From an uncultured Sphingorhabdus sp. (GTDB taxonomy: Bacteria; Pseudomonadota; Alphaproteobacteria; Sphingomonadales; Sphingomonadaceae), in NCBI GenBank assembly GCA_947501885.1, contig CANMXN010000002.1, positions 124,001 to 188,000 on the forward strand: DNA of 64,000 bases, written 5' to 3'. How positions within the stretch are numbered: position 1 is the stretch's first letter; the number at the start of each line of letters is the position of its first letter. Both the position numbers and the translations under genes were made by a program. Below the pieces are notes generated by a model. That model saw nothing but the letters and a program-made list of their open reading frames with translations. It was not told where the DNA came from and did no database searches. This document shows, piece after piece, positions 1 to 64,000 of the stretch.

Positions 1-1
1 C

Positions 2-307
2 GTGACATTATTCACCAGCAGCGCATTGGGAGCGGCGGCGGCCACTACGCAAGATTTGGTATTGCCCAGAATGCGCGGAACGGCAACGGCCACATTCTTC
101 CTCTCAACCACTCTAATTGGCCTAGCGCTCGGTCCTTATGCGGCAGGGCAGGTTTCAGTTGTCACAGACAGCCTCTCAACAGGTCTTTTATCAATGTTGG
201 CAATTGCACCCATTGGCACAATCCTTCTCATCATTGCTTATAAAATACTTCCCAAAGCAGAAGCCACGCGCAATGAGAGAGCGCGGGCCGCTGGTGAAGA
301 TATATAG
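2..307 (+). CDS. MFS transporter, C-terminal part (5' end outside window)
   Basis: The reading frame is open from the left edge, so only about the last 101 residues of the protein are seen and the GTG at position 2 is not a real start. Two or three hydrophobic segments alternate with short loops, including one with the pattern FLSTTLIGLALGPYAAG, which is typical of the last transmembrane helices of major facilitator superfamily permeases. It ends in a basic, hydrophilic cytoplasmic tail. The substrate cannot be told. The gene converges on the L,D-transpeptidase gene with a 28-bp gap. Confidence 0.6.
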   Translation: MTLFTSSALGAAAATTQDLVLPRMRGTATATFFLSTTLIGLALGPYAAGQVSVVTDSLSTGLLSMLAIAPIGTILLIIAYKILPKAEATRNERARAAGEDI

Positions 308-335
308 GATAAGATTATTATAATAGTTGAGAGCT

Positions 336-890
336 TCAGATTATTTCCATAATCATATCGCGCGATAGCATCGGCAGTAACTCCATCATCGCATCGCGGG
401 ATATAGCAACGCATCCCTCTGTCGTGCGCGAATCAACGGGTTTTTCATGATTCCATAGATGGAAAAATATCGCGCTACCTTTGCCAGCGAGCGGCGGATC
501 ATCATTATGACCGAGTATCACAATAATATCATATAGCGGGTCATCACGGCGCAGCGTTTCCGCCGAATGGTGATGCGGTAAAAATACGGGGCGGTTATAG
601 CATGGATCACCCGTGCCATCTGACCATCCATCATTTGCGCGGCTCCATCGCCACGGCAATCCTATGCCATCTGGAACGACCAAACGGTTCGGGTTAAACA
701 CAGCAGCGCGCAATGGATAGCGGCCCAAAGGCGTACAGCCATCGCCTTCGACTTTATCGCTTTCGCTGCATGTTCCGCCACGCCCAATGCTGCACGGGGT
801 TTCAAAATCTCCAAACTTTAGGACTAATGCCTTTGTATCAACGATGATGTCATTCATAACTGATGAGCGTCTTTGTTGCTGGTCATTCAT
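336..890 (-). CDS. L,D-transpeptidase family protein (YkuD fold)
   Basis: 184 residues from the first ATG. The YkuD catalytic region is visible near the C-terminus: a histidine around residue 144 (FFHLWNH) and the nucleophilic cysteine around residue 160 (TTEGCVAIS), with the usual spacing of about 16. Family members cross-link peptidoglycan peptides 3-3 or attach proteins to the wall. No signal peptide is evident, which fits a subgroup of short members or a missed start. The first ATG overlaps the ribA stop by four bases (ATGA), so translation is probably coupled. A second ATG 33 bp further in begins the same MND and lies in a duplicated sequence, so the true start could be residue 12. Confidence 0.8.
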   Translation of the reverse strand: MNDQQQRRSSVMNDIIVDTKALVLKFGDFETPCSIGRGGTCSESDKVEGDGCTPLGRYPLRAAVFNPNRLVVPDGIGLPWRWSRANDGWSDGTGDPCYNRPVFLPHHHSAETLRRDDPLYDIIVILGHNDDPPLAGKGSAIFFHLWNHEKPVDSRTTEGCVAISRDAMMELLPMLSRDMIMEII

Positions 891-900
891 AACTGATGAC
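848..900. repeat. 18-bp direct repeat over two candidate start codons
   Basis: GTCATTCATAACTGATGA occurs at 849-866 and again at 882-899, offset by 33 bp (11 codons). On the minus strand each copy contains the end of the ribA coding frame pattern followed by ATGAATGAC, so the duplication yields two alternative in-frame starts for the L,D-transpeptidase. The sequence between the copies is not itself duplicated after the second copy. Confidence 0.7.
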
Positions 901-1930
901 CAGTGCGATCGCGTTTGGTATCCAGATATTTTTCATTATGCGCATTGGGCTGCATCTGTATCGGAACGCGCTCTACCACCTTTATACCTTGCGTTTCTAA
1001 CCCCGCTACTTTTTCAGGGTTATTGGTCATTAAGGCTACTTTATCGAGCCGCAATAGTTTCAACATCTTTGCTGCTATAGAAAAATCACGTGCATCCACG
1101 GCAAACCCCAGACGCACATTGGCATCGACCGTATCAAAGCCCTGGTCTTGCAGCGCATAAGCGCGCAATTTGTTAATGAGTCCAATCGCACGTCCTTCTT
1201 GACGCAGATAGAGAAGCACTCCCCAATTTTGCGCCATTTGATCCAAAGCATGATGAAGCTGCGGCCCGCAATCACATTTCAGCGACCCAAGCACATCACC
1301 TGTCAAACATTCGCTATGCAAACGTGTCAGCGGTGCTGTCTCATCGGGCCTACCAACAATCAGGGCCACATGCTCGCTGCCATCAGCATCACTACGAAAG
1401 GCAATGATCTGCGCATCTTGATGGGCGGTTATTGGCAATTTGGCGCGTGATGCTATACGCAAATTATCACTATCTTGATAAGCCTTAACATCGGCACTGC
1501 TCACCATTTGCGCATCTTTATCAGTATCAACAACCACCAAAGCTGGTAATATACCCGCTAGCCGCGCTAATTCCATAGCCGCTTGTGCCGATTGTGGTTT
1601 TTGCAGTTCATGCGCAACAAATGGTCCTTTCATTGGATATTCTAAATCCAAAACTGGGTCAGCAATGGCTATTGCGCTCTGCGGATTAAGCACTTCTCCC
1701 GTTGAAATACATATCGGCAAATCTGTGTCTGCTGCGGCTTTTTGGTTGGTAATATTAAGCGTTGCAGCACGGCCAGCACTTATAATCATTTTCTCTACGC
1801 CATCATCACCATGCCATGTCTCTACCGCGCGCACACAGAGATGCTCATCGATGCATATTGTCCAGCCCCGTTTTAGCGCATCAATAGCGCGCGCCGCTTG
1901 CCGAGGGTCAGAAGAAGTGCTTACGCTCAA
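887..1930 (-). CDS. ribA: GTP cyclohydrolase II (with N-terminal extension)
   Basis: 347 residues. The C-terminal half carries the RibA zinc and catalytic motifs: RLHSECLTGDVLGSLKCDCG (zinc cysteines), RQEGRAIGLINKLRAYALQD and TNNPEKV. The enzyme opens GTP to give the first riboflavin precursor. About 150-200 N-terminal residues precede the domain and recall a degenerate DHBP-synthase-like half, as in many alphaproteobacterial RibA proteins; I see no clear RibB active site there. The start is a TTG whose first bases overlap the xthA stop (TTGA), so xthA, ribA and the L,D-transpeptidase gene are probably one transcript. An upstream start is excluded by the overlap only if coupling holds. Confidence 0.9.
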   Translation of the reverse strand: MSVSTSSDPRQAARAIDALKRGWTICIDEHLCVRAVETWHGDDGVEKMIISAGRAATLNITNQKAAADTDLPICISTGEVLNPQSAIAIADPVLDLEYPMKGPFVAHELQKPQSAQAAMELARLAGILPALVVVDTDKDAQMVSSADVKAYQDSDNLRIASRAKLPITAHQDAQIIAFRSDADGSEHVALIVGRPDETAPLTRLHSECLTGDVLGSLKCDCGPQLHHALDQMAQNWGVLLYLRQEGRAIGLINKLRAYALQDQGFDTVDANVRLGFAVDARDFSIAAKMLKLLRLDKVALMTNNPEKVAGLETQGIKVVERVPIQMQPNAHNEKYLDTKRDRTGHQL

Positions 1931-2721
1931 AAATTAAACTCGCTGGTTATGGGGATATGATCTGATGGTTTTTCCCAATCACGGCAATATTCCGAGATAT
2001 GGTGCGAAACCACCTTATCAACCAGCTCTGGCGTTACCCACATATGGTCCAATCTACGGCCTCGATCAGATGCGAGTCTATCTTTTGCACGGTAACTCCA
2101 CCATGTGAAAAGCCGCTCTGGATCTTCGATAAATTTGCGTCCAATATCAGTCCAATTGCCAGCAGCTTTCAATATATCCATCGTTTCCACTTCAATTGGC
2201 GTATGGCTGACTACTTTTAAGAGCTGTTTATGATTCCATACATCACTGGGAAGCGGAGCAACATTAAAATCGCCTGTAACGATTGTTGGTTTTTCAATCG
2301 TCTTTGACCATTCCGTCATACGCGCGAAGAAATCAAGCTTTTGACCAAATTTCGGATTTTCTTCTCTATCGGCAATATCACCACCAGCAGGAATATAGAC
2401 ATTTTCTAAACGCGCACCACTGGGTAAGGCCGCGCCAACATGCCGCGCTTCCCCATTGGCTTGCCAATCAAAGGTCTCAACATTCGTGAGAGGTATTTTG
2501 CTCAAAGTTGCCACGCCATGATGCATTTTTTGGCCATTAATGGCCATATATACATATCCTAATTCCTCAAATTTTGCTCTGGGGAATAAATCATCCGCAA
2601 CCTTGGTTTCTTGCAGGCATAATATATCGGGCGCTTCTTGCTTGAGAAAATCCTCTACAATCCCAATACGTGCACGTACTGAATTGATATTCCATGATGT
2701 TATTTTAACTTTATTGCTCAT
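1927..2721 (-). CDS. xthA: Exodeoxyribonuclease III / AP endonuclease
   Basis: 264 residues, full length for the ExoIII branch of the EEP nuclease fold. Visible motifs are ITSWNINSVRAR at the N-terminus, LCLQETKV (metal-binding Glu), GDFNVAP around residue 150 (catalytic Asp/Asn) and the terminal SDHIPI (catalytic Asp-His). It cuts at abasic sites in base excision repair and removes 3' blocks. It heads a minus-strand run with ribA directly downstream. No clear Shine-Dalgarno sequence precedes the ATG. Confidence 0.92.
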   Translation of the reverse strand: MSNKVKITSWNINSVRARIGIVEDFLKQEAPDILCLQETKVADDLFPRAKFEELGYVYMAINGQKMHHGVATLSKIPLTNVETFDWQANGEARHVGAALPSGARLENVYIPAGGDIADREENPKFGQKLDFFARMTEWSKTIEKPTIVTGDFNVAPLPSDVWNHKQLLKVVSHTPIEVETMDILKAAGNWTDIGRKFIEDPERLFTWWSYRAKDRLASDRGRRLDHMWVTPELVDKVVSHHISEYCRDWEKPSDHIPITSEFNF

Positions 2722-3102
2722 AGAATCGGCTTAGTATGTACATGATCATTCAGCAAGCTTCAGCTGTGATTATTTTTCATTCTTTAAACAAATTAGCCCC
2801 CATCTCGGGGGCATAAGAGATGGGGGCCAAAGTAGCGTGTAAAACGCTTATCAGAATAATTTTTAGACATAACTGTGATCAGGGGCATTTGATTGAAATA
2901 TCTAAACTCTGATTTGTAAAATATAGTATATTGAATCTGTCCCCAATATGAACAAACTGTCATCTTCAAGCTATTCAACGATATATAAGATCGACTAATC
3001 GCATAAATTATTATCGCTAATGCAGATTAAATCCACTTTCCACATAGGCGCGAATCCTATTTATTTGCTCAAGAGAACATCGTGATCATATTTGGAGAAA
3101 AG
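2722..3102. other. Intergenic region between lolA and xthA
   Basis: No convincing gene is seen in these 381 bp. It contains the 11-bp-stem hairpin listed separately at 2796-2827 and otherwise AT-rich sequence. The promoter of xthA probably lies in it, but I cannot point to clear -35/-10 boxes. Confidence 0.5.
2796..2827 (-). terminator. Hairpin, possible terminator after lolA
   Basis: GCCCCCATCTC (2796-2806) and GAGATGGGGGC (2817-2827) are perfect 11-bp arms around a 10-base loop. Reading the minus strand, the second arm is followed by TAATTTGTTT, a weak U-rich tract. It lies about 275 bp downstream of the lolA stop, further than usual, so the link to lolA is uncertain. Confidence 0.4.
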
Positions 3103-3765
3103 TTAACGGCGCGGACCGCGACTGCGGCGGCGCGGGTCACGCCATCTAAATGCAGATGATTTAACGCTAATATTAAATTTCACATTGCTCAATTGTACAG
3201 TCGTACGATTATTCTTTGAATCTAACGCGACCCACCCAACGAGGTTTAACCCCGCTGGTGCATTAGCCCTGCGGTTAAAGAACATAGTAATAACGCCATA
3301 TTCTGGCCTTTTAGGATCACGCACCTCTACACTGACAACATTATCATTGGCAGTAGGGATAATCTTACCAAATTTGCTAAGGTCTTTATTCGGATCAAGT
3401 AGAACCGATAAGGGGCTATTTTTTATAGGCCAGCTTTGCACTTGGTTCACTTCATAATCAATCATATTAAGTGCTCGGCCATCAGCCACAATCAACAAAG
3501 AGGCATCATTTTTATATTGAAAACGCAATTTCCCTGGGCGCTTTAATATCATTGTACCATTAACGCTTTGTCCCAAACGGTTGGTTTGCACAAAATTAGC
3601 CGTCATGGTGCTTACAGCCTTGAGATGGCTGGTCACTTCAGCCAATTTTTGTGCCGTAGTTTTTTGCCCTTGTGCATAGGTAATACTCGGCATAGCCACC
3701 ATAGGTATCACCGCCCCAATGAGCAGCGCCGCAGACAAATGCTTATATCTTTTCATGATCGTCAT
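3103..3765 (-). CDS. lolA: LolA-like outer-membrane lipoprotein carrier
   Basis: 220 residues from the chosen start. A basic N-terminus and hydrophobic stretch ending in TYAQG form a signal peptide, consistent with a periplasmic protein. The core matches LolA: MTANFVQTNRLGQSVNGTMILKRPG, then LRFQYKND and a half-barrel of beta strands. LolA shuttles lipoproteins from the LolCDE complex to LolB. The ATG at 3765 is preferred over one 20 codons upstream because AAGGA lies 7 bases before it. The last residues are an arginine-rich tail (RRRSRGPRR). It sits 85 bp after ftsK in the same direction, a pairing common in alphaproteobacteria. Confidence 0.85.
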   Translation of the reverse strand: MTIMKRYKHLSAALLIGAVIPMVAMPSITYAQGQKTTAQKLAEVTSHLKAVSTMTANFVQTNRLGQSVNGTMILKRPGKLRFQYKNDASLLIVADGRALNMIDYEVNQVQSWPIKNSPLSVLLDPNKDLSKFGKIIPTANDNVVSVEVRDPKRPEYGVITMFFNRRANAPAGLNLVGWVALDSKNNRTTVQLSNVKFNISVKSSAFRWRDPRRRSRGPRR

Positions 3766-3850
3766 TGTATATCCTTCATTCGCATTTATAGCACCACAAT
3801 AAGGTTGAACATAATCTGAACTCATTCGTCAGAATAGCTACACTGAAAAT

Positions 3851-6172
3851 TTATAGCGGCTGTCCATTTTGATCGCGCAATACTTCACGGCGACCAATAT
3901 GATTGGGCGGCGATACCATGCCTTCATCTTCCATACGGTCAATGAGACGCGCTGCGCTGTTATAACCAATGCGCATCTGCCTTTGAATCCAACTGGTTGA
4001 GGCTTTTTGACTTTCAAATACAATCTGACAAGCTTTACGAAACTGTTCATCTTCGGGATTATCCGCTTTCAATCCATCCAAGGCAAATCCGCCATCTTCA
4101 GGTTCCTCTGTAACCGCCTGAATATATTCTGGTTGCCCTTGTTCGCGCCAATAATCCGCCACACGGCGCACTTCTTCGTCAGATACAAATGGTCCATGAA
4201 TGCGCGTTAATTGCTTGCCGCCCGCCATATAGAGCATATCACCTTTACCCAGCAATTGTTCTGCGCCCTGCTCTCCCAAAATTGTGCGTGAATCAATTTT
4301 TGATGTCACATGGAAACTAATGCGTGTGGGCAAATTGGCTTTAATAACGCCCGTAATCACATCGACCGAGGGGCGCTGCGTTGCCATAATCAGATGAATA
4401 CCAGCCGCGCGTGCTTTTTGTGCTAAGCGCTGAATTAAAAACTCAACCTCTTTACCAGCCGTCATCATAAGGTCAGCAAGCTCATCAACCACCACCACAA
4501 TTTGCGGCATTACTTCATAATCAAGGCTTTCTTCTTCATATTGCGGTTGCCCCGTCATTTGGTCATAACCGACCTGTACCTTACGGCCCAATGGCTGACC
4601 TTTGGCTTTCGCGGCTCTAATCTTATCATTAAAGTTCGATAAGTTACGCACCGATAATGATGACATCATACGGTAACGTTCTTCCATCTGTTCCACGGCC
4701 CATTTAAGCGCACGCACAGCTTTTGCGGGTTCCGTTACCACGGGTGAGAGCAAGTGCGGAATATCATCATAAATGCTAAGTTCTAGCATTTTGGGGTCGA
4801 TCATAATCAATCGGCATTGATCGGGTGTCATCCGATAAAGCAGGGATAATATCATACAATTTAATCCCACCGATTTACCCGAACCCGTGGTACCCGCCAC
4901 AAGCAAATGCGGCATTGGTGCAAGATCAGCAATCACAGGATCACCTGAAATATTTTTACCCAAGATAATAGGCAATTGACCATCTTGACCAACAAAATCG
5001 TCAGATTCGACCATTTCGGAAAGTGAAACCATCTCGCGTTCTGAATTGGGCAATTCAATTCCCATCACAGTGCGCCCTGGTATCGTGGAAACGCGGGCTG
5101 ATAAGGCCGACATATTGCGCGCAATATCCTCTGCAAGTTGAATAACACGGCTTGATTTTACGCCAGCCGCTGGTTCCAGTTCATACATAGTAACAACAGG
5201 TCCTGGCCGAACAGCCCGAATTTCGCCTTGAACTTTAAAGTCATCAAGTACAGTTTCAAGCAATCTCGCATTACGCTCTAGCGCCGCTTTATCAAGCTTT
5301 TGCACAGCCACTTCTGGAGGAGGGTCAAGCAAATCAACCGATGGCAGAGTATAATTGCTTAAAAAGTCACCCTGCCTTGCGCCCGTTGAGAAACTTGCTT
5401 TTTTAGGGGCTTTGGTGGGTTCTGCTATTTCTGGTACTGGCCTATCATCAGCAACCACCTGTTTTCTTGGTGCAGGCTCTTGTTTCGTTTTGGCTGTTAC
5501 TATTTCTGTTTCATCACCAACTTCTGCCTTTTGTTTTTTGGCGAACTTTAATCCCAGTCCAAAACTAGGTCGCTTAAATTCAGGGATATTAATGATACGA
5601 TCTTCCAGACGAAGCGCACGGATCAATATCAAGAAACCACCAATGAATGTGCTTCCCAATAATATTATACGCAGCATCATCTGCCAATTCGTGCTGACTA
5701 GCGCAACCAATTCATTTGCCAATTTAGATAGTAATAATGAAATAACCCCGCCCCATCCAGCAGGCAAGCTCACTTTGCTTTCTTGTTGCCAAAAAGCCAT
5801 AGCAAAACCGATAAGCAATATACCGATTAGCGTTAATATTATTTGCCTCCGCCAATAAGGCTGCGGTTGGTTTTTCCACATACGCCGCGTAAAAATGAAC
5901 ATTAGCGGCAGTAATAATATTGCAGGCAAGCCGAATATCGTTAAGGCACCATCAGCAATATAAGCGCCCATAGAACCCAATAGATTATGTGATGCTCCAG
6001 AAGATGCGCTATTAAATGCATTGTCTTCGGCTGCATAACTTAAAATAGAAATCAAATAGATAATGGCAAATAAGCCAAGGACAATAGCACCAATAAGCGT
6101 ACCGCTGCGCAATATACTCAATCTTATCATTTCACGCCAATTCGCGCCTGATGTCTTGATATTGGATGCCAT
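3851..6172 (-). CDS. ftsK: DNA translocase FtsK
   Basis: 773 residues. Four N-terminal transmembrane helices lie within about residues 20-190, followed by a charged/proline linker, the alpha/beta motor with Walker A VAGTTGSGKSVGLN near residue 430 and Walker B IVVVVDELADLMM, and a C-terminal gamma winged helix (about residues 705-773) that reads polar DNA motifs. The protein is anchored at the septum, pumps chromosome DNA and activates XerCD at dif. The short linker, compared with E. coli FtsK, is normal for alphaproteobacteria. The promoter should lie in the 188-bp gap shared with the divergent monooxygenase gene. Confidence 0.95.
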   Translation of the reverse strand: MASNIKTSGANWREMIRLSILRSGTLIGAIVLGLFAIIYLISILSYAAEDNAFNSASSGASHNLLGSMGAYIADGALTIFGLPAILLLPLMFIFTRRMWKNQPQPYWRRQIILTLIGILLIGFAMAFWQQESKVSLPAGWGGVISLLLSKLANELVALVSTNWQMMLRIILLGSTFIGGFLILIRALRLEDRIINIPEFKRPSFGLGLKFAKKQKAEVGDETEIVTAKTKQEPAPRKQVVADDRPVPEIAEPTKAPKKASFSTGARQGDFLSNYTLPSVDLLDPPPEVAVQKLDKAALERNARLLETVLDDFKVQGEIRAVRPGPVVTMYELEPAAGVKSSRVIQLAEDIARNMSALSARVSTIPGRTVMGIELPNSEREMVSLSEMVESDDFVGQDGQLPIILGKNISGDPVIADLAPMPHLLVAGTTGSGKSVGLNCMILSLLYRMTPDQCRLIMIDPKMLELSIYDDIPHLLSPVVTEPAKAVRALKWAVEQMEERYRMMSSLSVRNLSNFNDKIRAAKAKGQPLGRKVQVGYDQMTGQPQYEEESLDYEVMPQIVVVVDELADLMMTAGKEVEFLIQRLAQKARAAGIHLIMATQRPSVDVITGVIKANLPTRISFHVTSKIDSRTILGEQGAEQLLGKGDMLYMAGGKQLTRIHGPFVSDEEVRRVADYWREQGQPEYIQAVTEEPEDGGFALDGLKADNPEDEQFRKACQIVFESQKASTSWIQRQMRIGYNSAARLIDRMEDEGMVSPPNHIGRREVLRDQNGQPL

Positions 6173-6360
6173 ATTGGCAATTTCCCTTATGCATTATTAT
6201 TAATCTATAGGCCTTTTGCGCCTTATAAGGACTCCGCGTCAAGAGTCTGGTGCAAATCAGTCAAATTTTTGCTAGATATTTTTACAAATCACCATAAGAC
6301 ATAATGGCGGCTTACACGATCTTTACTCAAGATTAATTGCCAAATAGCGGATGGAAAACG

Positions 6361-7584
6361 ATGGAAACACAAAAAATAACGTCAGATGTTATCATCGTCG
6401 GCGGGGGGTTAATCGGCCTCTTACAATCTTTATCACTGGCACAATATGGTATTACCAGCAATATTATCGATCATAGCGATACCCAAGTGATGCAGGACCT
6501 AAAATTTGATGGTCGAACATCAGCAATCATCAGCTCTAGCCTTAAAATGCTCAAAATGCTGAACCTTGACCCAGAGATATTAGGCAAAGGGCAAGCCATC
6601 GAGAAAATTATTGTGCGTGATGGGTATAATGGCCCGCCCATAGATTTTCATGATGATGAAACATTGGCCATTGTTTATGAAAATCAAAATTTGCGCAGAG
6701 CATTGTTAGAGGCGGTATTGCATAATGAACATATTACCACCTTCTTTCCTGCTAAAATTCTCGAACAAAATATCAATGACTATGGTGCTGATATTCTTTT
6801 GGATAATGGGTGCATGCTGTCAGCATCGCTAATCATTGGTGCCGATGGACGCAATAGCGATATCCGCAATAAGGCTGGAATAAAGCTATCACAATGGAAT
6901 TATGACCATCATGCTCTGGTAGGAGCTATTAGGCATAAAAAGCCACATAATAATATTGCCTATGAGCTATTTTTTCCTGATGGCCCTCTGGCTTTATTGC
7001 CCATGGAAACAAACGAAGAAGGTTTATTTCGTACATCCTTAATTTGGTCCGTTCCATCTTCACAGCATCAGGCCTATCGCAAATTATCGCACAAGATTTT
7101 CTGTCACGAACTGAACAAAAAAACGGGAGATCTAATCGGCGCATGTGATTTATCAGCACCCTTGATTAGCTATCCCCTTGGCTTTCACAGTGCGGCAGAT
7201 ATTACAGCAAAGCGCACAGCCTTAATTGGCGATAGTGCGCACCGCGTGCATCCTATTGCAGGCCAAGGTTTAAATTTAGGCTTTAGAGATGTCGCAGCCC
7301 TCACAGAGATATTAGTCGAGGGTGTGCGCCTTGGCCTTGATTGCGGTGATGCCCAATTATTAGACCGCTATGAACGTTGGCGCAGCGTTGATAATCTCTC
7401 AGTCTCTGTTGCTACCGATAGTATTAATCACATCTATGCGATGCGAGGCAAAACCGCATCTAACATTCGCAAGCTTGGTATGGGTTTAATCCAAAAGTCC
7501 GATATTATAAAAAATTACCTAACCCATGAAGCGCGAGGCACTGCGGGAGAGTTACCCAAAATGCTCTCGGGTCATGCCATTTAA
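6361..7584 (+). CDS. UbiH/Coq6-family FAD-dependent aromatic monooxygenase
   Basis: 407 residues from ATG 6361; an in-frame TTG 24 bp upstream is less likely. The N-terminal dinucleotide motif is VIIVGGGLIGLLQS, and the second FAD motif is GDSAHRVHPIAGQGLNLGFRD near residue 295, with the DG motif GADGRNSD in between. This pattern defines the UbiH/UbiF/Coq6 group, which hydroxylates the ring in ubiquinone synthesis. Which ring position is modified cannot be told from sequence. It is divergent from ftsK and converges on the OmpA lipoprotein gene. Confidence 0.82.
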   Translation: METQKITSDVIIVGGGLIGLLQSLSLAQYGITSNIIDHSDTQVMQDLKFDGRTSAIISSSLKMLKMLNLDPEILGKGQAIEKIIVRDGYNGPPIDFHDDETLAIVYENQNLRRALLEAVLHNEHITTFFPAKILEQNINDYGADILLDNGCMLSASLIIGADGRNSDIRNKAGIKLSQWNYDHHALVGAIRHKKPHNNIAYELFFPDGPLALLPMETNEEGLFRTSLIWSVPSSQHQAYRKLSHKIFCHELNKKTGDLIGACDLSAPLISYPLGFHSAADITAKRTALIGDSAHRVHPIAGQGLNLGFRDVAALTEILVEGVRLGLDCGDAQLLDRYERWRSVDNLSVSVATDSINHIYAMRGKTASNIRKLGMGLIQKSDIIKNYLTHEARGTAGELPKMLSGHAI

Positions 7585-7630
7585 GTCTGATCTTCTTCAG
7601 TTATTGGGAGTTATAGGGAATATTCAGTTT

Positions 7631-8302
7631 TTAAGCCCCTTCAGTTATCGGAACGAGGCGAATTTCAACGCGCCGATTAGAAGCGCGCCCTTCCTCGGTT
7701 ATATTCGAAGCCTTAGGTTGGCTCTCACCAAAACCGCGCGTTGCTATACGGGCGCTATTAACACCGCGTGTATTTAAATAGCCTGAAACGCTATTAGCAC
7801 GGCGTTCTGACAAGGCTTGATTGTAACTATCGCTTCCCGTGGAATCGGTATGTCCCAAAATGTCGATATATGTTTTGTCAAATTCACCCAATGTTGATGC
7901 AACACGGTCCAATGTAGCGCGAAACTCTGGTCCAATATTGGCACTATTCACATCAAAAGTCACTTCCGAAGGCAAATCCAAAATAATATTATCGCCATCA
8001 CGCACGACATCTACACCTGTACCTGCTGTTTCTCTGCGCAAACGACGTTCTTGATCATCCATATACCGGCCAATTCCCGCACCTGCGAGCGCACCGATAC
8101 CAGCGCCCAATATTTTTTCGGTGCGATCATTACGCCCGCCAATAATATCACCCAATAAATATCCGCCCAAAGCGCCACCAGCACCGCCGATAGCCGTTTT
8201 TGAAATTGATTTTTTTCCTGTTTCAGGGTTTGTGACACAAGCTTGAAGGCTTAATGCTACACCCATCAACGGGATAAATAATATCCTTTTATTTTTAAGC
8301 AT
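7631..8302 (-). CDS. OmpA-family lipoprotein with glycine zipper
   Basis: 223 residues from the third of three consecutive ATG codons; AAAGGA stands 2, 5 and 8 bases before the first (8308), second and third, and the third spacing is best. A signal peptide with lipobox SLQAC gives a predicted lipoprotein cysteine near residue 22. Next comes a glycine-zipper stretch (IGGAGGALGGYLLG and GAGIGALAGAGIGRYM) and then an OmpA C-terminal domain with the peptidoglycan-binding pattern GHTDSTGS...NQALSERRANSV. The layout matches YiaD-type proteins tethering outer membrane and wall. Its role here is inferred from domains only. Confidence 0.85.
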   Translation of the reverse strand: MLKNKRILFIPLMGVALSLQACVTNPETGKKSISKTAIGGAGGALGGYLLGDIIGGRNDRTEKILGAGIGALAGAGIGRYMDDQERRLRRETAGTGVDVVRDGDNIILDLPSEVTFDVNSANIGPEFRATLDRVASTLGEFDKTYIDILGHTDSTGSDSYNQALSERRANSVSGYLNTRGVNSARIATRGFGESQPKASNITEEGRASNRRVEIRLVPITEGA

Positions 8303-8482
8303 CATCATATTCCTTTCGAATAATCATCATAACATCATTCATATTTAAAGTGCTTGGCTAATATGTTCGCACCAGCAAAATAAAATATTTACACTCCCAA
8401 TATGAACCTGTGATGATTAAAATGATATTCTTGTAAAACTCAAAATTTTCGATAAACCAGCAATAATGATGATTATCCGACA

Positions 8483-9796
8483 ATGCAGATGACAGCTTTC
8501 CCATGGTTAGACGCAGCCATCATTATGGCTTTGATCGCGCTTAATGGCGTTTTTGCTATGTCCGAATTGGCCATAGTGTCGGCGCGCACTGCCAAGTTAC
8601 AAGCGATGGTTCAAAAAGGGAATAAAGGAGCAGCCATCGCTATTCACTTAGCAGCCAATCCGGGTAAATTTTTATCTACTGTACAAATCGGTATCACCTT
8701 AATCGGCATTATCAATGGTGCCTATTCAGGGGCAAGCCTTGGCGGCCCTGTTGCCGAACGTCTTGCTTTCATTGGCATGGAATCATCAATAGCAGTAACA
8801 TTAGGCTTCGGTCTTGTGATCGGAATAACCACCTATTTTTCATTGGTTATTGGTGAATTGGTGCCTAAACAATTTGCCCTTGTTGCCCCCGAAACCCTTG
8901 CCGCTATAATGGCGCGGCCCATGCACTGGCTTTCTATCATAGCAGCTCCCTTTGTATGGGTATTGGACAAAAGCAGCGCACTTATCTTTCGCGCTTTGGG
9001 CTTGCGCCGCGACAGCCGAAATGCATTATCTGCCGAAGAATTAAAAATGACATTCGCTGAAGCAACCTCGGCTGGTATCATCGAAGAGCATGAACAAAAA
9101 GTTATTGCTGGCGTAGTAAGGCTAGCCGATAGACCCGTGCGCGAAGTGATGACGCCGCGTACAGAGGTCGACTGGATCGCAGTGGATGCCTCTATTCAAG
9201 ATGTGAATGATAAGCTGGTTAATTCACCCCACACACGGTTGCCCGTTGCAGAGGAAAATGTCGATAACATCATTGGGGTTGTTCAGGCCCGCGATATCAT
9301 GCGTGGGCAAATTTTGGGACAGACAATGAATATGCGCTCTTTAATGCGCCGCGCCACTATAGTACCCGACCAATTAGACGCGATGGATGCGCTGGAACAA
9401 TTGCGCAGTGCAGAGGTTCCTATGCTATTGGTCCATGACGAATATGGTCATTTCGAAGGTATCGTAACCCCCAATGATTTGCTTACTGCTATTGCTGGCG
9501 AATTTGCATCGGACCGCGACATAGGTGCTGCCCCTGGTATTATAACATTGAACGATGGCTCACATATTATATCGGGCGCTATGTCGGCCGATAATATGGC
9601 GGAATTATATGGTATAGTGCTGGCTGAAGATCGCGATTATGCAACGGTCGCTGGTCATGCTCTTCATGTCCTTAGACGTCTTCCGAGCGAAGGAGACAGT
9701 TTCAATGACCAAGGATGGCGGTTTGAGATCATAGATATGGACGGTAGAAAGATTGATAAATTACGCCTATCCAAAATCGAAAGTGATGAAACATAA
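8483..9796 (+). CDS. CNNM/HlyC-CorC family membrane protein with CBS pair
   Basis: 437 residues. Roughly the first 190 form a DUF21/CNNM domain with four hydrophobic helices, including ALNGVFAMSELAIVSAR and VIGELVPKQFAL. A CBS pair follows (REVMTPRTEVDWIAVD; about residues 210-330), and a CorC_HlyC domain ends the protein. Relatives act in magnesium or divalent-cation transport or its regulation; the older name hemolysin is misleading. It stands alone, with a good bidirectional terminator directly after the stop. Confidence 0.88.
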   Translation: MQMTAFPWLDAAIIMALIALNGVFAMSELAIVSARTAKLQAMVQKGNKGAAIAIHLAANPGKFLSTVQIGITLIGIINGAYSGASLGGPVAERLAFIGMESSIAVTLGFGLVIGITTYFSLVIGELVPKQFALVAPETLAAIMARPMHWLSIIAAPFVWVLDKSSALIFRALGLRRDSRNALSAEELKMTFAEATSAGIIEEHEQKVIAGVVRLADRPVREVMTPRTEVDWIAVDASIQDVNDKLVNSPHTRLPVAEENVDNIIGVVQARDIMRGQILGQTMNMRSLMRRATIVPDQLDAMDALEQLRSAEVPMLLVHDEYGHFEGIVTPNDLLTAIAGEFASDRDIGAAPGIITLNDGSHIISGAMSADNMAELYGIVLAEDRDYATVAGHALHVLRRLPSEGDSFNDQGWRFEIIDMDGRKIDKLRLSKIESDET

Positions 9797-9831
9797 AACG
9801 CCTCGGATATGATCCGAAGCGTTTTTATTAT
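9797..9831. terminator. Bidirectional rho-independent terminator
   Basis: Arms AACGCcTCGGAT (9797-9808) and ATCCGAaGCGTT (9812-9823) pair with one internal mismatch around a 3-base loop. The plus strand continues with a T-rich run (TTTATTATTG) and the minus strand with TTATGTTT. It lies between the convergent CNNM gene and the histone-like gene and can serve both. Confidence 0.85.
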
Positions 9832-9858
9832 TGTTACAATATTGGTAAATTCAAATCT

Positions 9859-10893
9859 TTATTTTTTAATTTCGCTTCCTAGCGAACCATATTTTTTCTC
9901 AAAGCCTTTTACATCACCTTTCATAAGCAATTTAGCCTGATCGACCCAATTGTCACGTGTGATACGCCCCGCAAATTTACCCAATTTATCATCGATAGCT
10001 TTAATATCCGCAGCCTTCCATGCGGCCACTTGTTTAAAGCTTTTAACACCCATTTTACCAAGTTCTTTGTTAAGTTTTGGACCAACACCTTTCAGCAATT
10101 CTAAATCATCGGGAATGATAGGCTTGCTTGCTTTCTTAGGCGCAGCTTTCTTAGGTGCTGCTTTCTTCGCAGTGGCCGTTGTTTTTTTGGTCGCAGATTT
10201 TACCGCAACAGAAGCTTTTGCAGGCGCTTTTTTCGCTGCGGTGGTAGTCTTCTTAGCCGTAGTCTTAGTTTTTGAAGCGGCTTTAGTTGCTGTCTTCTTT
10301 GCTGCAGTGGTGGTCTTCTTAGCCGTAGTCTTAGTTTTTGAAGCGGCTTTAGCTGCTGTCTTCTTTGCTGCGGCAGATGTCTTTTTCGCCGAAGATGCAG
10401 CCTTTTTCGCGGTCCCACTTGCTGTTTTTTTAGCAGTAGATGCAGTTTTACTTGCTGCCTTAGTTGCGCCAGCTTTCGCTTTGCTTGCACTCTTCTTCGC
10501 TGTGCTTGTTGCACCAGAAACAGTCTTTTTCGCGGAACTACTAGCCTTCTTTGCAGTCGAAGTAGTTTTTGAAACCGCCTTTTTCGCAGTACCAGTAGCA
10601 GTATTACCAGCCTTTGAGGCTGCTGAACCAGCTTTCTTTGCAGTTGCTTTAGCTGTATCGCTCACAGCACTTGTCGCTTTTGCAGCAGCACCTGTTGCTC
10701 CGCTTGCGATACTGCCTACACCCGATGTAATATTACCAAGACCAGAGCTAAGCTTGTCTGAACTCGCACTATCATCAACGCTGTGATTGCTATCATCAAT
10801 TGGTGGTGTTGACCATATCCACCATGCCGTGAATAATCCTAATATTAAGGCCAAAGCTAACCATATCCAATTGGCTTCCAAAAACTCTAACAT
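9859..10893 (-). CDS. Membrane-anchored Ala/Lys-rich histone-like protein with C-terminal H3TH domain
   Basis: 344 residues in three parts. One transmembrane helix (about 8-28, IWLALALILGLFTAWWIW) is followed by about 200 residues almost wholly of A, K, S and T in repeats such as TAKKAASKTKTTAKKTT, like histone H1 or PhaF/AlgP tails. The end (about 265-344) is a helix-hairpin-helix domain, LLKGVGPKLNKELGKMGVKS...AGRITRDNW, of the COG3743 type. The design suggests DNA or nucleoid tethering to the membrane; this is inference. GGGGAG stands 7 bases before the ATG. A 31-codon membrane peptide gene lies 45 bp upstream and is probably co-transcribed. Confidence 0.8.
   Translation of the reverse strand: MLEFLEANWIWLALALILGLFTAWWIWSTPPIDDSNHSVDDSASSDKLSSGLGNITSGVGSIASGATGAAAKATSAVSDTAKATAKKAGSAASKAGNTATGTAKKAVSKTTSTAKKASSSAKKTVSGATSTAKKSASKAKAGATKAASKTASTAKKTASGTAKKAASSAKKTSAAAKKTAAKAASKTKTTAKKTTTAAKKTATKAASKTKTTAKKTTTAAKKAPAKASVAVKSATKKTTATAKKAAPKKAAPKKASKPIIPDDLELLKGVGPKLNKELGKMGVKSFKQVAAWKAADIKAIDDKLGKFAGRITRDNWVDQAKLLMKGDVKGFEKKYGSLGSEIKK
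9980..10720. repeat. Tandem low-complexity coding repeats
   Basis: The stretch encoding the A/K/S/T tail contains near-identical units. The clearest are two copies of about 72 bp that read, on the plus strand, as GCGGTGGTAGTCTTCTTAGC... at about 10237 and GCAGTGGTGGTCTTCTTAGC... at about 10302. Such units can change copy number by slippage. Confidence 0.6.
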
Positions 10894-10938
10894 TCTCTGC
10901 TCCCCACTATATCATAATTTATTATCATATCTCTCAAT

Positions 10939-11034
10939 TCAAATTCTATCTTCGTGCCAAATAAATCGACCGATAACCAAACCAATAGCAAAAAATACCA
11001 ACATCGCTAATAATAGTTCCATAAACACTGGCAT
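10939..11034 (-). CDS. 31-residue single-pass membrane peptide
   Basis: This short frame has a strong ribosome-binding site (GGGAGGA, 5 bases before the ATG at 11034) and encodes 31 residues: a short acidic-tolerant N-terminus, a hydrophobic helix of about 20 residues (MELLLAMLVFFAIGLVIGRF) and a charged end (WHEDRI). It ends 45 bp before the start of the histone-like gene on the same strand. The helix plus the basic/charged edge predict an inner-membrane peptide. I do not recognise a family. The resemblance of its helix-W-charged layout to the anchor of the neighbouring protein suggests they may pack together. Confidence 0.6.
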   Translation of the reverse strand: MPVFMELLLAMLVFFAIGLVIGRFIWHEDRI

Positions 11035-11103
11035 CAATTTCCTCCCAAGGCTAACCTGATTAAACCATATAATATATTTTGCTAATATGTATATGTCTAA
11101 TAA

Positions 11104-11841
11104 TCACTTATCGATACTCTCAATGACAAAAATAGTCCTGCGGTTTTTTTCATTAGCCGCCGATGTTCTGGCATTTTCTATAGGCTGTGTTGCACCATAT
11201 CCTCTGATTGTAATATTCGCTGCATTTAAGCCGCGTTCTACTAATATTGTTTTTACAGATTGGGCGCGTGCCTCTGACATAGCTTGATTGATACTATCAC
11301 TACCAATTAAATCCGTATGTCCTTGAATTTCTATGCGCAGCTCATTGCATGGTTCTAGCGTTGCGACAATTTCATCAATCAGTTTAAAATTACTTGGGCC
11401 GACATAAGCACTACCCGAATTAAAATTTATTTTTTTATCTGCCATTACTGCGTTAATATCACTCTGACATTTAGAAATAACAGCCCCATTCTGAGGAGCA
11501 GTTTCAGAAGTTGCTTCAGCCGCTATTTCCGTTGGTTTAATATCTTCATGATTTTCGGCCCAACGCACCTCACCAACGCCATCAATATCTTGCACCAACT
11601 TTATTAATTCATCACGTTCATTCTCTGAAACATCGCCAGTTAATATTGCAGTTCTGGTAACCGCAGGATCACGCTCAAAAATTACATCTACATCATTTAC
11701 ACCCGAGGCAGCAATTTGCGCATTGGCCTCCTCTTCTAAGCCATCGACAAAATTATACCCTGTGTTAAATAAATGATGTGCACATAGCGCCATTAGCACT
11801 GTTACTACAGAACCAATAAGAATTTTTGTGCTACTGTCCAT
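11104..11841 (-). CDS. OmpA-domain protein with BON-like segment
   Basis: 245 residues from the ATG at 11841; two in-frame GTG codons precede it, but GAGGGA stands 8 bases before this ATG. An N-terminal hydrophobic helix (about 5-25) anchors it. Residues of about 60-95 (AILTGDVSENERDELIKLVQDIDGVGEV) look like a BON-type module. The C-terminal OmpA domain has GHTDLIGSDSINQAMSEARAQSV and NRRTIFVIE. It probably binds peptidoglycan from the inner-membrane side or periplasm. Two cysteines flank the start of the OmpA domain. Confidence 0.75.
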   Translation of the reverse strand: MDSSTKILIGSVVTVLMALCAHHLFNTGYNFVDGLEEEANAQIAASGVNDVDVIFERDPAVTRTAILTGDVSENERDELIKLVQDIDGVGEVRWAENHEDIKPTEIAAEATSETAPQNGAVISKCQSDINAVMADKKINFNSGSAYVGPSNFKLIDEIVATLEPCNELRIEIQGHTDLIGSDSINQAMSEARAQSVKTILVERGLNAANITIRGYGATQPIENARTSAANEKNRRTIFVIESIDK

Positions 11842-12105
11842 CACCACATTCCCTCAGTTTAACCCTATTCTAATTTCCCCACTTAATCATAAAGCCCAAA
11901 GCTCAACGATATATAATAACGACCATGTTGCATTATTTTGATTCTCTCAACTGCAGCTTAACCATAGCATTGTAAGAGTCCAGCCTCTCACAATCACTAT
12001 AAGCAAAACCAGTCAATTATCCCATCATCTCGAGTATCAATGATATTATTGTACCGCTTTGAGACAATTAAAATATTATAAGAGGTATAAACTACCCGCT
12101 AATTA

Positions 12106-13995
12106 TCAATTGGCAGCACTTACACCTTCTACAGATGATACCAATTTGACAAATTCACTACGCCAGAAAATATCTTGCTTTCCAGCCAAGGCCGATATTT
12201 GGTTATAACTATAATTGCCCAAATATTTATCACCGCGTAATTTCTGACCAAATGCACCAACGGCAACCGCAAATGCCATATCACCGCTCGGTGCTCTCAC
12301 GCCCTTCATTTCATCGGCCGAAAGTGGATATTCGATGAGTTTTGATGTGTCGCTGCTGGGTAATTTATAGCGTAATTTTAGGAAACCCATTTCGCCATTA
12401 TGCGCTAATTTCACTCCGCCTTCATTCGCCTGATAACGGCGCTGCGGAGCCCAACCTTTGCCGCCAGCAGGTACAATCTCATAGAGTGCCGTCACTTGAT
12501 GCGATGCACCAATATCGCCTGCATCAACCTTATCATTATCGAAATCTTCTTCGGCTAGCACGCGGTTTTCATATCCAATCAATCGATATTGCGATACATA
12601 GGCTGGATTAAATTCAAGCTGTAATTTCACATCTTTGGCGATGGTGAATAGCGTCGAACTTAGCTCTTCTGTCATCACCTTTTGCGCCTCTAATGCGCTA
12701 TCGATATAGGCATAATTGCCATTGCCGACATTGGCAATACCTTCCATTATGCTCTCATTATAATTGCCTTGGCCATAGCCTAGCATCGTCAATGTGACGC
12801 CGCTTTCACGTTCTTTCGCAACAATATCTTTAAGCTGATCGGTATTCGTAGTCCCGACATTAAAATCGCCATCAGTAGTCATGATAATACGGTTGATCGC
12901 GGCTTTATCATAATTGCTACGCGCTACAGTATATGCCATTTTTAGCGCATCACCACCCGCCGTTGATCCTCTTGCAACCATACAAGAAACTGCCTCCGCG
13001 ATATGCACTTTGTTCGATGTTGGCTTAAGCAATGTCCCAACCTTACCCGAATAAACCACAATCGACACACGATCATCATCGCGTAATTGCCGAGAGAGGG
13101 TCAATAAAGTTTGTTTGACCAATGGTAATTTATTTTTGCTGCGCATTGATCCTGACACATCGACCAAAAACACCAAATTGGCAGATGGCCGTTCTTTGCG
13201 ATCTATATCATAGCCGCGCAGTCCAATGCGCAATAATTGCGTGTCTTTGTTCCAAGGCGTTTGCGCCATATCGGTGGTCACGCTGAACGGTGTTTTGCGG
13301 TCTTTAGGTAGCGGATAATCATAGCGGAAATAATTAATCATCTCTTCGCTGCGCACTGCGGCCTTGGGCGGCAATTGGCCATCACGTAAAAACCTGCGCA
13401 CATTGCTATAGCTGCCCGTATCGACATCAACGCTGAATGTAGAAACAGGCGCATCGGCAACGCGCTTGATGCTCGCAACTTCTTCGCCATCATATTTTTC
13501 ATTCTCACGCGGCGGCACAGGAATTGGTCGCGGGTAACGATGCTTGGGAAAGGTAAGAGTAGTAATATCATGAACGCCTATTATATGGCCGGAGTTGCGA
13601 ATTTCATCTTCAGTTAAAACTTTTATTGGAATTGGTCCGCTCGCCGGATTTCCTGATTTCCTAACACCAGTTACCACTACACTCTCTGCTGCGGCTTCGG
13701 CTGGCGGCGGTGCAGATTGCGCCGATGGCGGCGGAGGTAGCGGAGGCGGTACAGCCGATGCTGGCGGCGGTGTTGATCCAGCAGCAGGAGGCGCAGTTTT
13801 GACACGCGGATTACGGGTAGAAGATACAGGAAAAGGCCGCGTTTGATTATCAAATATACTACAATTCACTGGGCTATCTTGGGTCGCAATGCCGCGCTGA
13901 ACTTGCTCAGATTGCGCCAAGAGCGGTACGCTGGACGGCGCTACCACCAACCCAAAACAGGCTGCACTTGCTATCATTTTTGAATATATTTTCAT
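12106..13995 (-). CDS. VWA-domain protein (YfbK type) with TonB-plug-like linker
   Basis: 629 residues from ATG 13995 (GGGGGA 4 bases upstream). A signal peptide is followed by a proline-rich stretch (about 70-100) and a segment SVVVTGVRKSGNPASGPIP...VLTEDEIRNSG that looks like the start of a TonB-dependent receptor plug. After it come the VWF N-terminal region (VSTFSVDVDTGSYSNVRRFL), a von Willebrand A domain with MIDAS motif FLVDVSGSM, and a C-terminal DUF3520-like region. Homologues are periplasmic or surface proteins of unclear function. No MoxR ATPase is adjacent. Confidence 0.82.
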   Translation of the reverse strand: MKIYSKMIASAACFGLVVAPSSVPLLAQSEQVQRGIATQDSPVNCSIFDNQTRPFPVSSTRNPRVKTAPPAAGSTPPPASAVPPPLPPPPSAQSAPPPAEAAAESVVVTGVRKSGNPASGPIPIKVLTEDEIRNSGHIIGVHDITTLTFPKHRYPRPIPVPPRENEKYDGEEVASIKRVADAPVSTFSVDVDTGSYSNVRRFLRDGQLPPKAAVRSEEMINYFRYDYPLPKDRKTPFSVTTDMAQTPWNKDTQLLRIGLRGYDIDRKERPSANLVFLVDVSGSMRSKNKLPLVKQTLLTLSRQLRDDDRVSIVVYSGKVGTLLKPTSNKVHIAEAVSCMVARGSTAGGDALKMAYTVARSNYDKAAINRIIMTTDGDFNVGTTNTDQLKDIVAKERESGVTLTMLGYGQGNYNESIMEGIANVGNGNYAYIDSALEAQKVMTEELSSTLFTIAKDVKLQLEFNPAYVSQYRLIGYENRVLAEEDFDNDKVDAGDIGASHQVTALYEIVPAGGKGWAPQRRYQANEGGVKLAHNGEMGFLKLRYKLPSSDTSKLIEYPLSADEMKGVRAPSGDMAFAVAVGAFGQKLRGDKYLGNYSYNQISALAGKQDIFWRSEFVKLVSSVEGVSAAN

Positions 13996-14088
13996 ATCAT
14001 CCCCCAATCTCTATCCCAACATGCACAGTTATAACATGCACAGTAATAATGACTAGAATATGAATATGGCAATATTACATCTGTAGAC

Positions 14089-15366
14089 TTACTTGGACTC
14101 AGCCTCGCGCTCAATTTCCCGATAACCAATATCGCGGCGATAAAACCCGCTTGGAAAATCAACCTTGTCAATCGCTGCATAGACACTTTTTTGCGCCGCC
14201 GTAACACTATCTGCCATTGCCGTGACATTCAAAACGCGCCCACCATTGGCCACCAACGCACCATCCTTCATCGCCGTGCCTGCATGGAAGATTTGCACAT
14301 CATCCTCTTGCACGCCCAAATCAATCATGCCGCCTTTTTCTGGCGATGCAGGATAGCCCTTGGCGGCCATAACAACGGTCATCGCGCTTTGCTCGGAAAA
14401 TTCCATTGCCTCATCTGCGCCCAAACCCCCATCGGCTATGCGTTTGAGCAATACTGCAAAATCACCTTGATAGCGCATCATCAACACTTGGCATTCAGGA
14501 TCACCAAAACGGCAATTATATTCGATCAGCTTCGGCCCATCCGCAGTCAGCATAAGCCCCGCATAAAGCACACCATTATAGGCCATACCCTCAGCCGCCA
14601 TCGTCTTCACCGTCGGTTCGATAATATCGCGCATCACGCGATCCTCAAGGTCAGCCGTCAAAACGGGCGCGGGCGAATAAGCCCCCATGCCGCCCGTATT
14701 GGGACCAGTATCGCCCTCATCCACGCGCTTATGATCCTGCGCGCTGCCAAAGCGCACTATATTTTCACCATCGGTCAGAGCAAAGAAGCTCGCCTCTTCC
14801 CCTTGCATAAATTCTTCAATGACGACCTGCGCCCCTGCATCGCCAAATCCGCCGCCGAACATATCTTCGATAGCATCCTGCGCCTGCTGCCACGTTTCAG
14901 CAATGATAACACCCTTGCCAGCAGCCAATCCATCAGCCTTTATCACCACAGGGATTTGAAAATCATCCAGCGCGGCCAAGGCCGATGCTTTGTCGTGTAG
15001 ATGCGCATAGCCCGCCGTTGGGATATTGGCTTTATCGCATATGGATTTGGTGAAAGCTTTTGAGCCTTCTAATTGCGCCGCTGCTTTATCGGGACCAAAG
15101 ACCGAAAACCCCGCTTGGCGTAAATCATTGGCAAGGCCAGCTACCAGAGGAGCTTCTGGTCCTACTACCACAAGGTCAATCATCTGGTTTTTGCAAAATT
15201 CGATAACATTCGCATGGTCCGAAACATTCAAATCAACATTATTAGCAAGTTCGGCCATGCCCGGATTGCCAGGTGCTGTGAATAATTTATTTATATTGGG
15301 GGATTGCGCGATTTTCCATGCCAGTGCATGTTCGCGTCCGCCAGAACCGATAAGCAGGATATTCAT
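14089..15366 (-). CDS. purD: Phosphoribosylamine-glycine ligase
   Basis: 425 residues, the usual GARS length. It begins [17 protein letters not shown] and carries the ATP-grasp core with [14 protein letters not shown], the [12 protein letters not shown] region and YAGLMLT...[12 protein letters not shown]. It performs the second step of purine synthesis. The start is at 15366, not an ATG-containing extension 41 codons upstream, because AGGGA lies 8 bases before this ATG and homologues start here. The start codon overlaps the divergent xseA start by two bases. Confidence 0.95.
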
Positions 15367-15367
15367 G
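15364..15367. promoter_or_regulatory. Overlapping divergent start codons of purD and xseA (CATG)
   Basis: CATG at 15364-15367 holds the purD ATG on the minus strand and the xseA ATG on the plus strand. The xseA ribosome-binding site (AGGA, 5 bases before its ATG) lies in purD codons, and the purD site (AGGG, 8 bases before its ATG) lies in xseA codons. Promoters of each gene must therefore be inside the other's coding sequence. Confidence 0.8.
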
Positions 15368-16879
15368 AGTGATTCCCTATTTGATAAAAATGCTGCCAAT
15401 AGTGTTAATGATTCAAGCCTAGTAGCGCAGCAAAAGGCGGGCGACAATGCCCAAGAATTATCTGTGTCAGAAATTTCTTCCTCGCTCAAGAAAATGGTCG
15501 AAGATCGTTTTGGCTATGTCAAAATAAGAGGCGAATTATCGGGTTTCAAACGCGCTGCATCGGGCCATTGTTATTTCGGACTAAAGGATGATAAAGCGCT
15601 CATCGATGGCGTGATGTGGAAAGGCAATGCTGGGCGATTGCCCTTTGCCGCAGAAGACGGCCTCGAAGTCGTTGCGAGCGGTAAAGTCACCACTTATCCA
15701 GGGCGTTCCAAATATCAAATCGTGGTCGATAGCATGGCCTTGGCGGGCGAAGGCGCGCTTATGGCCTTATTTGAAAAAATTAAAGCGCGCTTAGAATCCG
15801 AGGGATTATTTGATCCTGCACAGCGAAGGCCGCTCCCTTATTTACCGCGCACCATCGGTATCGTCACATCCCCCACAGGATCAGTAATCCGCGATATGCT
15901 GCATAGGCTCTCCGATCGTTTCCCTAGCCATGTTATCGTCTGGCCAACCATCGTCCAAGGCGATGGCAGCGCCAGTAAAATAGCAGCAGCGATTAAAGGG
16001 TTTAATGCGATTAAGGGCGATGCAATTGCCCGTCCTGATTTGCTGATCGTGGCACGCGGCGGTGGTTCGATTGAGGATTTATGGGCGTTTAACGAAGAAG
16101 AAGTGGTACGCGCCGTTGCAGCATCGGACATCCCCATCATATCGGCCGTGGGCCATGAAACCGATACCACATTATGCGATTATGCCGCCGATTTACGGGC
16201 GCCCACGCCAACCGCTGCGGCGGAAATGGCCGTGCCAGTGCGCGATGATTTGCTCTACACCATTGGCGAATATGGCCAGCGCGCCGATACTATCATCAGA
16301 CGTATGATAGCATTGGGCCGCGAACGTGTGGAAACACAGAGCCGCCTAATGCCGAAATTATCGGAAATTACAGCACCACATCAACAGCGCGCCGATGAAT
16401 ATGGCGAACGTTTGAAACAGGCCCTCAAAAATCATATTGGCAAATCAGACGTGCGATTAGCAGGGCCATCAAGCAGCTTAAAGCCACAAATCTTAAACCG
16501 TTTAGTCAATGACAAGAGGCGGCAATTGGATACTCTTCGTTTAACACCTACCCTTATAAAACGCAGCCTCAGTAATGCACAAGAGCGGCTTGATGCGATC
16601 TGGAGATTAGCCGAAAGCCTGCATCCTGATCGGCCGCTTAAGCAAGGTTTTGCACGCATCACCAATAGGGATGATAAGACATTGACCAGTGCCGACGCTG
16701 CACGCGCAGCCCAGCATTTACGCCTGCATTTCAGCGATGGCAAAGTCGATGCCACCATAGAAGGTGATGGTGATACAAATATAATGAAGCAGAGCAAGCC
16801 ATCTAACATCACGCCCGCCAAAGTCAAAAAAGCGACAAAACCCAAAACACCCGATAATCAAGCCGATTTGTTTAATTAA
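15365..16879 (+). CDS. xseA: Exodeoxyribonuclease VII large subunit
   Basis: 504 residues. An N-terminal OB fold ([28 protein letters not shown]) is followed by the XseA nuclease core ([67 protein letters not shown]), a coiled-coil region and a lysine-rich end closing in DLFN. It pairs with XseB to degrade single-stranded DNA. The true start is the ATG at 15365; an open frame extends far upstream but only antisense to purD. The 95 bp downstream lead to the DUF2093 gene. Confidence 0.93.
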
Positions 16880-16973
16880 TCATATCGCATGTGATTGAGA
16901 CTATCAAAATTAAGATGTAAACTTTCTGCATCCTATCATTGCCAGATAGGAAATAATTGGCCATTATGATGCA

Positions 16974-17180
16974 ATGTTATCATCTCATCAAAACAAAGCG
17001 GCAAAATTACATTATATGCCCAATAATTTCAGACTGCTCTCACCGGGCAATCATATCCTATGTGCTGTTAGCGGCGCGCAAGTTCCACTTGAAGATTTGC
17101 GCTATTGGAGCGTCGAAAAACAAGAAGGCTATGCCAGCGCAGAGCTATCTGTTCAAGCAGCCCTAAAAGATAGGAAGTGA
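16974..17180 (+). CDS. DUF2093 small protein
   Basis: 68 residues with the conserved DUF2093 features: AKLHYMPNNFRLLSPGNHILCAVSG, followed by IPL/VPL-type turn (AQVPLEDLRYWSV) and a short helical end. The family is small, alphaproteobacterial and of unknown function, and has one conserved cysteine here. It lies after xseA and 10 bp before the M23 peptidase gene, so the three are probably one transcription unit. Confidence 0.8.
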   Translation: MLSSHQNKAAKLHYMPNNFRLLSPGNHILCAVSGAQVPLEDLRYWSVEKQEGYASAELSVQAALKDRK

Positions 17181-17190
17181 GAGATATGAA

Positions 17191-18153
17191 ATGAATAGCA
17201 GTTTTTTCTTACTTTCTCTTTTTGCTCTGGCTTCGTGTAATTCCGTTTCATCACATTCAACATCGGACCTTAACGATGCTGTGGTGAATGATACAGCCGA
17301 TAATATGATCAAAACAGCCGAAGAGACGGCAAAGGCCGAAGCCGACAATGCGCTTGAGGCAGTCCAAGAGGATTTGGTAGAAACACAAGAAACTATCCGA
17401 ACCGACTTTTGGATAGCAAAAGATGTGCAGCAAGGTGCCGTTATCAATGCGCGCGTGCCTAGCAATACTGTATCGGTAACGTTCAATGGTTTAAACCTAC
17501 CGCTTAGCGAAGATGGGTTTTTCCTCATGGGATTTGACCGTGATGCAGGAACCAACGCATCATTAGTCGCCACTTTAAATGACGGCTCTAAGATACAAAA
17601 GACCCTCAATGTTGCTGCAGGCAAATGGAATTTAGAGCGCATCAATGCGCCGTTTCGCGGTGGACGCTCCAGCGCAGCATTCAGAAAATTACGCGGCCCA
17701 GAAATTGCGCAGATCGTAGGTGCGCGTAAAATAGCAACCGATGCACAGGGCTGGCGTCAAGATTTTATCTGGCCCGTTAAAGGCCGCATCTCAGGGCGCT
17801 TTGGATCGCAGCGCATTTATCAAGGCAAGCCTGGCAGCTATCATAGCGGCCTTGATATAGCCGCACCCAATGGTACGCCCTATGTTGCCCCTGCCGATGG
17901 CGTGGTGACATTGGTATCGCAAAAACCCTTCACCCTAGAGGGTAATTTGCTGATGATTGATCATGGCAATGGTCTCAACAGCGCCTTTTTGCATAGTTCA
18001 TCAATCGCCGTGAAAAAAGGCGATAGGGTCAAGCAAGGTCAAATTATTGGACGCGTTGGCGCAACGGGCCGCGCCACTGGCCCGCACCTGCATTGGGGCA
18101 TGAAATGGAATAAAGCGCGGACCGATCCTTTGCTATTATTGCCGCCACAATAA
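17191..18153 (+). CDS. M23 (LytM) metallopeptidase lipoprotein
   Basis: 320 residues. The N-terminus is a lipoprotein signal with lipobox ALASC (cysteine about residue 16). A low-complexity acidic segment and a beta-rich spacer precede the M23 domain (about 205-320), which has the zinc ligands in YHSGLDIAAPNG and GPHLHWGM. The catalytic set is complete by eye, so it is probably an active periplasmic endopeptidase on cell-wall peptides rather than an EnvC-type activator. Confidence 0.88.
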   Translation: MNSSFFLLSLFALASCNSVSSHSTSDLNDAVVNDTADNMIKTAEETAKAEADNALEAVQEDLVETQETIRTDFWIAKDVQQGAVINARVPSNTVSVTFNGLNLPLSEDGFFLMGFDRDAGTNASLVATLNDGSKIQKTLNVAAGKWNLERINAPFRGGRSSAAFRKLRGPEIAQIVGARKIATDAQGWRQDFIWPVKGRISGRFGSQRIYQGKPGSYHSGLDIAAPNGTPYVAPADGVVTLVSQKPFTLEGNLLMIDHGNGLNSAFLHSSSIAVKKGDRVKQGQIIGRVGATGRATGPHLHWGMKWNKARTDPLLLLPPQ

Positions 18154-18159
18154 AGCTCT

Positions 18160-18609
18160 ATGGCCAGTAAACAGACAATATTATTCGATATTGATGGAAC
18201 ATTGGCCTCTATCGATCATCGGCGCATATTTTTGGACGAAACGCCGCCCAATTGGAAACAGTTTAACGCGCAGATGGGCGAAGATATACCCAATCAGAAT
18301 GTTGTAAATCTCTATAGGACATTATGGGATAGCAATCGTTATGAGATTATCATTGTAACGGGGCGTAATGAGAAATTCAGACCCGTTACAGAGACATGGC
18401 TTACATGGAATGAAATTTCTTTTGAACGATTGCTCATGCGCGCTGATAATGACTCGCGTGCAGATCATATCATCAAAGAGGAAATTTTGGATACGCTTCT
18501 CAATGAAGGTAAAGATATTGCTTTCACCGTTGATGATCGCCAGCAAGTGGTCGATATGTGGCGCAGGAGAGGCATTACATGTTTGCAATGCGATGTTGGT
18601 GATTTTTAG
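18160..18609 (+). CDS. HAD phosphatase resembling the 3'-phosphatase domain of T4 polynucleotide kinase
   Basis: 149 residues. HAD motif I is FDIDGTLA, motif II is IVTGRNE, and motif III/IV is FTVDDRQQVVDMWR. The segment PPNWKQFNAQMGEDIPNQNVV is the pattern seen in the phosphatase half of phage T4 Pnk-like proteins. No kinase half is present here. It may hydrolyse 3'-phosphate on nucleic acid ends, but small-molecule substrates are possible. It follows the M23 gene by 6 bp. Confidence 0.7.
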   Translation: MASKQTILFDIDGTLASIDHRRIFLDETPPNWKQFNAQMGEDIPNQNVVNLYRTLWDSNRYEIIIVTGRNEKFRPVTETWLTWNEISFERLLMRADNDSRADHIIKEEILDTLLNEGKDIAFTVDDRQQVVDMWRRRGITCLQCDVGDF

Positions 18610-18651
18610 AACAACAACCTAAGCTCAAAATCCTAGCTTCTCATCTTAGCT

Positions 18652-19413
18652 TTAATCATATATTCTGCGTATTTGGGCCAGCGCATCATGGTGCGTCAAA
18701 TCGAGCTGCAATGGCGTAACCGATATATAATCATCGGCTATCGCTTCTAAATCGCTATCATGGCCTGAGGTATGCTCGATGCCATGCAATCCAAACCAAT
18801 AATAAGGATAACCACGCGGATCTTGGCCTTCAATAATTGCTGCACGGCCATAATCATGAAAGCCTTGGCATGTTGTTTTGATACCTTTGACTCGATCGAC
18901 GGATGGCGGGAAATTAATATTCATCAACATGCGCGGCGCAAAATCCATATCCATAAGCGGTTTTAAAACTTCCTCTCCCCATTTGCTGGCACAATCAAAA
19001 GTGACATTATCGCCGCTACCTTCGCGGGCATAGACTTGGCTCAATGCAATAGACTTTATACCCGCTAATGTCCCCTCCATAGCCGCAGCTACGGTCCCCG
19101 AATAGGTCACATCATCACCCAAATTCGCTCCGCGATTAACACCCGATAATAATAGATCAGGTTTATGATCCTTCATAATTTTGCCAATCCCTAGCATCAC
19201 ACTATCGGTGGGTGTCCCCGTAACGCTATAGCGTTTTGGTCCATGTGTATGGATACGAACAGGCTTAGAAAGTGATAGAGAATGCCCCGCCCCCGATTGT
19301 TCCTCTGCGGGGGCAACCACCCAAATATCATCGCTAAATTTTGCAGCAATATCTTCTAATATGGCCAGACCTGGGGCATTAATGCCATCATCATTACTAA
19401 TTAAAATACGCAT
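18652..19413 (-). CDS. surE: 5'/3'-nucleotidase SurE
   Basis: 253 residues. It begins [15 protein letters not shown], with the metal-binding DD pair, and contains PAEEQSGAGHSLSL, VTGTPTDSV and LLLSGVNRGANLGDDVTYSGTV, all SurE hallmarks. It dephosphorylates nucleoside monophosphates in stationary-phase survival. Its ATG shares one base with the serS stop (TGATG), showing translational coupling with serS. Confidence 0.94.
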   Translation of the reverse strand: MRILISNDDGINAPGLAILEDIAAKFSDDIWVVAPAEEQSGAGHSLSLSKPVRIHTHGPKRYSVTGTPTDSVMLGIGKIMKDHKPDLLLSGVNRGANLGDDVTYSGTVAAAMEGTLAGIKSIALSQVYAREGSGDNVTFDCASKWGEEVLKPLMDMDFAPRMLMNINFPPSVDRVKGIKTTCQGFHDYGRAAIIEGQDPRGYPYYWFGLHGIEHTSGHDSDLEAIADDYISVTPLQLDLTHHDALAQIRRIYD

Positions 19414-20693
19414 CAGCTAGATTTCTCAATTTTGGTTATGCCGCCCATATAGGGTATAAGCGCATCAGGAATGGTGATGCTGCCATCTTCTTGTTGATAA
19501 TTTTCGATGATAGCCACCAATGTGCGGCCCACAGCCAATCCGCTGCCGTTCAATGTATGAGCAAATATCGTATGTTTTTCGCCTTCGCGCTTATAGCGTG
19601 TATTCATCCGCCGCGCTTGATAATCGCCGCAATTGGAACAACTACTAATCTCACGATAGAGGCCCTGCCCCGGCAACCAAACTTCTAAATCATAAGTCTT
19701 GCGCGCCGTTGCCCCCATGTCACCTGTGCAAAGTAACATCTTGCGATAAGGCAGATTAAGCGCCTGTAATATGCCCTCAGCCGCAGTCGTCATGCGTTCA
19801 TGCTCTGCGGCAGATTGTTCTGGCGTGGTGATGCTCACCATTTCCACTTTTTCAAATTGATGTTGGCGAATAAGACCTTTGGTATCGCGTCCTGCACTGC
19901 CTGCCTCGCTGCGGAAACAAGGCGTAAGCGCGGTTAAACGAATGGGAAATTGATCTTCGGATAATATTTGCTCGCGTACACTATTGGTAAGGCTGACTTC
20001 GGCCGTAGGAATGAGCCAATGTCCCTCTGTTGTGCGGAAACTATCTTCGGCAAATTTGGGCAATTGTCCTGTTCCAAAAAGTGCTTCATCGCGCACCAAA
20101 TAGGGCACCGCGCATTCGCTATAGCCATTTTTGATTGTTTGTTGGTCGAGCATAAATTGGCCAATAGCGCGGTTAAGCCGCGCCATAGCGCCATGCATAA
20201 AGGTAAATCGTGCACCCGACATAGCTGCACCCGTTTCAAAATCCAAACCCAATTCAGGGCCTAAATCGGCATGGTCTTTAGGATCAAAGGTAAATTCGCG
20301 TGGGCTTCCCCAACGCTCCAATTCAACATTTTCCTCTTCATCTTCACCCGTTGGCACATCATCATGCGGTAAATTAGGCAAAGCAGCCAACATATCATAG
20401 AGAGCTTTGCCAAGAGTACGATCTTCTTCTTCTAGCTCAGGCATGCGTTTCTTGATAGCGGCCACTTCAGCCATTAACGAAGCGGCACCTTCTTCGTCGC
20501 CTTTTCCTTTGGCTGCACCAATAGCTTTCGAGGCTTCGTTACGCCGTGCTTGCGCATGTTGTAATTCGGTTTGTAGAGCGCGATGTTTTTCATCCAATGC
20601 CAATATATCGGTTGATATAGCATCGGCCCCGCGCCGTTGTAATGATGCGTCAAAAGCTGTGGGGTTTTCTCGTATATTTTTTATATCATGCAT
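19413..20693 (-). CDS. serS: Seryl-tRNA synthetase
   Basis: 426 residues. The N-terminal coiled-coil arm ([22 protein letters not shown]...[20 protein letters not shown]) is followed by the class II core with motif 2 [28 protein letters not shown] and motif 3 [17 protein letters not shown]. The ATG at 20693 is preferred to one 12 codons upstream because homologues start with MHDI. It leads the serS-surE operon. Confidence 0.95.
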
Positions 20694-20756
20694 GATCGCC
20701 TCTATGCCGAGCAAGGCAATGATTTGCAATAGTTATAGGCGTCAATATTACCCACA

Positions 20757-20786
20757 TAAAAAACGGCGGGGTAAAAGCCCCGCCGT
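20757..20786 (-). terminator. Rho-independent terminator of the Ser/Gly-rich protein gene
   Basis: Arms ACGGCGGGG (20763-20771) and CCCCGCCGT (20778-20786) form a perfect 9-bp GC-rich stem with a 6-base loop. Read on the minus strand, the stem is followed by a run of T residues. It lies 22 bp after the stop codon. Confidence 0.9.
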
Positions 20787-20807
20787 AAATTTAATCATCG
20801 GTATTGA

Positions 20808-22364
20808 TTATGCTTGTTCTAATATTTTCTTTTTCTTACGACGGCGCGCAAATAAGGCTGCCGATGCCGCACCAAAGAGTAAAACAATTGGTGGTGCTGG
20901 TACGTCTATACCGCCCGTTGAACCACCACTGCTGCTTGCTCCGCCTGTGCTGCTTGCTCCGCCTGTGCTACCACCACTTGATGAGGAACTGCTTGTAGAT
21001 GATGAACTACTGCCACCAAAGCTTGAAGAGCCTGTGCTACCACCAAAGCTAGATGAACCACTGCTAGTCGCACCACCTGAACTAGATGAAGAACTTGAAC
21101 TACTTGATGAAGAACTTGAGCTAGAGCTTGATGAACCGCCAAAGCTAGACGAACCACCACCTGAACTGGTGTTACCGCCAGTGCTGGTGTTACCGCCAGT
21201 GCTGCTGCTTACTCCGCCTGAACTAGATGAAGAACTTGAGCTGCTTGATGAAGAACTTGAGCTAGAGCTTGATGAACCGCCAAAGCTAGATGAACCACCA
21301 CCTGAACTGGTGTTGCCGCCAGTGCTGGTATTACCGCCTGTGCTGGTGTTTCCGCCAGTGCTGCTGCTTACTCCGCCTGAGCTAGATGAAGAACTTGAGC
21401 TGCTTGATGAAGAACTTGATGAGCCGCCACCTGAACTGGTGTTACCACCTGAACTGGTATTACCGCCTGAACTGGTGTTACCACCTGTGCTGCTGCTTAC
21501 TCCGCCTGAGCTAGATGAAGAGCTTGATGAACTACTGCTTGATGAAGAACTAGATGAGCTGCTGCTTGATGAAGATGCACCGCCCGTTGAGCTAGATACG
21601 CCGCCTGTTGAGCTGGATACACCACCTGTTGAGCTGGATACGCCGCCCGTTGAGCTGGATACGCCGCCTGTTGAGCTAGATACGCCGCCTGTTGAGCTGG
21701 ATACGCCGCCTGTTGAGCTAGATACGCCGCCTGTTGAGCTGGATACACCACCCGTTGAGGTAGATGATGATACACCACCTGTTGAGCTGGATACGCCGCC
21801 CGTTGAGGTAGATGATGATACACCACCTGTTGAGCTAGATACGCCACCCGTTGAGGTAGATGATGATAGATCAACACCGCCTGTTGAGCTAGATGTAGAG
21901 CCACCGCTAGAGGTTGATGAGATAACAATGCTTCCGCCGCCGCTTCCGCCGCCGCCAAAGAAACCACCGAAGAAGCCTCCGCCAAATCCGCCGCCAAAGC
22001 CTCCACTACCGCCGATTACAACAGGAACACTGCCACCACTAAAGCTGCCTTGGACAGGAATTGGTTGTGGCGGAATGAAAGGAACAGGAACTGGAGGCAA
22101 TGGAACAGGTTGTGCTGCTTGGCTAGCAACCGTAATTACCGTTGGTTGGCACGATGCTACTTCACGAGCACGAGTTACTTTGCGAACTCGTTTCACACTA
22201 CGAACAGGCGTGCCACGTGAAATTCTACGCGCCTTAATCTTTTTACGTTCTTTTTGAACATATGGTTTTGAAGTAGGTTCAGCGAGCTGCACAGCTCCCC
22301 CACCAATAAGCGCACCACCACATGTGCATGCACATAATTTTGCTAAAGCCATTCTAACCGACAT
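20808..22364 (-). CDS. Ser/Gly/Thr repeat surface protein with PEP-CTERM-like end
   Basis: 518 residues from ATG 22364 (AAGG about 9 bases before it; a TTG nine codons earlier is less likely). The N-terminus has a hydrophobic stretch and a basic segment (KVRKVTRARE), then a proline-rich linker and a glycine-rich part. Residues of about 150-480 are serine runs and repeats of the type GGVSSSTGGVSSST and GGNTSSGGNTS. The end reads VPAPPIVLLFGAASAALFARRRKK: a VPAP motif, a helix and a basic cluster, which is the architecture of PEP-CTERM sorting signals processed by exosortase. It is probably exported and surface-linked; function unknown. Confidence 0.72.
   Translation of the reverse strand: MSVRMALAKLCACTCGGALIGGGAVQLAEPTSKPYVQKERKKIKARRISRGTPVRSVKRVRKVTRAREVASCQPTVITVASQAAQPVPLPPVPVPFIPPQPIPVQGSFSGGSVPVVIGGSGGFGGGFGGGFFGGFFGGGGSGGGSIVISSTSSGGSTSSSTGGVDLSSSTSTGGVSSSTGGVSSSTSTGGVSSSTGGVSSSTSTGGVSSSTGGVSSSTGGVSSSTGGVSSSTGGVSSSTGGVSSSTGGVSSSTGGVSSSTGGASSSSSSSSSSSSSSSSSSSSSSSGGVSSSTGGNTSSGGNTSSGGNTSSGGGSSSSSSSSSSSSSSSGGVSSSTGGNTSTGGNTSTGGNTSSGGGSSSFGGSSSSSSSSSSSSSSSSSSSGGVSSSTGGNTSTGGNTSSGGGSSSFGGSSSSSSSSSSSSSSSSSSSGGATSSGSSSFGGSTGSSSFGGSSSSSTSSSSSSGGSTGGASSTGGASSSGGSTGGIDVPAPPIVLLFGAASAALFARRRKKKKILEQA
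20930..21900. repeat. Coding tandem repeats (Ser/Gly/Thr units)
   Basis: Several repeat classes are nested. A 21-bp unit (GTTGAGCTGGATACGCCGCCT and close variants) is repeated about ten times near 21590-21760. A second class built on CTTGATGAAGAACTTGAGC encodes serine runs. A longer block of about 160-190 bp repeats three times between about 21000 and 21540. Confidence 0.8.
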
Positions 22365-22778
22365 AATATTAACCTTCTTTTGCTTACTCAAGTTCGTTTA
22401 TATATTGCTTCATGCAATTGATAACTGCCCTTGGATATTTAGCGACTACTACAGAAAGCCGAAAAATTGTGTTAATCTCAACGCAATTAACCTTAATTTC
22501 TCGAAAAGAGACTCATTTTTTTGCAATTTTGAGCCTCTTAAAACAATGTTGTCCCGTTGTGAGACTGTTTCCTCTGCAATTGTATACCATAATTCTAAAA
22601 CACAACCCAGAATCATTGATTTGATTTTGGCTATTGATTCACATCCTATCAAAAAATTGCTGCTTGAATAGCTAGAATCTGACGTCTATTAGGCCGCCAT
22701 ATCATTATAATTGTCGTGCAATCGAGTGGCGGCAAAAATAATTTACAAAAAATAAAGTAATATTGTTTGGAGTACAGG
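22365..22778. other. Intergenic region between divergent surface-protein and dksA genes
   Basis: In these 414 bp I see no credible coding frame; the open stretches here lack ribosome-binding sites and have unnatural composition. It should hold the divergent promoters for the Ser/Gly-rich gene and dksA. No clear operator or riboswitch was recognised. Confidence 0.5.
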
Positions 22779-23237
22779 ATGGCTGAAGCATCGAATGATA
22801 GATTAAAAAATAATGATACCAATGGTATAGATATAGAATCTGATTATACCCCAACAAGCGACGAACAGTTTATGAATCCAAAACAATTGCGCTTTTTTGA
22901 GCTGCAATTGTTAAAATGGAAAGAAGATTTGTTAGACGAATCACGTGGAACGTTAAACAATTTACAAGATGGTCCCATAAAAGAACCAGACTTGAATGAC
23001 CGCGCATCCAGCGAAACAGATTGGGGAATCGAACTTCGGACCCGTGACAGACAACGTAAATTAATCTCAAAAATTGATTCGGCTTTACGCAGAATTGCAG
23101 AAGGCGAATATGGATATTGTGTTGTCACTGGCGATCCTATCTCCCTTCCTAGATTACAAGCACGCCCAATTGCGACGATGACATTAGAAGCTCAAGAACG
23201 TCATGAACGCAAGGAACGCATCTCCCGCGATGATTAG
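22779..23237 (+). CDS. dksA: DksA-family transcription factor with a single zinc-finger cysteine
   Basis: 152 residues from ATG 22779, with TTGGAG 6 bases before it. A DksA coiled coil runs through about 40-110 (LRFFELQLLKWKEDLLDES...RASSETDWGIELRTRDRQRKL), with the tip acidic/aspartate region. The zinc-finger region is YGYCVVTGDPISLPRLQARP...AQERHERKER: only the first of four cysteines is present. This non-canonical form is usual in alphaproteobacteria and is expected to work without zinc. It binds RNA polymerase with ppGpp in the stringent response. Confidence 0.88.
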   Translation: MAEASNDRLKNNDTNGIDIESDYTPTSDEQFMNPKQLRFFELQLLKWKEDLLDESRGTLNNLQDGPIKEPDLNDRASSETDWGIELRTRDRQRKLISKIDSALRRIAEGEYGYCVVTGDPISLPRLQARPIATMTLEAQERHERKERISRDD

Positions 23238-23399
23238 ATCATAGTGATTAAATGGGTTCTTATGATAGTTTGATGAGATAGCAGCACATAAATTTAAACT
23301 CTTTTAATGCACTTTCTTGAAAAAATTAACCATTTGTCTACTCTTTTAAGGCTATACATTTCACTAGATGTAAAATTCAATATCAGGATTATAGAATAG

Positions 23400-23810
23400 A
23401 TGAATAGCAAATTATCAGATTCTTCTGACCTAGATGGCATCTCAGATTCTAGCGACATTGCAAAACGCGATGCTGATCGAGATAGCTTATTCCTTACTGC
23501 CAATTTACGGTTTCAAAATGGTGGTGAAGAAGGAAAGGTAAGAGTCAGAAATTTATCTGAAGGCGGTTTAATGGCAGAAGCAGCCATTCAAGCAGCACGC
23601 GGTACAAGATTAGAGATTGAACTTAAAAATATCGGCTGGATCACAGGCAAAATTGCTTGGTTAGCCGAAAAGAAAGTTGGAATCGCATTTGATCATCCTA
23701 TTGATCCCAAAATTGTTAGAGCAAAAAATAATGACAATGATGATAATATGCCATATTATCTTAAAAAACTAAATCGGCACGGTAATAACATTAAATATAT
23801 CGATTATTAA
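23400..23810 (+). CDS. PilZ-domain protein
   Basis: 136 residues. The PilZ c-di-GMP-binding motifs are present: RDADR (RxxxR) near residue 24 and NLSEGG (N-x-S-x-x-G) near residue 57, followed by the beta-barrel end VGIAFDHPID. An acidic serine-rich leader precedes and an asparagine-rich tail follows. Such single-domain proteins act as c-di-GMP effectors; the partner is unknown. It lies 162 bp after dksA, so it may have its own promoter. Confidence 0.82.
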   Translation: MNSKLSDSSDLDGISDSSDIAKRDADRDSLFLTANLRFQNGGEEGKVRVRNLSEGGLMAEAAIQAARGTRLEIELKNIGWITGKIAWLAEKKVGIAFDHPIDPKIVRAKNNDNDDNMPYYLKKLNRHGNNIKYIDY

Positions 23811-23814
23811 CCTT

Positions 23815-23844
23815 ATAGCAATGCGTATGATAGCAATGCGTATG
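23815..23844. repeat. 15-bp tandem repeat, two copies
   Basis: ATAGCAATGCGTATG occurs twice in direct contact (23815-23829, 23830-23844) just after the PilZ stop and before the pgl stop on the other strand. No function is evident. Confidence 0.7.
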
Positions 23845-23855
23845 TAGACATTGCC

Positions 23856-24560
23856 TTATTTTTCTAAACAATAAATATCAACAGGCACTGTTAGGTTAGC
23901 AAATAGCTGACCAACGGGCATTTCGCTACTATCTGCCTCTGCAATCGCTTTTTCGAGTACTGATTTTTTATTTAACCCCTCAATAGTGACTAGCACCGTG
24001 CGTGCAGATGCAATCGCGCTTGCTGTTAATGATACGCGGTTAACAGGCGCATTATCGGGCATAGGGTCTGGCAATACGCCAATAGCACGTTTTTCACTTT
24101 TTGGATCTAATGCTTCATCCATATCTGGTCCTGGGAATATTGACGCTGTATGGCCATCTAACCCCATGCCAAGCCACACCAAATCAAGCGGCCATGCCAT
24201 ATCTTGCAACCTAGCATCAGCAGCGCTCCCCGCCAGATTATAGTCTGCGGCATCGCTGGTAAAGGGGATGACCCGCGCACCCAATGGGAGGAATATTTTG
24301 GCTATTTTAGCAATATTGGATAGATCACTATCCACGGCAACTAGCCTATCATCAGTAGGAATGATGGTGACATATTTCCATTTAATAGCAGCAGATGCCA
24401 ATTTATCGAATATCGGCATCGGGGTATTACCGCCAGGAAAAGCAATAACAGCACTGCCGCGCGCATCGAGAGCGCTTTCAATGATAAATTGAATATCGCC
24501 CGCAACAGCATCGATCATCTCTTCGCTATTATCGAAATCCCACCATTCAATTTCCGTCAC
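23856..24560 (-). CDS. pgl: 6-phosphogluconolactonase
   Basis: 234 residues with the family pattern VIAFPGGNTPMPIFDKLA, IIPTDDRLVAVDSDLSNIA and LVWLGMGLDGHTASIFPG. It hydrolyses 6-phosphogluconolactone from the zwf reaction. It lies 97 bp downstream of zwf in the same direction and is probably co-transcribed. The edd and glk genes that often follow in sphingomonads are not here. Confidence 0.92.
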   Translation of the reverse strand: MTEIEWWDFDNSEEMIDAVAGDIQFIIESALDARGSAVIAFPGGNTPMPIFDKLASAAIKWKYVTIIPTDDRLVAVDSDLSNIAKIAKIFLPLGARVIPFTSDAADYNLAGSAADARLQDMAWPLDLVWLGMGLDGHTASIFPGPDMDEALDPKSEKRAIGVLPDPMPDNAPVNRVSLTASAIASARTVLVTIEGLNKKSVLEKAIAEADSSEMPVGQLFANLTVPVDIYCLEK

Positions 24561-24657
24561 ATTCGGCTCCCTTATTCCATATCTATATTATCATATGCTA
24601 TATATTTAGACCGCTCGCAAACACCAGCGATAAATCATAATTTATCGTTATAAAGCC

Positions 24658-26100
24658 TCACTCGTGCCATGTAGCGCCATCACGCTCTGTAAGAGCGATG
24701 GCTGTGCTAGGCCCCCAGCCGCCAGAATTATAAATTTTAGGCATAATGGTAGATTTTTGAATCGTATCACGAATATTATCAACCCATTTCCACTGCGCTT
24801 CAACTTCATCACGGCGCACAAACAAGGTTTGGTCACCATCAATTAGATCCATCAACAATCGCTCATATGCGATACGGCGGCGCGCGCCTGCAAAAGCTTG
24901 TGTTAGAGACAGATCTAACGGAACTTCACGCAATATAGTTTTCCCTCTGTCCAGGCCAGGTTCTTTCGACATAACCAACAAGCGCACATATTCCTCTGGT
25001 TGCAAACGGATAATCAACCTATTGGATTCTAATTTAGATCCACGATCTTTAAATATGTTATGCGGGACTTCCCTAAATTGAATAACAATTTCACTGCGGC
25101 GTTCCGACAGTCTTTTGCCCGTACGCAAATAAAAGGGCACGCCCTGCCAACGCCAGTTATCGACATAAGTTTTCAGAGCAACATAAGTCTCTGTCGTTGA
25201 TTCATCACCCAGATCATCGGTATAACTTTTAACCAAGGTTTCTGAGACAGCTCCTGCGCCATATTGCCCGATAACAATGTCATCTTCAGACACAGGCCGC
25301 AAAGAACGCAATACTTTAACTTTCTCATCACGAATCGCCGCTGCATCCAAACTCGCGGGTGGCTCCATAGCAATGAGTGCAAGAAGCTGCAGCATATGAT
25401 TTTGCAGCATATCGCGCAAAGCACCCGTACCATCATAAAAACCAGCGCGACCTTCCAAGCCCACGGTTTCGCTGATGGTTATTTGCACATGTTCAATTGC
25501 TTGCGCATTCCAAAGCGGTTCAAACAATATGTTGGCAAAGCGCAATGCCATAAGGTTTTGCACCGTTTCTTTGCCCAAATAATGGTCAATGCGAAATGTC
25601 TGCTCTTCTGAAAATACTCTATTCACAGCATCATTAATTATTTTTGATGACTCCAAATCATTACCCAGAGGTTTCTCAAGGCCAATGCGCACATTAGCCT
25701 CGGCCAAACCAGCCGATTGAAGGCCCTTAATTGTGGGTTCAAACAAAAATGGTGCCGTTGATAAAAATATCGATAAACCGCCCGATATATCGCCAATCTT
25801 ATCGGCAAGTTCGGCAAAACCTTCAATCGTTGATGCATCTAAGGGTTGATAGAAAATATGATCTAGGAAAGATTCGATCAAACCTTCTTCTTTGCGGTCT
25901 TCAGGCAAAAACTCAATTAGAGCATCATGTACTATTTTACGATACTCTTCATCATTAAGCATGCTTCTGGCTGTTCCAAAAATACGCAAATCATCTGCTA
26001 TTAGACCATCAGAAAAGAGAGCATATAGAGATGGCAGCAGCATTCTACGGGCCAAATCTCCAGTCGCTCCAAACAGAAGCAAGGTAGAATTACAATTCAT
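24658..26100 (-). CDS. zwf: Glucose-6-phosphate dehydrogenase
   Basis: 480 residues, normal length. The nucleotide-binding motif is LLLFGATGDLARRMLLPSLY at the N-terminus and the active-site motif is RIDHYLGKETVQN near residue 170. ATG 26100 is preferred over an upstream one nine codons earlier; AGGA lies about 9 bases before it. It feeds glucose-6-phosphate into the Entner-Doudoroff and pentose phosphate routes and makes NADPH. Confidence 0.94.
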   Translation of the reverse strand: MNCNSTLLLFGATGDLARRMLLPSLYALFSDGLIADDLRIFGTARSMLNDEEYRKIVHDALIEFLPEDRKEEGLIESFLDHIFYQPLDASTIEGFAELADKIGDISGGLSIFLSTAPFLFEPTIKGLQSAGLAEANVRIGLEKPLGNDLESSKIINDAVNRVFSEEQTFRIDHYLGKETVQNLMALRFANILFEPLWNAQAIEHVQITISETVGLEGRAGFYDGTGALRDMLQNHMLQLLALIAMEPPASLDAAAIRDEKVKVLRSLRPVSEDDIVIGQYGAGAVSETLVKSYTDDLGDESTTETYVALKTYVDNWRWQGVPFYLRTGKRLSERRSEIVIQFREVPHNIFKDRGSKLESNRLIIRLQPEEYVRLLVMSKEPGLDRGKTILREVPLDLSLTQAFAGARRRIAYERLLMDLIDGDQTLFVRRDEVEAQWKWVDNIRDTIQKSTIMPKIYNSGGWGPSTAIALTERDGATWHE

Positions 26101-26369
26101 AGATAAACATCCTAAGCATATATTCAATTATTAACATTACCGAATATAGTGTAAGTGAGATATAGATTTCGTCTCATTTATACATTATTTTTAATTTCAG
26201 CTATAAGTTTCACACAAAAATATATTTATTTCTATGTATATGACAACGGTGGACATTATAATAGGTGCAAAAATACAACAATTCATAAAATTATTTCATC
26301 AACCGATTAAATTAGATAGTCTTATCAAATTTCTTTGTTAATCTATATTTATGCATAGATTCATTGATG

Positions 26370-26466
26370 TGCTTGCATATCGACAGAACGTGTAACTTTG
26401 TTTGAATTGGGGGATTTAAATAAAGTAGTGAAAAGAGCTGGTGCCGCAAGGTGCTGGCTCTTTTTT
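26370..26466 (+). ncRNA. Candidate small RNA ending in intrinsic terminator
   Basis: The 3' end is defined by a strong hairpin and U-run (26432-26466). The 5' end is a guess: TTGCAT near 26370 could be a -35 box, but no good -10 is seen. The segment contains the purine-rich single-stranded stretch GGGGGATTTAAATAAAG just before the hairpin, a possible antisense seed or Shine-Dalgarno mimic. No Rfam family was recognised by eye. Confidence 0.35.
26432..26466 (+). terminator. Plus-strand intrinsic terminator with GCAA tetraloop
   Basis: AAAGAGCTGGTGCC (26432-26445) pairs with GGTGCTGGCTCTTT (26450-26463) across a GCAA loop, followed by T residues to 26466. Four of the pairs are G-U wobbles on the plus strand; on the minus strand they become A-C mismatches and the loop is no longer GNRA. 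The structure is therefore made for plus-strand RNA. Confidence 0.8.
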
Positions 26467-26496
26467 GTTGATACTGCTTATGTCATAGCTATCCGC

Positions 26497-26546
26497 AATA
26501 TATGCACCCCTGCCCTATTTTAATATATGTGCTCCTGCCCTATTTT
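26497..26546. repeat. 25-bp imperfect tandem repeat
   Basis: Copies at 26497-26521 and 26522-26546 share 22 of 25 bases (AATATATG...CCTGCCCTATTTT). The second copy reaches two bases into the mobA stop codon, so it looks like a local duplication of the mobA 3' end. Confidence 0.7.
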
Positions 26547-27075
26547 ATTGATCAATCAAAGTGTTCAAATCAGATTGCGTATTAATATTATAAAAATAAT
26601 CTCTATCACTTGGTTTTGCAATAATAGTCTCAATCCATGCCATCATAGAGCGCCGTTTTTGCTGCATCATCCATTGCGACAATGAATCATAAAGGATAGC
26701 AGGCCAATAGCCAATAACGGGCTGTCTTTTCATATATTGCGCTTGATCATTGTAAATAAACCAAGGCTCATTCAAATTAGCAAACGTGCAAATTGTGTCA
26801 CAAGGATAGCTGACTACCGCATCATAATCATATTTTTGCGCATAACAAAGTGCTGCATTAATGCCCCCTAATGGTCCTTGGTCATGATCTGGATTATCAG
26901 TAACATAAATCAAATCTCCATACCTACGTCCAGATATGATTATATCATCGCATTGATGGTCTAATGTTATGAAAGCATGATCAATCAGTTTTTTACCTTG
27001 ATATTGCACCAGCGCTTTATCACTTCCAAACCGCTGTGACTTACCGCCCGCTAATAATACACCCAAAACTTTCAT
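26545..27075 (-). CDS. mobA: Molybdenum cofactor guanylyltransferase
   Basis: 176 residues, slightly short for MobA. It begins VLGVLLAGGKSQRFGSDKALVQYQGKKLIDHA, the nucleotidyltransferase signature with the catalytic lysine, and contains DQGPLGGINAAL and a YPCDT motif corresponding to the DxP metal site. It attaches GMP to molybdopterin. It starts one base after the stop of the upstream editing-protein gene. Confidence 0.85.
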   Translation of the reverse strand: MKVLGVLLAGGKSQRFGSDKALVQYQGKKLIDHAFITLDHQCDDIIISGRRYGDLIYVTDNPDHDQGPLGGINAALCYAQKYDYDAVVSYPCDTICTFANLNEPWFIYNDQAQYMKRQPVIGYWPAILYDSLSQWMMQQKRRSMMAWIETIIAKPSDRDYFYNINTQSDLNTLIDQ

Positions 27076-27076
27076 A

Positions 27077-27610
27077 TTAATCTTCGTTCTTTGCTGGATT
27101 TTCTGATTTCGCAGGAACCGTCAATATGGTTGGTGCATGTTTCCATTTGGCTGACATCCTTACAATATCTAAGCCTGATAATCGCAGCGTTGCTGTATTG
27201 CGCAAAGGATGAACATTCACATATGGTGAAGCGGTTAATATCTCATCCAATACCAATTGCACCTTATATTCTGTATCATTCATCACTGCTAATGGTGTGA
27301 CTGAACCTGGCGAGACACGCAAATATTCTTGCATCTTATCTGCACTGCCAAAACTAAAGCGGCCTGCACCCAAAATATTTGACAATTGTCCTAGATCAAC
27401 ACGCTTATCTGCCAATAGCGTCACCAAATAATAGGCGTCAAACTTATCTCGCAAAAATAAGTTTTTGGTATGGGCGCTCGCGATATTGGCATTTATTTTT
27501 TCTGATTCCGATACAGTATAAACTGCATCATGTTCAAATATCTCATAAGTTACAGCATTGGATTGCAATTGCTGCAATAGCTGCGTCTCTAATTTTTCTA
27601 TTGCATTCAT
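27077..27610 (-). CDS. YbaK/ProXp-type aminoacyl-tRNA deacylase
   Basis: 177 residues from ATG 27610; a GTG seven codons upstream is the alternative, and neither has a clear ribosome-binding site. It has the YbaK fold features: HDAVYTVSESEKIN, KNLFLRDKFDAYYLVTLLADKRVDL, the lysine-containing active region, and GSVTPLAVMND. The pattern fits the PrdX/ProXp-ala subgroup that clears mischarged Ala-tRNA-Pro. It precedes mobA with a one-base gap. Confidence 0.82.
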   Translation of the reverse strand: MNAIEKLETQLLQQLQSNAVTYEIFEHDAVYTVSESEKINANIASAHTKNLFLRDKFDAYYLVTLLADKRVDLGQLSNILGAGRFSFGSADKMQEYLRVSPGSVTPLAVMNDTEYKVQLVLDEILTASPYVNVHPLRNTATLRLSGLDIVRMSAKWKHAPTILTVPAKSENPAKNED

Positions 27611-27772
27611 AATAAGACCATAGAAGGCCACATATATTAATCAATATACTGATCAAGGCAGTTTTTTACTGAGAGTTTACAGAAAAAGTTTATGATTTAA
27701 GCGTATAGTTAAATTGCTAATTGCAACGCAGTGTAAGCGGTGCCATAAAGACGTAAGAGCTGGAGAAGATTA

Positions 27773-29266
27773 ATGAGCAATGACCAAGTGGATATATTAA
27801 TCGTTGGCGCTGGTATTTCTGGTATCGGCATGGCGGTTCATTTGGGCGAAAAATGCCCTGACAAAAGCTATACCATTGTTGATCAACGCGATGAATTGGG
27901 CGGAACGTGGAATCTATTCCAATATCCTGGCGTCCGTTCAGACAGCGATATGCATACATTAGGGTATAATTTTGAACCTTGGACGCATGAGAAATCAATT
28001 GCAGATGGCCCCTCAATTATCGAATATCTCAATCGCATTACAGATAAAAATGACCTTAGAAAAAATATGAAAATGGGGCATAAGGTCTTATCTGCTAGCT
28101 GGTCCAGTGCAGATGCCTTATGGACTGTAGATATTGAAAAGAAAGATGGGAGCAAAACCCAAATTCGCGCCAATTTTCTATTCATGGGGTCAGGTTATTA
28201 TGATTATGATGAACCTTATAAAGCCCCTATCACTGGGCTAGAGAATTTTTCTGGTGATGTTGTTCATCCGCAATTTTGGCCTAAAGATTTGGATTATAGC
28301 GACAAAAATATAACTGTGGTTGGCAGCGGGGCCACTGCTGTTACCATTGTTCCTGTTATGGCTGAAACCGCCAAACATGTAACTATGCTACAGCGCACAC
28401 CAACATGGATGTTTTCTGCCCCTTCTCGTGATTTCTTTGCCAACAGCTTGCGTAAAATCTTACCCGATAATTTGGCCTATAAAATAACCCGTGCCAAAAA
28501 TATTGTGATGCAGCACATCTCATTCCGTACGGCGCGCAATCGCCCCAATACTATTATCCGGAAAATAGAAAAACCCATGAAAAAAGCATTGGGTGATAAA
28601 TATGATCCTACCCATTTCACCCCGCCTTATGGTCCATGGGAACAGCGCCTTTGCTTGATTCCAGATGATGACTTGTTCAATGCTATCACAGCAGAAAAAG
28701 CCTCTATTGTAACAGATCATATTGAAACAGTGCAAAGCGATGGCATTTTGCTAAAATCTGGTAAGAAGATAGAAAGCGATGTAATTGTAACTGCTACAGG
28801 ATTAAAATTAGCATTGGCTGGCAAGGTACAATTTAGCGTCGATGGTAAGGCCATAAATTTTCCTGACCTATATTATTATAAAGGCTGTATGTTCTCAAAC
28901 ATACCCAATATGACCATCGTATTTGGATATTTAAATGCATCATGGACACTCAAAACCGATATTGTATGCGAATATACATGCCGATTGCTCAATCATATGG
29001 ATGAGCAAAGTTGCAGAGTCGCCAATCCTATACTCAGCGAAAATGCCGATATTGAAGAAGATGAATTATTCGACTTTTCTTCAGGATATTTGCTCCGTTC
29101 TATTAATGAACTCCCCAAAAATACGACCAAACTTCCTTGGAAGCTGAATCAAAACTACCTACAAGACCGTAAAATTTTGACGAAAGACCCAGTTGATGAT
29201 GGAATTATACAATTCTATGGTCCCAACAATGCGCAAAACACAAAAGCATTGGAAGCAGCCGAATAA
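27773..29266 (+). CDS. Flavin-containing (Baeyer-Villiger type) monooxygenase
   Basis: 497 residues. Two dinucleotide-binding motifs are seen, VGAGISGIG near residue 11 (FAD) and VGSGATAV near 183 (NADPH), with the class B fingerprint FSGDVVHPQFWP near 155 matching FxGxxxHxxxWP. GGTWN and YPGVRSDS also match the cyclohexanone-monooxygenase group. It should insert oxygen into a ketone or oxidise a heteroatom; the substrate is unknown. It stands alone, divergent from the editing gene and mobA. Confidence 0.85.
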   Translation: MSNDQVDILIVGAGISGIGMAVHLGEKCPDKSYTIVDQRDELGGTWNLFQYPGVRSDSDMHTLGYNFEPWTHEKSIADGPSIIEYLNRITDKNDLRKNMKMGHKVLSASWSSADALWTVDIEKKDGSKTQIRANFLFMGSGYYDYDEPYKAPITGLENFSGDVVHPQFWPKDLDYSDKNITVVGSGATAVTIVPVMAETAKHVTMLQRTPTWMFSAPSRDFFANSLRKILPDNLAYKITRAKNIVMQHISFRTARNRPNTIIRKIEKPMKKALGDKYDPTHFTPPYGPWEQRLCLIPDDDLFNAITAEKASIVTDHIETVQSDGILLKSGKKIESDVIVTATGLKLALAGKVQFSVDGKAINFPDLYYYKGCMFSNIPNMTIVFGYLNASWTLKTDIVCEYTCRLLNHMDEQSCRVANPILSENADIEEDELFDFSSGYLLRSINELPKNTTKLPWKLNQNYLQDRKILTKDPVDDGIIQFYGPNNAQNTKALEAAE

Positions 29267-29317
29267 ATCATAATTATGCACTAGAATAGTGTTTTCAGAT
29301 TGCCTATTGCGATTGTT

Positions 29318-30718
29318 ATGACAGATTATTCAAAACTATTGGTTGCCGATCAAGGTCAAGACGCCAATGAAATCATTATCGTTGATAAAAATAAATATGA
29401 CGATTGGTTATCCCAACAATCCGAGCGCACACGTATCATATTAAGCGCACAAAACTTCACGGCAGCAAAAGGGGAATGGGCGATAATCCATGATGAAACA
29501 TCATGGCGCGCCGTTTATGGCGTTAAAAATGTGCAAAATCTTGCCGCTTGGTGTTTGGCCGAAGCCCCCGCCCGATTACCCGCAGGGCAATATCGCATCA
29601 CCCTTCATGGCAATGAAAATATCTCTTTGAAAAATTCAGTTTTGGGATGGCTGCTCGCCCACTATAATTTTGATGAATATCTTAGCAATAAAAAACCTAG
29701 AGCATCGCATATCTTGCTGACCCAAGAGATTGCTATGATTGACGATATTATACGCCAAGCACAAGCAATGGCAATGGTTCGCGATATGGTCAATACACCG
29801 CCTATCGACATGGGTCCAAATAAAATTGAAGAACGTGCTCAAGGCATTGCCCAAACGCACAATGCAGATTTTCATGTCACGCGCGGTGATAATCTGGAAA
29901 CAGGTTTCCCGCTTATTCATGCTGTTGGCATGGCGGCTATGCGTGAACATGCACCGCGTCTTATTGAACTAACATGGGGTCATAAAGACCATCCTCGTAT
30001 CGCCATTATAGGCAAAGGTATAAGCTTTGATAGCGGCGGCCTTGATATCAAAGGGGCAGCGGGTATGCGTCTCATGAAAAAAGATATGGGCGGTGCGGCC
30101 CATGCTTTAGCACTGGCCGATCTGATCATGAGCGCACATTTGCCCGTGCGGCTACATATGTTAATCCCAACCGCTGAAAATGCTATTTCCAGCAATGCTT
30201 TGCGTCCTGGCGATATTATCAAAAGCCGAAAAGGAATAAATGTTGAAATTCATAATACTGATGCGGAAGGGCGCTTGGTATTGGCCGATGCCTTTACCAA
30301 AGCCGCCGAAGATAAACCTGAATTATTAATCGATTTTGCAACCTTAACGGGTGCTGCTCGCGTAGCGCTTGGTCCCGACCTTCCGGCATTTTTCTGTAAT
30401 AATGATATGATGGCAAAGGCCATGCTTGAAAGCGGAAAAGAAATTGACGATCCTCTCTGGCAGCTTCCTCTATGGGATGGATATAATGAAATGCTTGCTA
30501 GTGATATCGCCGATATTGCCAATGCGGGTGGCAGTTTCGCTGGATCGGTGACTGCTGCTCTATTTTTACAGAATTTTGTCGATAATGATATTGAATGGGG
30601 TCATTTTGACACATATGCTTGGCGACCTTCGGCAATGCCAGGGCGGCCAAAAGGCGGAGAAGCTATGGGACTTCGGGCGGCCTATGATTATTTGCAAAAT
30701 CGTTATCCAGTACGTTAA
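29318..30718 (+). CDS. Leucyl aminopeptidase family (M17)
   Basis: 466 residues from ATG 29318; a TTG six codons before is possible, and no strong ribosome-binding site is seen. The M17 signature NTDAEGRLVLADA lies near residue 312, and the metal lysine/aspartate region is IGKGISFDSGGLDIKGAAGM. It is a cytosolic metallo-aminopeptidase. The N-terminal domain is short and divergent, as in the alphaproteobacterial PepA-like group. It leads toward the NlpC gene 69 bp downstream, a common pair in this order. Confidence 0.87.
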   Translation: MTDYSKLLVADQGQDANEIIIVDKNKYDDWLSQQSERTRIILSAQNFTAAKGEWAIIHDETSWRAVYGVKNVQNLAAWCLAEAPARLPAGQYRITLHGNENISLKNSVLGWLLAHYNFDEYLSNKKPRASHILLTQEIAMIDDIIRQAQAMAMVRDMVNTPPIDMGPNKIEERAQGIAQTHNADFHVTRGDNLETGFPLIHAVGMAAMREHAPRLIELTWGHKDHPRIAIIGKGISFDSGGLDIKGAAGMRLMKKDMGGAAHALALADLIMSAHLPVRLHMLIPTAENAISSNALRPGDIIKSRKGINVEIHNTDAEGRLVLADAFTKAAEDKPELLIDFATLTGAARVALGPDLPAFFCNNDMMAKAMLESGKEIDDPLWQLPLWDGYNEMLASDIADIANAGGSFAGSVTAALFLQNFVDNDIEWGHFDTYAWRPSAMPGRPKGGEAMGLRAAYDYLQNRYPVR

Positions 30719-30787
30719 TGGGGCTATGCCTAAGCAATTTGTCGTGATAGATGATTAGAAAAATAATGAAAGCTAAGGAAACAAGGG

Positions 30788-31675
30788 GTGCAATCTAGCA
30801 CATCAAATAAACGCTCACAGTTTCGTTTAACTGGGCCTCAACACGCTGCCGATATGAGAGTCACGCCTATTCGCGGGGATTTGGCAGATATTAGTCTTGC
30901 TGGTTCTTATTTCGCACCGCATTATGCAAAGCCTAAGATTGTGCGATGTGTTTCCCCTATGGCGATGATCTTGTCTACACCCAACCAAGAAGCGGTGAGC
31001 CAGATCAATTATGGTGAAAAATTTGCTATTTTAGACATATCAGGCGGCTATGCATGGGGTTATACGTTGCATGACAAATATGTCGGTTATGTCAAATCAG
31101 ATGCATTACAAAATGATCAACACGATAATGATCAAAGCGCAACCCATCAAATAAGCAGTCGCAGCGCCCTTATTTTTGCGCAAGCTTCTATCAAATCCGC
31201 CATTGCTATGCGCATTCCGATGGGCGCAATATTGCATGCTACTAAATGCGATCATGATGGTTTCATGGCTGTATCAAACGGTTTCATCCATAAGCGCCAT
31301 ATCACCCCCATTGGCAAAGCAGTAACAGATAGCGCAAGCTTAGCCGCTGAACTAATTGGCGCGCCCTATCTTTGGGGCGGACGCAATGGGGATGCCCTTG
31401 ATTGTTCAGGATTGGTGCAATTGGTGTTGGGGCTACAAGGTATCGATGCACCGCGAGATAGCGACATGCAGCAAATTTTGGGTGATGAAATTGCTGAAGG
31501 TGTACCTTTGATACGCGGCGATATTATCTTCTTTCCTGGTCATGTTGGCATTATGAGCGATGATAAAAATATCATTCACGCCAATGCCCATTGGATGCAA
31601 GTGAAAGAAGAACCGCTAGCCGATGTTGTCGCACGAATAGAAGATGGCGGCGTTACCGCACGCCGACGATTATAA
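30788..31675 (+). CDS. NlpC/P60 (C40) peptidase with SH3-like modules
   Basis: 295 residues from a GTG start (AAGGA and AAGGG lie just upstream). The N-terminal half has SH3-like segments (MILSTPNQEAVSQINYGEKFAILDISGGYAWGYTL broken by a second module). The catalytic domain has cysteine in ALDCSGLVQLVL near residue 204, histidine in PGHVGIM and a third polar residue in IIHANAHW. No signal peptide is visible, so it may act on recycled cell-wall peptides in the cytoplasm. It is probably co-transcribed with the M17 gene. Confidence 0.85.
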   Translation: MQSSTSNKRSQFRLTGPQHAADMRVTPIRGDLADISLAGSYFAPHYAKPKIVRCVSPMAMILSTPNQEAVSQINYGEKFAILDISGGYAWGYTLHDKYVGYVKSDALQNDQHDNDQSATHQISSRSALIFAQASIKSAIAMRIPMGAILHATKCDHDGFMAVSNGFIHKRHITPIGKAVTDSASLAAELIGAPYLWGGRNGDALDCSGLVQLVLGLQGIDAPRDSDMQQILGDEIAEGVPLIRGDIIFFPGHVGIMSDDKNIIHANAHWMQVKEEPLADVVARIEDGGVTARRRL

Positions 31676-31731
31676 CCATTCACCTATTTCGCATATAATA
31701 ACGCTACCATCACAATCATTGGATTATCATT

Positions 31732-32646
31732 ATGAGCGCAACATTATTCATCGATGGAGCCGCTGGAACCACAGGCATAGAAATTGCGCAGCGCATGCAA
31801 GGGCGCAATGAATTTACGCTAATCACCCTTGCCGATGATAAGCGCAAAGATGATGATGCCCGGCGCGAAGCAATTAACGATGCTGACTATGTCATTCTAT
31901 GCCTGCCCGATGAAGCCGCCGTATCGGCCGCCGCTATGGCCCAAAACCCACGCACCAAAATCATCGATGCCTCCAGCGCACACCGCACATCACAAGGATG
32001 GAGCTATGGCTTTCCCGAATTTCGCAAGGGCCAGCGTGCAGAGATTGCAAGCTCTAATCGTATCAGCAACCCTGGCTGCTACCCCACTGGCTTTTTAGCA
32101 CTCATCACCCCCTTAATTGCAGGCGGCCTCATCCCCGCCGATACACCCATCACTTGCAATGCTGTGTCGGGCTATTCGGGTGGCGGCAAAGCGCTTATCA
32201 ATCGTTTTGAGCAAGAAGCATCCATCGGGTTTCGTGCCTATGGGCTGAGCATGGGGCATAAACATATGCCCGAAATGAAGCACTATAGCGGCCTTGACCA
32301 TGCCCCTTTATTCGCACCATCGGTCGTTCATGCCTTTCGCGGTATGTTTGTCGAAATTCCGCTAATCCGTACAAGCGCTATGGCTAGCGCCGATGATATG
32401 CTTGCCTGCCTTACCGATCTTTATAGGCAGGAACCGCTCATCAGTACCCTGCCCCATAGCGATGAATTATTGATACGCAATGGCTGTGATGCGCATGATG
32501 GGCTGGATCTTTATGTCGCGGGCGATGGCAATCACATCCGCCTGATTGCCATGCTGGATAATTTGGGCAAAGGCGCAAGCGGCGCAGCGATCCAAAACCT
32601 CAATATTGCAGCGGGCCTCACGGAAACCTTGGGCTTGCGGGTTTGA
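31732..32646 (+). CDS. argC: N-acetyl-gamma-glutamyl-phosphate reductase
   Basis: 304 residues, the shorter type 2 form. It begins with the NADP-binding motif FIDGAAGTTGIEIAQR; the catalytic cysteine is in RISNPGCYPTGFLA near residue 115 and the histidine in GHKHMPEMKH near 183. It makes N-acetylglutamate semialdehyde in arginine synthesis. Other arg genes are not in the window. The local codon use is GC-richer than in its neighbours. Confidence 0.93.
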   Translation: MSATLFIDGAAGTTGIEIAQRMQGRNEFTLITLADDKRKDDDARREAINDADYVILCLPDEAAVSAAAMAQNPRTKIIDASSAHRTSQGWSYGFPEFRKGQRAEIASSNRISNPGCYPTGFLALITPLIAGGLIPADTPITCNAVSGYSGGGKALINRFEQEASIGFRAYGLSMGHKHMPEMKHYSGLDHAPLFAPSVVHAFRGMFVEIPLIRTSAMASADDMLACLTDLYRQEPLISTLPHSDELLIRNGCDAHDGLDLYVAGDGNHIRLIAMLDNLGKGASGAAIQNLNIAAGLTETLGLRV

Positions 32647-32729
32647 GTAAAGGCAATGTATATTCTCAGTAACAAAAGCGAAGAAGATTAAACCATATTT
32701 TTTATAATAGACATGCTATACAATATACT

Positions 32730-33098
32730 ATGGCTAAATTTAAAAAACTCTTATTCATTTTCACTTCGCTCATTATGGCGACTTATTTGGGTTTTTACGC
32801 GCCATTGCCCTTTTTTTCCTCCGTATGGGAAGATCGCTACAATCAACCTCATAAATTTTTAGATACTCCTCATAGGATGGTCGATGGTTTTTTAATTACC
32901 AATCGATTGAAAGGCAAAAGCCAGTCTGAGATAGAGGAACTTCTCGGAGCACCTCCAGAAACCAGTTATTTTTCTGATTGGGATATGGTCTATCGTCTGG
33001 GTACAGAACGTGGTTTTATCGGCATAGATAGCGAATGGTTAGCGCTCCAGTTGGACAATGATGGTAAAGTTATAGATGCACAAATCGTCTCTGATTAA
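32730..33098 (+). CDS. Small exported or membrane protein, BamE-like fold suspected
   Basis: 122 residues. One hydrophobic helix at about 7-27 is a signal anchor or signal peptide. The remainder, with RLKGKSQSEIEELLGAPPETSYFSDWDMVYRLG and a final pair of strands, follows the pattern seen in SmpA/OmlA (BamE)-type folds, in which a conserved helix leads to LLGxP. I do not recognise a named family. No lipobox cysteine is present. Confidence 0.55.
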   Translation: MAKFKKLLFIFTSLIMATYLGFYAPLPFFSSVWEDRYNQPHKFLDTPHRMVDGFLITNRLKGKSQSEIEELLGAPPETSYFSDWDMVYRLGTERGFIGIDSEWLALQLDNDGKVIDAQIVSD

Positions 33099-33428
33099 AA
33101 TCTATTTCCATTCATAAGATGCAATAGCTGACCCCAGAGATTTTATCTTTTAACTTCTATGTATGTAATAAATTTCACTTAATTATTCCCACGAAGGCGG
33201 TAATCCATCTCCAACCATCAAACCTAACCGCATATGTCATGCTGAACTAGGTTCAGCATCTCAGTCAGTATCAGCACATATTCCTCAAGATCCTGAAATG
33301 AATTCAGGATGACGAGAGTTAAAAAAGTGGGGATGACGAGAGAAGAATATGGGAATAATGGATGTGAGATAAGGGATGACGGGCGTTATGAATATGGTGA
33401 TAACATAATAGAAGAATCAAGAAGATAT
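33099..33428. other. Intergenic region with dispersed palindromic repeats
   Basis: This 330-bp stretch has no credible gene. Its centre holds two palindromes listed separately, followed by several degenerate copies of GGATGACGaGAG/GGGATGACGGG up to about 33390. It lies between convergent genes (the BamE-like one and map). Confidence 0.6.
33236..33316. repeat. Dispersed palindromic element (two hairpin units)
   Basis: ATGCTGAAC/GTTCAGCAT (33239-33247 and 33251-33259, 3-base loop) and ATCCTGAA/TTCAGGAT (33290-33297 and 33303-33310, 5-base loop) followed by GACGAG. Such TCATGCTGAAC and TTCAGGATGACG modules are scattered between genes in many alphaproteobacteria. They may act as bidirectional transcript ends. 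Confidence 0.7.
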
Positions 33429-34256
33429 TCAATAAGGTGGGTTGTTCAATCCCTTAGGGCTTTGTGTGAAAATTTCGCAGCCCGTTTCCGTTATCGCGAT
33501 ACTATGTTCAAATTGCGCCGATAATTTGCGATCGCGGGTCACAGCCGTCCATCCATCGGAGAGCATTTTTGTGCCTGCTTTGCCACCATTAATCATCGGC
33601 TCGATGGTGAAAAACATCCCTGGTTTCAGCTCCGGCCCTGTGCCGGCCTGCCCGACATGAACGACTTCTGGGCTATCGTGGAACAAACGCCCCAGCCCAT
33701 GACCGCAAAATTCGCGCACCACACCATAACGGTTTTTCTCGGCGTGACTTTGAATGGCGTGCGAAATATCGCCCAAGAAATTACCCGGCTTTGCTTGCTC
33801 TATGCCCAGCATCAAACATTCATACGTTACGTCGACCAATCGCTTAGCCTTTATTGAGACATCACCAACCAAATACATGCGGCTGGTATCACCATGCCAT
33901 CCATCGACAATCACGGTCACATCAATATTCACTATATCGCCATCGCGCAGAACCGTATCCCCTGGAATACCATGACACACCACTTGGTTGATAGAGGTAC
34001 AGCAGCTATGGGTAAATCCGCGATAGCCAAGCGTGGCGGGAACGCTGCCGCTACGCAAAGCTTGTTCGCGCACCATATCATCCAATTCGCCAGTGGTAAC
34101 GCCTGGTACAACATGCGGCACCAAATCATCCAAAATTTCAGCGGCAATACGGCCTGCTTTGCGCATACCAGCAAAGCCTTCTTCACCATGAATTTTAATC
34201 ACACCGTCGCGTGCGCGATAAGCCTCTTCGGGACTAACTTTCATATATTGATTCAT
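33429..34256 (-). CDS. map: Methionine aminopeptidase, type I
   Basis: 275 residues from ATG 34256, which has GGGGG 4 bases before it; another ATG four codons later is possible. Metal ligands and signatures are present: TLGYRGFTHSCCTSINQVVCHGIPGD, NIDVTVIVDGWHGDTSRMYLVGD, REFCGHGLGRLFHDSPEVVH and FFTIEPMINGG. It removes the initiator methionine from new proteins. It is divergent from the CinA-type gene with a 63-bp gap, too short for two roomy promoters. Confidence 0.94.
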   Translation of the reverse strand: MNQYMKVSPEEAYRARDGVIKIHGEEGFAGMRKAGRIAAEILDDLVPHVVPGVTTGELDDMVREQALRSGSVPATLGYRGFTHSCCTSINQVVCHGIPGDTVLRDGDIVNIDVTVIVDGWHGDTSRMYLVGDVSIKAKRLVDVTYECLMLGIEQAKPGNFLGDISHAIQSHAEKNRYGVVREFCGHGLGRLFHDSPEVVHVGQAGTGPELKPGMFFTIEPMINGGKAGTKMLSDGWTAVTRDRKLSAQFEHSIAITETGCEIFTQSPKGLNNPPY

Positions 34257-34319
34257 AATTCCCCCATAATACAAGTTTCTGGGCTTTGCGAGAGGCTTAT
34301 TTATCTATATGGTATATCT

Positions 34320-35078
34320 ATGGAAAAAAACCGTATCTATACCGCCGCTCTTATCATTATTGGTGACGAAATATTATCAGGCCGAACGCAAGATAAAAAT
34401 ATCGCGCAAATCGCATCTTGGCTCAATGTACAGGGCATAAGGCTAGCAGAGGTTCGCATAGTTGCCGATGTGATGGATAATATTGTTGAAGCCGTCAATA
34501 TATTGCGTAGCCGCAATGATTACCTGTTTACCACTGGCGGTATTGGCCCAACCCATGATGATATTACGGTTGATGCCATTGCAGCGGCACTGGGCGTGGA
34601 TGTGGTGATACACCCCGATGCGCGCGCTATATTAGAGCGCTATTATGAAACGCGCGGCGGGCTGAACGAAGGGCGTTTGCGCATGGCCCGTGCGCCCGAA
34701 GGTGCGGACCTTATCCCCAATAAAAAAACGGGAGCACCTGGCATCAAAGTTGAAAATATTTTTATCATGGCGGGCGTTCCGCATATCACTGCTGGAATGC
34801 TCGATGCACTTACAGGCACTTTAGAGGGCGGTGCGCAGCTCTTATCGCGGCAAATTGGTGCTTGGTCACCCGAAAGTGAGGTTGCAGCCTTATTACGCAA
34901 CACAGAAAAAGCGCATGAAGATTGCCAAATCGGCAGCTACCCCTTTTTCCGAGAAGGCACTGTGGGAGCAAATTTTGTGGTACGCTCCACCGATCAAATT
35001 AAGCTTGATGCTTGCACTGATATGCTCACCAAAGGTTTAGAAGAATTGGGTTATCCTGTTACAGAAGGCGGTATTTAA
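34320..35078 (+). CDS. CinA-family molybdopterin-binding-domain protein
   Basis: 252 residues from ATG 34320; open frame upstream is antisense to map and not part of the gene. Motifs are TAALIIIGDEILSGRTQDKN, LFTTGGIGPTHDDITVDAIAAALG and KTGAPGIKVENIFIMAGVP, the MoaB/MogA-like domain of CinA. The C-terminal amidohydrolase half of full-length CinA is missing, as in the stand-alone subfamily. These proteins are proposed to act as ADP-ribose or nucleotide pyrophosphatases; that role is inferred. Confidence 0.85.
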   Translation: MEKNRIYTAALIIIGDEILSGRTQDKNIAQIASWLNVQGIRLAEVRIVADVMDNIVEAVNILRSRNDYLFTTGGIGPTHDDITVDAIAAALGVDVVIHPDARAILERYYETRGGLNEGRLRMARAPEGADLIPNKKTGAPGIKVENIFIMAGVPHITAGMLDALTGTLEGGAQLLSRQIGAWSPESEVAALLRNTEKAHEDCQIGSYPFFREGTVGANFVVRSTDQIKLDACTDMLTKGLEELGYPVTEGGI

Positions 35079-35130
35079 AACTCTACAACAAAATTATCTC
35101 TTATTTGCAATATGGCCAATCACATTTCGC

Positions 35131-35781
35131 TTATTCGCGCAATGCACGCAGCGCAGCACCAGCGGCAAAAGGCGAAATTACCGTCATAGCAAGGCTAGCT
35201 GCTGCCAATAATTGCAGCGCACTACCAGGATCAGGACTAGTAGTGGCAGCACCAAATATCAATATAGGTATTGCAAGCGGCAAGAGCAGCAAACCACCAA
35301 TCGCCGCTGCGCCATTTAACCCTGCGGTTAGAGCCGATATAGTAACACCTAAACCCGCCAGAGCAGGTGTACCGATTAATAAACCCATGATAATCAAACC
35401 AATTTTATCATCACCTTGACCGATTAATATCGCAGCAAAGATACTAGCAATAACCAAGGGCGGACCAAAGGCGCACCAATGGCCAATAATTTTGGCAAGG
35501 GCGATCCATTCATCGCTATAACCACGCACGGTCAATTGATCCAAAAACCCATTTTCGCGATCGGGTAATATCAATCTTTCCATCGGTAAAAGTGCCGCCA
35601 ATAAAGCTGCTATCCAGAGCACGCCGCCGCCCGTAATCGCCAATATTTTAGCATCAGGACCAACAGCAAAGGGATATAATATAGCGATACTAATAAAAAA
35701 GATAATCGGCATCCATAAATTACCACCGTTCCAAGCTATGCGCACTTCACGTTCAATTAAGGGATAGAGTTTTTTGCTCAT
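35131..35781 (-). CDS. ccmB: Heme exporter protein B
   Basis: 216 residues with six predicted membrane helices and the CcmB pattern REVRIAWNGGNLWMPIIFF at the start, WIAALLAALLPMERLILPDRENGFLDQL in the middle. With CcmA it forms the ABC part of the c-type cytochrome maturation system in the inner membrane. Its ATG overlaps the ccmA stop by four bases. Other ccm genes are not adjacent. Confidence 0.92.
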   Translation of the reverse strand: MSKKLYPLIEREVRIAWNGGNLWMPIIFFISIAILYPFAVGPDAKILAITGGGVLWIAALLAALLPMERLILPDRENGFLDQLTVRGYSDEWIALAKIIGHWCAFGPPLVIASIFAAILIGQGDDKIGLIIMGLLIGTPALAGLGVTISALTAGLNGAAAIGGLLLLPLAIPILIFGAATTSPDPGSALQLLAAASLAMTVISPFAAGAALRALRE

Positions 35782-36389
35782 CGACCAATTCCAACAAGGT
35801 CAGATTGCTGCATTGTTGATTTGGCAGGCCGTTGATCAATATCCAAGATATGATCAATCGTGATTTGCGGTTTAATATGCGATGCAATCACGATAAGGCC
35901 GCTTTGTTTCACATGCTTTTCCATCGCGCGGTCCAATGCCGCAATATTATCTTGGTCAAGGCCATTATAGGGTTCATCAAGCAGATAGATTTTGGCTTCT
36001 GATGCGAAAACACGCGCCAAATTTGCTCGTTTTCTCTGTCCTGTTGACAAATATCGCACGGGTATATTGCTGAGGAGTATGAGATCAAACATCTGCATCG
36101 CATCATCAAGTTTGGTTAAGCTGCTATGGTCCATATCCGCCCAATAGCGTAGCGCTTTTTCGAGCGGTAAATTGCTATCCAACACTAATTTTTCATCGGT
36201 CAGTGCGATATCACCTGAAATTTCAAGTGAACCAGACAATGTGGGCAATAAATTCGACATTTGCCGAATTAATGTCGACTTGCCACTACCATTTCGTCCT
36301 TTAACCCACAAAATCTCTCCGCCAACAATTTTTTGTGAGATATTTTGATATATTAACCTGTTGCTGCGCATACATGCCAGATTATTCAT
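35778..36389 (-). CDS. ccmA: Heme exporter ATP-binding protein A
   Basis: 203 residues from the ATG at 36389 (another ATG three bases before). Walker A is VKGRNGSGKSTLIRQM, the signature motif YLSTGQRKRANLARVF and Walker B KIYLLDEPYNGLD. It powers the CcmABCD release of CcmE-bound heme. A longer open frame exists upstream but homologues begin with MNNLACxRSNRLIYxNIS. It is translationally coupled to ccmB. Confidence 0.92.
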   Translation of the reverse strand: MNNLACMRSNRLIYQNISQKIVGGEILWVKGRNGSGKSTLIRQMSNLLPTLSGSLEISGDIALTDEKLVLDSNLPLEKALRYWADMDHSSLTKLDDAMQMFDLILLSNIPVRYLSTGQRKRANLARVFASEAKIYLLDEPYNGLDQDNIAALDRAMEKHVKQSGLIVIASHIKPQITIDHILDIDQRPAKSTMQQSDLVGIGR

Positions 36390-36473
36390 CATGATTGATG
36401 TTTTATATGATTGACCTTGACCCATGAATCCTAATAGGCATGTTTTTTCAATCTTGCCAAGGTCAGTAACCAT

Positions 36474-36761
36474 ATGATTAGTGAATTAGATGTAAAAAGC
36501 CGTGAAGAAGCGCTCCTAAGTCTTTCAAATTGGACTTATATTGAGGATAAAAAGGGCATCAAGCGCATTTTCAAATTTGATGATTTCGTCAGCGCCTTTG
36601 GGTTTATGAGCAAAGTCGCCATATTGGCAGAAAAGGCTGATCACCATCCCGAATGGTTCAATGTATATTCCACCGTTGATATTTTGCTCACCACGCATGA
36701 TGCAGGGGGACTATCGAAGCGAGATATTGATTTAGCACAGAAAATTGATGCTCTACGTTAA
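36474..36761 (+). CDS. phhB: Pterin-4a-carbinolamine dehydratase
   Basis: 95 residues. The signature [16 protein letters not shown] followed by [17 protein letters not shown] is diagnostic. It recycles the tetrahydrobiopterin cofactor and is also called DCoH. It is divergent from ccmA, with about 82 bp between the starts; AAGG lies about 12 bases before the ATG. Confidence 0.92.
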
Positions 36762-36787
36762 AATAATTTGGGGTTTATTGCTATAAT

Positions 36788-37594
36788 TCACCCCAAGCTT
36801 TTTTCAATACCGCCCGTTAATCCGTGCATTTGTTTGCGCAAACGGCCTGGGAACCAACGCGCCGCAAACGCCAATTGCTTCGCTGTTTTATTAACCGTGG
36901 TATGCACTATATTGCCGTGAACAGCGTCCCATGCCGCAGGACCAATAATTGCCACTGGACTTACTTCTTGCCCTACAGATTGCAGCAATTCCTTACCCGT
37001 CATATTAGATTGTTCATTCACATTAGACAAAATATTTGTATCGATAAAACCAGGCATTAAAGAGCGAGATTTAATATCATGCTCTTGAAATTCAATATCA
37101 TGCGCCTCGGTCAAGCCGCGCACTGCAAATTTTGTGGCGCTATAAACACTTAAGCCCGCTGCCCCATAAATACCAGCGGCTGATGCTGTGTTAAGGACAC
37201 AGCTATCAGGCGTTGCTTTGAGCATATCAAAACAAGCACGTATTCCGCTGATTACCCCCGTGATATTAACAGCAATCAATGTATCAATATCTTCATCGTT
37301 CATATCCTGGATAGGGCCTCCAGCTCCAATACCCGCATTGTTAAAAAACACATCCATGCGGCCGCCCGTTAATTCGCTAAATTCAGCGACCACTTCTTTC
37401 CATTGCGCACGGTCTGTTACATTCAGCTCATGCTGCGAACATTTACCATCGCCTATTAAAGAAGCCGTTTCCGCAAGACCTGCCATATCCATATCGGTTA
37501 GGCCCACAAAATATCCTTGTTCCGCAAAATAGCGCGATACTTCGCGGCCAAGGCCTGATGCAGCCCCCGTTACAAATATAGTTTTACGATCCAT
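36788..37594 (-). CDS. Short-chain dehydrogenase/reductase
   Basis: 268 residues. The nucleotide-binding motif is VTGAASGLGREVSRYF, with NNAGIG, catalytic Ser near LNTASAAG and the YSATK pair (Tyr-Lys). The C-terminus is basic and may be membrane-associated (RWFPGRLRKQMHGL). Members of this branch act on fatty or steroid alcohols, but the substrate is unknown. A 16-bp palindrome resembling a LiuR- or TetR-type operator lies 35-50 bp upstream. Confidence 0.88.
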   Translation of the reverse strand: MDRKTIFVTGAASGLGREVSRYFAEQGYFVGLTDMDMAGLAETASLIGDGKCSQHELNVTDRAQWKEVVAEFSELTGGRMDVFFNNAGIGAGGPIQDMNDEDIDTLIAVNITGVISGIRACFDMLKATPDSCVLNTASAAGIYGAAGLSVYSATKFAVRGLTEAHDIEFQEHDIKSRSLMPGFIDTNILSNVNEQSNMTGKELLQSVGQEVSPVAIIGPAAWDAVHGNIVHTTVNKTAKQLAFAARWFPGRLRKQMHGLTGGIEKSLG

Positions 37595-37628
37595 AAAAAC
37601 CTCCTCTTGATAATCTTTTGCACCTCAA

Positions 37629-37644
37629 TTGACGTTCACGTCAA
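37629..37644 (-). promoter_or_regulatory. Palindromic operator upstream of the SDR gene
   Basis: TTGACGTTCACGTCAA has 7-bp perfect arms (TTGACGT/ACGTCAA) with a 2-base centre. It resembles the ACGTnnACGT dyads bound by MerR-family LiuR or TetR-type regulators of fatty and branched-chain acid degradation. The regulator gene is not in the window. Confidence 0.5.
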
Positions 37645-37723
37645 GCTGTTTATTTATAATGACAAATGCAAACAAAATGTTAGATTGATACCATGATCTA
37701 TATAAAGCAGGATTAGCCACAAG

Positions 37724-38413
37724 ATGCGATTAATTTTACTGACAGTATTAACACTTTTCATCGCAATATCACCTGCTCATGCGCAAGTAGATATTACATT
37801 TTATAGTCATGATTTTGGCAAAAATTTTCCCCATGCTTTTTTTACGATGAAAGGGAGTTTAGAAAATGGAGAGACCATTGACACAAGTTATGGTTTTACG
37901 GCGGTCAAAATATCTCCTGCTATTTTGTGGAAATCTGTCACGGGCGAAGTCCAAGCGCCAAAACAAAAATATATCGACAAAAGCAATCCTCACTTCACCA
38001 TCACCATCAATGATAAAGAATATATGAAGGTCATGGAGGTTGTAACCAAGTGGCAAAATTGGGAACAGAAAAGCTATAGCCTAAAACGTCGTAACTGTGT
38101 TCACTTCACCAGTGAAGTCATCGCAATATTAGGATATAATTTTAATGAGGCCACAAAATTTTGGCGCAAACCAAAAAGCTTCATGTTGGAAGTGTTGGAG
38201 CTTAATCCAACTTTGGTGGCCATTGATTATAAGAAAGCGAAAGAAGAAGTTAAGGCTGCTAATAAAGAAAAACAAAAGCAAGACAAAATATCACGAAATG
38301 ACGACAAAATGTCGACAGATACAGACATTATGACGACAGATGAAATTTTGAGAGACAATGAAACAGATGATGCAAATAATGCTGGTTCGCTGCCATCAGA
38401 AGACACTAAATAG
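37724..38413 (+). CDS. Exported protein with papain-like His...Asn-Cys pattern
   Basis: 229 residues. A signal peptide (LTVLTLFIAISPAHAQ) is followed by YSHDFGKNFPHAFFTMKG, with a histidine near residue 37, and RRNCVHFTSEVIAILG, with a cysteine near 125. A His before a Cys is the order in permuted papain-like (NlpC/P60-superfamily) folds; I infer such a domain. The last 60 residues are a lysine-rich then acidic low-complexity tail. It converges on the glycosylase gene and overlaps its 3' end by 8 bp. Confidence 0.6.
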   Translation: MRLILLTVLTLFIAISPAHAQVDITFYSHDFGKNFPHAFFTMKGSLENGETIDTSYGFTAVKISPAILWKSVTGEVQAPKQKYIDKSNPHFTITINDKEYMKVMEVVTKWQNWEQKSYSLKRRNCVHFTSEVIAILGYNFNEATKFWRKPKSFMLEVLELNPTLVAIDYKKAKEEVKAANKEKQKQDKISRNDDKMSTDTDIMTTDEILRDNETDDANNAGSLPSEDTK

Positions 38414-39029
38414 CATCAAATTCCACATCATAAATATGCCATGCCATAATCGCCGCAGCCCCACGATATGGCCTCCAATCTTCGGCAATCACCCTTATCT
38501 CTTTATCGTTAGGTCGCTCTGCTAAACGCAGCATTTTACCAACCGATTCCTGTATCGCCAAATCCCCTGCGGGCCACATATCACTGCGCCCTTCAGCAAA
38601 GAGAAAATAGATTTCGGCAGACCATCGTCCTATGCCTTTGACCTTGGTAAGTAGGGCGATTGCTTCTTCATCATCGGCAGGGAAATTATCAAATTTAAGC
38701 TCACCACTTACCACCAACTCGGCCAAGGACCGCGCATATCCTTGTTTTTGGCGGCTTAATCCGCAGCTACGCAATGCATCAAAATCTTTAGATAATAATA
38801 TTTCCGCTGGGCATCCTTCACCCAAAAACACCTCCAACTTATTCCAGATCGATGATGCCGCGGCCACGCTAACTTGTTGCCCGACGATAGTGCGCAGCAA
38901 TGTCGCATATCCTTTATCTCTGATGCGGGGTTTGGGATAACCCGCCAGTTCAATCGCCTCTTTGAAATAGTCAAATTGCGCTGCCAGAGCATCCAAATCA
39001 TCTCGTATATGCTGCGCACTCATCCCCAT
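38406..39029 (-). CDS. DNA-3-methyladenine glycosylase (AlkA-like, HhH-GPD)
   Basis: 207 residues. The helix-hairpin-helix is LLTKVKGIGRWSAEIYFLFA, and the catalytic aspartate lies in DMWPAGDLAIQESVG. TIVGQQVSVAAASSIWNKLE is also typical of the AlkA family. It excises alkylated bases such as 3-methyladenine. Its ATG shares one base with the rlmB stop (TAATG), so it is coupled to rlmB. Confidence 0.88.
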   Translation of the reverse strand: MGMSAQHIRDDLDALAAQFDYFKEAIELAGYPKPRIRDKGYATLLRTIVGQQVSVAAASSIWNKLEVFLGEGCPAEILLSKDFDALRSCGLSRQKQGYARSLAELVVSGELKFDNFPADDEEAIALLTKVKGIGRWSAEIYFLFAEGRSDMWPAGDLAIQESVGKMLRLAERPNDKEIRVIAEDWRPYRGAAAIMAWHIYDVEFDAI

Positions 39030-39790
39030 TAAGAAGCAGCCTTTTTGTTCATTTGTTCCGCATATAATGCAATGGCCGCTGCGTTAGAAACATTCAAACT
39101 TTCCATGCTTGAATGTATCGGCAACTTCGCCAATTGATCGCAATGTTCTTCAATATTATGGCGCATACCTTCACCCTCTGCACCCAGTATAAGCGCATTT
39201 TTGCTGCTCGTTAGAGAGTCGCTTAACTCCACTTCTGCATGGCCACTCAGACCAATACGCCAGTAACCATGCTCTGCTATCTCTTCTAAGCTACGTGCTA
39301 GATTCACCACCCGTACCCATGGAACAATCTCTAACGCACCCGACGCGGCTTTTGCTAGCGTACCCGATTCGGGCGGTGCATGACGGTCTTGCGTGATAAT
39401 AGCCGCTGCATTGAAGGCCGCTGCGCTGCGAAAAATAGCACCAACATTATGCGGATCAGTAATTTGATCAAGCACCAGCAAAGGTCGATTATCAGAATCA
39501 TCTAACACTTCTTGCAACCATATATCTTCAAGCGGAGCAACCTCTGCAACTATACCCTGATGCGGGGCATCACGGGCCACCAAGCGCGCCAAATCGGTGA
39601 CTTCGCAATGGGCTATGGGAACATCTGATGGTACATCCAACGACACAAGGACATCACGTGTTGCCCAAATTTTGTGAATACGCCTCTCAGGATTATTTAT
39701 AGCAGCCTGCACCGCATGCCGCCCCCAAAATTTTGGTGGTCCTTTGCCGGCTCCATCTTTGGCAGACCCTTTACGTCGACGTCGGTTCAT
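39029..39790 (-). CDS. rlmB: 23S rRNA 2'-O-ribose methyltransferase (RlmB-type, SPOUT)
   Basis: 253 residues. An N-terminal substrate-binding domain (FWGRHAVQAAINNPERRIHKIWATRD) leads to the SpoU fold with motifs VLDQITDPHNVGAIFRSAAAF, LGAEGEGMRHNIEEHCDQLAKLPI and MESLNVSNAAAIALYA, which includes the knot. The RlmB assignment to G2251 is by family; TrmH-like activity is an alternative. The 169 bp upstream separate it from the divergent tRNA-Tyr gene. Confidence 0.88.
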   Translation of the reverse strand: MNRRRRKGSAKDGAGKGPPKFWGRHAVQAAINNPERRIHKIWATRDVLVSLDVPSDVPIAHCEVTDLARLVARDAPHQGIVAEVAPLEDIWLQEVLDDSDNRPLLVLDQITDPHNVGAIFRSAAAFNAAAIITQDRHAPPESGTLAKAASGALEIVPWVRVVNLARSLEEIAEHGYWRIGLSGHAEVELSDSLTSSKNALILGAEGEGMRHNIEEHCDQLAKLPIHSSMESLNVSNAAAIALYAEQMNKKAAS

Positions 39791-39936
39791 AAAATATCCT
39801 AATTATCTTTCATGATTATTTTAATTTTTTTTGGCTCTTTACGCTTCTTTTCCACGTCAAGCATTGACAGGCAAGCTTCGTTTCGCCATTGAGCCGCTTC
39901 GCATGTTTTTTATGCGCTTATCAATGCTTATTTCAT

Positions 39937-39942
39937 TATAAT
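39937..39942 (+). promoter_or_regulatory. Probable -10 box of tRNA-Tyr
   Basis: TATAAT lies 17 bases before the first base of the tRNA. A matching -35 at 16-18 bp spacing is not clear. A TTGACA at 39864-39869 is too far away to pair with it. Confidence 0.45.
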
Positions 39943-39959
39943 GCAAATAAGTTGGTAAT

Positions 39960-40045
39960 GGACAGGTGGCCGAGTGGTTAAAGGCAGCAGACTGTAAATC
40001 TGCCCTCGTTAGAGTACATAGGTTCGAATCCTATCCTGTCCACCA
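39960..40045 (+). tRNA. tRNA-Tyr (anticodon GTA)
   Basis: 86 nt including the encoded CCA. The acceptor arms GGACAGG (39960-39966) and CCTGTCC (40035-40041) pair, the anticodon GTA is at 39994-39996 in CTGTAAA, the T-loop is GTTCGAATC, and the long variable arm makes it a class II tRNA. Its 3' end is the integration site of the downstream element. Confidence 0.97.
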
Positions 40046-40047
40046 CT
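40029..40047. mobile_element. att site 1 (tRNA-Tyr 3' end)
   Basis: TCCTATCCTGTCCACCACT is identical to 56378-56396. It covers the last 17 bases of the tRNA including CCA and two more bases. The flanking bases differ on both sides (A/G before, T/A after), so the match is exactly 19 bp. Because the left copy completes the tRNA gene, the insertion keeps the tRNA functional. Confidence 0.85.
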
Positions 40048-40121
40048 TTCAAAAATTTCCAGTGCAACTTGTTGCAATTCCGCTATTTTTGCTTTATTGT
40101 CACTTCATGCTCAATCGAATC

Positions 40122-40140
40122 TGTTACAAAACTTGTTACA
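40122..40140 (+). repeat. Arm-type repeat pair next to att site 1
   Basis: TGTTACA at 40122-40128 and again at 40134-40140, a 12-bp period. The same paired pattern TGYTACA-N5-TGYTACA occurs at 56296-56314 and 56460-56478, on either side of att site 2. The position just inside an att core is where integrase arm-binding sites lie. Confidence 0.55.
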
Positions 40141-40168
40141 AAAAATCTTTTTGCTTAGCTGAATTTTA

Positions 40169-41767
40169 ATGAAAAAGGTTTCAGGACAAAAACACCTATA
40201 TCGTAGAGGTAAAGACGGAACTTTTTATTTTCGACGTTATATTCCTGAGAAGTATAGACATGCTTTTGAAGGGAAATATGAAGATGTAACCTCACTTGAA
40301 ACGAATAATATTTCAGAAGCACGACATCGATTGCTCGCTAAGGAAACTCTCTTTGATTCCAAATTAAATCGAGCATCCCAACAACTCAGTTCACCTGAAG
40401 GAATATCTTACCTACCTGATTTTGATGAAATTTCCTTGGAAGTCAGAACATATTTTACAGAGCGCCAAAAACGGACGTATACAGAGCATTTACTTGATCC
40501 AGCCTTACATGATCAAGCCAAGGAGCGAATAATAAATGCAGAAGCATTTATCGCAGATACCGAACGCAGTATTTCCTTAGGTAGCAATGGATATACGCTC
40601 TCGGCTGTATGGACAGCGGAGTCCCTGATTGAAAAATTGAATTGGGATATTCAAACTGGGACAGCCCATTACCGTAAACTTATACAATTAGTCTCCTTTG
40701 CACAGATCGAAGCAGCTAAAAGAGAAATCCAAGAAATTTCAGGCAATCCATCCCAAGTTATCGACCAAAGATTTTCAACGGAATTAATTTTAGCTGATGC
40801 CAACACAAAGCAAGATAAAGCAAATAATCATCCAATTCCTCTATTAGACTTGTTTGATGCTTATGTAGATGAACGGCAACCACGCATCTCTACAACTCGT
40901 TCGTGGCGCAGATTACTAATCTCATTTATTCAATTTATTGGTCATGATAATGCTAAAGCTATCGAGCCTGATGATATCATCCTTTGGAAAGATCATTTAC
41001 TCAGTAATTCTGGTAAGAACTTATCCGCTAATACGGTCAATAATGCCTATCTTGCAGCATTAAGAACCACACTTAATTGGGGCGTAGAAAATAGAAAAAT
41101 TACAGCCAATCCCGCCTCTAGTGTAAGAGCCAGAAAGCAATCTCAAAGCACCACCCGTTCCAAAGGGTTGACCGATGAAGAGGCAAGTTTAATTTTACGC
41201 TCCACTCTAAAACAATCACAATCCAAAATAACTGCTGAAAGAGCATTCGCACGTAGATGGGTACCATGGTTATGCGCCTATTCGGGCGCTAGAGTGAACG
41301 AAATAACGCAATTACGAAGAGAAGATATTACCAATAGTAACAATATTTGGGTTATGAATTTAACGCCTGAAGCTGGACAAATCAAAAACAATCAAGCGCG
41401 TTTAATTCCAATTCATCCTCACATAATTGATCAAGGATTTATCACGGTCATCGAAGATAAAGAAGGACCACTCTTCTATGATGTTTCTCGTCGTTCAAAT
41501 ATCACTGCTGAGAATACGCAGGCAAAAAAGGCAGGTGAATATCTAGCCAAGTGGGTAAGAAGCATTGGCGTAACAGACAAAAGAGTTTGGCCTAACCATG
41601 GATGGCGGCATAGATTTAAAACCTTGGCACGGCGAGTAGGAATGTCACCCGAAACTCGCGATGCAATCCAAGGCCATGCTTCTCGAACAGAAGGCGAAGC
41701 ATATGGTGATATTGAGATTGATGTTAAATATGAAGCTATATGTTTATTGCCCAAGTATGAAATTTGA
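40169..41767 (+). CDS. Tyrosine-type site-specific integrase
   Basis: 532 residues. The N-terminus has the DUF6538 pattern YRRGKDGTFYFRRYIPEKYR found in integrases of proteobacterial islands. A SAM-like core-binding domain (about 225-320) precedes the catalytic domain with Arg in YSGARVNEITQLRRED (near 374), HRFKTLARR (His-x-x-Arg region near 480), GHAS (near 501) and the nucleophile Tyr in GEAYGD (near 511). It lies 123 bp from the tRNA it must recognise. The gene looks intact, so the element could be mobile if a partner excisionase exists; none was recognised. Confidence 0.92.
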   Translation: MKKVSGQKHLYRRGKDGTFYFRRYIPEKYRHAFEGKYEDVTSLETNNISEARHRLLAKETLFDSKLNRASQQLSSPEGISYLPDFDEISLEVRTYFTERQKRTYTEHLLDPALHDQAKERIINAEAFIADTERSISLGSNGYTLSAVWTAESLIEKLNWDIQTGTAHYRKLIQLVSFAQIEAAKREIQEISGNPSQVIDQRFSTELILADANTKQDKANNHPIPLLDLFDAYVDERQPRISTTRSWRRLLISFIQFIGHDNAKAIEPDDIILWKDHLLSNSGKNLSANTVNNAYLAALRTTLNWGVENRKITANPASSVRARKQSQSTTRSKGLTDEEASLILRSTLKQSQSKITAERAFARRWVPWLCAYSGARVNEITQLRREDITNSNNIWVMNLTPEAGQIKNNQARLIPIHPHIIDQGFITVIEDKEGPLFYDVSRRSNITAENTQAKKAGEYLAKWVRSIGVTDKRVWPNHGWRHRFKTLARRVGMSPETRDAIQGHASRTEGEAYGDIEIDVKYEAICLLPKYEI

Positions 41768-41836
41768 ATAATAGCTCTGTTAAAATTGACATTAAAACTA
41801 CGCTATGTAGGATAAAGCTATGGTAATATTATGTTA

Positions 41837-41993
41837 TCAGTTAGTTATATGGGGACTAAGCGTCATTTGATCCATTAGTTGCAAAACTAGTTTCTGATTT
41901 TAAAAAAGACGCATTATTAAACTTATTATCAGGCATGTGTCTATAGGAAAGCAGGTCGCATCTCAGAGACAAATATGGTCTAATGATATATAA
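41837..41993 (+). pseudogene. Fragment of D12-class adenine-N6 DNA methyltransferase
   Basis: Three frames together read as the start of a D12-type methylase: SYMGTKRHLI (ATG at 41849), then after a shift LVAKLVSDFKKDALLNLLSGMC, then after another shift GKQVASQRQIWSNDI ending at a stop at 41993. The first and second parts correspond to the YMGTKR and DLFSGxG S-adenosylmethionine motifs and the third to the region before the next conserved helix. The rest of the gene is gone. It suggests that the element once carried a modification enzyme. Confidence 0.5.
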
Positions 41994-42162
41994 AAGTTAT
42001 ACATATTTATAAGCTGGTTAATATCTCATGCTATGCCATTGCCTTAATTTTATAAAAGTTAAAATAACCATATATCAGCTGGTTTATAATAAAGGAGCTT
42101 TATCTATCAGATAATTAATATCTCTCATCATATAATAAGCAATTGATCTCAATTATCTTATT

Positions 42163-42191
42163 TTGACATAGTTCTGTCTTGATAATATGTT
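42163..42191 (+). promoter_or_regulatory. Promoter of the TIGR04255 cassette
   Basis: TTGACA (42163-42168) and TATGTT (42186-42191) with a 17-bp spacer. The start codon at 42250 follows by 59 bp. The -10 box falls exactly in the gap of the dyad at 42170-42212. Confidence 0.55.
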
Positions 42192-42212
42192 AAGGTTTAT
42201 CAAGATAGAATT
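42170..42212. promoter_or_regulatory. Large inverted-repeat operator over the cassette promoter
   Basis: AGTTCTGTCTTGATAA (42170-42185) and TTATCAAGATAGAATT (42197-42212) are inverted copies matching in 14 of 16 positions, with the inner 9 bp perfect and an 11-bp spacer. A protein bound here would cover the -10 region. Confidence 0.65.
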
Positions 42213-42249
42213 GACTTATATTAAACCTTCGTTATGAGAAATTATATAA

Positions 42250-43056
42250 ATGATTAACCGGCCAAACCATCTTCCCGATTACAATGCTCCGCCGCTCAAC
42301 GAAGTGGTATTAGGCATTCAGTTTCGGCCTGCGACTGGATACACCCAAATCCTCGCAAAAGATATTTGGAGTCTGTTTAAAACTGATTTCCCTTTGATTG
42401 AAGAGCATCGCTCTATGCCTCCTAGCTTCGAAACATTTGGATCAAAACTATCATCCGCTCCGCAATTTCAGCTAGTAGCTAATGCAGAACATAGTCGCTA
42501 TTGGTTCATTAATAAAGACCAAGATGAGCTAATTCAATTTCAAGGAGATCGCCTTCTACATAATTGGCGGCAACGTGGCGAAGAACCAAAACCATATCCG
42601 CGGTTTGAAGTCATGGCTGAACAATTCTCAAAACAGGTCAATGCTTTGCAAGAATATTTTAAATCCTTGGAAGATCAAGAACTGGAAATCAATCAATGCG
42701 AGATAAGCTATATAAATCACTTCCCATTGATCACTAGTGAGTTTGATTCCCCTAATGATTATTTGGAAATTCTGAATCTCAAGAACGAAAATGAAGATTT
42801 GATGCTAGGTTATCGCCGAATAATTACACAAGAAAGTGGTCAAAAAGTTGGACGATTATATTGCGACATTAAGCCTGCCATCAAAAATTCAGGTGAGTTG
42901 GTTTATGTGGTAAATTTAACAGTCCGCGGAACACCAAAAGCGACATCCATAGAAGAGGCACTTGCATTTCTAAAGAATGGTCGCGATATTATAGTTAAAG
43001 AGTTCACAGCAATAACGACCGAAAAAGCCCATCAATATTGGGAGAGGCGGAAATGA
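42250..43056 (+). CDS. TIGR04255 family protein
   Basis: 268 residues. The start PDYNAPPLNEVVLGIQFRP and the middle LIQFQGDRLLHNWRQRGEEPKPYPRFEVM are the hallmarks of TIGR04255, a sporadic family with no known biochemical function that is common on mobile elements. The fold appears to be a mixed alpha/beta protein without signal peptide or membrane segment. It is the first gene of a three-gene unit and overlaps the next by ATGA. Confidence 0.8.
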   Translation: MINRPNHLPDYNAPPLNEVVLGIQFRPATGYTQILAKDIWSLFKTDFPLIEEHRSMPPSFETFGSKLSSAPQFQLVANAEHSRYWFINKDQDELIQFQGDRLLHNWRQRGEEPKPYPRFEVMAEQFSKQVNALQEYFKSLEDQELEINQCEISYINHFPLITSEFDSPNDYLEILNLKNENEDLMLGYRRIITQESGQKVGRLYCDIKPAIKNSGELVYVVNLTVRGTPKATSIEEALAFLKNGRDIIVKEFTAITTEKAHQYWERRK

Positions 43057-43517
43057 GTAATGTTTTGAATTGGCCAGTTAGTACTGGTAGTGACCGAATG
43101 TTATCAATGGATCGCAAGATTATTAATGTCGCTCCAAAAGATTGGCGTTCTCAGGTTACAGACAAACTAAATGAGCTTACAGGCTTAGAAAGAGGGTGGG
43201 ACGGATACAATGCACCGCCCGTTAAGTTCGATACTGCCCATTTTGCATTGCAAATTTTGGAAGCGGTTTGTCCTGAAGAAGCTCCTCCACCACAATTTGT
43301 TCCAGGCGCATCAGGTGATCTACAAATTGAGTGGCACACCGATAATGGCACTATTGAGTTACATGTAATGAGGCCCTATTTCGTTAACTGCTGGTATTCA
43401 GAAAGCCAGACTGAAGAGACAGGAACCGAAATTGATGTAACTAACGACTTCACAGAGATCGCAAACTGGGTTCGAGAAGTAACGGAGCCGGTCGTTGCCG
43501 AAATCGCCGCCGTTTGA
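43053..43517 (+). CDS. Uncharacterised cassette protein 2
   Basis: 154 residues from ATG 43053, which overlaps the preceding stop (ATGA) and has GGAGAGG about 6 bases upstream. Notable conserved-looking parts are LTGLERGWDGYNAPPV, PPPQFVPGASGDLQIEWHTDNGTIELHV and a final helix. The GWDGYNAPP and EWH pattern recurs in proteins found with TIGR04255 genes, as I recall them; no function is known. It is soluble by prediction and ends inside the start region of gene 3. Confidence 0.65.
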   Translation: MSNVLNWPVSTGSDRMLSMDRKIINVAPKDWRSQVTDKLNELTGLERGWDGYNAPPVKFDTAHFALQILEAVCPEEAPPPQFVPGASGDLQIEWHTDNGTIELHVMRPYFVNCWYSESQTEETGTEIDVTNDFTEIANWVREVTEPVVAEIAAV

Positions 43518-43926
43518 TGAACAAGGGAATGTAATCGCTCATGATCATGACGAAATTGATGGTCGTGACATTATAATCCGACGTATTTCTGATAAGCAAA
43601 TTGTTACGAAAAATGGTCAGAAACACGTTTCATCTATTGCATATAAAGCATCGACTGGCGTCAACGGCTATATGTCTACAGATATTGAAGCATTTATTAT
43701 TCAAAATAACTTAGACCCAGAAAAATGGGTCACTTCTCCACGCTGGATTGGCTCTGTCAAATTCTCAGCAAGTTGCTTAAGAAATAAAAATCTTCAGGTT
43801 GGATACGTCCCTTTAGAAAAGAACCCTTATCATGGAGGAGTTTGGGGTGTGACGAGGTCGATTACCAAAGCATTGCAAGAAGAAGCAGATTGGTATGTTA
43901 AAATCGCGAACGTTAATCTAACTTAA
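43495..43926 (+). CDS. Uncharacterised cassette protein 3
   Basis: 143 residues from a TTG start with GGAG 7 bases before it; it overlaps gene 2 by 23 bp in another frame. It contains ASTGVNGYMSTDIEAF, WIGSVKFSASCLRNKN and the motif PLEKNPYHGGVWGVTRSITKAL, a proline-histidine-glycine pocket that looks functional. I do not recognise a family. Tight overlaps suggest that the three products are made in fixed proportion and may form one complex. Confidence 0.6.
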   Translation: MPKSPPFDEQGNVIAHDHDEIDGRDIIIRRISDKQIVTKNGQKHVSSIAYKASTGVNGYMSTDIEAFIIQNNLDPEKWVTSPRWIGSVKFSASCLRNKNLQVGYVPLEKNPYHGGVWGVTRSITKALQEEADWYVKIANVNLT

Positions 43927-44007
43927 TGTCCGTCTTCTTGCACTTGCGGAAATACTAGATTATAAAATCAGAGTATATTTCTCATTAGGCTTTGCCCTAG
44001 TGATACA

Positions 44008-44023
44008 TTGCAACGCGTTGCAA
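44008..44023. repeat. Perfect 16-bp palindrome TTGCAACGCGTTGCAA
   Basis: Located in the gap between the TIGR04255 cassette and the XRE gene. Related sites are TTGCAACCGGTTGCAA (45498-45513, perfect), GTGCAACAGTTGCAC (46111-46125) and TGCAACTTGTTGCA (40063-40076). A dimeric regulator of the element might bind them. Confidence 0.6.
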
Positions 44024-44175
44024 CGGTGTCTCATAGAAGTTGTTCATAGCTTTGAGACTGATAATCTCACTACTCCTAGAATTGAGTGAGACATTTTTAG
44101 AAATTATAACGTACAAGCATAATATTATTATAGTCTTCTAATACCGATACACCACCGGCTTGTCACTGAAGAGGC

Positions 44176-44379
44176 CTAGTCCAGCAAAGACCCAGCCTTT
44201 ACGCCAAGACAGGTCGCTAACTTTTCTACAACCATAATTGATGGGTTGCGAGTACCGCGCTCAAGATCAGAAACATATGTGCGGTGAATGTCAGCTTCAT
44301 ACGCAAACTCCTCCTGAGACCAGCCTTTGGCTTTACGAAGCTCTTCCAAATTTGAAGCAAGGCGAAGACGGATATCCAT
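44176..44379 (-). CDS. XRE-family transcriptional regulator
   Basis: 67 residues, a single helix-turn-helix domain: LRLASNLEELRKAKGWSQEEFAYEADIHRTYVSDLERGTRNPS. It ends shortly after the fold, so there is no effector domain. It probably represses its own or neighbouring promoters. It is the only candidate repressor recognised in element A and could be the partner of the 44008 palindrome, 150 bp downstream of its 3' end. Confidence 0.88.
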   Translation of the reverse strand: MDIRLRLASNLEELRKAKGWSQEEFAYEADIHRTYVSDLERGTRNPSIMVVEKLATCLGVKAGSLLD

Positions 44380-44663
44380 ACCCTTGACTTGTTAATTATG
44401 TCGCCTATTGTCTACAGACAACTGTCTACATTTATATTGCGTACATAGTGCAATGCATTTGATTGATAAACTAAGGGAGCCCAATATTCTCGACTTAAAA
44501 TGTGATGCCCCCGCAGGGAAAGACAATAATTTCAAATTAATCATGTGAACTTCAGATTCATTCACCGTGAAGCTTTGAATGGAACTTAAGCCAAATAAAG
44601 CAAGTTCATTAAACAATCAGAGCCTCATATCTAAATTCATTTATTAAATAAGGATAAATAATA

Positions 44664-45317
44664 ATGACAGAAACCGTAGAACCAAAATCAGATCGTAACT
44701 CATTGGGTAAAGCTTCATTTGTAATAGGTTTGATTGCATTAGCCGTCTCCTTCATTCCTATCGTAGGTTTTGTATCATGGTTATTAGCACCACTTGCTAT
44801 ATTATTTGGTCTGATCGCTCTGATGAGGCCATCCAAATCTCTAGCCATTGTCGGAATTATAACTGGCGCGATAGCTTTGTTAGTATGTTATCTATGGCTA
44901 GAAGGTACAAAAGGAGTAGGCCAAGCTATGAATGCAGATACATTCAATAATACAGGTGAAACACTTGATCTATCAACTGCTCCTATAATTGATACGACAA
45001 TAAAGGGGTTATGGAATGAAATGGAAGCCAACAAAGTTGCTGCTGGACAAAAATATGGTGAGAAGAGATTGCAGTTTAAAGGAGAACGAATAGCAGACTT
45101 TGGTGGCGATGCTCAAAACCCAACACTGAGTATTCAAGCGGCTCAGAAAGACTATGTAATTCATTCAGTTGTTGTTAGTTTTGACGCTACGAATGGTAAT
45201 TCTATCGCAAAATTATCTAAAGGTGACACAGTAGACTTCATCTGCACAAAAGTCAGCGAAACTATCTTTGAAGGCTTTTCATTGAGCGGTTGCACACTAA
45301 ATCCAAGTGACAAGTAA
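44664..45317 (+). CDS. Membrane protein with DUF4190-like helices and OB-fold domain
   Basis: 217 residues. Two hydrophobic helices with GLIALAVSFIPIVGFVSWLLAPLAILFGLIAL then GIITGAIALLVCYLWL form a DUF4190-like N-terminus. The outer part (about 115-217; NKVAAGQKYGEKRLQFKGERI...KLSKGDTVDFICTKVSETIFEGFSLSGCTL) matches the tRNA_anti-like OB fold seen in many exported small proteins. Function unknown; no neighbours in the same operon. Confidence 0.65.
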   Translation: MTETVEPKSDRNSLGKASFVIGLIALAVSFIPIVGFVSWLLAPLAILFGLIALMRPSKSLAIVGIITGAIALLVCYLWLEGTKGVGQAMNADTFNNTGETLDLSTAPIIDTTIKGLWNEMEANKVAAGQKYGEKRLQFKGERIADFGGDAQNPTLSIQAAQKDYVIHSVVVSFDATNGNSIAKLSKGDTVDFICTKVSETIFEGFSLSGCTLNPSDK

Positions 45318-45424
45318 CAGGGTTTCAGTCCAATAAAGCTGTAGCAATGACAGAAAAAGTGACGTTTTTCCGTGACTTAGGGTTTACTATCTTGTAATAT
45401 TATTCATATATTACAGGAGGTTAG

Positions 45425-45985
45425 ATGTTAGTAGGTTATTGCAGAACAAGCACAACCGAGCAGGTTGCAGGGCTTGAAGATCAAAAGCGACAACTCGTTG
45501 CAACCGGTTGCAATAAAATATTCGAAGAACAAATATCCAGTGTTGCCAAGAGAGAGAAACTTGAAGCGGCGTTGGACTTTGTGCGTGAAGGCGATAGTTT
45601 AATTGTTACGCGATTGGACAGGCTAGCCCGCTCGACAAAGCATTTTTTAGAAATCATGGAAAGGCTGCACTCCAAAGGTGTTAGCTTACGCATATTAGAC
45701 TTTGGTGGTAGCGCAGTCGATAGCCAAAGCGCGACAGGTAAGATGATGCTCACAATGTTCAGTGCCTTTGCTGAATTTGAACGATCCTTATTATTGGAAC
45801 GACAAAAAGCTGGTATTGCACGTGCAAAAGCACAGGGACGATATAAAGGCCGCGCTCCGACAGCACCCCGCAAGTCTCATGAGATCATGCGCCTTAACCA
45901 AGAAGGCCATACGCCTAGTCAGATTGCAGATTTAACAGGTGTTTCTCGGTCATCTGCATATCGTATTCTTGCAGAGGCCCAATAG
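45425..45985 (+). CDS. Serine recombinase (resolvase/invertase)
   Basis: 186 residues. Catalytic serine is in VGYCRTSTTEQ near residue 9; the active-site arginines lie in ITR/VTRLDRLARSTKHF, and the E-helix is SATGKMMLTMFSAFAEFERSLLLERQKAGIARAKAQGRYKGR. A C-terminal HTH (HTPSQIADLTGVSRSSAYRIL) binds DNA. AGGAGG lies 5 bases before the ATG. A TTGCAAC palindrome lies inside its own coding sequence. It may resolve element multimers or invert DNA. Confidence 0.92.
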   Translation: MLVGYCRTSTTEQVAGLEDQKRQLVATGCNKIFEEQISSVAKREKLEAALDFVREGDSLIVTRLDRLARSTKHFLEIMERLHSKGVSLRILDFGGSAVDSQSATGKMMLTMFSAFAEFERSLLLERQKAGIARAKAQGRYKGRAPTAPRKSHEIMRLNQEGHTPSQIADLTGVSRSSAYRILAEAQ

Positions 45986-46179
45986 TGCAACGCGGAGCAA
46001 TAGATATTAGCGAACATTTTGCTCGCCTCACATGCATATTGGAAGATGCGCATGCAATTAGCATTGAAGGGCAATCGCATTCAGCAACACAATGCGAGCA
46101 ATTGTTTCTGGTGCAACAGTTGCACGAATATATACATCGAATATCAGACAGCCTCAAACAGATTGAGCATAAGTTATGA
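45985..46179 (+). CDS. Small protein coupled to the resolvase gene
   Basis: 64 residues from a GTG that shares one base with the resolvase stop (TAGTG), with GAGG about 8 bases upstream. It has two helical segments and one cysteine; no family is recognised. Coupling supports a real gene that works with the recombinase. Confidence 0.5.
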   Translation: MQRGAIDISEHFARLTCILEDAHAISIEGQSHSATQCEQLFLVQQLHEYIHRISDSLKQIEHKL

Positions 46180-46259
46180 CCCTGAATGTTAGCAAAACGG
46201 ACACAAAAACTATTATACTCTAATCCGCATATAAACCGTATAAAAGCTATACTTACAGG

Positions 46260-46697
46260 ATGAACGAGAGAGGGTTTTGGATGGCCATTTTAAACAATAA
46301 ATCAGATCGGCAGCGCAGTCATAAATCATGGCAGAAACCTTATAACGGTTGGACATGGAAACAACGCTGCGCAGTCACTCCAATACAAAATAAAGCTGTA
46401 CGGGAGGGCAAGTTAATAAGACCAACCGTCTGCTCAATTTGCGGACATAGTAAATCCGATGCGCCCAAAGGTGCAGGTTATATTTTCATGCACACCGAAC
46501 GTTATGATAGGCCTCTTGATTTATATCCTGCGTGTAAACGCTGTCATGCTGCCTTACACGCCCGATTTGATGATCCTGCCCGCTGGTTCGTTGTTGTCAA
46601 ACAAAATTGGCGTCAGGGGGCTTGGTTCACGCTCTTGTCTATGGACCCTGCTAGTCAATATCAATCGTTCGACATCACCTATCCGAATGGACTATAG
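46260..46697 (+). CDS. HNH-nuclease-like zinc protein
   Basis: 145 residues. It has CSICGHSKSD, then HTERYDRPLDLYPACKRCHAALHARF: two CxxC pairs and spaced histidines in the order of an HNH domain, with the DRPLD segment as in HNH proteins from mobile elements. The WxxxHxxW context at the N-terminus is basic. It may cut DNA but the catalytic His is not certain. ATG 46260 has AGG directly before it; ATG 46281 is an alternative. Confidence 0.6.
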   Translation: MNERGFWMAILNNKSDRQRSHKSWQKPYNGWTWKQRCAVTPIQNKAVREGKLIRPTVCSICGHSKSDAPKGAGYIFMHTERYDRPLDLYPACKRCHAALHARFDDPARWFVVVKQNWRQGAWFTLLSMDPASQYQSFDITYPNGL

Positions 46698-46758
46698 TTC
46701 ATATAAAGATTTGATAAATTTTAGGGCCAAACTTACTATTTTAAACCTATCAAAATGA

Positions 46759-46968
46759 CTAATAAATATTCAAAATAGGGGGTGTCAGATTGACACTACC
46801 CCGTGTCAGATTGACACTACCCCGTGTCAGGCTGACACACTATATACAGGTAACCCTTATACAGATAACCCTTATACAGGTATAGTTGCGGCCACCGACC
46901 GCAACGATAATAAAAAACAAAATTTTGTTTCGGATAATTCCGAAGAAAAAAATCAAAAATTATTTTAA
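46759..46968 (+). pseudogene. C-terminal remnant of a Rep-like protein
   Basis: An open frame without start encodes CQIDTTPCQIDTTPCQADTLYTGNPYTDNP...NQKLF and ends at TAA 46966-46968; a TGA stands at 46756 directly before. The repeats match those at the end of helix-turn-helix replication-type proteins of alphaproteobacterial plasmids as I recall them, an inference. The DNA repeats inside it may be the functional part. Confidence 0.35.
46782..46879. repeat. Iteron-like repeat arrays
   Basis: Three copies of GTGTCAG..TGACAC (46782-46796, 46803-46817, 46824-46838) with a 21-bp period, each an inverted repeat, are followed by three copies of TATACAG (46843, 46858, 46873) with a 15-bp period and AACCCT between. 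GTTGCGG/CCGCAAC at 46885-46905 is a further hairpin. The 21-bp period puts copies on the same helix face. Confidence 0.75.
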
Positions 46969-47044
46969 GCAGTCTTGCTAACATTCATCATTATGAGTAT
47001 CCTCATTCTAAATATTGTGGAATAAAATGATGAGGGCATTAGAA

Positions 47045-47767
47045 ATGAAATATTTTGAGCAATCTAATTATGCTCTTACTTCAAAAATTAAATCCCTTTT
47101 CATATTTTTATTACTGAGCATCTTCGCCCTACCCGTCACTGCAGAAGCACAGCAACGCAGAACTGCTGCTCAATCAAACTTGGTTGCGACAAACGCCTAC
47201 CAAGCTCAAGCCACCCTTAATGCGTATAAAAGACAGGCTGGAGCAAAAATAAATGGTTTACGTGCTGAGGCGGAGGCTGCGCGCTCTCAAGTTAAACGGA
47301 TTAAAAACCAGCTTCGCAAGGCAACTGGTCAAAACTCTCCATTGTTAAGAGATTTGCGCAAGGCAGAGCAATTGGCGCAGCGCGATGCCGAATATGCACG
47401 GGAGCGCAAGAGGATTATTACGATAGCATCATCGTTTATCAAAACCGATGCAGGGCGGCGGTTCTTAGAATTGAAAAATGAAGGCAGTCCAGAGGCATGG
47501 GAAAAGGCCAAAACGATTGCAGATGAGGAACTTCTGGCTCAACTTTATATGGTAGCGGAAAATTATCGTAACGTTGCTACGCAATATCTGGATCAACGCG
47601 ACAAGGGGTTGGAGACCACCTCTGTTGTTATTTCGCGTTATGAAGGAGTGATCAAATTGGATGATACGCACCATCGGGATTGGATCGAACTGGCTAATCT
47701 ATATCAGGACGCAGGCGATTTAAACAAGGCACTGGAAGCTGCACAACATTCATTAAAACTGATTTAG
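47045..47767 (+). CDS. Exported coiled-coil/TPR-start protein, possibly truncated
   Basis: 240 residues from ATG 47045 (GAGGG 9 bases upstream; earlier ATG codons at 47027 and 47030 are possible). A signal peptide (LFIFLLLSIFALPVTAEAQ) leads to a long alanine/arginine coiled coil (about 55-110), and the last 40 residues (YEGVIKLDDTHHRDWIELANLYQDAGDLNKALEAAQ) form one TPR unit. Full homologues that I would expect continue with more TPRs, so the gene may be cut short. There is a 173-bp gap to the next gene. Confidence 0.55.
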   Translation: MKYFEQSNYALTSKIKSLFIFLLLSIFALPVTAEAQQRRTAAQSNLVATNAYQAQATLNAYKRQAGAKINGLRAEAEAARSQVKRIKNQLRKATGQNSPLLRDLRKAEQLAQRDAEYARERKRIITIASSFIKTDAGRRFLELKNEGSPEAWEKAKTIADEELLAQLYMVAENYRNVATQYLDQRDKGLETTSVVISRYEGVIKLDDTHHRDWIELANLYQDAGDLNKALEAAQHSLKLI

Positions 47768-47940
47768 AATTTATAAAATCTACTATCAGCGAAAGAGAGC
47801 ATACACATTTGCATTGAGCCTCATCAGGATATTCAAATTTATAGATATATGATATTATAGAAGGTAATTAGAGAACTGCTATCACCCATAGAGTAGATAA
47901 CAATCCCCTAATCAAATATACTTCATTGCATCAAATCTTA

Positions 47941-48081
47941 TTATTCACGTCCAGTTCCGTTGCATCTATCGCATTTTCCAGTACCATGACAGGCACCACA
48001 AGTACCACTGCCATTATCCCCAGTACCACCACAGGTACCTTGACAATTACCAGAACCGCCGCATTTACTACATGTCGCCAT
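47941..48081 (-). CDS. 46-residue zinc-ribbon-like protein with CxxCxGxG motifs
   Basis: AGGAGA stands 6 bases before ATG 48081. The 46 residues are almost wholly a DnaJ-type cysteine-rich domain: CSKCGGSGNC, TCGGTG, CGACHGTG and CDRCNGTG, enough cysteines for two zinc sites. No J domain is present. It may chaperone or bind zinc, but the function is not known. Its upstream region is occupied by a 36-bp repeat that occurs again 95 bp further on. Confidence 0.7.
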   Translation of the reverse strand: MATCSKCGGSGNCQGTCGGTGDNGSGTCGACHGTGKCDRCNGTGRE

Positions 48082-48105
48082 ATTATATCTCCTAATAGTT
48101 AGAGT

Positions 48106-48236
48106 GATGTGAGGACCGAGCACCAAGGGAGCACCCGATCCTAAGGAGAATTCTCTCCTTTGCTACGAACCAGAATCAATATTCAAGTGCATAGCTGTGC
48201 GATGTGAGGACCGAGCGCCAAGGGAGCGCCCGATCC
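48106..48236. repeat. Two near-identical 36-bp direct repeats
   Basis: GATGTGAGGACCGAGCRCC followed by AAGGGAGCRCCCGATCC occurs at 48106-48141 (R = A) and 48201-48236 (R = G), a 95-bp period, with two mismatches only. The second copy ends 9 bp before the autotransporter stop codon. Only two copies exist, so this is not a CRISPR array. Confidence 0.8.
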
Positions 48237-48244
48237 CCATGCTA

Positions 48245-51200
48245 TCAGAATCGATAACCGATGACTAACGATCCTGATACTGAGTTTCCATCGCTACCCA
48301 GTACGCCCCTTACATCGCCCCCCACAGACCAACCTTTGCCCAATTGATACCGACCTGCAACGCTATAGGCTGCACCAGAGAGACTGCGCTGTGCTGAGCG
48401 TATTTGGAAAGGTGCGCTTGCCGCACCGTCAAGGCTAAGGCCGATTTGGCTAAATTCATTGCTACTATCAACATATTGAAGACTTGCATCAATGCCGCCC
48501 CTATCGCCCTGCCAGTTGGCGAATATACCGCCGCCATAGCGGGTTAAGCTATCAGAGGTATCATTGCCCGATAGGTTGAGACTATCAGCACCAGTTTCGG
48601 TAAAGCGGCCGAGATCAGAATCGCCATGATTGATCGATATAATCGGACCAATTGACCAAGATGATCCAGCATCAATGCCATAGCGTATATCCCCAGCGAT
48701 AGAGAATGTCTCAACATCAACATTGGCGTTGGCGGTGCGCGTAAAATTATTGGCAATGATGGTGCGGCTGACATCGGCATCCAAATTGGAATAATTAAGA
48801 GCAGCCGATGCTGTAAAGCCTGTCCCATTATTGCCAACACGGGCATAACCGCCAAAATTCCAACCATCATAATTGGCTCTTGATAGTCTTTGCAGGGATT
48901 CTATGTCGCCATCAATGTAGCCCCAAGATAGACCAACAGCCCAGCCATCCTTTTTGCCGCGATAATCAACGCCAAAATCAAATCCAATAGCATCAGCATT
49001 GACATTGGCTGCATTGCCATCACCATCCACATTACCATCTTCACCAGCTATGTTGGTCCATAGGCCCAGCCCTTCACTGCCAGGTTCATGCGCGCGCGCC
49101 GTCAATCGATCGGTACGCGTCATGGCATTGGTAGCACCATCCGCAAGCAAAGAGGCATATATCTCCCCCGATACTGTATCAAATGTTTGCAAGGCTTCGG
49201 ACACGGTGGTGAACAATATTTGTTCAAATACCGCAGCAGAATCGCTGCCTGCTGTTTGATCCAAATTATCCAAAGCACCCGCAACGCTTAATTGGTTAAA
49301 TGTACCTGCAACTGTTGGGAACAGCGGTGCAGGCGGTACCACAGGCGGCGGAGGAGGAGGAGGAGGAGGCGCTGGAGGAGGTGGCGCTGGAGGAGGTGGC
49401 GCTGGAGGGGTAGGCGGCGGAGGTGGTGGAGGTGGTGGTGGTGGCGGTGGTGGTGGAGGTGCATTATTAGCCGTCAAAGTTAGCACCACATCATTCCCAT
49501 CGCCGCCCATCGTATCAACCGTGGGCGTTAAAAAAGCGAGCTGATTAATAATATTACCAAATGTACCGTTCACGGCATCGCTGCCATCATTATCAATAAT
49601 GATAAAATTAAACGGATCGCTACCGCCAAAATCACCACCAGCACCATCAAGTACCGACAAAGTACCATTTTGCAGCGTCACAGTGCCCATAACGATCACA
49701 GAATCCGAACCGCCGCTTTCATTGACTTCCACTTCAAATATGGAATCCATATCCAAAAGCAGATTACCCGTGGTCAGCGTTCCGATGCTGTTACCCGGTG
49801 CCAATGTCCCGCCCAAGACAGAGAGGTCACCAATAACACCTTCACCCCCCAAAAGCGCGCCTGCATTAACAGTGAAAGCGAAATTGGCAAAATCTACATT
49901 GGCAAATAAGGAACCCTCGCTCACGACGAATTCACCCGCGTCATCGCTGGAGCCAGTGAAGTTTAATACGCCGTCACCAACCTTCTCGTAATTCTCAAAG
50001 CCGCTAATATTGCCTGAATCAATCATGGCGTCAGACAGGATATTCAATGTGAAGCTGTCTTCGCCATCTCCACCATCAATATCGCCATTAACAGTACTGC
50101 CCGATGTGATGGTAAATCTATCGTCGCCGGCACCCAGTTCGATGTCGCCATTAATCACACCACCGGCCAGATTTGAGATTACATCATCAAACTCACCATC
50201 AAGATCAGCCCTAATCGCGACGCCGCTCTCACCGGTAATTGTTCCGGCATTAGTGAAATTCTCAAAACCACCGCCAGAGCCCTGTTCGATAAGAGCGGCA
50301 ATATTATTCGCGGTTATCGTCGATCCAGAATCTACCGTAAGTTCATTGACAATAGAGGACGATACAAAAGCATTGGAACCATCACCCGTAGCGGAAAGAT
50401 TAGTTATATTAAAAGCCAAGAAATGACCAACGCCTATACCACTCAATGTTTCCGGAGTAACTCCGGGGCTACCGCGCCCGCTACCAATAATAAACGCATC
50501 GGAATCAACGCCTGTTGTCGTAACGCTAATATTATCTCCAACAAAAGTAGCTATGCTAAACCCTGAAAAATCGGGAATAGAATCAATGACTATACCGGGC
50601 GACCTATCGCCGGTGGTATCAATGGTTACCCTATCTATTCCAGTTTGATGAACACTTTCAGATAGGGTGCCCTCAATACCGCCAAAGAAAGCTCCAATCG
50701 AGTCATCCTGGGTTGCACCAGTAAACAACCTATCGATAACCAGAGTGATGTCTGAATCTATAACATCACCGACAATATTGCTTATAAAAAGATTGGCGCT
50801 ATCATCGCCAATCGCTAATATTTCTATATCTTCTAACAATAGAGTAATAGAACTGTTAAGAAGTCCATTTTGCGAATTGTTAAAAAATATGCCGCGCGAA
50901 TTATCGCCTATTGTTTCGAAACGGGAATTTTCTACACGTATATTCGCAGAACTGTTATCGACAATCTGTGAGCTCAGCGTGCCAATTGACAGCGCATCGC
51001 TACCATCCCCAAAAGTGTCAATCATTATGGCATCAGCTGAGAACGCAAAAACAGACCTTGCTCCACCTGCTTCTTCGATAGATATGCCCGGACTATTCGT
51101 ACCAAAAGTCATTATTTCACTATTGACAAAGTCAAAACTAAGAGAAGAACCATCCGCAGTTGATCCTTGAAAACGAACACCCGCAGAATTGCTCGCCCCA

Positions 51201-53101
51201 GTGGTCCTGATCAGATCCGGTTCAGCGTTGTCGTCGAGGTCAATAGTGCCAAAGAAGAACGACAAACTCGAATCGGCCCCCAGGCCGCCAACAAAAATAC
51301 CCTCTGACTCATCACCGCTCGCGCTAATATCTGTAGCACTTACAGTGAGCGTAAGTGTTGAGCGATCACCAGTGCCTTCGAAAGAAATGGCGCTGCTATT
51401 CAAACCGGAGGTTGTTAATACGCTGTCTGTTTGTGTGATGTCATAACTATTATCATCAGGGTCAACTGCCCCGCGTGATAATATTCGCAGCGCGCTGCTA
51501 TTATCGCCTGTAGTGGTTAGATCGCCGCTATTCGTGACTGTAATATCTTCACCTACGACAGAGATCGCGCTACCAGCACCTGTAGATATATTACCGCTAT
51601 TGGTCAGGTTAAGCATGTTGGTTACGGTAAATATTCCCGTACCAGTACCTAATAGAATATCACCGCTATTATTAATGGTCAGATTGCTAATATTCTCATC
51701 GCCACCAGCAGCATCATTCACATTGTCAAAAAATGCTATAATCCCAGCAGAAGCTGCATTGCTAGTCGTTGATAAATCAATAGTGGCGCTATTTTCAATA
51801 GTCGCCGTAATATTATCATCGCGTGTAGCAAAAAGTGATATGCCTTGAGCTACAGGCGTATCAAATATAATATCACCACTATTATTAATATCAAAGATAT
51901 AATCATTATTGGCATTTGGCCCAAAGGTGTTGATCAAAATACCGACTAGGCTATCACCACTACCCGTTATATTACCGCTATTGATTGTAGAAACATTAGT
52001 CGCATCGCTTTGCACTAGGTTAAGAATGCCTGTCCCATTTCCACCAACCGCTGTTAAATCAATAGTTGCACTATTATCGACATTTAAATCAACTGCAGTT
52101 CCGCTGCCTTGTGCCAATATACCAGAACTACCTACACCATTTGTTGATAATGCACCATCATTGTCGATAGTGATAGTAGATGCTTGTGCAGTATCATTAT
52201 TATTCGCAAAACCAACTATAGCATTGGTACTTTGACCTATAACAGATATTGTTCCGCTATTAATAATATTAGACTCTCTGGCATCTGCAAATGTATTGGT
52301 TACAATACCTGCGCCTATACCATTAAAATCTGTATCAAAAGAAGCTGAACCAGTAGCAACATCAATGTTGCCACTATTGGTAACATTAATTGTTCCCGTA
52401 CCATCGAAGCTAACAGCGCTAATACCTGCAGTAACAGTTTCACGTTCTCCTACGCCATTGCTAGTAGCGCTTAAATTACCGCTATTATCAATATTTATAC
52501 TGCCATTTCCGCCCACTTCAAAACTGGTAATAGCAGTTGCATTATCACCCGATGTAAAGGCCGTTATATCACCGCTATTATTGATGGTCGTTAGCCCATC
52601 ACCACCAGTATTGCTCACTTCAATACCTAAACCAAGCAAACCATTGCCATCTGCAATGATTGTTGCTCCGCTGTTTAATGTTGCATCAAACCCATTATTA
52701 TGGAGGATAGCAATACCTTGCGATGGGGCTGCTATAGTATCATCATCAATTGTATTGATGACTACATCATTCGCAACATTCACCACGATACTCTGATCGG
52801 GGGTGATAATTACAATTCCTGGCAAACCAATAGGGTCAATTGGACCATCAATATTTTCAACATTTAATGTCTCAAAGGGAGGCGTATCTTGCGATACAAA
52901 GATACCACCCGATACATCTCCCGTACATGTCGCAACTCCATCCACTATAGGACATTCAGGGCTAATCCCAGGGTTTAATTGCTGCGCTATTGCTGTTGGG
53001 GCGAACATGGCCGCCATTGCCATAGCCGATATAGCAGCCCCTGCCTTTAGACTATCTTTATATTTAAACACTTTATTATTTTTATGATCATAAAAACTCA
53101 T
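48245..53101 (-). CDS. Giant autotransporter (type Va secretion)
   Basis: 1618 residues. A signal peptide with an extended basic start (AAISAMAMAAMFAPTAIAQQ) leads to a passenger of about 1100 residues rich in N-S-G-x-I and D-N-S-x-G-I units, expected to fold as a beta-helix. A proline-rich linker at about residues 1214-1255 (runs of PPPP with A, T, V) precedes a beta-barrel of about 270 residues ending in GYRF. The passenger is probably displayed or released. AAGGGG lies 9 bases before the ATG. It is divergent from the sigma factor gene and shares a 195-bp promoter region with it. Confidence 0.88.
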   Translation of the reverse strand: MSFYDHKNNKVFKYKDSLKAGAAISAMAMAAMFAPTAIAQQLNPGISPECPIVDGVATCTGDVSGGIFVSQDTPPFETLNVENIDGPIDPIGLPGIVIITPDQSIVVNVANDVVINTIDDDTIAAPSQGIAILHNNGFDATLNSGATIIADGNGLLGLGIEVSNTGGDGLTTINNSGDITAFTSGDNATAITSFEVGGNGSINIDNSGNLSATSNGVGERETVTAGISAVSFDGTGTINVTNSGNIDVATGSASFDTDFNGIGAGIVTNTFADARESNIINSGTISVIGQSTNAIVGFANNNDTAQASTITIDNDGALSTNGVGSSGILAQGSGTAVDLNVDNSATIDLTAVGGNGTGILNLVQSDATNVSTINSGNITGSGDSLVGILINTFGPNANNDYIFDINNSGDIIFDTPVAQGISLFATRDDNITATIENSATIDLSTTSNAASAGIIAFFDNVNDAAGGDENISNLTINNSGDILLGTGTGIFTVTNMLNLTNSGNISTGAGSAISVVGEDITVTNSGDLTTTGDNSSALRILSRGAVDPDDNSYDITQTDSVLTTSGLNSSAISFEGTGDRSTLTLTVSATDISASGDESEGIFVGGLGADSSLSFFFGTIDLDDNAEPDLIRTTGASNSAGVRFQGSTADGSSLSFDFVNSEIMTFGTNSPGISIEEAGGARSVFAFSADAIMIDTFGDGSDALSIGTLSSQIVDNSSANIRVENSRFETIGDNSRGIFFNNSQNGLLNSSITLLLEDIEILAIGDDSANLFISNIVGDVIDSDITLVIDRLFTGATQDDSIGAFFGGIEGTLSESVHQTGIDRVTIDTTGDRSPGIVIDSIPDFSGFSIATFVGDNISVTTTGVDSDAFIIGSGRGSPGVTPETLSGIGVGHFLAFNITNLSATGDGSNAFVSSSIVNELTVDSGSTITANNIAALIEQGSGGGFENFTNAGTITGESGVAIRADLDGEFDDVISNLAGGVINGDIELGAGDDRFTITSGSTVNGDIDGGDGEDSFTLNILSDAMIDSGNISGFENYEKVGDGVLNFTGSSDDAGEFVVSEGSLFANVDFANFAFTVNAGALLGGEGVIGDLSVLGGTLAPGNSIGTLTTGNLLLDMDSIFEVEVNESGGSDSVIVMGTVTLQNGTLSVLDGAGGDFGGSDPFNFIIIDNDGSDAVNGTFGNIINQLAFLTPTVDTMGGDGNDVVLTLTANNAPPPPPPPPPPPPPPPPTPPAPPPPAPPPPAPPPPPPPPPVVPPAPLFPTVAGTFNQLSVAGALDNLDQTAGSDSAAVFEQILFTTVSEALQTFDTVSGEIYASLLADGATNAMTRTDRLTARAHEPGSEGLGLWTNIAGEDGNVDGDGNAANVNADAIGFDFGVDYRGKKDGWAVGLSWGYIDGDIESLQRLSRANYDGWNFGGYARVGNNGTGFTASAALNYSNLDADVSRTIIANNFTRTANANVDVETFSIAGDIRYGIDAGSSWSIGPIISINHGDSDLGRFTETGADSLNLSGNDTSDSLTRYGGGIFANWQGDRGGIDASLQYVDSSNEFSQIGLSLDGAASAPFQIRSAQRSLSGAAYSVAGRYQLGKGWSVGGDVRGVLGSDGNSVSGSLVIGYRF
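49336..49465. repeat. Simple-sequence repeat coding the proline-rich linker
   Basis: Plus-strand GGAGGTGGTGG/GGCGGAGG-type runs encode the linker of the autotransporter. Such runs are slippage-prone and could vary linker length. Confidence 0.7.
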
Positions 53102-53181
53102 ATTTCTACACCCCTTGAACTGAAAACTATAGTCTTGTTAAGAGAAGCGTAATCGATCAGAAAAACCCCTCAAAAAATTTC

Positions 53182-53197
53182 AAAGTTATTTAACTTT
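53182..53197. promoter_or_regulatory. Palindrome in the autotransporter/sigma intergenic region
   Basis: AAAGTTATTTAACTTT has 7-bp perfect arms with a 2-base centre, about 80 bp before the autotransporter ATG and 100 bp before the sigma ATG. It may be an operator, but AT-rich palindromes occur by chance. Confidence 0.35.
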
Positions 53198-53296
53198 TAA
53201 ATCTATAAGGACAATTGCAGGCAGAGAAAATTGGCTATTTATGTCACATTATTAATGAAGCTTTACATTTCTCTATTCTAAACTATTTATTTATGA

Positions 53297-53839
53297 ATGA
53301 ATTATCAGAACCTTATCTTGAGATGGCGTGAGGGCGATAAAGACTCTGGTGATACTCTTGTCCGCGATATCTATGATGAATTGCAGAAAATTGCCGCAAT
53401 CAAACTATCGAAGGAATTATATTCTTCTCTCTCTACGGGCGATCTTATTAACGAAGCTGTGATCAGAATCTCTAAATTAGATCGTATGCAGTTCCAAGGC
53501 CGTGAACATATTTTAGCCATAGCTTCAAACATAATGCGGCAAATTCTGATCGACCAAGCAAGAAAACGTAATTCTCAAAAACGCTATCATACCCAAGTTA
53601 CATTAACACCAGAAATTGCCAGAGGAGAAGATCCTTTAGACTTACTTGAGCTCGAATTAGTCATGCAAGAGCTTCATGACATTGATCCAGTTCGCTCGCA
53701 TATTGTTGAGATGCGTTATTTTGGTGGTATGACGATTAACGACATTTCAGTGGTTTTAGAATTGTCTGTTTCTACCATTGAACGCCGCTGGCAAGCTACG
53801 CGAATATGGCTACAAAACAGGTTAAACAATGGCAGATAA
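53297..53839 (+). CDS. ECF sigma factor of the kinase-linked type (ECF43-like)
   Basis: 180 residues. Region 2 reads ELYSSLSTGDLINEAVIRISKLD followed by REHILAIASNIMRQILIDQARKR, and region 4 IVEMRYFGGMTINDISVVLELSVSTIERRWQATRIWL. It matches the TIGR02999-type ECF factors often encoded next to Ser/Thr kinases. No anti-sigma factor is adjacent. The 3' end overlaps the kinase gene by 11 bp, so kinase phosphorylation is a likely control. Confidence 0.85.
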   Translation: MNYQNLILRWREGDKDSGDTLVRDIYDELQKIAAIKLSKELYSSLSTGDLINEAVIRISKLDRMQFQGREHILAIASNIMRQILIDQARKRNSQKRYHTQVTLTPEIARGEDPLDLLELELVMQELHDIDPVRSHIVEMRYFGGMTINDISVVLELSVSTIERRWQATRIWLQNRLNNGR

Positions 53840-56189
53840 AAATATAGAAATCCAAGTCTTAAAATTACTTGAAGAAGTATTAGCGCAAGAGATAGAGCAA
53901 CAAGAATCTTTTTTAGAGAGGCAAACAGATATATCAGAAGATATAATTGAAAAGGTTCGTTTATTACTACGTAATGAGAGCTTACATCAAAATAATCTGC
54001 AAACAGGTCAGGCAAATTATGAGCATGATGATGCCGATCAGGCACCTGAAAAAATAGGTGCATATCGCATATTACGCCTTATTGGTCGCGGCGGTATGGG
54101 GGCTGTATATCTTGGGGAACGAGCGGATAGTAGTTTTGATCATATAGCCGCCATAAAAATTATCAAATCATCATTGGTTTCGCCAGAGCTAGTTGAACGT
54201 TTTGAGCATGAGCGACAATTATTAGCACAACTAAACCATGAAAATATTGCCCGCCTTTATGATGGAGGAGAAACGGAGACGGGGGAACCTTATATCATTA
54301 TGGAATATGTCAATGGCATATCACTACAACAATGGACGAAGGATTATAAACCTGATTTAAATACTAGCCTTGGGCTTTTTTCTAAAATTTGTTCTGCAAT
54401 CGCCTACGCCCACAGTAATCTGGTTATTCATCGTGATCTCACACCAAGTAATATTTTGGTTACTGATAACTCTGATGTGAAAATTATTGATTTTGGGATT
54501 GCAAAATTACAACGCGAAGAAAATACAGACGATCCTGTTTCCATCCAACCCAGCTTAAGCCTTACTCCTGGTTATGCTGCCCCCGAACGTGTGCAAGGCG
54601 TTAATGCCACGACCGTAACGGACATTTATTCGCTTGGTAAAATTTTAGAATTATTGATTCAAGATAATGAAGACGCAGAACTATCGGCCATTACTAATAA
54701 AGCCACATCACAAGAACCTATTGAACGTTATCAAACAGCCGATGCTCTAGCTGAAGAAATTCAAAATTATCAGCAGGACTTTCCTGTCACGGCTTTTTCT
54801 GAAGCAAAAAAATATAATATTCAAAAATTTATAAAACGCCAGAAATTCGCTGTTGCCGCAACAGCAATGATTGCAGTTTCTCTTATCGGAGGATTGCTAA
54901 CAACTAGCTTGGCATATAATCAAGCAGAGACAGCTAGAGGTGAAGCTGAGCAAAGGTTTGATGAAGTTCGCGAACTTGCAAATTTCCAAATATTTGATTT
55001 GAATGATAAGCTTACCAATGTGGTTGGCAATACAGACGCTCGAGTTTTATTGGCTGAAAAAGCACAATCATATTTAACAAACTTAGCAGCAACTGAAGGG
55101 GCCAATGACGAATTAAGGTATGAAACCGCGCGTGGTTTTATCAAATTGGCTTATATTCAAGGCGTTCCAGCGCAAACGAATTTGGGTGATTATAAATTGG
55201 CAAAAGCGAACCTTAATAAAGCGGAATCATTATTAGAATCTTTGGACAAAGAATTTCAAAATAAAGCCAGAGCAGAATTATCAAAAATATATGGATATCT
55301 TGCTTTAATAAACGCACAGAATGAAACAAAACCCGAAGAAGCAAAAGAAAAAATCAAGAAATCGGTTAAGACATTATATTCCGTTCCAAAAGATCAGCGT
55401 GATTGGCATTGGTTGTCATCTCGGCGTTCTGTGCGAATAGCCCAATTAGATACAGCAGATATTAATTTTGATACGAAAGAAATGACTCGCGTTGCCAAAT
55501 TATTGGAGCAAGATATTACAGAATGGCCAAAATCGAAACAAAATGGTTATGAGGCACAAATTGATCGTGCTATTATGACCAACTATCTTGCAGCATCATT
55601 ATTCAACCCTAATGACCCTAAGATATCAGCACAATCTTTAGAATTGCACTTAAAGAGCGACAAGCAGTTTGCAAGCGTATTAGAGCAATGGCCGAATGAC
55701 CCTGTCGCGTTATACCGAAGAGGATGGAACGCTTATTATGGTTATGGTGCAGCGGAAGCAATCAACAATTTAGAGCAAGCGGATAATCTATTGCAACAAG
55801 CCAGAAATTCAGCTGATATATTGGTGAAAATTGATGAGAGCGATAGTTCACTACATACTTTTGCTGAGAGATTAATAGAAGCTCAAGCCAGTTTATTCTC
55901 TAAATTGGGCCGCCACTCAAAAGCTATCGAATTACAACAGACTATTATTGAGGGTCGTCTAAAAAAACTTAAAGACAATTATGAAAATAATACTTCAAGC
56001 GATTTAGCCTATGGCTATGCAACTTTAGGGCTAATTGCAAATAGTGCGAGTAGAAGCCAATTAGCATGTGATTCATTCCAAAAATCAGAAAAACATATGA
56101 TTGAATTGGAAACCAAAGACGCATTTAGTGGTTACCTAACGGATGTTAGAAAAGATGTGCAGGCTGGTTTACAAAGATGTGAAAATTAA
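53829..56189 (+). CDS. Ser/Thr protein kinase with sensor domain of TPR type
   Basis: 786 residues. The kinase core (about 75-310) is complete: IGRGGMGAVYLGE (P-loop near 84), catalytic Lys in IAAIKIIK, HRDLTPSNILV near 200, DFG in IIDFGIAK near 220 and APERV. One membrane helix (about 336-357; AVAATAMIAVSLIGGLLTTSLAY) separates it from a periplasmic part of about 400 residues with TPR-like helical pairs. The topology suits a receptor kinase sensing outside signals. It is the partner of the overlapping sigma factor. Confidence 0.9.
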   Translation: MADKNIEIQVLKLLEEVLAQEIEQQESFLERQTDISEDIIEKVRLLLRNESLHQNNLQTGQANYEHDDADQAPEKIGAYRILRLIGRGGMGAVYLGERADSSFDHIAAIKIIKSSLVSPELVERFEHERQLLAQLNHENIARLYDGGETETGEPYIIMEYVNGISLQQWTKDYKPDLNTSLGLFSKICSAIAYAHSNLVIHRDLTPSNILVTDNSDVKIIDFGIAKLQREENTDDPVSIQPSLSLTPGYAAPERVQGVNATTVTDIYSLGKILELLIQDNEDAELSAITNKATSQEPIERYQTADALAEEIQNYQQDFPVTAFSEAKKYNIQKFIKRQKFAVAATAMIAVSLIGGLLTTSLAYNQAETARGEAEQRFDEVRELANFQIFDLNDKLTNVVGNTDARVLLAEKAQSYLTNLAATEGANDELRYETARGFIKLAYIQGVPAQTNLGDYKLAKANLNKAESLLESLDKEFQNKARAELSKIYGYLALINAQNETKPEEAKEKIKKSVKTLYSVPKDQRDWHWLSSRRSVRIAQLDTADINFDTKEMTRVAKLLEQDITEWPKSKQNGYEAQIDRAIMTNYLAASLFNPNDPKISAQSLELHLKSDKQFASVLEQWPNDPVALYRRGWNAYYGYGAAEAINNLEQADNLLQQARNSADILVKIDESDSSLHTFAERLIEAQASLFSKLGRHSKAIELQQTIIEGRLKKLKDNYENNTSSDLAYGYATLGLIANSASRSQLACDSFQKSEKHMIELETKDAFSGYLTDVRKDVQAGLQRCEN

Positions 56190-56295
56190 GATATTCCTGT
56201 TTCAAGGTAACATTGAAAAAATTGTTATCGGCCTTCGGATCATCAATCTATATAATTAGCGTTATACTAAACAATCAAAATCTACACCCTATAAC

Positions 56296-56314
56296 TGTTA
56301 CAGAATTTGCTACA
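56296..56314 (+). repeat. Arm-type repeat pair inside the right end of element A
   Basis: TGTTACA (56296-56302) and TGCTACA (56308-56314), 12-bp period, the same arrangement as at 40122 near att site 1. The pair lies 64 bp before att site 2. Confidence 0.55.
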
Positions 56315-56377
56315 AAACTAAATATCTAACAATCATATATTATTGAAATATAAAGAATATAATATAATAAAGTATAG

Positions 56378-56396
56378 TCCTATCCTGTCCACCACT
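56378..56396. mobile_element. att site 2 (right end of element A)
   Basis: TCCTATCCTGTCCACCACT, identical to 40029-40047. The tRNA bases before it are absent (AATAAAGTATAG instead of the T-loop), showing that this is an insertion scar and not a second tRNA gene. Confidence 0.85.
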
Positions 56397-56459
56397 ATTT
56401 CTGAAAACCCTAGCTTTCCCGCAACTTTTATAAAGTAGCTTTCCTGTCTTCGTAATTTT

Positions 56460-56478
56460 TGCTACACAATCTGCTACA
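56460..56478 (+). repeat. Arm-type repeat pair inside the left end of element B
   Basis: TGCTACA (56460-56466) and TGCTACA (56472-56478), 12-bp period, 64 bp after att site 2, at about the same distance from the core as the pair at 40122 is from site 1. This supports an older element's left end. Confidence 0.5.
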
Positions 56479-56823
56479 TAAAAAGCCATATCAACGAAGT
56501 GAATTTGGTCATGGCTAAATAGCTTTGCCGAAATATCCTAGATAGTATCAAAAGACCATGGTTAAACAGCAGAATTAATCCATATTTTCACTATCTAATA
56601 TTAGTGCAGTTGAGTCCAAAACTCCGTAACATCCTTATTAGTGTAGAAATATTATTCTTATAATCTTACATCATATTATCAATATTTTATGAAACAAATA
56701 TGGTTATATGCTCCGCTTTTAGAACTCACAAATTAGCATCTATAAGATGATTAGACTTGCTAACATACCACAAGGATATACAATAGTGGGGAATATATCT
56801 GTGTATATAGGATAAGTTTAAGC

Positions 56824-57360
56824 GTGACAAAACCCACAATCAAACCACTCGGTGCGCAAGATCGTAGGCTTTTAGAGGTTTGGTCTCGAGAGTTTGGGCC
56901 TGCACTTAAGAAATATTTTAATAAGCGTGTGTCTTTCCCCAGCGAAGTTGATGATCTTGTACAAGATGTATTTGTGCGTTTAGCGCGCCGAGCTGATCTT
57001 GACTCTATTGAAGTGGTAGAAGGATATATTTTCCAAACTGCTAAAGCATCGATTGCAGAATATTACCGGAAAAGAGCGAGTAGCCGTGCCGATCTTCAAG
57101 ATATGTTTGATGAAGAAGAACATAAAGTGGCGGGAATTTCAATTGAAACCGTCTTAGCAAGTAGAGAAGCTGTAAGGCATTTAATTGCTGGACTATATGA
57201 ATTGCCAGAAAAAACCCGTGATATCTTCACTCTCTATCATTTTGAAGGATATAAACAGACACAGATCGCGCAGGAACTAAAAATTGGCATCAGAACAGTT
57301 GAACGTCATTTGGCACAGGCAAATATATTTTTACTTCGTAAAGTCGGGCGTTATCGATGA
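56824..57360 (+). CDS. FecI-type ECF sigma factor
   Basis: 178 residues from a GTG start; AGGA lies about 12 bases before it, longer than ideal. Region 2 is SFPSEVDDLVQDVFVRLARRADLDSIEVVEGYIFQTAK and region 4 LYELPEKTRDIFTLYHFEGYKQTQIAQELKIGIRTVERHLAQANIFL. It is followed by fecR with an ATGA overlap and by a TonB receptor, so it should direct their transcription when an extracellular substrate binds. Confidence 0.9.
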   Translation: MTKPTIKPLGAQDRRLLEVWSREFGPALKKYFNKRVSFPSEVDDLVQDVFVRLARRADLDSIEVVEGYIFQTAKASIAEYYRKRASSRADLQDMFDEEEHKVAGISIETVLASREAVRHLIAGLYELPEKTRDIFTLYHFEGYKQTQIAQELKIGIRTVERHLAQANIFLLRKVGRYR

Positions 57361-58403
57361 ATGAGTTAGTTGATCAGGTTATGGATATTGAAGAAGCAGC
57401 TGGGTATTGGGATGCGCGATTGCGTGCACCAGATTGTACACATGCTGAACGATTGGCGCATGAAGAATGGAAAAAAGCAGACCCTTCTCATGCCCGTGCT
57501 TTTGAGAGCTTACAAACTATCATTGAAGAATTGCCTTCAATTGCTTCAATGCCAGAAATTCAATCTATGAGAGCGGCGGCTTTGTCGCGTGCGAATGAAG
57601 AAAGCTTAAATCATTCAAACCCAACCCATTGGAGACTTATTGGTGGTAGCTTAGCAGCTAGTTTTCTTGTGATAATCTTCTCATCAATATTATTCTTTAG
57701 TTTTGATATTCCGTATGGAAATAATACGGATACTGACAATTTACAAACTCCAGTATTTGCTACTATTGTTGGTGAACGAATTGATGTTCCCCTTTCTGAC
57801 GGTACTCAGGCAACTTTAAATACTGATAGTAAGATTGATGTTAAATATAATTCTGAGGAGCGAGCTATTCGCTTAGTAAAAGGTGAAGCCCATTTTGATG
57901 TAACGCATAATCCAGACAAACCATTTATTGTCTACACTGATAGGCACAAGGTCACAGCGGTTGGTACCGCTTTTGACGTAAAATTGATTGGTGATGCTTT
58001 CGAAGTGACCGTTACAGAAGGTAAAGTGGCGGTAACACGTCTATATTCTGATGGAACAGAAGCCGAGCAATCAAAAGAAATGCTTTTAGCAGGCCAGCAA
58101 TATAGTGCTAATGCTGGTGGCCCAGCAATAAGGCGCAAAACTGATGTCGCTACTGCTAGTTCTTGGCGAAATGGTAATGCAGTGTTTGATGATACACCTC
58201 TTATTTTCGCCATACAAGAAATGAACCGCTATAGTGAGGTAAAACTCACTATTAAAGACCCTAAGCTAGCCAATGCTAAAATTAATGGTATGTTTATCAC
58301 AGGTAAGCAAGATAGCTTTATCGAAGCTTTAGAAACCTATTTTAGTGCACAAGCAAAATATGTTAATGACAATGAGATATTGCTTGAACCCCTAGCCAAA
58401 TAG
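57357..58403 (+). CDS. FecR-family anti-sigma regulator
   Basis: 348 residues. N-terminal part AAGYWDARLRAPDCTHAERLAHEEWKKADPSHARAFESL is the FecR_N pattern; one transmembrane helix (about 88-112; LIGGSLAASFLVIIFSSILFFSF) is followed by the periplasmic FecR domain (QATLNTDSKIDVKYNSEERAIRLVKGEAHFDV, TAVGTAFDVKL) and a secretin/TonB short N-terminal-like end. It transmits the signal from the receptor to the sigma factor. Its ATG overlaps the sigma stop. Confidence 0.93.
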   Translation: MNELVDQVMDIEEAAGYWDARLRAPDCTHAERLAHEEWKKADPSHARAFESLQTIIEELPSIASMPEIQSMRAAALSRANEESLNHSNPTHWRLIGGSLAASFLVIIFSSILFFSFDIPYGNNTDTDNLQTPVFATIVGERIDVPLSDGTQATLNTDSKIDVKYNSEERAIRLVKGEAHFDVTHNPDKPFIVYTDRHKVTAVGTAFDVKLIGDAFEVTVTEGKVAVTRLYSDGTEAEQSKEMLLAGQQYSANAGGPAIRRKTDVATASSWRNGNAVFDDTPLIFAIQEMNRYSEVKLTIKDPKLANAKINGMFITGKQDSFIEALETYFSAQAKYVNDNEILLEPLAK

Positions 58404-58513
58404 TAATGAAATACTGCAACTCATAAAAAATAGTGGCGGGTTTCTATAAACGTTTCGCTCTTCACAGGTAGCAGCACCATATAACCGCTGTATATATGAG
58501 GGAGAAATAAATC

Positions 58514-61500
58514 ATGAACCGCAGAGTTTCCACAAATGGAACTATGACACGTAATACACTTAAGGCAGGTATTGCTTTAATAGCATTAGCATTCGCGAGC
58601 CCAGCAATGGCTAAACCAGTTGACTTCGATATTGATCCACAACCGTTAAGTGAAGCTCTTAAGGAGTTTGCACAAGAAAGCGGACGTGAAATTCTCTTTT
58701 CTAGTGATATTACAAGAGGTAAGCGTTCAAGTAATGTTGACGGGCGTTATAATCCAGAGACCGCACTAAAATATTTGCTTCGTGGTACTGGGCTGCGGTA
58801 TACCAAAACAAGTCGTAATACATTCCTCATTCAAGCAGCTGGCAATTCAATTAAGGCCAATTATCAAGCAGCGTCTGAGAATCCAAATACTTCCATCCAA
58901 GCTCCTGCAGGCAATGTTTCAGAAGAATCTGATGAACTAATTGTTGTCACAGGTTCGCGCATTCGTCGCAATGTTATCTCTAATGAAACTTCTAATATTC
59001 CATTACAGATTTTGAATGATGATGACATTGCACAAACTGGTTCTCGCGATCTTAGTGAAATATTAGAGGATATTCCTGGCGTTAGCTTGGACATATCACC
59101 TGAGACTTCTGCTACAAGTGCTCAAAATGCTGGTTTAAGTACCGTCGCTTTACGCCGTATTGGTGCCAATAGAACGCTGACATTAATAGACGGTTTACGC
59201 GCTGTTTCTAACTCTGGTAATGGTGAGAGAGTAAGTTTAAATACTTTGCCCACTGGTTTTATTAAGAGATTAGAGGTTACCACGGGCGGTGCATCGGCCA
59301 TCTATGGCTCCGATGCAATAGCGGGTGTTGTAAATATTATCCTTGAAGATAGCTTTGAAGGCTTCAAAGTAGCAGGCCGTTATGGCACTCCAGAGGCATC
59401 TGGCGGCGAAGAGATCTCTTTTGATGCAACTTATGGTAAGAAATTTGCCGATAATCGCGGTTATTTCTTAGCAGCTTTTAGCTTTGATGATCATAATGCA
59501 ATTTTTGCAGATAATACACGCCCAGAATCTGTAGCTAATGTTGAATTTAACAGACCTCTAACAAATCCGCTTGATCCTACTAACCCTAATGCATTTAGGG
59601 ATGAAACCGCATTTGGGGATTGTGATAATTCAGGGCGCTTCTGTATCAATCCATCGGGTAGTACAGGCCTGCCAGGCGGAATTTTTGAAGGGGATGATGC
59701 ATTTAACATCGGCGGTGTATTCTTTAATGACCGTGCGGGCAATCTTCCCGATGATCGTGATCCACGTTTTGGTTTTGAAACAGATGTAGATGGTTTTAAT
59801 ATTCGTCCTGGCCAATCACTTTTTCCATCTTTTGAAAATTATAATGGTGCAATTCGAGCATCTTTTGAAGCGAGCCCCACGACAGAGGTTTTTATCAATC
59901 TCTTTTATACGCACTCCACTTCTGTATTCACTGGCTCTGCTGTAAATGTTTCTAGCGGTACTGATATTGGACCTTTCAATGCTCTCGGTGATATTGGCAC
60001 AATCGCTGCCAACAATCCATTTATACCGCCCGAAGTAGAAGAAACCCGTATAGGTACAGTTAGCTTTGCTCGTCGCCTTAGCGAAATAGGACGGGCAACC
60101 ACAGTCAATGAACGTCAAACCTTTCGCGGTCAATTTGGTCTGAAAGGCTCAATATCAGATAATCTAAATTGGGATTTAGGTGCCACTTATGGTCGTTTTG
60201 AACAACGACAAGATTCTCTGAATCAAGTGAATCAATTGAATGTACGCAATGCATTGAACGTCACTCCAGATGGCTTACAATGTGCAAGTGAAGCAGCAAG
60301 AGCAGAAGGTTGTGTTCCTTTAAACATCTTTGGAGAAGGATCAATTTCAACTGCAGCAGCAGATTTTATCCGTTATAATGGGCTTTTGGAGCAATATCGC
60401 GAACAAATCACTGTGTCTGGTGCCATTGATGGCTCAGCATTCACACTGCCTGGCGGTGATGTGAAATTTGCAGTTGGTTTTGACTTTCGTCATGAACTCC
60501 AAGATACCACTGGTGATCCTGATCAAGACCTTGAATTAACCTCTTTAACAACGACACCAGATTTTCGCGGTTCTTTTAATGTAATCGAAGGATTCGCTGA
60601 ATTGGATGTCCCCATTATTGAAGATCAGCTTTCATTGCAACTTGCAGGTCGTGTTGCTAATTACTCTACCGTTGGAACCATATTTAGTTATAATGTGGGG
60701 GGAACATGGCAACCAATAGACTATATTCGTTTTCGTGCACAATATTCTCGTTCTCAACGTGCGCCAAGCTTGACGGAGTTCTTCTCTCCTTCGCGACCAG
60801 ATTTCGATAATTTGGTTGATCCATGTGATAATCTAGCGCCCGATGGAACTGGCATTACACCAGCAGCAGGAAGCACAGCTTCTGCAGAAACCATTGCTAG
60901 TAATTGTCTAACAGAGCCTGGCATTATTGCATTTTTCGCTAACCCAGATAACGCAGGGGGCGTTTTTAACGGAGCACCGAGTGTTGCTGGTCCAAATGTA
61001 GGTAATCAAAATTTGCAAGAAGAAACAGGAACTACATATACAGCTGGTGCTGTCTTTACACCTTCATTTTTGCCTAATTTCGTTTTGGCTGTAGATTATT
61101 ATAATATAACAGTTCGAGATGCTATTGGCAGTATTTCAACGCAATTGACAGCCGATCTTTGTTTTTCCGATGCAGACTTTCCGAATAATCGTTTCTGTGA
61201 CGTAATTACTCGTGATGCAACAACGGGGCAGGTTTTACAGGTTATTAACCGGCAAGAAAATTTAAATAGTGTTGATGTATCGGGTTTAGATGTTTCTGTA
61301 CTATATAATTTTAGACCCCAGATAATTCCTGGTGTTTTTAGCATTGATGGACGATATTCACATTCTTTTGAAGATAATTTCACATTCCAATCGATCTCAG
61401 GTCCTGAAACAGATGATCAATTGGGCAGAACGACTGTTTCAAGAAATGAATTTCGTATTCGTGGTGCTTGGGATTATGAAGGTATTACACTAAGCTGGAC

Positions 61501-61777
61501 AGCAACGCACAGAAGCGGTGGTCTTGACCGGTTTGTTGAACCCGATGCTCCTAACTTCTTCCGTGTCCCTGCAGAGACATTACATAATGCCTTTGTGAGA
61601 TATAGTTTTGGTGAAGATAGAAGATTCTCAATCTTTGGTGGTGTTACCAATGTCTTTGATAGAATTGGCCCTATCCAACCACAGGGATTAGCACTTGGTA
61701 ACAGCCGAAATATTATTAGCGGTCTTAACGATATTGAGGGACGAGAGTTTTTTGCTGGATTCCGTGCAAGATTCTAA
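58514..61777 (+). CDS. TonB-dependent receptor with STN signalling domain
   Basis: 1087 residues. A signal peptide (to about residue 33, SPAMAKPV) is followed by an STN domain (about 37-110; FDIDPQPLSEALKEFAQESGREILF), the plug (about 140-270; LIVVTGSRIRRN, TTGGASAIYGSDAIAGVVNIIL) and the 22-strand barrel ending NDIEGREFFAGFRARF. STN contacts FecR, so it is a transducer type. The substrate could be a carbohydrate or peptide polymer; nothing in the sequence says iron. GAGGGAG lies 9 bases before the ATG. Confidence 0.94.
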   Translation: MNRRVSTNGTMTRNTLKAGIALIALAFASPAMAKPVDFDIDPQPLSEALKEFAQESGREILFSSDITRGKRSSNVDGRYNPETALKYLLRGTGLRYTKTSRNTFLIQAAGNSIKANYQAASENPNTSIQAPAGNVSEESDELIVVTGSRIRRNVISNETSNIPLQILNDDDIAQTGSRDLSEILEDIPGVSLDISPETSATSAQNAGLSTVALRRIGANRTLTLIDGLRAVSNSGNGERVSLNTLPTGFIKRLEVTTGGASAIYGSDAIAGVVNIILEDSFEGFKVAGRYGTPEASGGEEISFDATYGKKFADNRGYFLAAFSFDDHNAIFADNTRPESVANVEFNRPLTNPLDPTNPNAFRDETAFGDCDNSGRFCINPSGSTGLPGGIFEGDDAFNIGGVFFNDRAGNLPDDRDPRFGFETDVDGFNIRPGQSLFPSFENYNGAIRASFEASPTTEVFINLFYTHSTSVFTGSAVNVSSGTDIGPFNALGDIGTIAANNPFIPPEVEETRIGTVSFARRLSEIGRATTVNERQTFRGQFGLKGSISDNLNWDLGATYGRFEQRQDSLNQVNQLNVRNALNVTPDGLQCASEAARAEGCVPLNIFGEGSISTAAADFIRYNGLLEQYREQITVSGAIDGSAFTLPGGDVKFAVGFDFRHELQDTTGDPDQDLELTSLTTTPDFRGSFNVIEGFAELDVPIIEDQLSLQLAGRVANYSTVGTIFSYNVGGTWQPIDYIRFRAQYSRSQRAPSLTEFFSPSRPDFDNLVDPCDNLAPDGTGITPAAGSTASAETIASNCLTEPGIIAFFANPDNAGGVFNGAPSVAGPNVGNQNLQEETGTTYTAGAVFTPSFLPNFVLAVDYYNITVRDAIGSISTQLTADLCFSDADFPNNRFCDVITRDATTGQVLQVINRQENLNSVDVSGLDVSVLYNFRPQIIPGVFSIDGRYSHSFEDNFTFQSISGPETDDQLGRTTVSRNEFRIRGAWDYEGITLSWTATHRSGGLDRFVEPDAPNFFRVPAETLHNAFVRYSFGEDRRFSIFGGVTNVFDRIGPIQPQGLALGNSRNIISGLNDIEGREFFAGFRARF

Positions 61778-61785
61778 AAATATAA

Positions 61786-61823
61786 ATGACCACCAGATCT
61801 CTGAAATGTGATCTGGTGGTCAT
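61786..61823. terminator. Hairpin after the TonB receptor gene
   Basis: ATGACCACCAGATC (61786-61799) and GATCTGGTGGTCAT (61810-61823) are perfect 14-bp arms around a 10-base loop, 9 bp after the stop codon. No T-run follows, so it may be a stabilising 3' structure or a terminator aided by Rho. Confidence 0.6.
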
Positions 61824-62008
61824 GAATATCGAACTTTCAAATTACCTCATATAACTTATGCTATTTTGAAATAGTAACTTGTGATCTCTACGATAAGGCT
61901 AGCACGCCGATATGGTAAATTGGATAAGTGCATATATGTTTGGTAAAGCTAACTATTATCTTACCATGCTACATACTCTAAAATAAAAACCTAAACCTAA
62001 GTTTGAAT

Positions 62009-62038
62009 ATAGGTTCGAACTCTATCCTGTTCATCATC
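62009..62038. mobile_element. att site 3, degenerate tRNA-Tyr 3' end
   Basis: ATAGGTTCGAACTCTATCCT followed by GTTCATCATC matches the tRNA-Tyr end at 40018-40047 in 24 of 30 positions, with the first 11 bases, including the T-loop GGTTCGAA, perfect. It ends two bases before the stop codon of the GH3 gene. Confidence 0.55.
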
Positions 62039-62040
62039 TT

Positions 62041-64000
62041 TTACTCAAAAATCTCCGCAGATGATAATCCTGCAACCAATGTATAATCCAGTGGTTCCGT
62101 CCAATCTTGCTCATCGACATCCCAAACAGCAAGAGCATGGCGGTATACGGCAATAGAAGTCTGCACGATCTCATTCGCTTCAATATCAACCTTTTTAAAC
62201 GCAACAAGCTTACGCAGCGGCATATCCTCTATGCCAGCTAGCTCGGCAGGTGCTTCAGCGTAGATTTGCAGCACCGTCCTTGTAGGCCTGCTAGATATAT
62301 TACGTGCCGTGATTGTTACCATCGCGGCTATATCCTCAATAACATCCTCTTTTGTGATCGACACTGCATCAATTTGTACATCTCCATAACCAAGACCAAA
62401 ACCAAAAGGAGCAAGCGACGCAACCTCCTTTTTGTCGTACCAACGATGACCAACCAACCGTTTTTCGCCATATTCCATTTGACCATTTTTACCAGGATAG
62501 TATGAAAAGGCAGGATGATCTTTTATATGTTTGGGCCACGTAAAGGGAAGACGACCAGATGGTTCGCACTTACCACTTATCACATCAGCCAAAGCATTAC
62601 CCATTTCTTCACCCAAAAACCAAGCAACCAGCATAGTCTTTGCTTTTTCATACCAAGGCATAGCGACAGGCGCGCCAACATTCATGATAATTATTGTATC
62701 AGGGTTTGCTGCTAACACGGCTTCAGCCAGAACATCTTGCTCACCCGGTAGCTTCAGCGTTTCACGGTCATGGCCTTCGCTTTCCCAATCAGCATTAGAA
62801 CCCAAAATAAGGATGGTAACATCACTATCAAGCGCGGCTTGCACTGCTCGAGATATTTGTTCTTCAGAGTTTTCTATTTTCTCAATACCAAACTGTAGGC
62901 CAGCCACTGGCATTATTGCAGGGCGCAAATATTCGATAATTACGGTATAGTCACAGCCTTTCTCAAATTGAAACTCCGCACGTTGTTCTTTACTACCAAA
63001 ACCAAAATAACTCTCGCCTGGTGTAAAATTATTCCAATTATCAATAATGACTTTATCATCGATCAACATTCGGCTCGGGCCTGCACTAAACAACCCCAGC
63101 ATATATTCGCCACTATCTTCTGCGCGATAGATACCCGTAATACGGCTAGTAGAGTCCCCTTCACCCCTTAAACTCTTGAAATTATCCATTGATAGCATTT
63201 GTGAAGATTGCATATAATCAACATGTGCAGGCTCTTGAGTGAAGTCAGGGCCCGCAAATATTTCGCGTAGAAAACATCCATTCGTACCATTCGGCGCCGT
63301 AATAGCCGCAGACTTAAATAATGGGAGGTACTTATAATTTGTGCAACCTCGTTCATAGCGAATATTAATGCCCGCATAAGCCGCTTGCAGAGCATCAAGG
63401 GGATGAGATGGGGGATGGCTGTTCACAAAAGAACTACCTCCTCCCATAATCTGACCAACTTCTGCATTAGGTCCGATTATAGCAAGCGAGCTGATATCCT
63501 GCGGGCTAAGTGGTAAAGTATAATTATCATTTTTTAATAACACTATGGCCTCTGCCCCTGCGCGCCGAATTAAGTCTCGATGTGCAGGATTATCGATACT
63601 ATTTTCAGGCCCTAATGCTTCATTCGGTGCAACGCCCGTACGCTCGATTAGGTGCAATATTCGATCTATTTTATCATTAATTTCAGCTTCAATTACGCTT
63701 CCATCAGTGACTTTGCTTGCTAATTGATCACCCCATATTCGCGTTGGTCCTGGCATTTCAAGATCAAGGCCGCCATTAGCATCCCTCACACAATCACGAG
63801 CGGCAAACCAATCGCTCACAATCACACCATCAAAACCCCAATTATCTTTAAGCAGACCAATATTAAGCGCGCGATGCGAACAAGCCTGCACACCATTAAT
63901 CGCATTATAAGAGGCCATGATCATCCATGGCTTCGCTTCCTTTACCACGCGCTCAAAAGGGTAAAGATATATTTCATGCAATGTCGCAGCGTCAATATTG
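62041..64000 (-). CDS. GH3 beta-glucosidase with PA14-like insert (5' end outside window)
   Basis: At least 650 residues; the frame continues past the right edge, since the bases before the first candidate start (a TTG) read in frame as a normal GH3 segment (NIDAAT-LHEIYLYPFE). The nucleophile aspartate is in FDGVIVSDWFAARDC. GAEAIVLLKNDNYTLPL, IGPNAEVGQIMGGGS and GNADWESEGHDRETLKLPGEQ are typical GH3 features, and the central part (about 255-370; GIYRAEDSGEYMLGLFSAGPSRMLIDD) looks like a PA14 insert. A fibronectin-III-like domain ends the protein. It should remove glucose or related sugars from beta-linked saccharides. Confidence 0.9.
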   Translation of the reverse strand, partial: NIDAATLHEIYLYPFERVVKEAKPWMIMASYNAINGVQACSHRALNIGLLKDNWGFDGVIVSDWFAARDCVRDANGGLDLEMPGPTRIWGDQLASKVTDGSVIEAEINDKIDRILHLIERTGVAPNEALGPENSIDNPAHRDLIRRAGAEAIVLLKNDNYTLPLSPQDISSLAIIGPNAEVGQIMGGGSSFVNSHPPSHPLDALQAAYAGINIRYERGCTNYKYLPLFKSAAITAPNGTNGCFLREIFAGPDFTQEPAHVDYMQSSQMLSMDNFKSLRGEGDSTSRITGIYRAEDSGEYMLGLFSAGPSRMLIDDKVIIDNWNNFTPGESYFGFGSKEQRAEFQFEKGCDYTVIIEYLRPAIMPVAGLQFGIEKIENSEEQISRAVQAALDSDVTILILGSNADWESEGHDRETLKLPGEQDVLAEAVLAANPDTIIIMNVGAPVAMPWYEKAKTMLVAWFLGEEMGNALADVISGKCEPSGRLPFTWPKHIKDHPAFSYYPGKNGQMEYGEKRLVGHRWYDKKEVASLAPFGFGLGYGDVQIDAVSITKEDVIEDIAAMVTITARNISSRPTRTVLQIYAEAPAELAGIEDMPLRKLVAFKKVDIEANEIVQTSIAVYRHALAVWDVDEQDWTEPLDYTLVAGLSSAEIFE

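What the first reader, a model, noticed from the sequence alone, without database searches (positions are those of the whole stretch)
42163..43926. Three-gene TIGR04255 cassette with overlapping frames: candidate undescribed system
TIGR04255 has no known function. Here it is the first of three overlapping genes (ATGA, then a 23-bp overlap with a TTG start) on a mobile element, next to a broken methylase. Proteins 2 and 3 are unrecognised but have conserved-looking motifs (GWDGYNAPP, EWH, PYHGGVWG). The tight overlaps imply stoichiometric synthesis and perhaps one complex, possibly in defence or element maintenance. The function is inference.
Basis: partly seen in the sequence, partly recalled or inferred. 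Interest (0 to 1): 0.7.

Follow-up and report, generated by a model that had tools for sequence, protein, structure and literature searches.

The report
Conserved three-gene operon, possible toxin system
Three overlapping genes on a mobile element form a widely conserved bacterial operon whose third gene looks like a distant ADP-ribosyltransferase, so it may be an untested toxin or phage-defence system.

Summary
Gene 1 (42250-43056) is TIGR04255, gene 2 starts at 43053 inside ATGA, and gene 3 overlaps gene 2 by 23 bp from a TTG. They sit on a ~16.35-kb element in tRNA-Tyr. The trio recurs in order in 22 of 25 loci found with gene 2. Of 39 distinct TIGR04255 matches in two samples not chosen by gene 2, 36 are followed by two co-directional genes; by eye the last gene is 'R-S-H' like gene 3 (27), 'CD' (8) or another class (3). 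TIGR04255 thus looks like the constant part of operons with exchangeable effectors. Gene 2 matches the C-terminus of PADLOC's untested candidate PDC-M32A and gene-3 relatives weakly match PDC-M32B; some PDC-M32 pairs lie inside type I restriction operons. Gene 3 models at pLDDT 97; its top structural matches are Tpt1/KptA ADP-ribosyltransferases (Z 6.8, not decisive; Foldseek null). Gene 2 ends in Ala-Ala in 15 of 16 overlapping loci (window AAV), like a ClpXP tag. Best reading: ART-like toxin, labile antitoxin and TIGR04255 sensor, like CmdTAC in logic but not in parts. Function was not tested.

The parts
42250..43056 (+). Gene 1, TIGR04255 family, 268 aa; proposed sensor or stabilising partner
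   Evidence: NCBIfam TIGR04255 74.4 bits, cut-off 30; AF2 model pLDDT 87
43053..43517 (+). Gene 2, GWDGY/EWH protein, 154 aa; proposed labile antitoxin or adaptor
   Evidence: PADLOC PDC-M32A C-terminal part, E 5.2e-12; 24-row alignment A4
43495..43926 (+). Gene 3, 143 aa, ART-like predicted fold; proposed toxic effector
   Evidence: AF2 pLDDT 96.9; VIA-align second look, best Z 6.8 to Tpt1; 22-row alignment A5
43053..43056 (+). ATGA overlap of genes 1 and 2
   Evidence: sequence; start codon at -3 in 19 of 22
43495..43517 (+). 23-bp overlap of genes 2 and 3 with TTG start
   Evidence: sequence; 20-32 bp overlap in 16 of 22
43506..43514 (+). Gene 2 tail codons Ala-Ala-Val, candidate C-terminal degradation tag
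   Evidence: 15 of 16 overlapping loci end in AA, the window in AAV; 0 of 6 non-overlapping loci
43579..43581 (+). Gene 3 Arg29 codon, candidate active-site position 1
   Evidence: R in 22 of 22 gene 3 proteins, 8 of 8 PDC-M32B-like proteins and L035
43675..43677 (+). Gene 3 Ser61 codon, candidate active-site position 2
   Evidence: S in 22 of 22 and 8 of 8; aligned to D in L035
43831..43833 (+). Gene 3 His113 codon, candidate active-site position 3
   Evidence: H in 22 of 22, 8 of 8 and L035
39960..40045 (+). tRNA-Tyr, attachment site of the carrying element
   Evidence: ARAGORN
40029..40047 (+). Left att repeat
   Evidence: 19 of 19 identical to 56378-56396
56378..56396 (+). Right att repeat; the element ends here
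   Evidence: congener G663 resumes at window 56413
40169..41767 (+). Tyrosine integrase of the element
   Evidence: Pfam Phage_integrase 3e-06, DUF6538 1.5e-08; PHROG integrase 7.2e-30

Best explanation
The trio is one operon working as a conflict module (toxin or phage defence) carried by a mobile element. Gene 3 is a distant ADP-ribosyltransferase-like effector, perhaps acting on NAD+, RNA or protein through Arg29, Ser61 and His113. Gene 2 binds and silences gene 3 and is itself short-lived because of an Ala-Ala or AAV tail that a ClpXP-type protease could recognise. Gene 1 (TIGR04255) stabilises gene 2 or senses infection; when a phage product engages gene 1, gene 2 is lost and gene 3 is freed. 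Shown: the conserved operon, its coupled junctions, a varying last gene in TIGR04255 operons, and the conserved residues. Inferred: the ART fold (about 65%), ART catalysis (about 40%), the antitoxin role of gene 2 (about 40%), and the sensor role of gene 1 (about 30%).
For: Conserved order and coupled junctions. Of 39 distinct TIGR04255 matches (18 in 396 genomes of the order, 22 in 385 of the class, window in both), 36 have two co-directional downstream genes, L072 and L099 one, L095 none; by eye the last gene is R-S-H in 27, CD in 8, another class in 3. Gene 3: pLDDT 96.9; the first 13 rows of the VIA-align second look are Tpt1/KptA entries (Z 5.8-6.8, 89-96 aligned), followed by SdeA, two TreTu entries and a fungal NADase (Z 3.8-2.3), with RhsP2 at 2.2. 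Gene-3 profile against 2640 ORFs: the five best hits below the close relatives are L078, L076, L047, L085 and L069 (E 0.01-0.4), four of them last genes of TIGR04255 or, by eye, TIGR04255-like operons and one PDC-M32B-like. Gene 2 matches the PDC-M32A C-terminus; PDC-M32-like pairs lie between an hsdM-like and an hsdS-like gene in L036-L038. Gene 2 ends in AA in 15 of 16 overlapping loci against 12 of 226 neighbour ORFs and 0 of 23 for each of genes 1 and 3. The first base of its last two codons is G in 32 of 32, although in 29 of these it is the free third base of a gene 3 proline codon, and CCG is only 42 of 146 proline codons elsewhere in gene 3. CmdTAC shows the same logic: ART toxin, antitoxin ending in LAA, chaperone sensor (PMC11618068 abstract and section 6).
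Against: Gene 3 has no Foldseek match below E 0.001 in PDB or BFVD (the best BFVD hit, E 5.8e-3, probability 0.96, has no name), and Z 6.8 lies in the range the tool calls common. Profile comparison with three KptA sequences is null (P 0.31). No catalytic glutamate is conserved. In the rank test, 7 of the 11 other last genes I had listed and 7 of 8 PDC-M32B-like proteins did not come up below E 1. The AA tail is absent in all 6 non-overlapping loci and, by eye, in the divergent trios. Gene 1 has no SecB match in Pfam; its structural matches are spermine synthase and phosphagen kinases (Z up to 9.3), which give no clear role. PADLOC hits at 1e-10 covered 35 families among 132 nearer ORFs and 76 among 126 farther ones, so there is no sign of enrichment next to the trio. 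PDC-M32 is itself untested, and two other PDCs that were tested in their native host showed no defence (PMC12409345 passages). No toxicity, binding or defence data exist here.
Confidence: 0.35

Rival explanations
1. A split, standalone relative of PDC-M32: genes 2 and 3 are the working pair and TIGR04255 stands in for the M32A N-terminal domain, the whole guarding restriction or another host process, in the way PrrC guards a type I restriction enzyme (PrrC recalled).
For: Gene 2 corresponds to the C-terminus of PDC-M32A and gene-3 relatives match PDC-M32B weakly; in 3 of the 5 loci with a long M32A match (L036-L038) the pair lies between an hsdM-like and an hsdS-like gene, and in L039 the hsdS-like gene follows (hsdS by eye).
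Against: The window trio is not in a restriction operon; P0003 itself has no PDC-M32B hit; L040 showed no restriction genes by eye. I lowered this rival from 0.25 to 0.2 on recounting the embedded loci.
Confidence: 0.2
2. A metabolic or RNA-repair operon: gene 3 is a Tpt1/KptA-like enzyme that cleans RNA ends or processes NAD+ products, with genes 1 and 2 as subunits, and no toxicity.
For: Best structural matches of gene 3 are Tpt1/KptA.
Against: [quoted passage not shown] the 143-aa gene 3 aligns with the other lobe. Patchy distribution, mobile carriage and varying last genes are unlike housekeeping.
Confidence: 0.1
3. An element-maintenance (addiction) module of the tRNA-Tyr element without any defence function.
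For: Carried by a defined integrative element.
Against: Not tested; whether the relatives lie on elements was not established.
Confidence: 0.15
4. Gene 3 is a non-enzymatic binding protein whose ART resemblance is only a common arrangement of strands and helices.
For: Z below 8, null Foldseek and profile tests.
Against: The 13 top rows are one enzyme family and the next four are further proteins that I know as ART-fold (fold membership recalled); R29, S61 and H113 are invariant in gene 3 and in PDC-M32B-like proteins.
Confidence: 0.3

Closest known systems
PADLOC candidate PDC-M32 (PDC-M32A/PDC-M32B)
   Same: Gene 2 is homologous to the C-terminal part of M32A; some gene 3 relatives match M32B at low score.
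   Different: M32A carries another N-terminal domain, unrelated to gene 1 by profile (hhalign P 0.22); some M32 pairs sit inside type I restriction operons, the window trio does not.
CmdTAC (toxin-antitoxin-chaperone, PMC11618068)
   Same: Three genes, a predicted ART-like effector, and a second protein with an Ala-rich C-terminal end.
   Different: Gene 1 has no SecB match in Pfam; the PADLOC scans of the trio showed only PDC-M32 models; mechanism not tested.
Tpt1/KptA tRNA 2'-phosphotransferase
   Same: Predicted fold of gene 3 aligns with its C-terminal NAD+ lobe (Z 6.8, 90 residues, rmsd 3.1).
   Different: No RNA lobe, no detectable sequence relation, and not the Tpt1 tetrad.
TIGR04255 family
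   Same: Gene 1 is a member.
   Different: NCBIfam names no function for it; the operon context described here is additional.

Membership tests
TIGR04255 | score above the curated cut-off over the whole length | tested here: met
   74.4 bits against 30, residues 11-265 to profile 2-252
PDC-M32 | M32A with its own N-terminal domain plus C-terminal GWDG-like domain in one protein | tested here: not met
   gene 2 matches only positions 255-368 of 375; gene 1 shows no relation to M32A
PDC-M32 | M32B partner | tested here: inconclusive
   P0003 no hit; 5 and 4 of 22 relatives hit two M32B models, best E 2.5e-4; hhalign 5.3e-4 for a single pair
PDC-M32 | embedded in a restriction operon (seen in 3 of 5 loci with a long M32A match; may not be defining) | tested here: not met
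   window neighbours scanned are integrase, HTH, resolvase and others
ADP-ribosyltransferase superfamily | ART core fold | tested here: inconclusive
   best Z 6.8 to Tpt1 in a second look at Foldseek's candidates; Foldseek itself null
ADP-ribosyltransferase superfamily | catalytic residues in register with a known ART | tested here: inconclusive
   R29, S61 and H113 invariant, but residues could not be superposed and no glutamate is conserved
ADP-ribosyltransferase superfamily | NAD+-dependent activity | not testable with these tools
   needs a bench assay
CmdTAC / TAC systems | SecB-like chaperone | tested here: not met
   gene 1 has no SecB match in Pfam at E up to 1; a fold-level relation was not excluded
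CmdTAC / TAC systems | antitoxin with C-terminal ClpXP tag | tested here: inconclusive
   AA ends in 15 of 16 overlapping loci, AAV in the window, 0 of 6 non-overlapping
CmdTAC / TAC systems | toxin activity released by infection | not testable with these tools
   needs expression and phage tests

The most novel reading that the evidence does not exclude
TIGR04255 is the constant subunit of a large, undescribed family of conflict systems, usually of three genes, in which the last gene (R-S-H ART-like, 'CD' protein, or a third class) is an exchangeable toxic effector and the second gene is a matching inhibitor, with TIGR04255 serving as the common infection sensor.
Probability: 0.3. Interest if true: 0.82.

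Novelty: new variant of a known kind. Interest (0 to 1): 0.62.

Why it matters
TIGR04255 is a family without a named function. If nearly all sampled copies head a small operon with interchangeable last genes, as read here in 38 of 39, an orphan family becomes a testable system. It links to an untested PADLOC candidate and offers a possible new branch of ART-like effectors with three residues to mutate.

Tried and rejected
Sequence search of the PDB with alignments of all three proteins gave no E below 0.6. Pfam gave nothing over cut-off for the three window proteins or for the gene 3 alignment; PHROGs gave nothing below E 0.02. Plasmids gave one weak gene 2 hit (E 4e-4) and none for gene 3; phage records gave none for gene 1. 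KptA profile comparison: the first script recovered one KptA sequence, the second three; both null. Gene 1 against phosphagen kinases and spermine synthase: kept only as a common arrangement. Gene 1 as the N-terminal half of PDC-M32A: rejected. Broken methylase: see the observation check. DarT, CmdT and other ARTs are absent from the VIA-align list; that excludes nothing.

Neighbourhood test: 132 of 156 ORFs within 3 kb of the trio and 126 of 135 ORFs further out were scanned against PADLOC at 1e-10: 35 families hit near, 76 far, almost all with a single member, and several families can hit one protein; no enrichment is claimed. Pfam on the near set listed 2 integrases, 2 resolvases, 1 transposase and many housekeeping genes (25 of 120 families shown). 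Of 10 large ORFs scanned singly, 3 hit: type IIG restriction enzymes in L018 and L029, a subtilase in L020. One script slipped the frame of gene 3 in L012 and L013; the proline count was redone.

Sorting of last genes into classes was by eye and simple patterns. Departures inside the R-S-H class: L079 has H for R, L097 Y for H, L094 and L104 no clear S motif. In the CD class 7 of 8 read Q-x-CD and L075 H-x-CD. L102 has a stop inside gene 1. The nearest relative by left flank, G664 (79%), shows no match to the right flank of the element.

Full report
Observation. The three frames are as described: gene 1 42250-43056, gene 2 43053-43517 and gene 3 43495-43926, all intact. Gene 1 is TIGR04255 (74.4 bits, cut-off 30); genes 2 and 3 have no Pfam or NCBIfam match at E up to 1.

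Carrier. tRNA-Tyr lies at 39960-40045, followed by a tyrosine integrase. A 19-nt repeat at 40029-40047 recurs exactly at 56378-56396. In congener G663 the match to the tRNA end stops at C289:8436 and a match to window 56413-56516 (76% identity) begins at 8454, as expected of an empty site. The match is about 100 bases long and seen in 1 of 20 other genomes of the genus, and the nearest relative by left flank, G664, does not show it; it is good but single evidence for an element of about 16.35 kb. Gene 2 was not found in the 5 other genomes of the same genus that are listed among the 196 searched.

Conservation. A gene-2 alignment found 25 loci in the genome collection, most of them labelled as Alphaproteobacteria, a few as other Proteobacteria, one as Planctomycetota. 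Profiles of all three genes hit in order in 22 of 25; in L015 only gene 2 remains, L033 ends at the contig end, and L035 has a divergent operon. In the window plus 21 loci, a start codon for gene 2 lies at -3 in 19 of 22; the 20-32 bp gene 2/3 overlap holds in 16 of 22, with TTG or GTG in 12 of these 16. A viral contig (L066/L067) carries the full trio and another (L065) carries gene 3 with part of gene 2.

TIGR04255 in general. To avoid choosing by gene 2, I searched TIGR04255 itself: 18 of 396 genomes of the order and 19 of 385 of the class have a match at 1e-8, none of 14 control genomes. The first sample gives 18 matches and the second 22, with the window in both, so 39 distinct matches. 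Reading downstream genes, 36 have two co-directional genes; L072 and L099 have one, after a gap; L095 has none. By motif reading, 27 last genes have an R (or H) near the N terminus, an S in a strand such as GxSV and an H near the C terminus, with departures in L079, L094, L097 and L104; 8 have a (Q or H)-x-CD motif (L072, L075, L080, L087, L092, L093, L099, L108), in 5 of them behind a helix-turn-helix-like second gene by eye; 3 share another pair (L073, L090, L091). A partial check: a gene-3 profile run over 2640 ORFs ranked, right after the close relatives, L078, L076, L047, L085 and L069 (E 0.01-0.4). L078, L076 and L085 follow TIGR04255, L069 follows a gene that resembles it by eye only, and L047 is PDC-M32B-like. 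Individually these scores are not significant; their ranks are suggestive. Seven of the 11 last genes I had listed and 7 of 8 PDC-M32B-like proteins did not reach E 1.

Link to a defence candidate. Gene 2 matches PADLOC PDC-M32A positions 255-368 (E 5.2e-12; profile-profile 4e-9). Gene-3 relatives match PDC-M32B at up to 2.5e-4, in 5 and 4 of 22 for two models. Of five loci with a long M32A match, L036-L038 have it after an hsdM-like gene (L037: TIGR00497 hsdM 6.3e-16, below its cut-off) and before an hsdS-like gene (by eye); in L039 the hsdS-like gene follows, and L040 shows no restriction gene by eye. PDCs come from a guilt-by-embedding approach and most are untested (PMC12988326 passages); two tested in their native host showed no defence (PMC12409345 passages). 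PDC-M32 is named in one paper of the library, as a prediction in Sinorhizobium prophages (PMC12429752 passages). No paper in the library holds 'TIGR04255'.

Gene 3. The model has pLDDT 96.9. Foldseek gives nothing below E 0.001. VIA-align of Foldseek's own candidates gives 13 entries that I read as Tpt1/KptA (Z 5.8-6.8; a few titles name only a mutant or locus), then SdeA (3.8), TreTu (3.4, 3.3), a fungal NADase (2.3) and RhsP2 (2.2), which from general knowledge share the ART fold; two unrelated entries also score 2.1-2.2. R29, S61 and H113 are invariant in 22 gene 3 proteins and 8 PDC-M32B-like proteins. Sequence profiles do not link gene 3 to KptA.

Gene 1. The model (pLDDT 87, residues 64-79 poor) is a large sheet with long helices. 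Its matches to spermine synthase, phosphagen kinases and others (Z 7.3-9.3, rmsd 2.9-5.0) are too general to name a function.

Gene 2 tail. In the 16 loci with overlap, gene 2 ends in Ala-Ala in 15 and in AAV in the window; 0 of 6 without overlap do, 12 of 226 neighbour ORFs of at least 150 aa do, and no gene 1 or gene 3 among 23 each. The overlap encodes Pro-Pro in most gene 3 proteins, so the tail could be a by-product. But the first base of the last two gene 2 codons is G in 32 of 32; in 29 of these it is the free third base of a gene 3 proline codon (2 leucine, 1 glutamine otherwise), and elsewhere in gene 3 CCG is 42 of 146 proline codons. Both frames therefore seem constrained, although related sequences are not independent. 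LAA is a ClpXP tag in CmdA; that AAV also works as a tag variant is recalled.

Interpretation. CmdTAC (PMC11618068, abstract and section 6 read) is the nearest logic: ART toxin, tagged antitoxin, sensor chaperone. The trio shares the logic only by inference, and gene 1 is not SecB by Pfam. I commit to an ART-like effector, a labile inhibitor and a TIGR04255 sensor at 0.35. That the three genes are one functional unit I hold at about 0.95.

Noticed in passing
window 53829-56189: Ser/Thr protein kinase on the same element, with strong PADLOC PD-T4-6 (9e-55) and NCBIfam PknB-type (2.7e-55, below its cut-off) hits, which are general kinase matches.
   Followed up: no
window 48245-53101, minus strand: 1618-aa autotransporter (Pfam 1.4e-27) with repeats around 49322-49462 on the element.
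   Followed up: no
window 44176-44379, minus strand: Small HTH protein matching PADLOC restriction control protein (3.6e-21), with no restriction gene recognised beside it.
   Followed up: partly
window 46782-46823 and 48106-48236: A 21-nt unit in perfect tandem (GTGTCAGATTGACACTACCCC) and a 36-nt near-repeat 95 bp apart.
   Followed up: no
L072, L075, L080, L087, L092, L093, L099, L108: TIGR04255 operons whose last gene carries a (Q or H)-x-CD motif instead of the R-S-H pattern.
   Followed up: partly
L073, L090, L091: TIGR04255 operons with another pair of genes, the last with a GLTCATF-like motif.
   Followed up: no
L042 and L047: PDC-M32B-like genes near nucleotidyltransferase-like and, in L047, HEPN-like genes (by eye); in L042 the GWDG domain is fused to a repeat region (PPR model hit).
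   Followed up: no
L015 7923-9056: Solitary gene 2 followed by what looks like a VapBC-type pair (by eye), with no tblastn trace of genes 1 and 3.
   Followed up: partly
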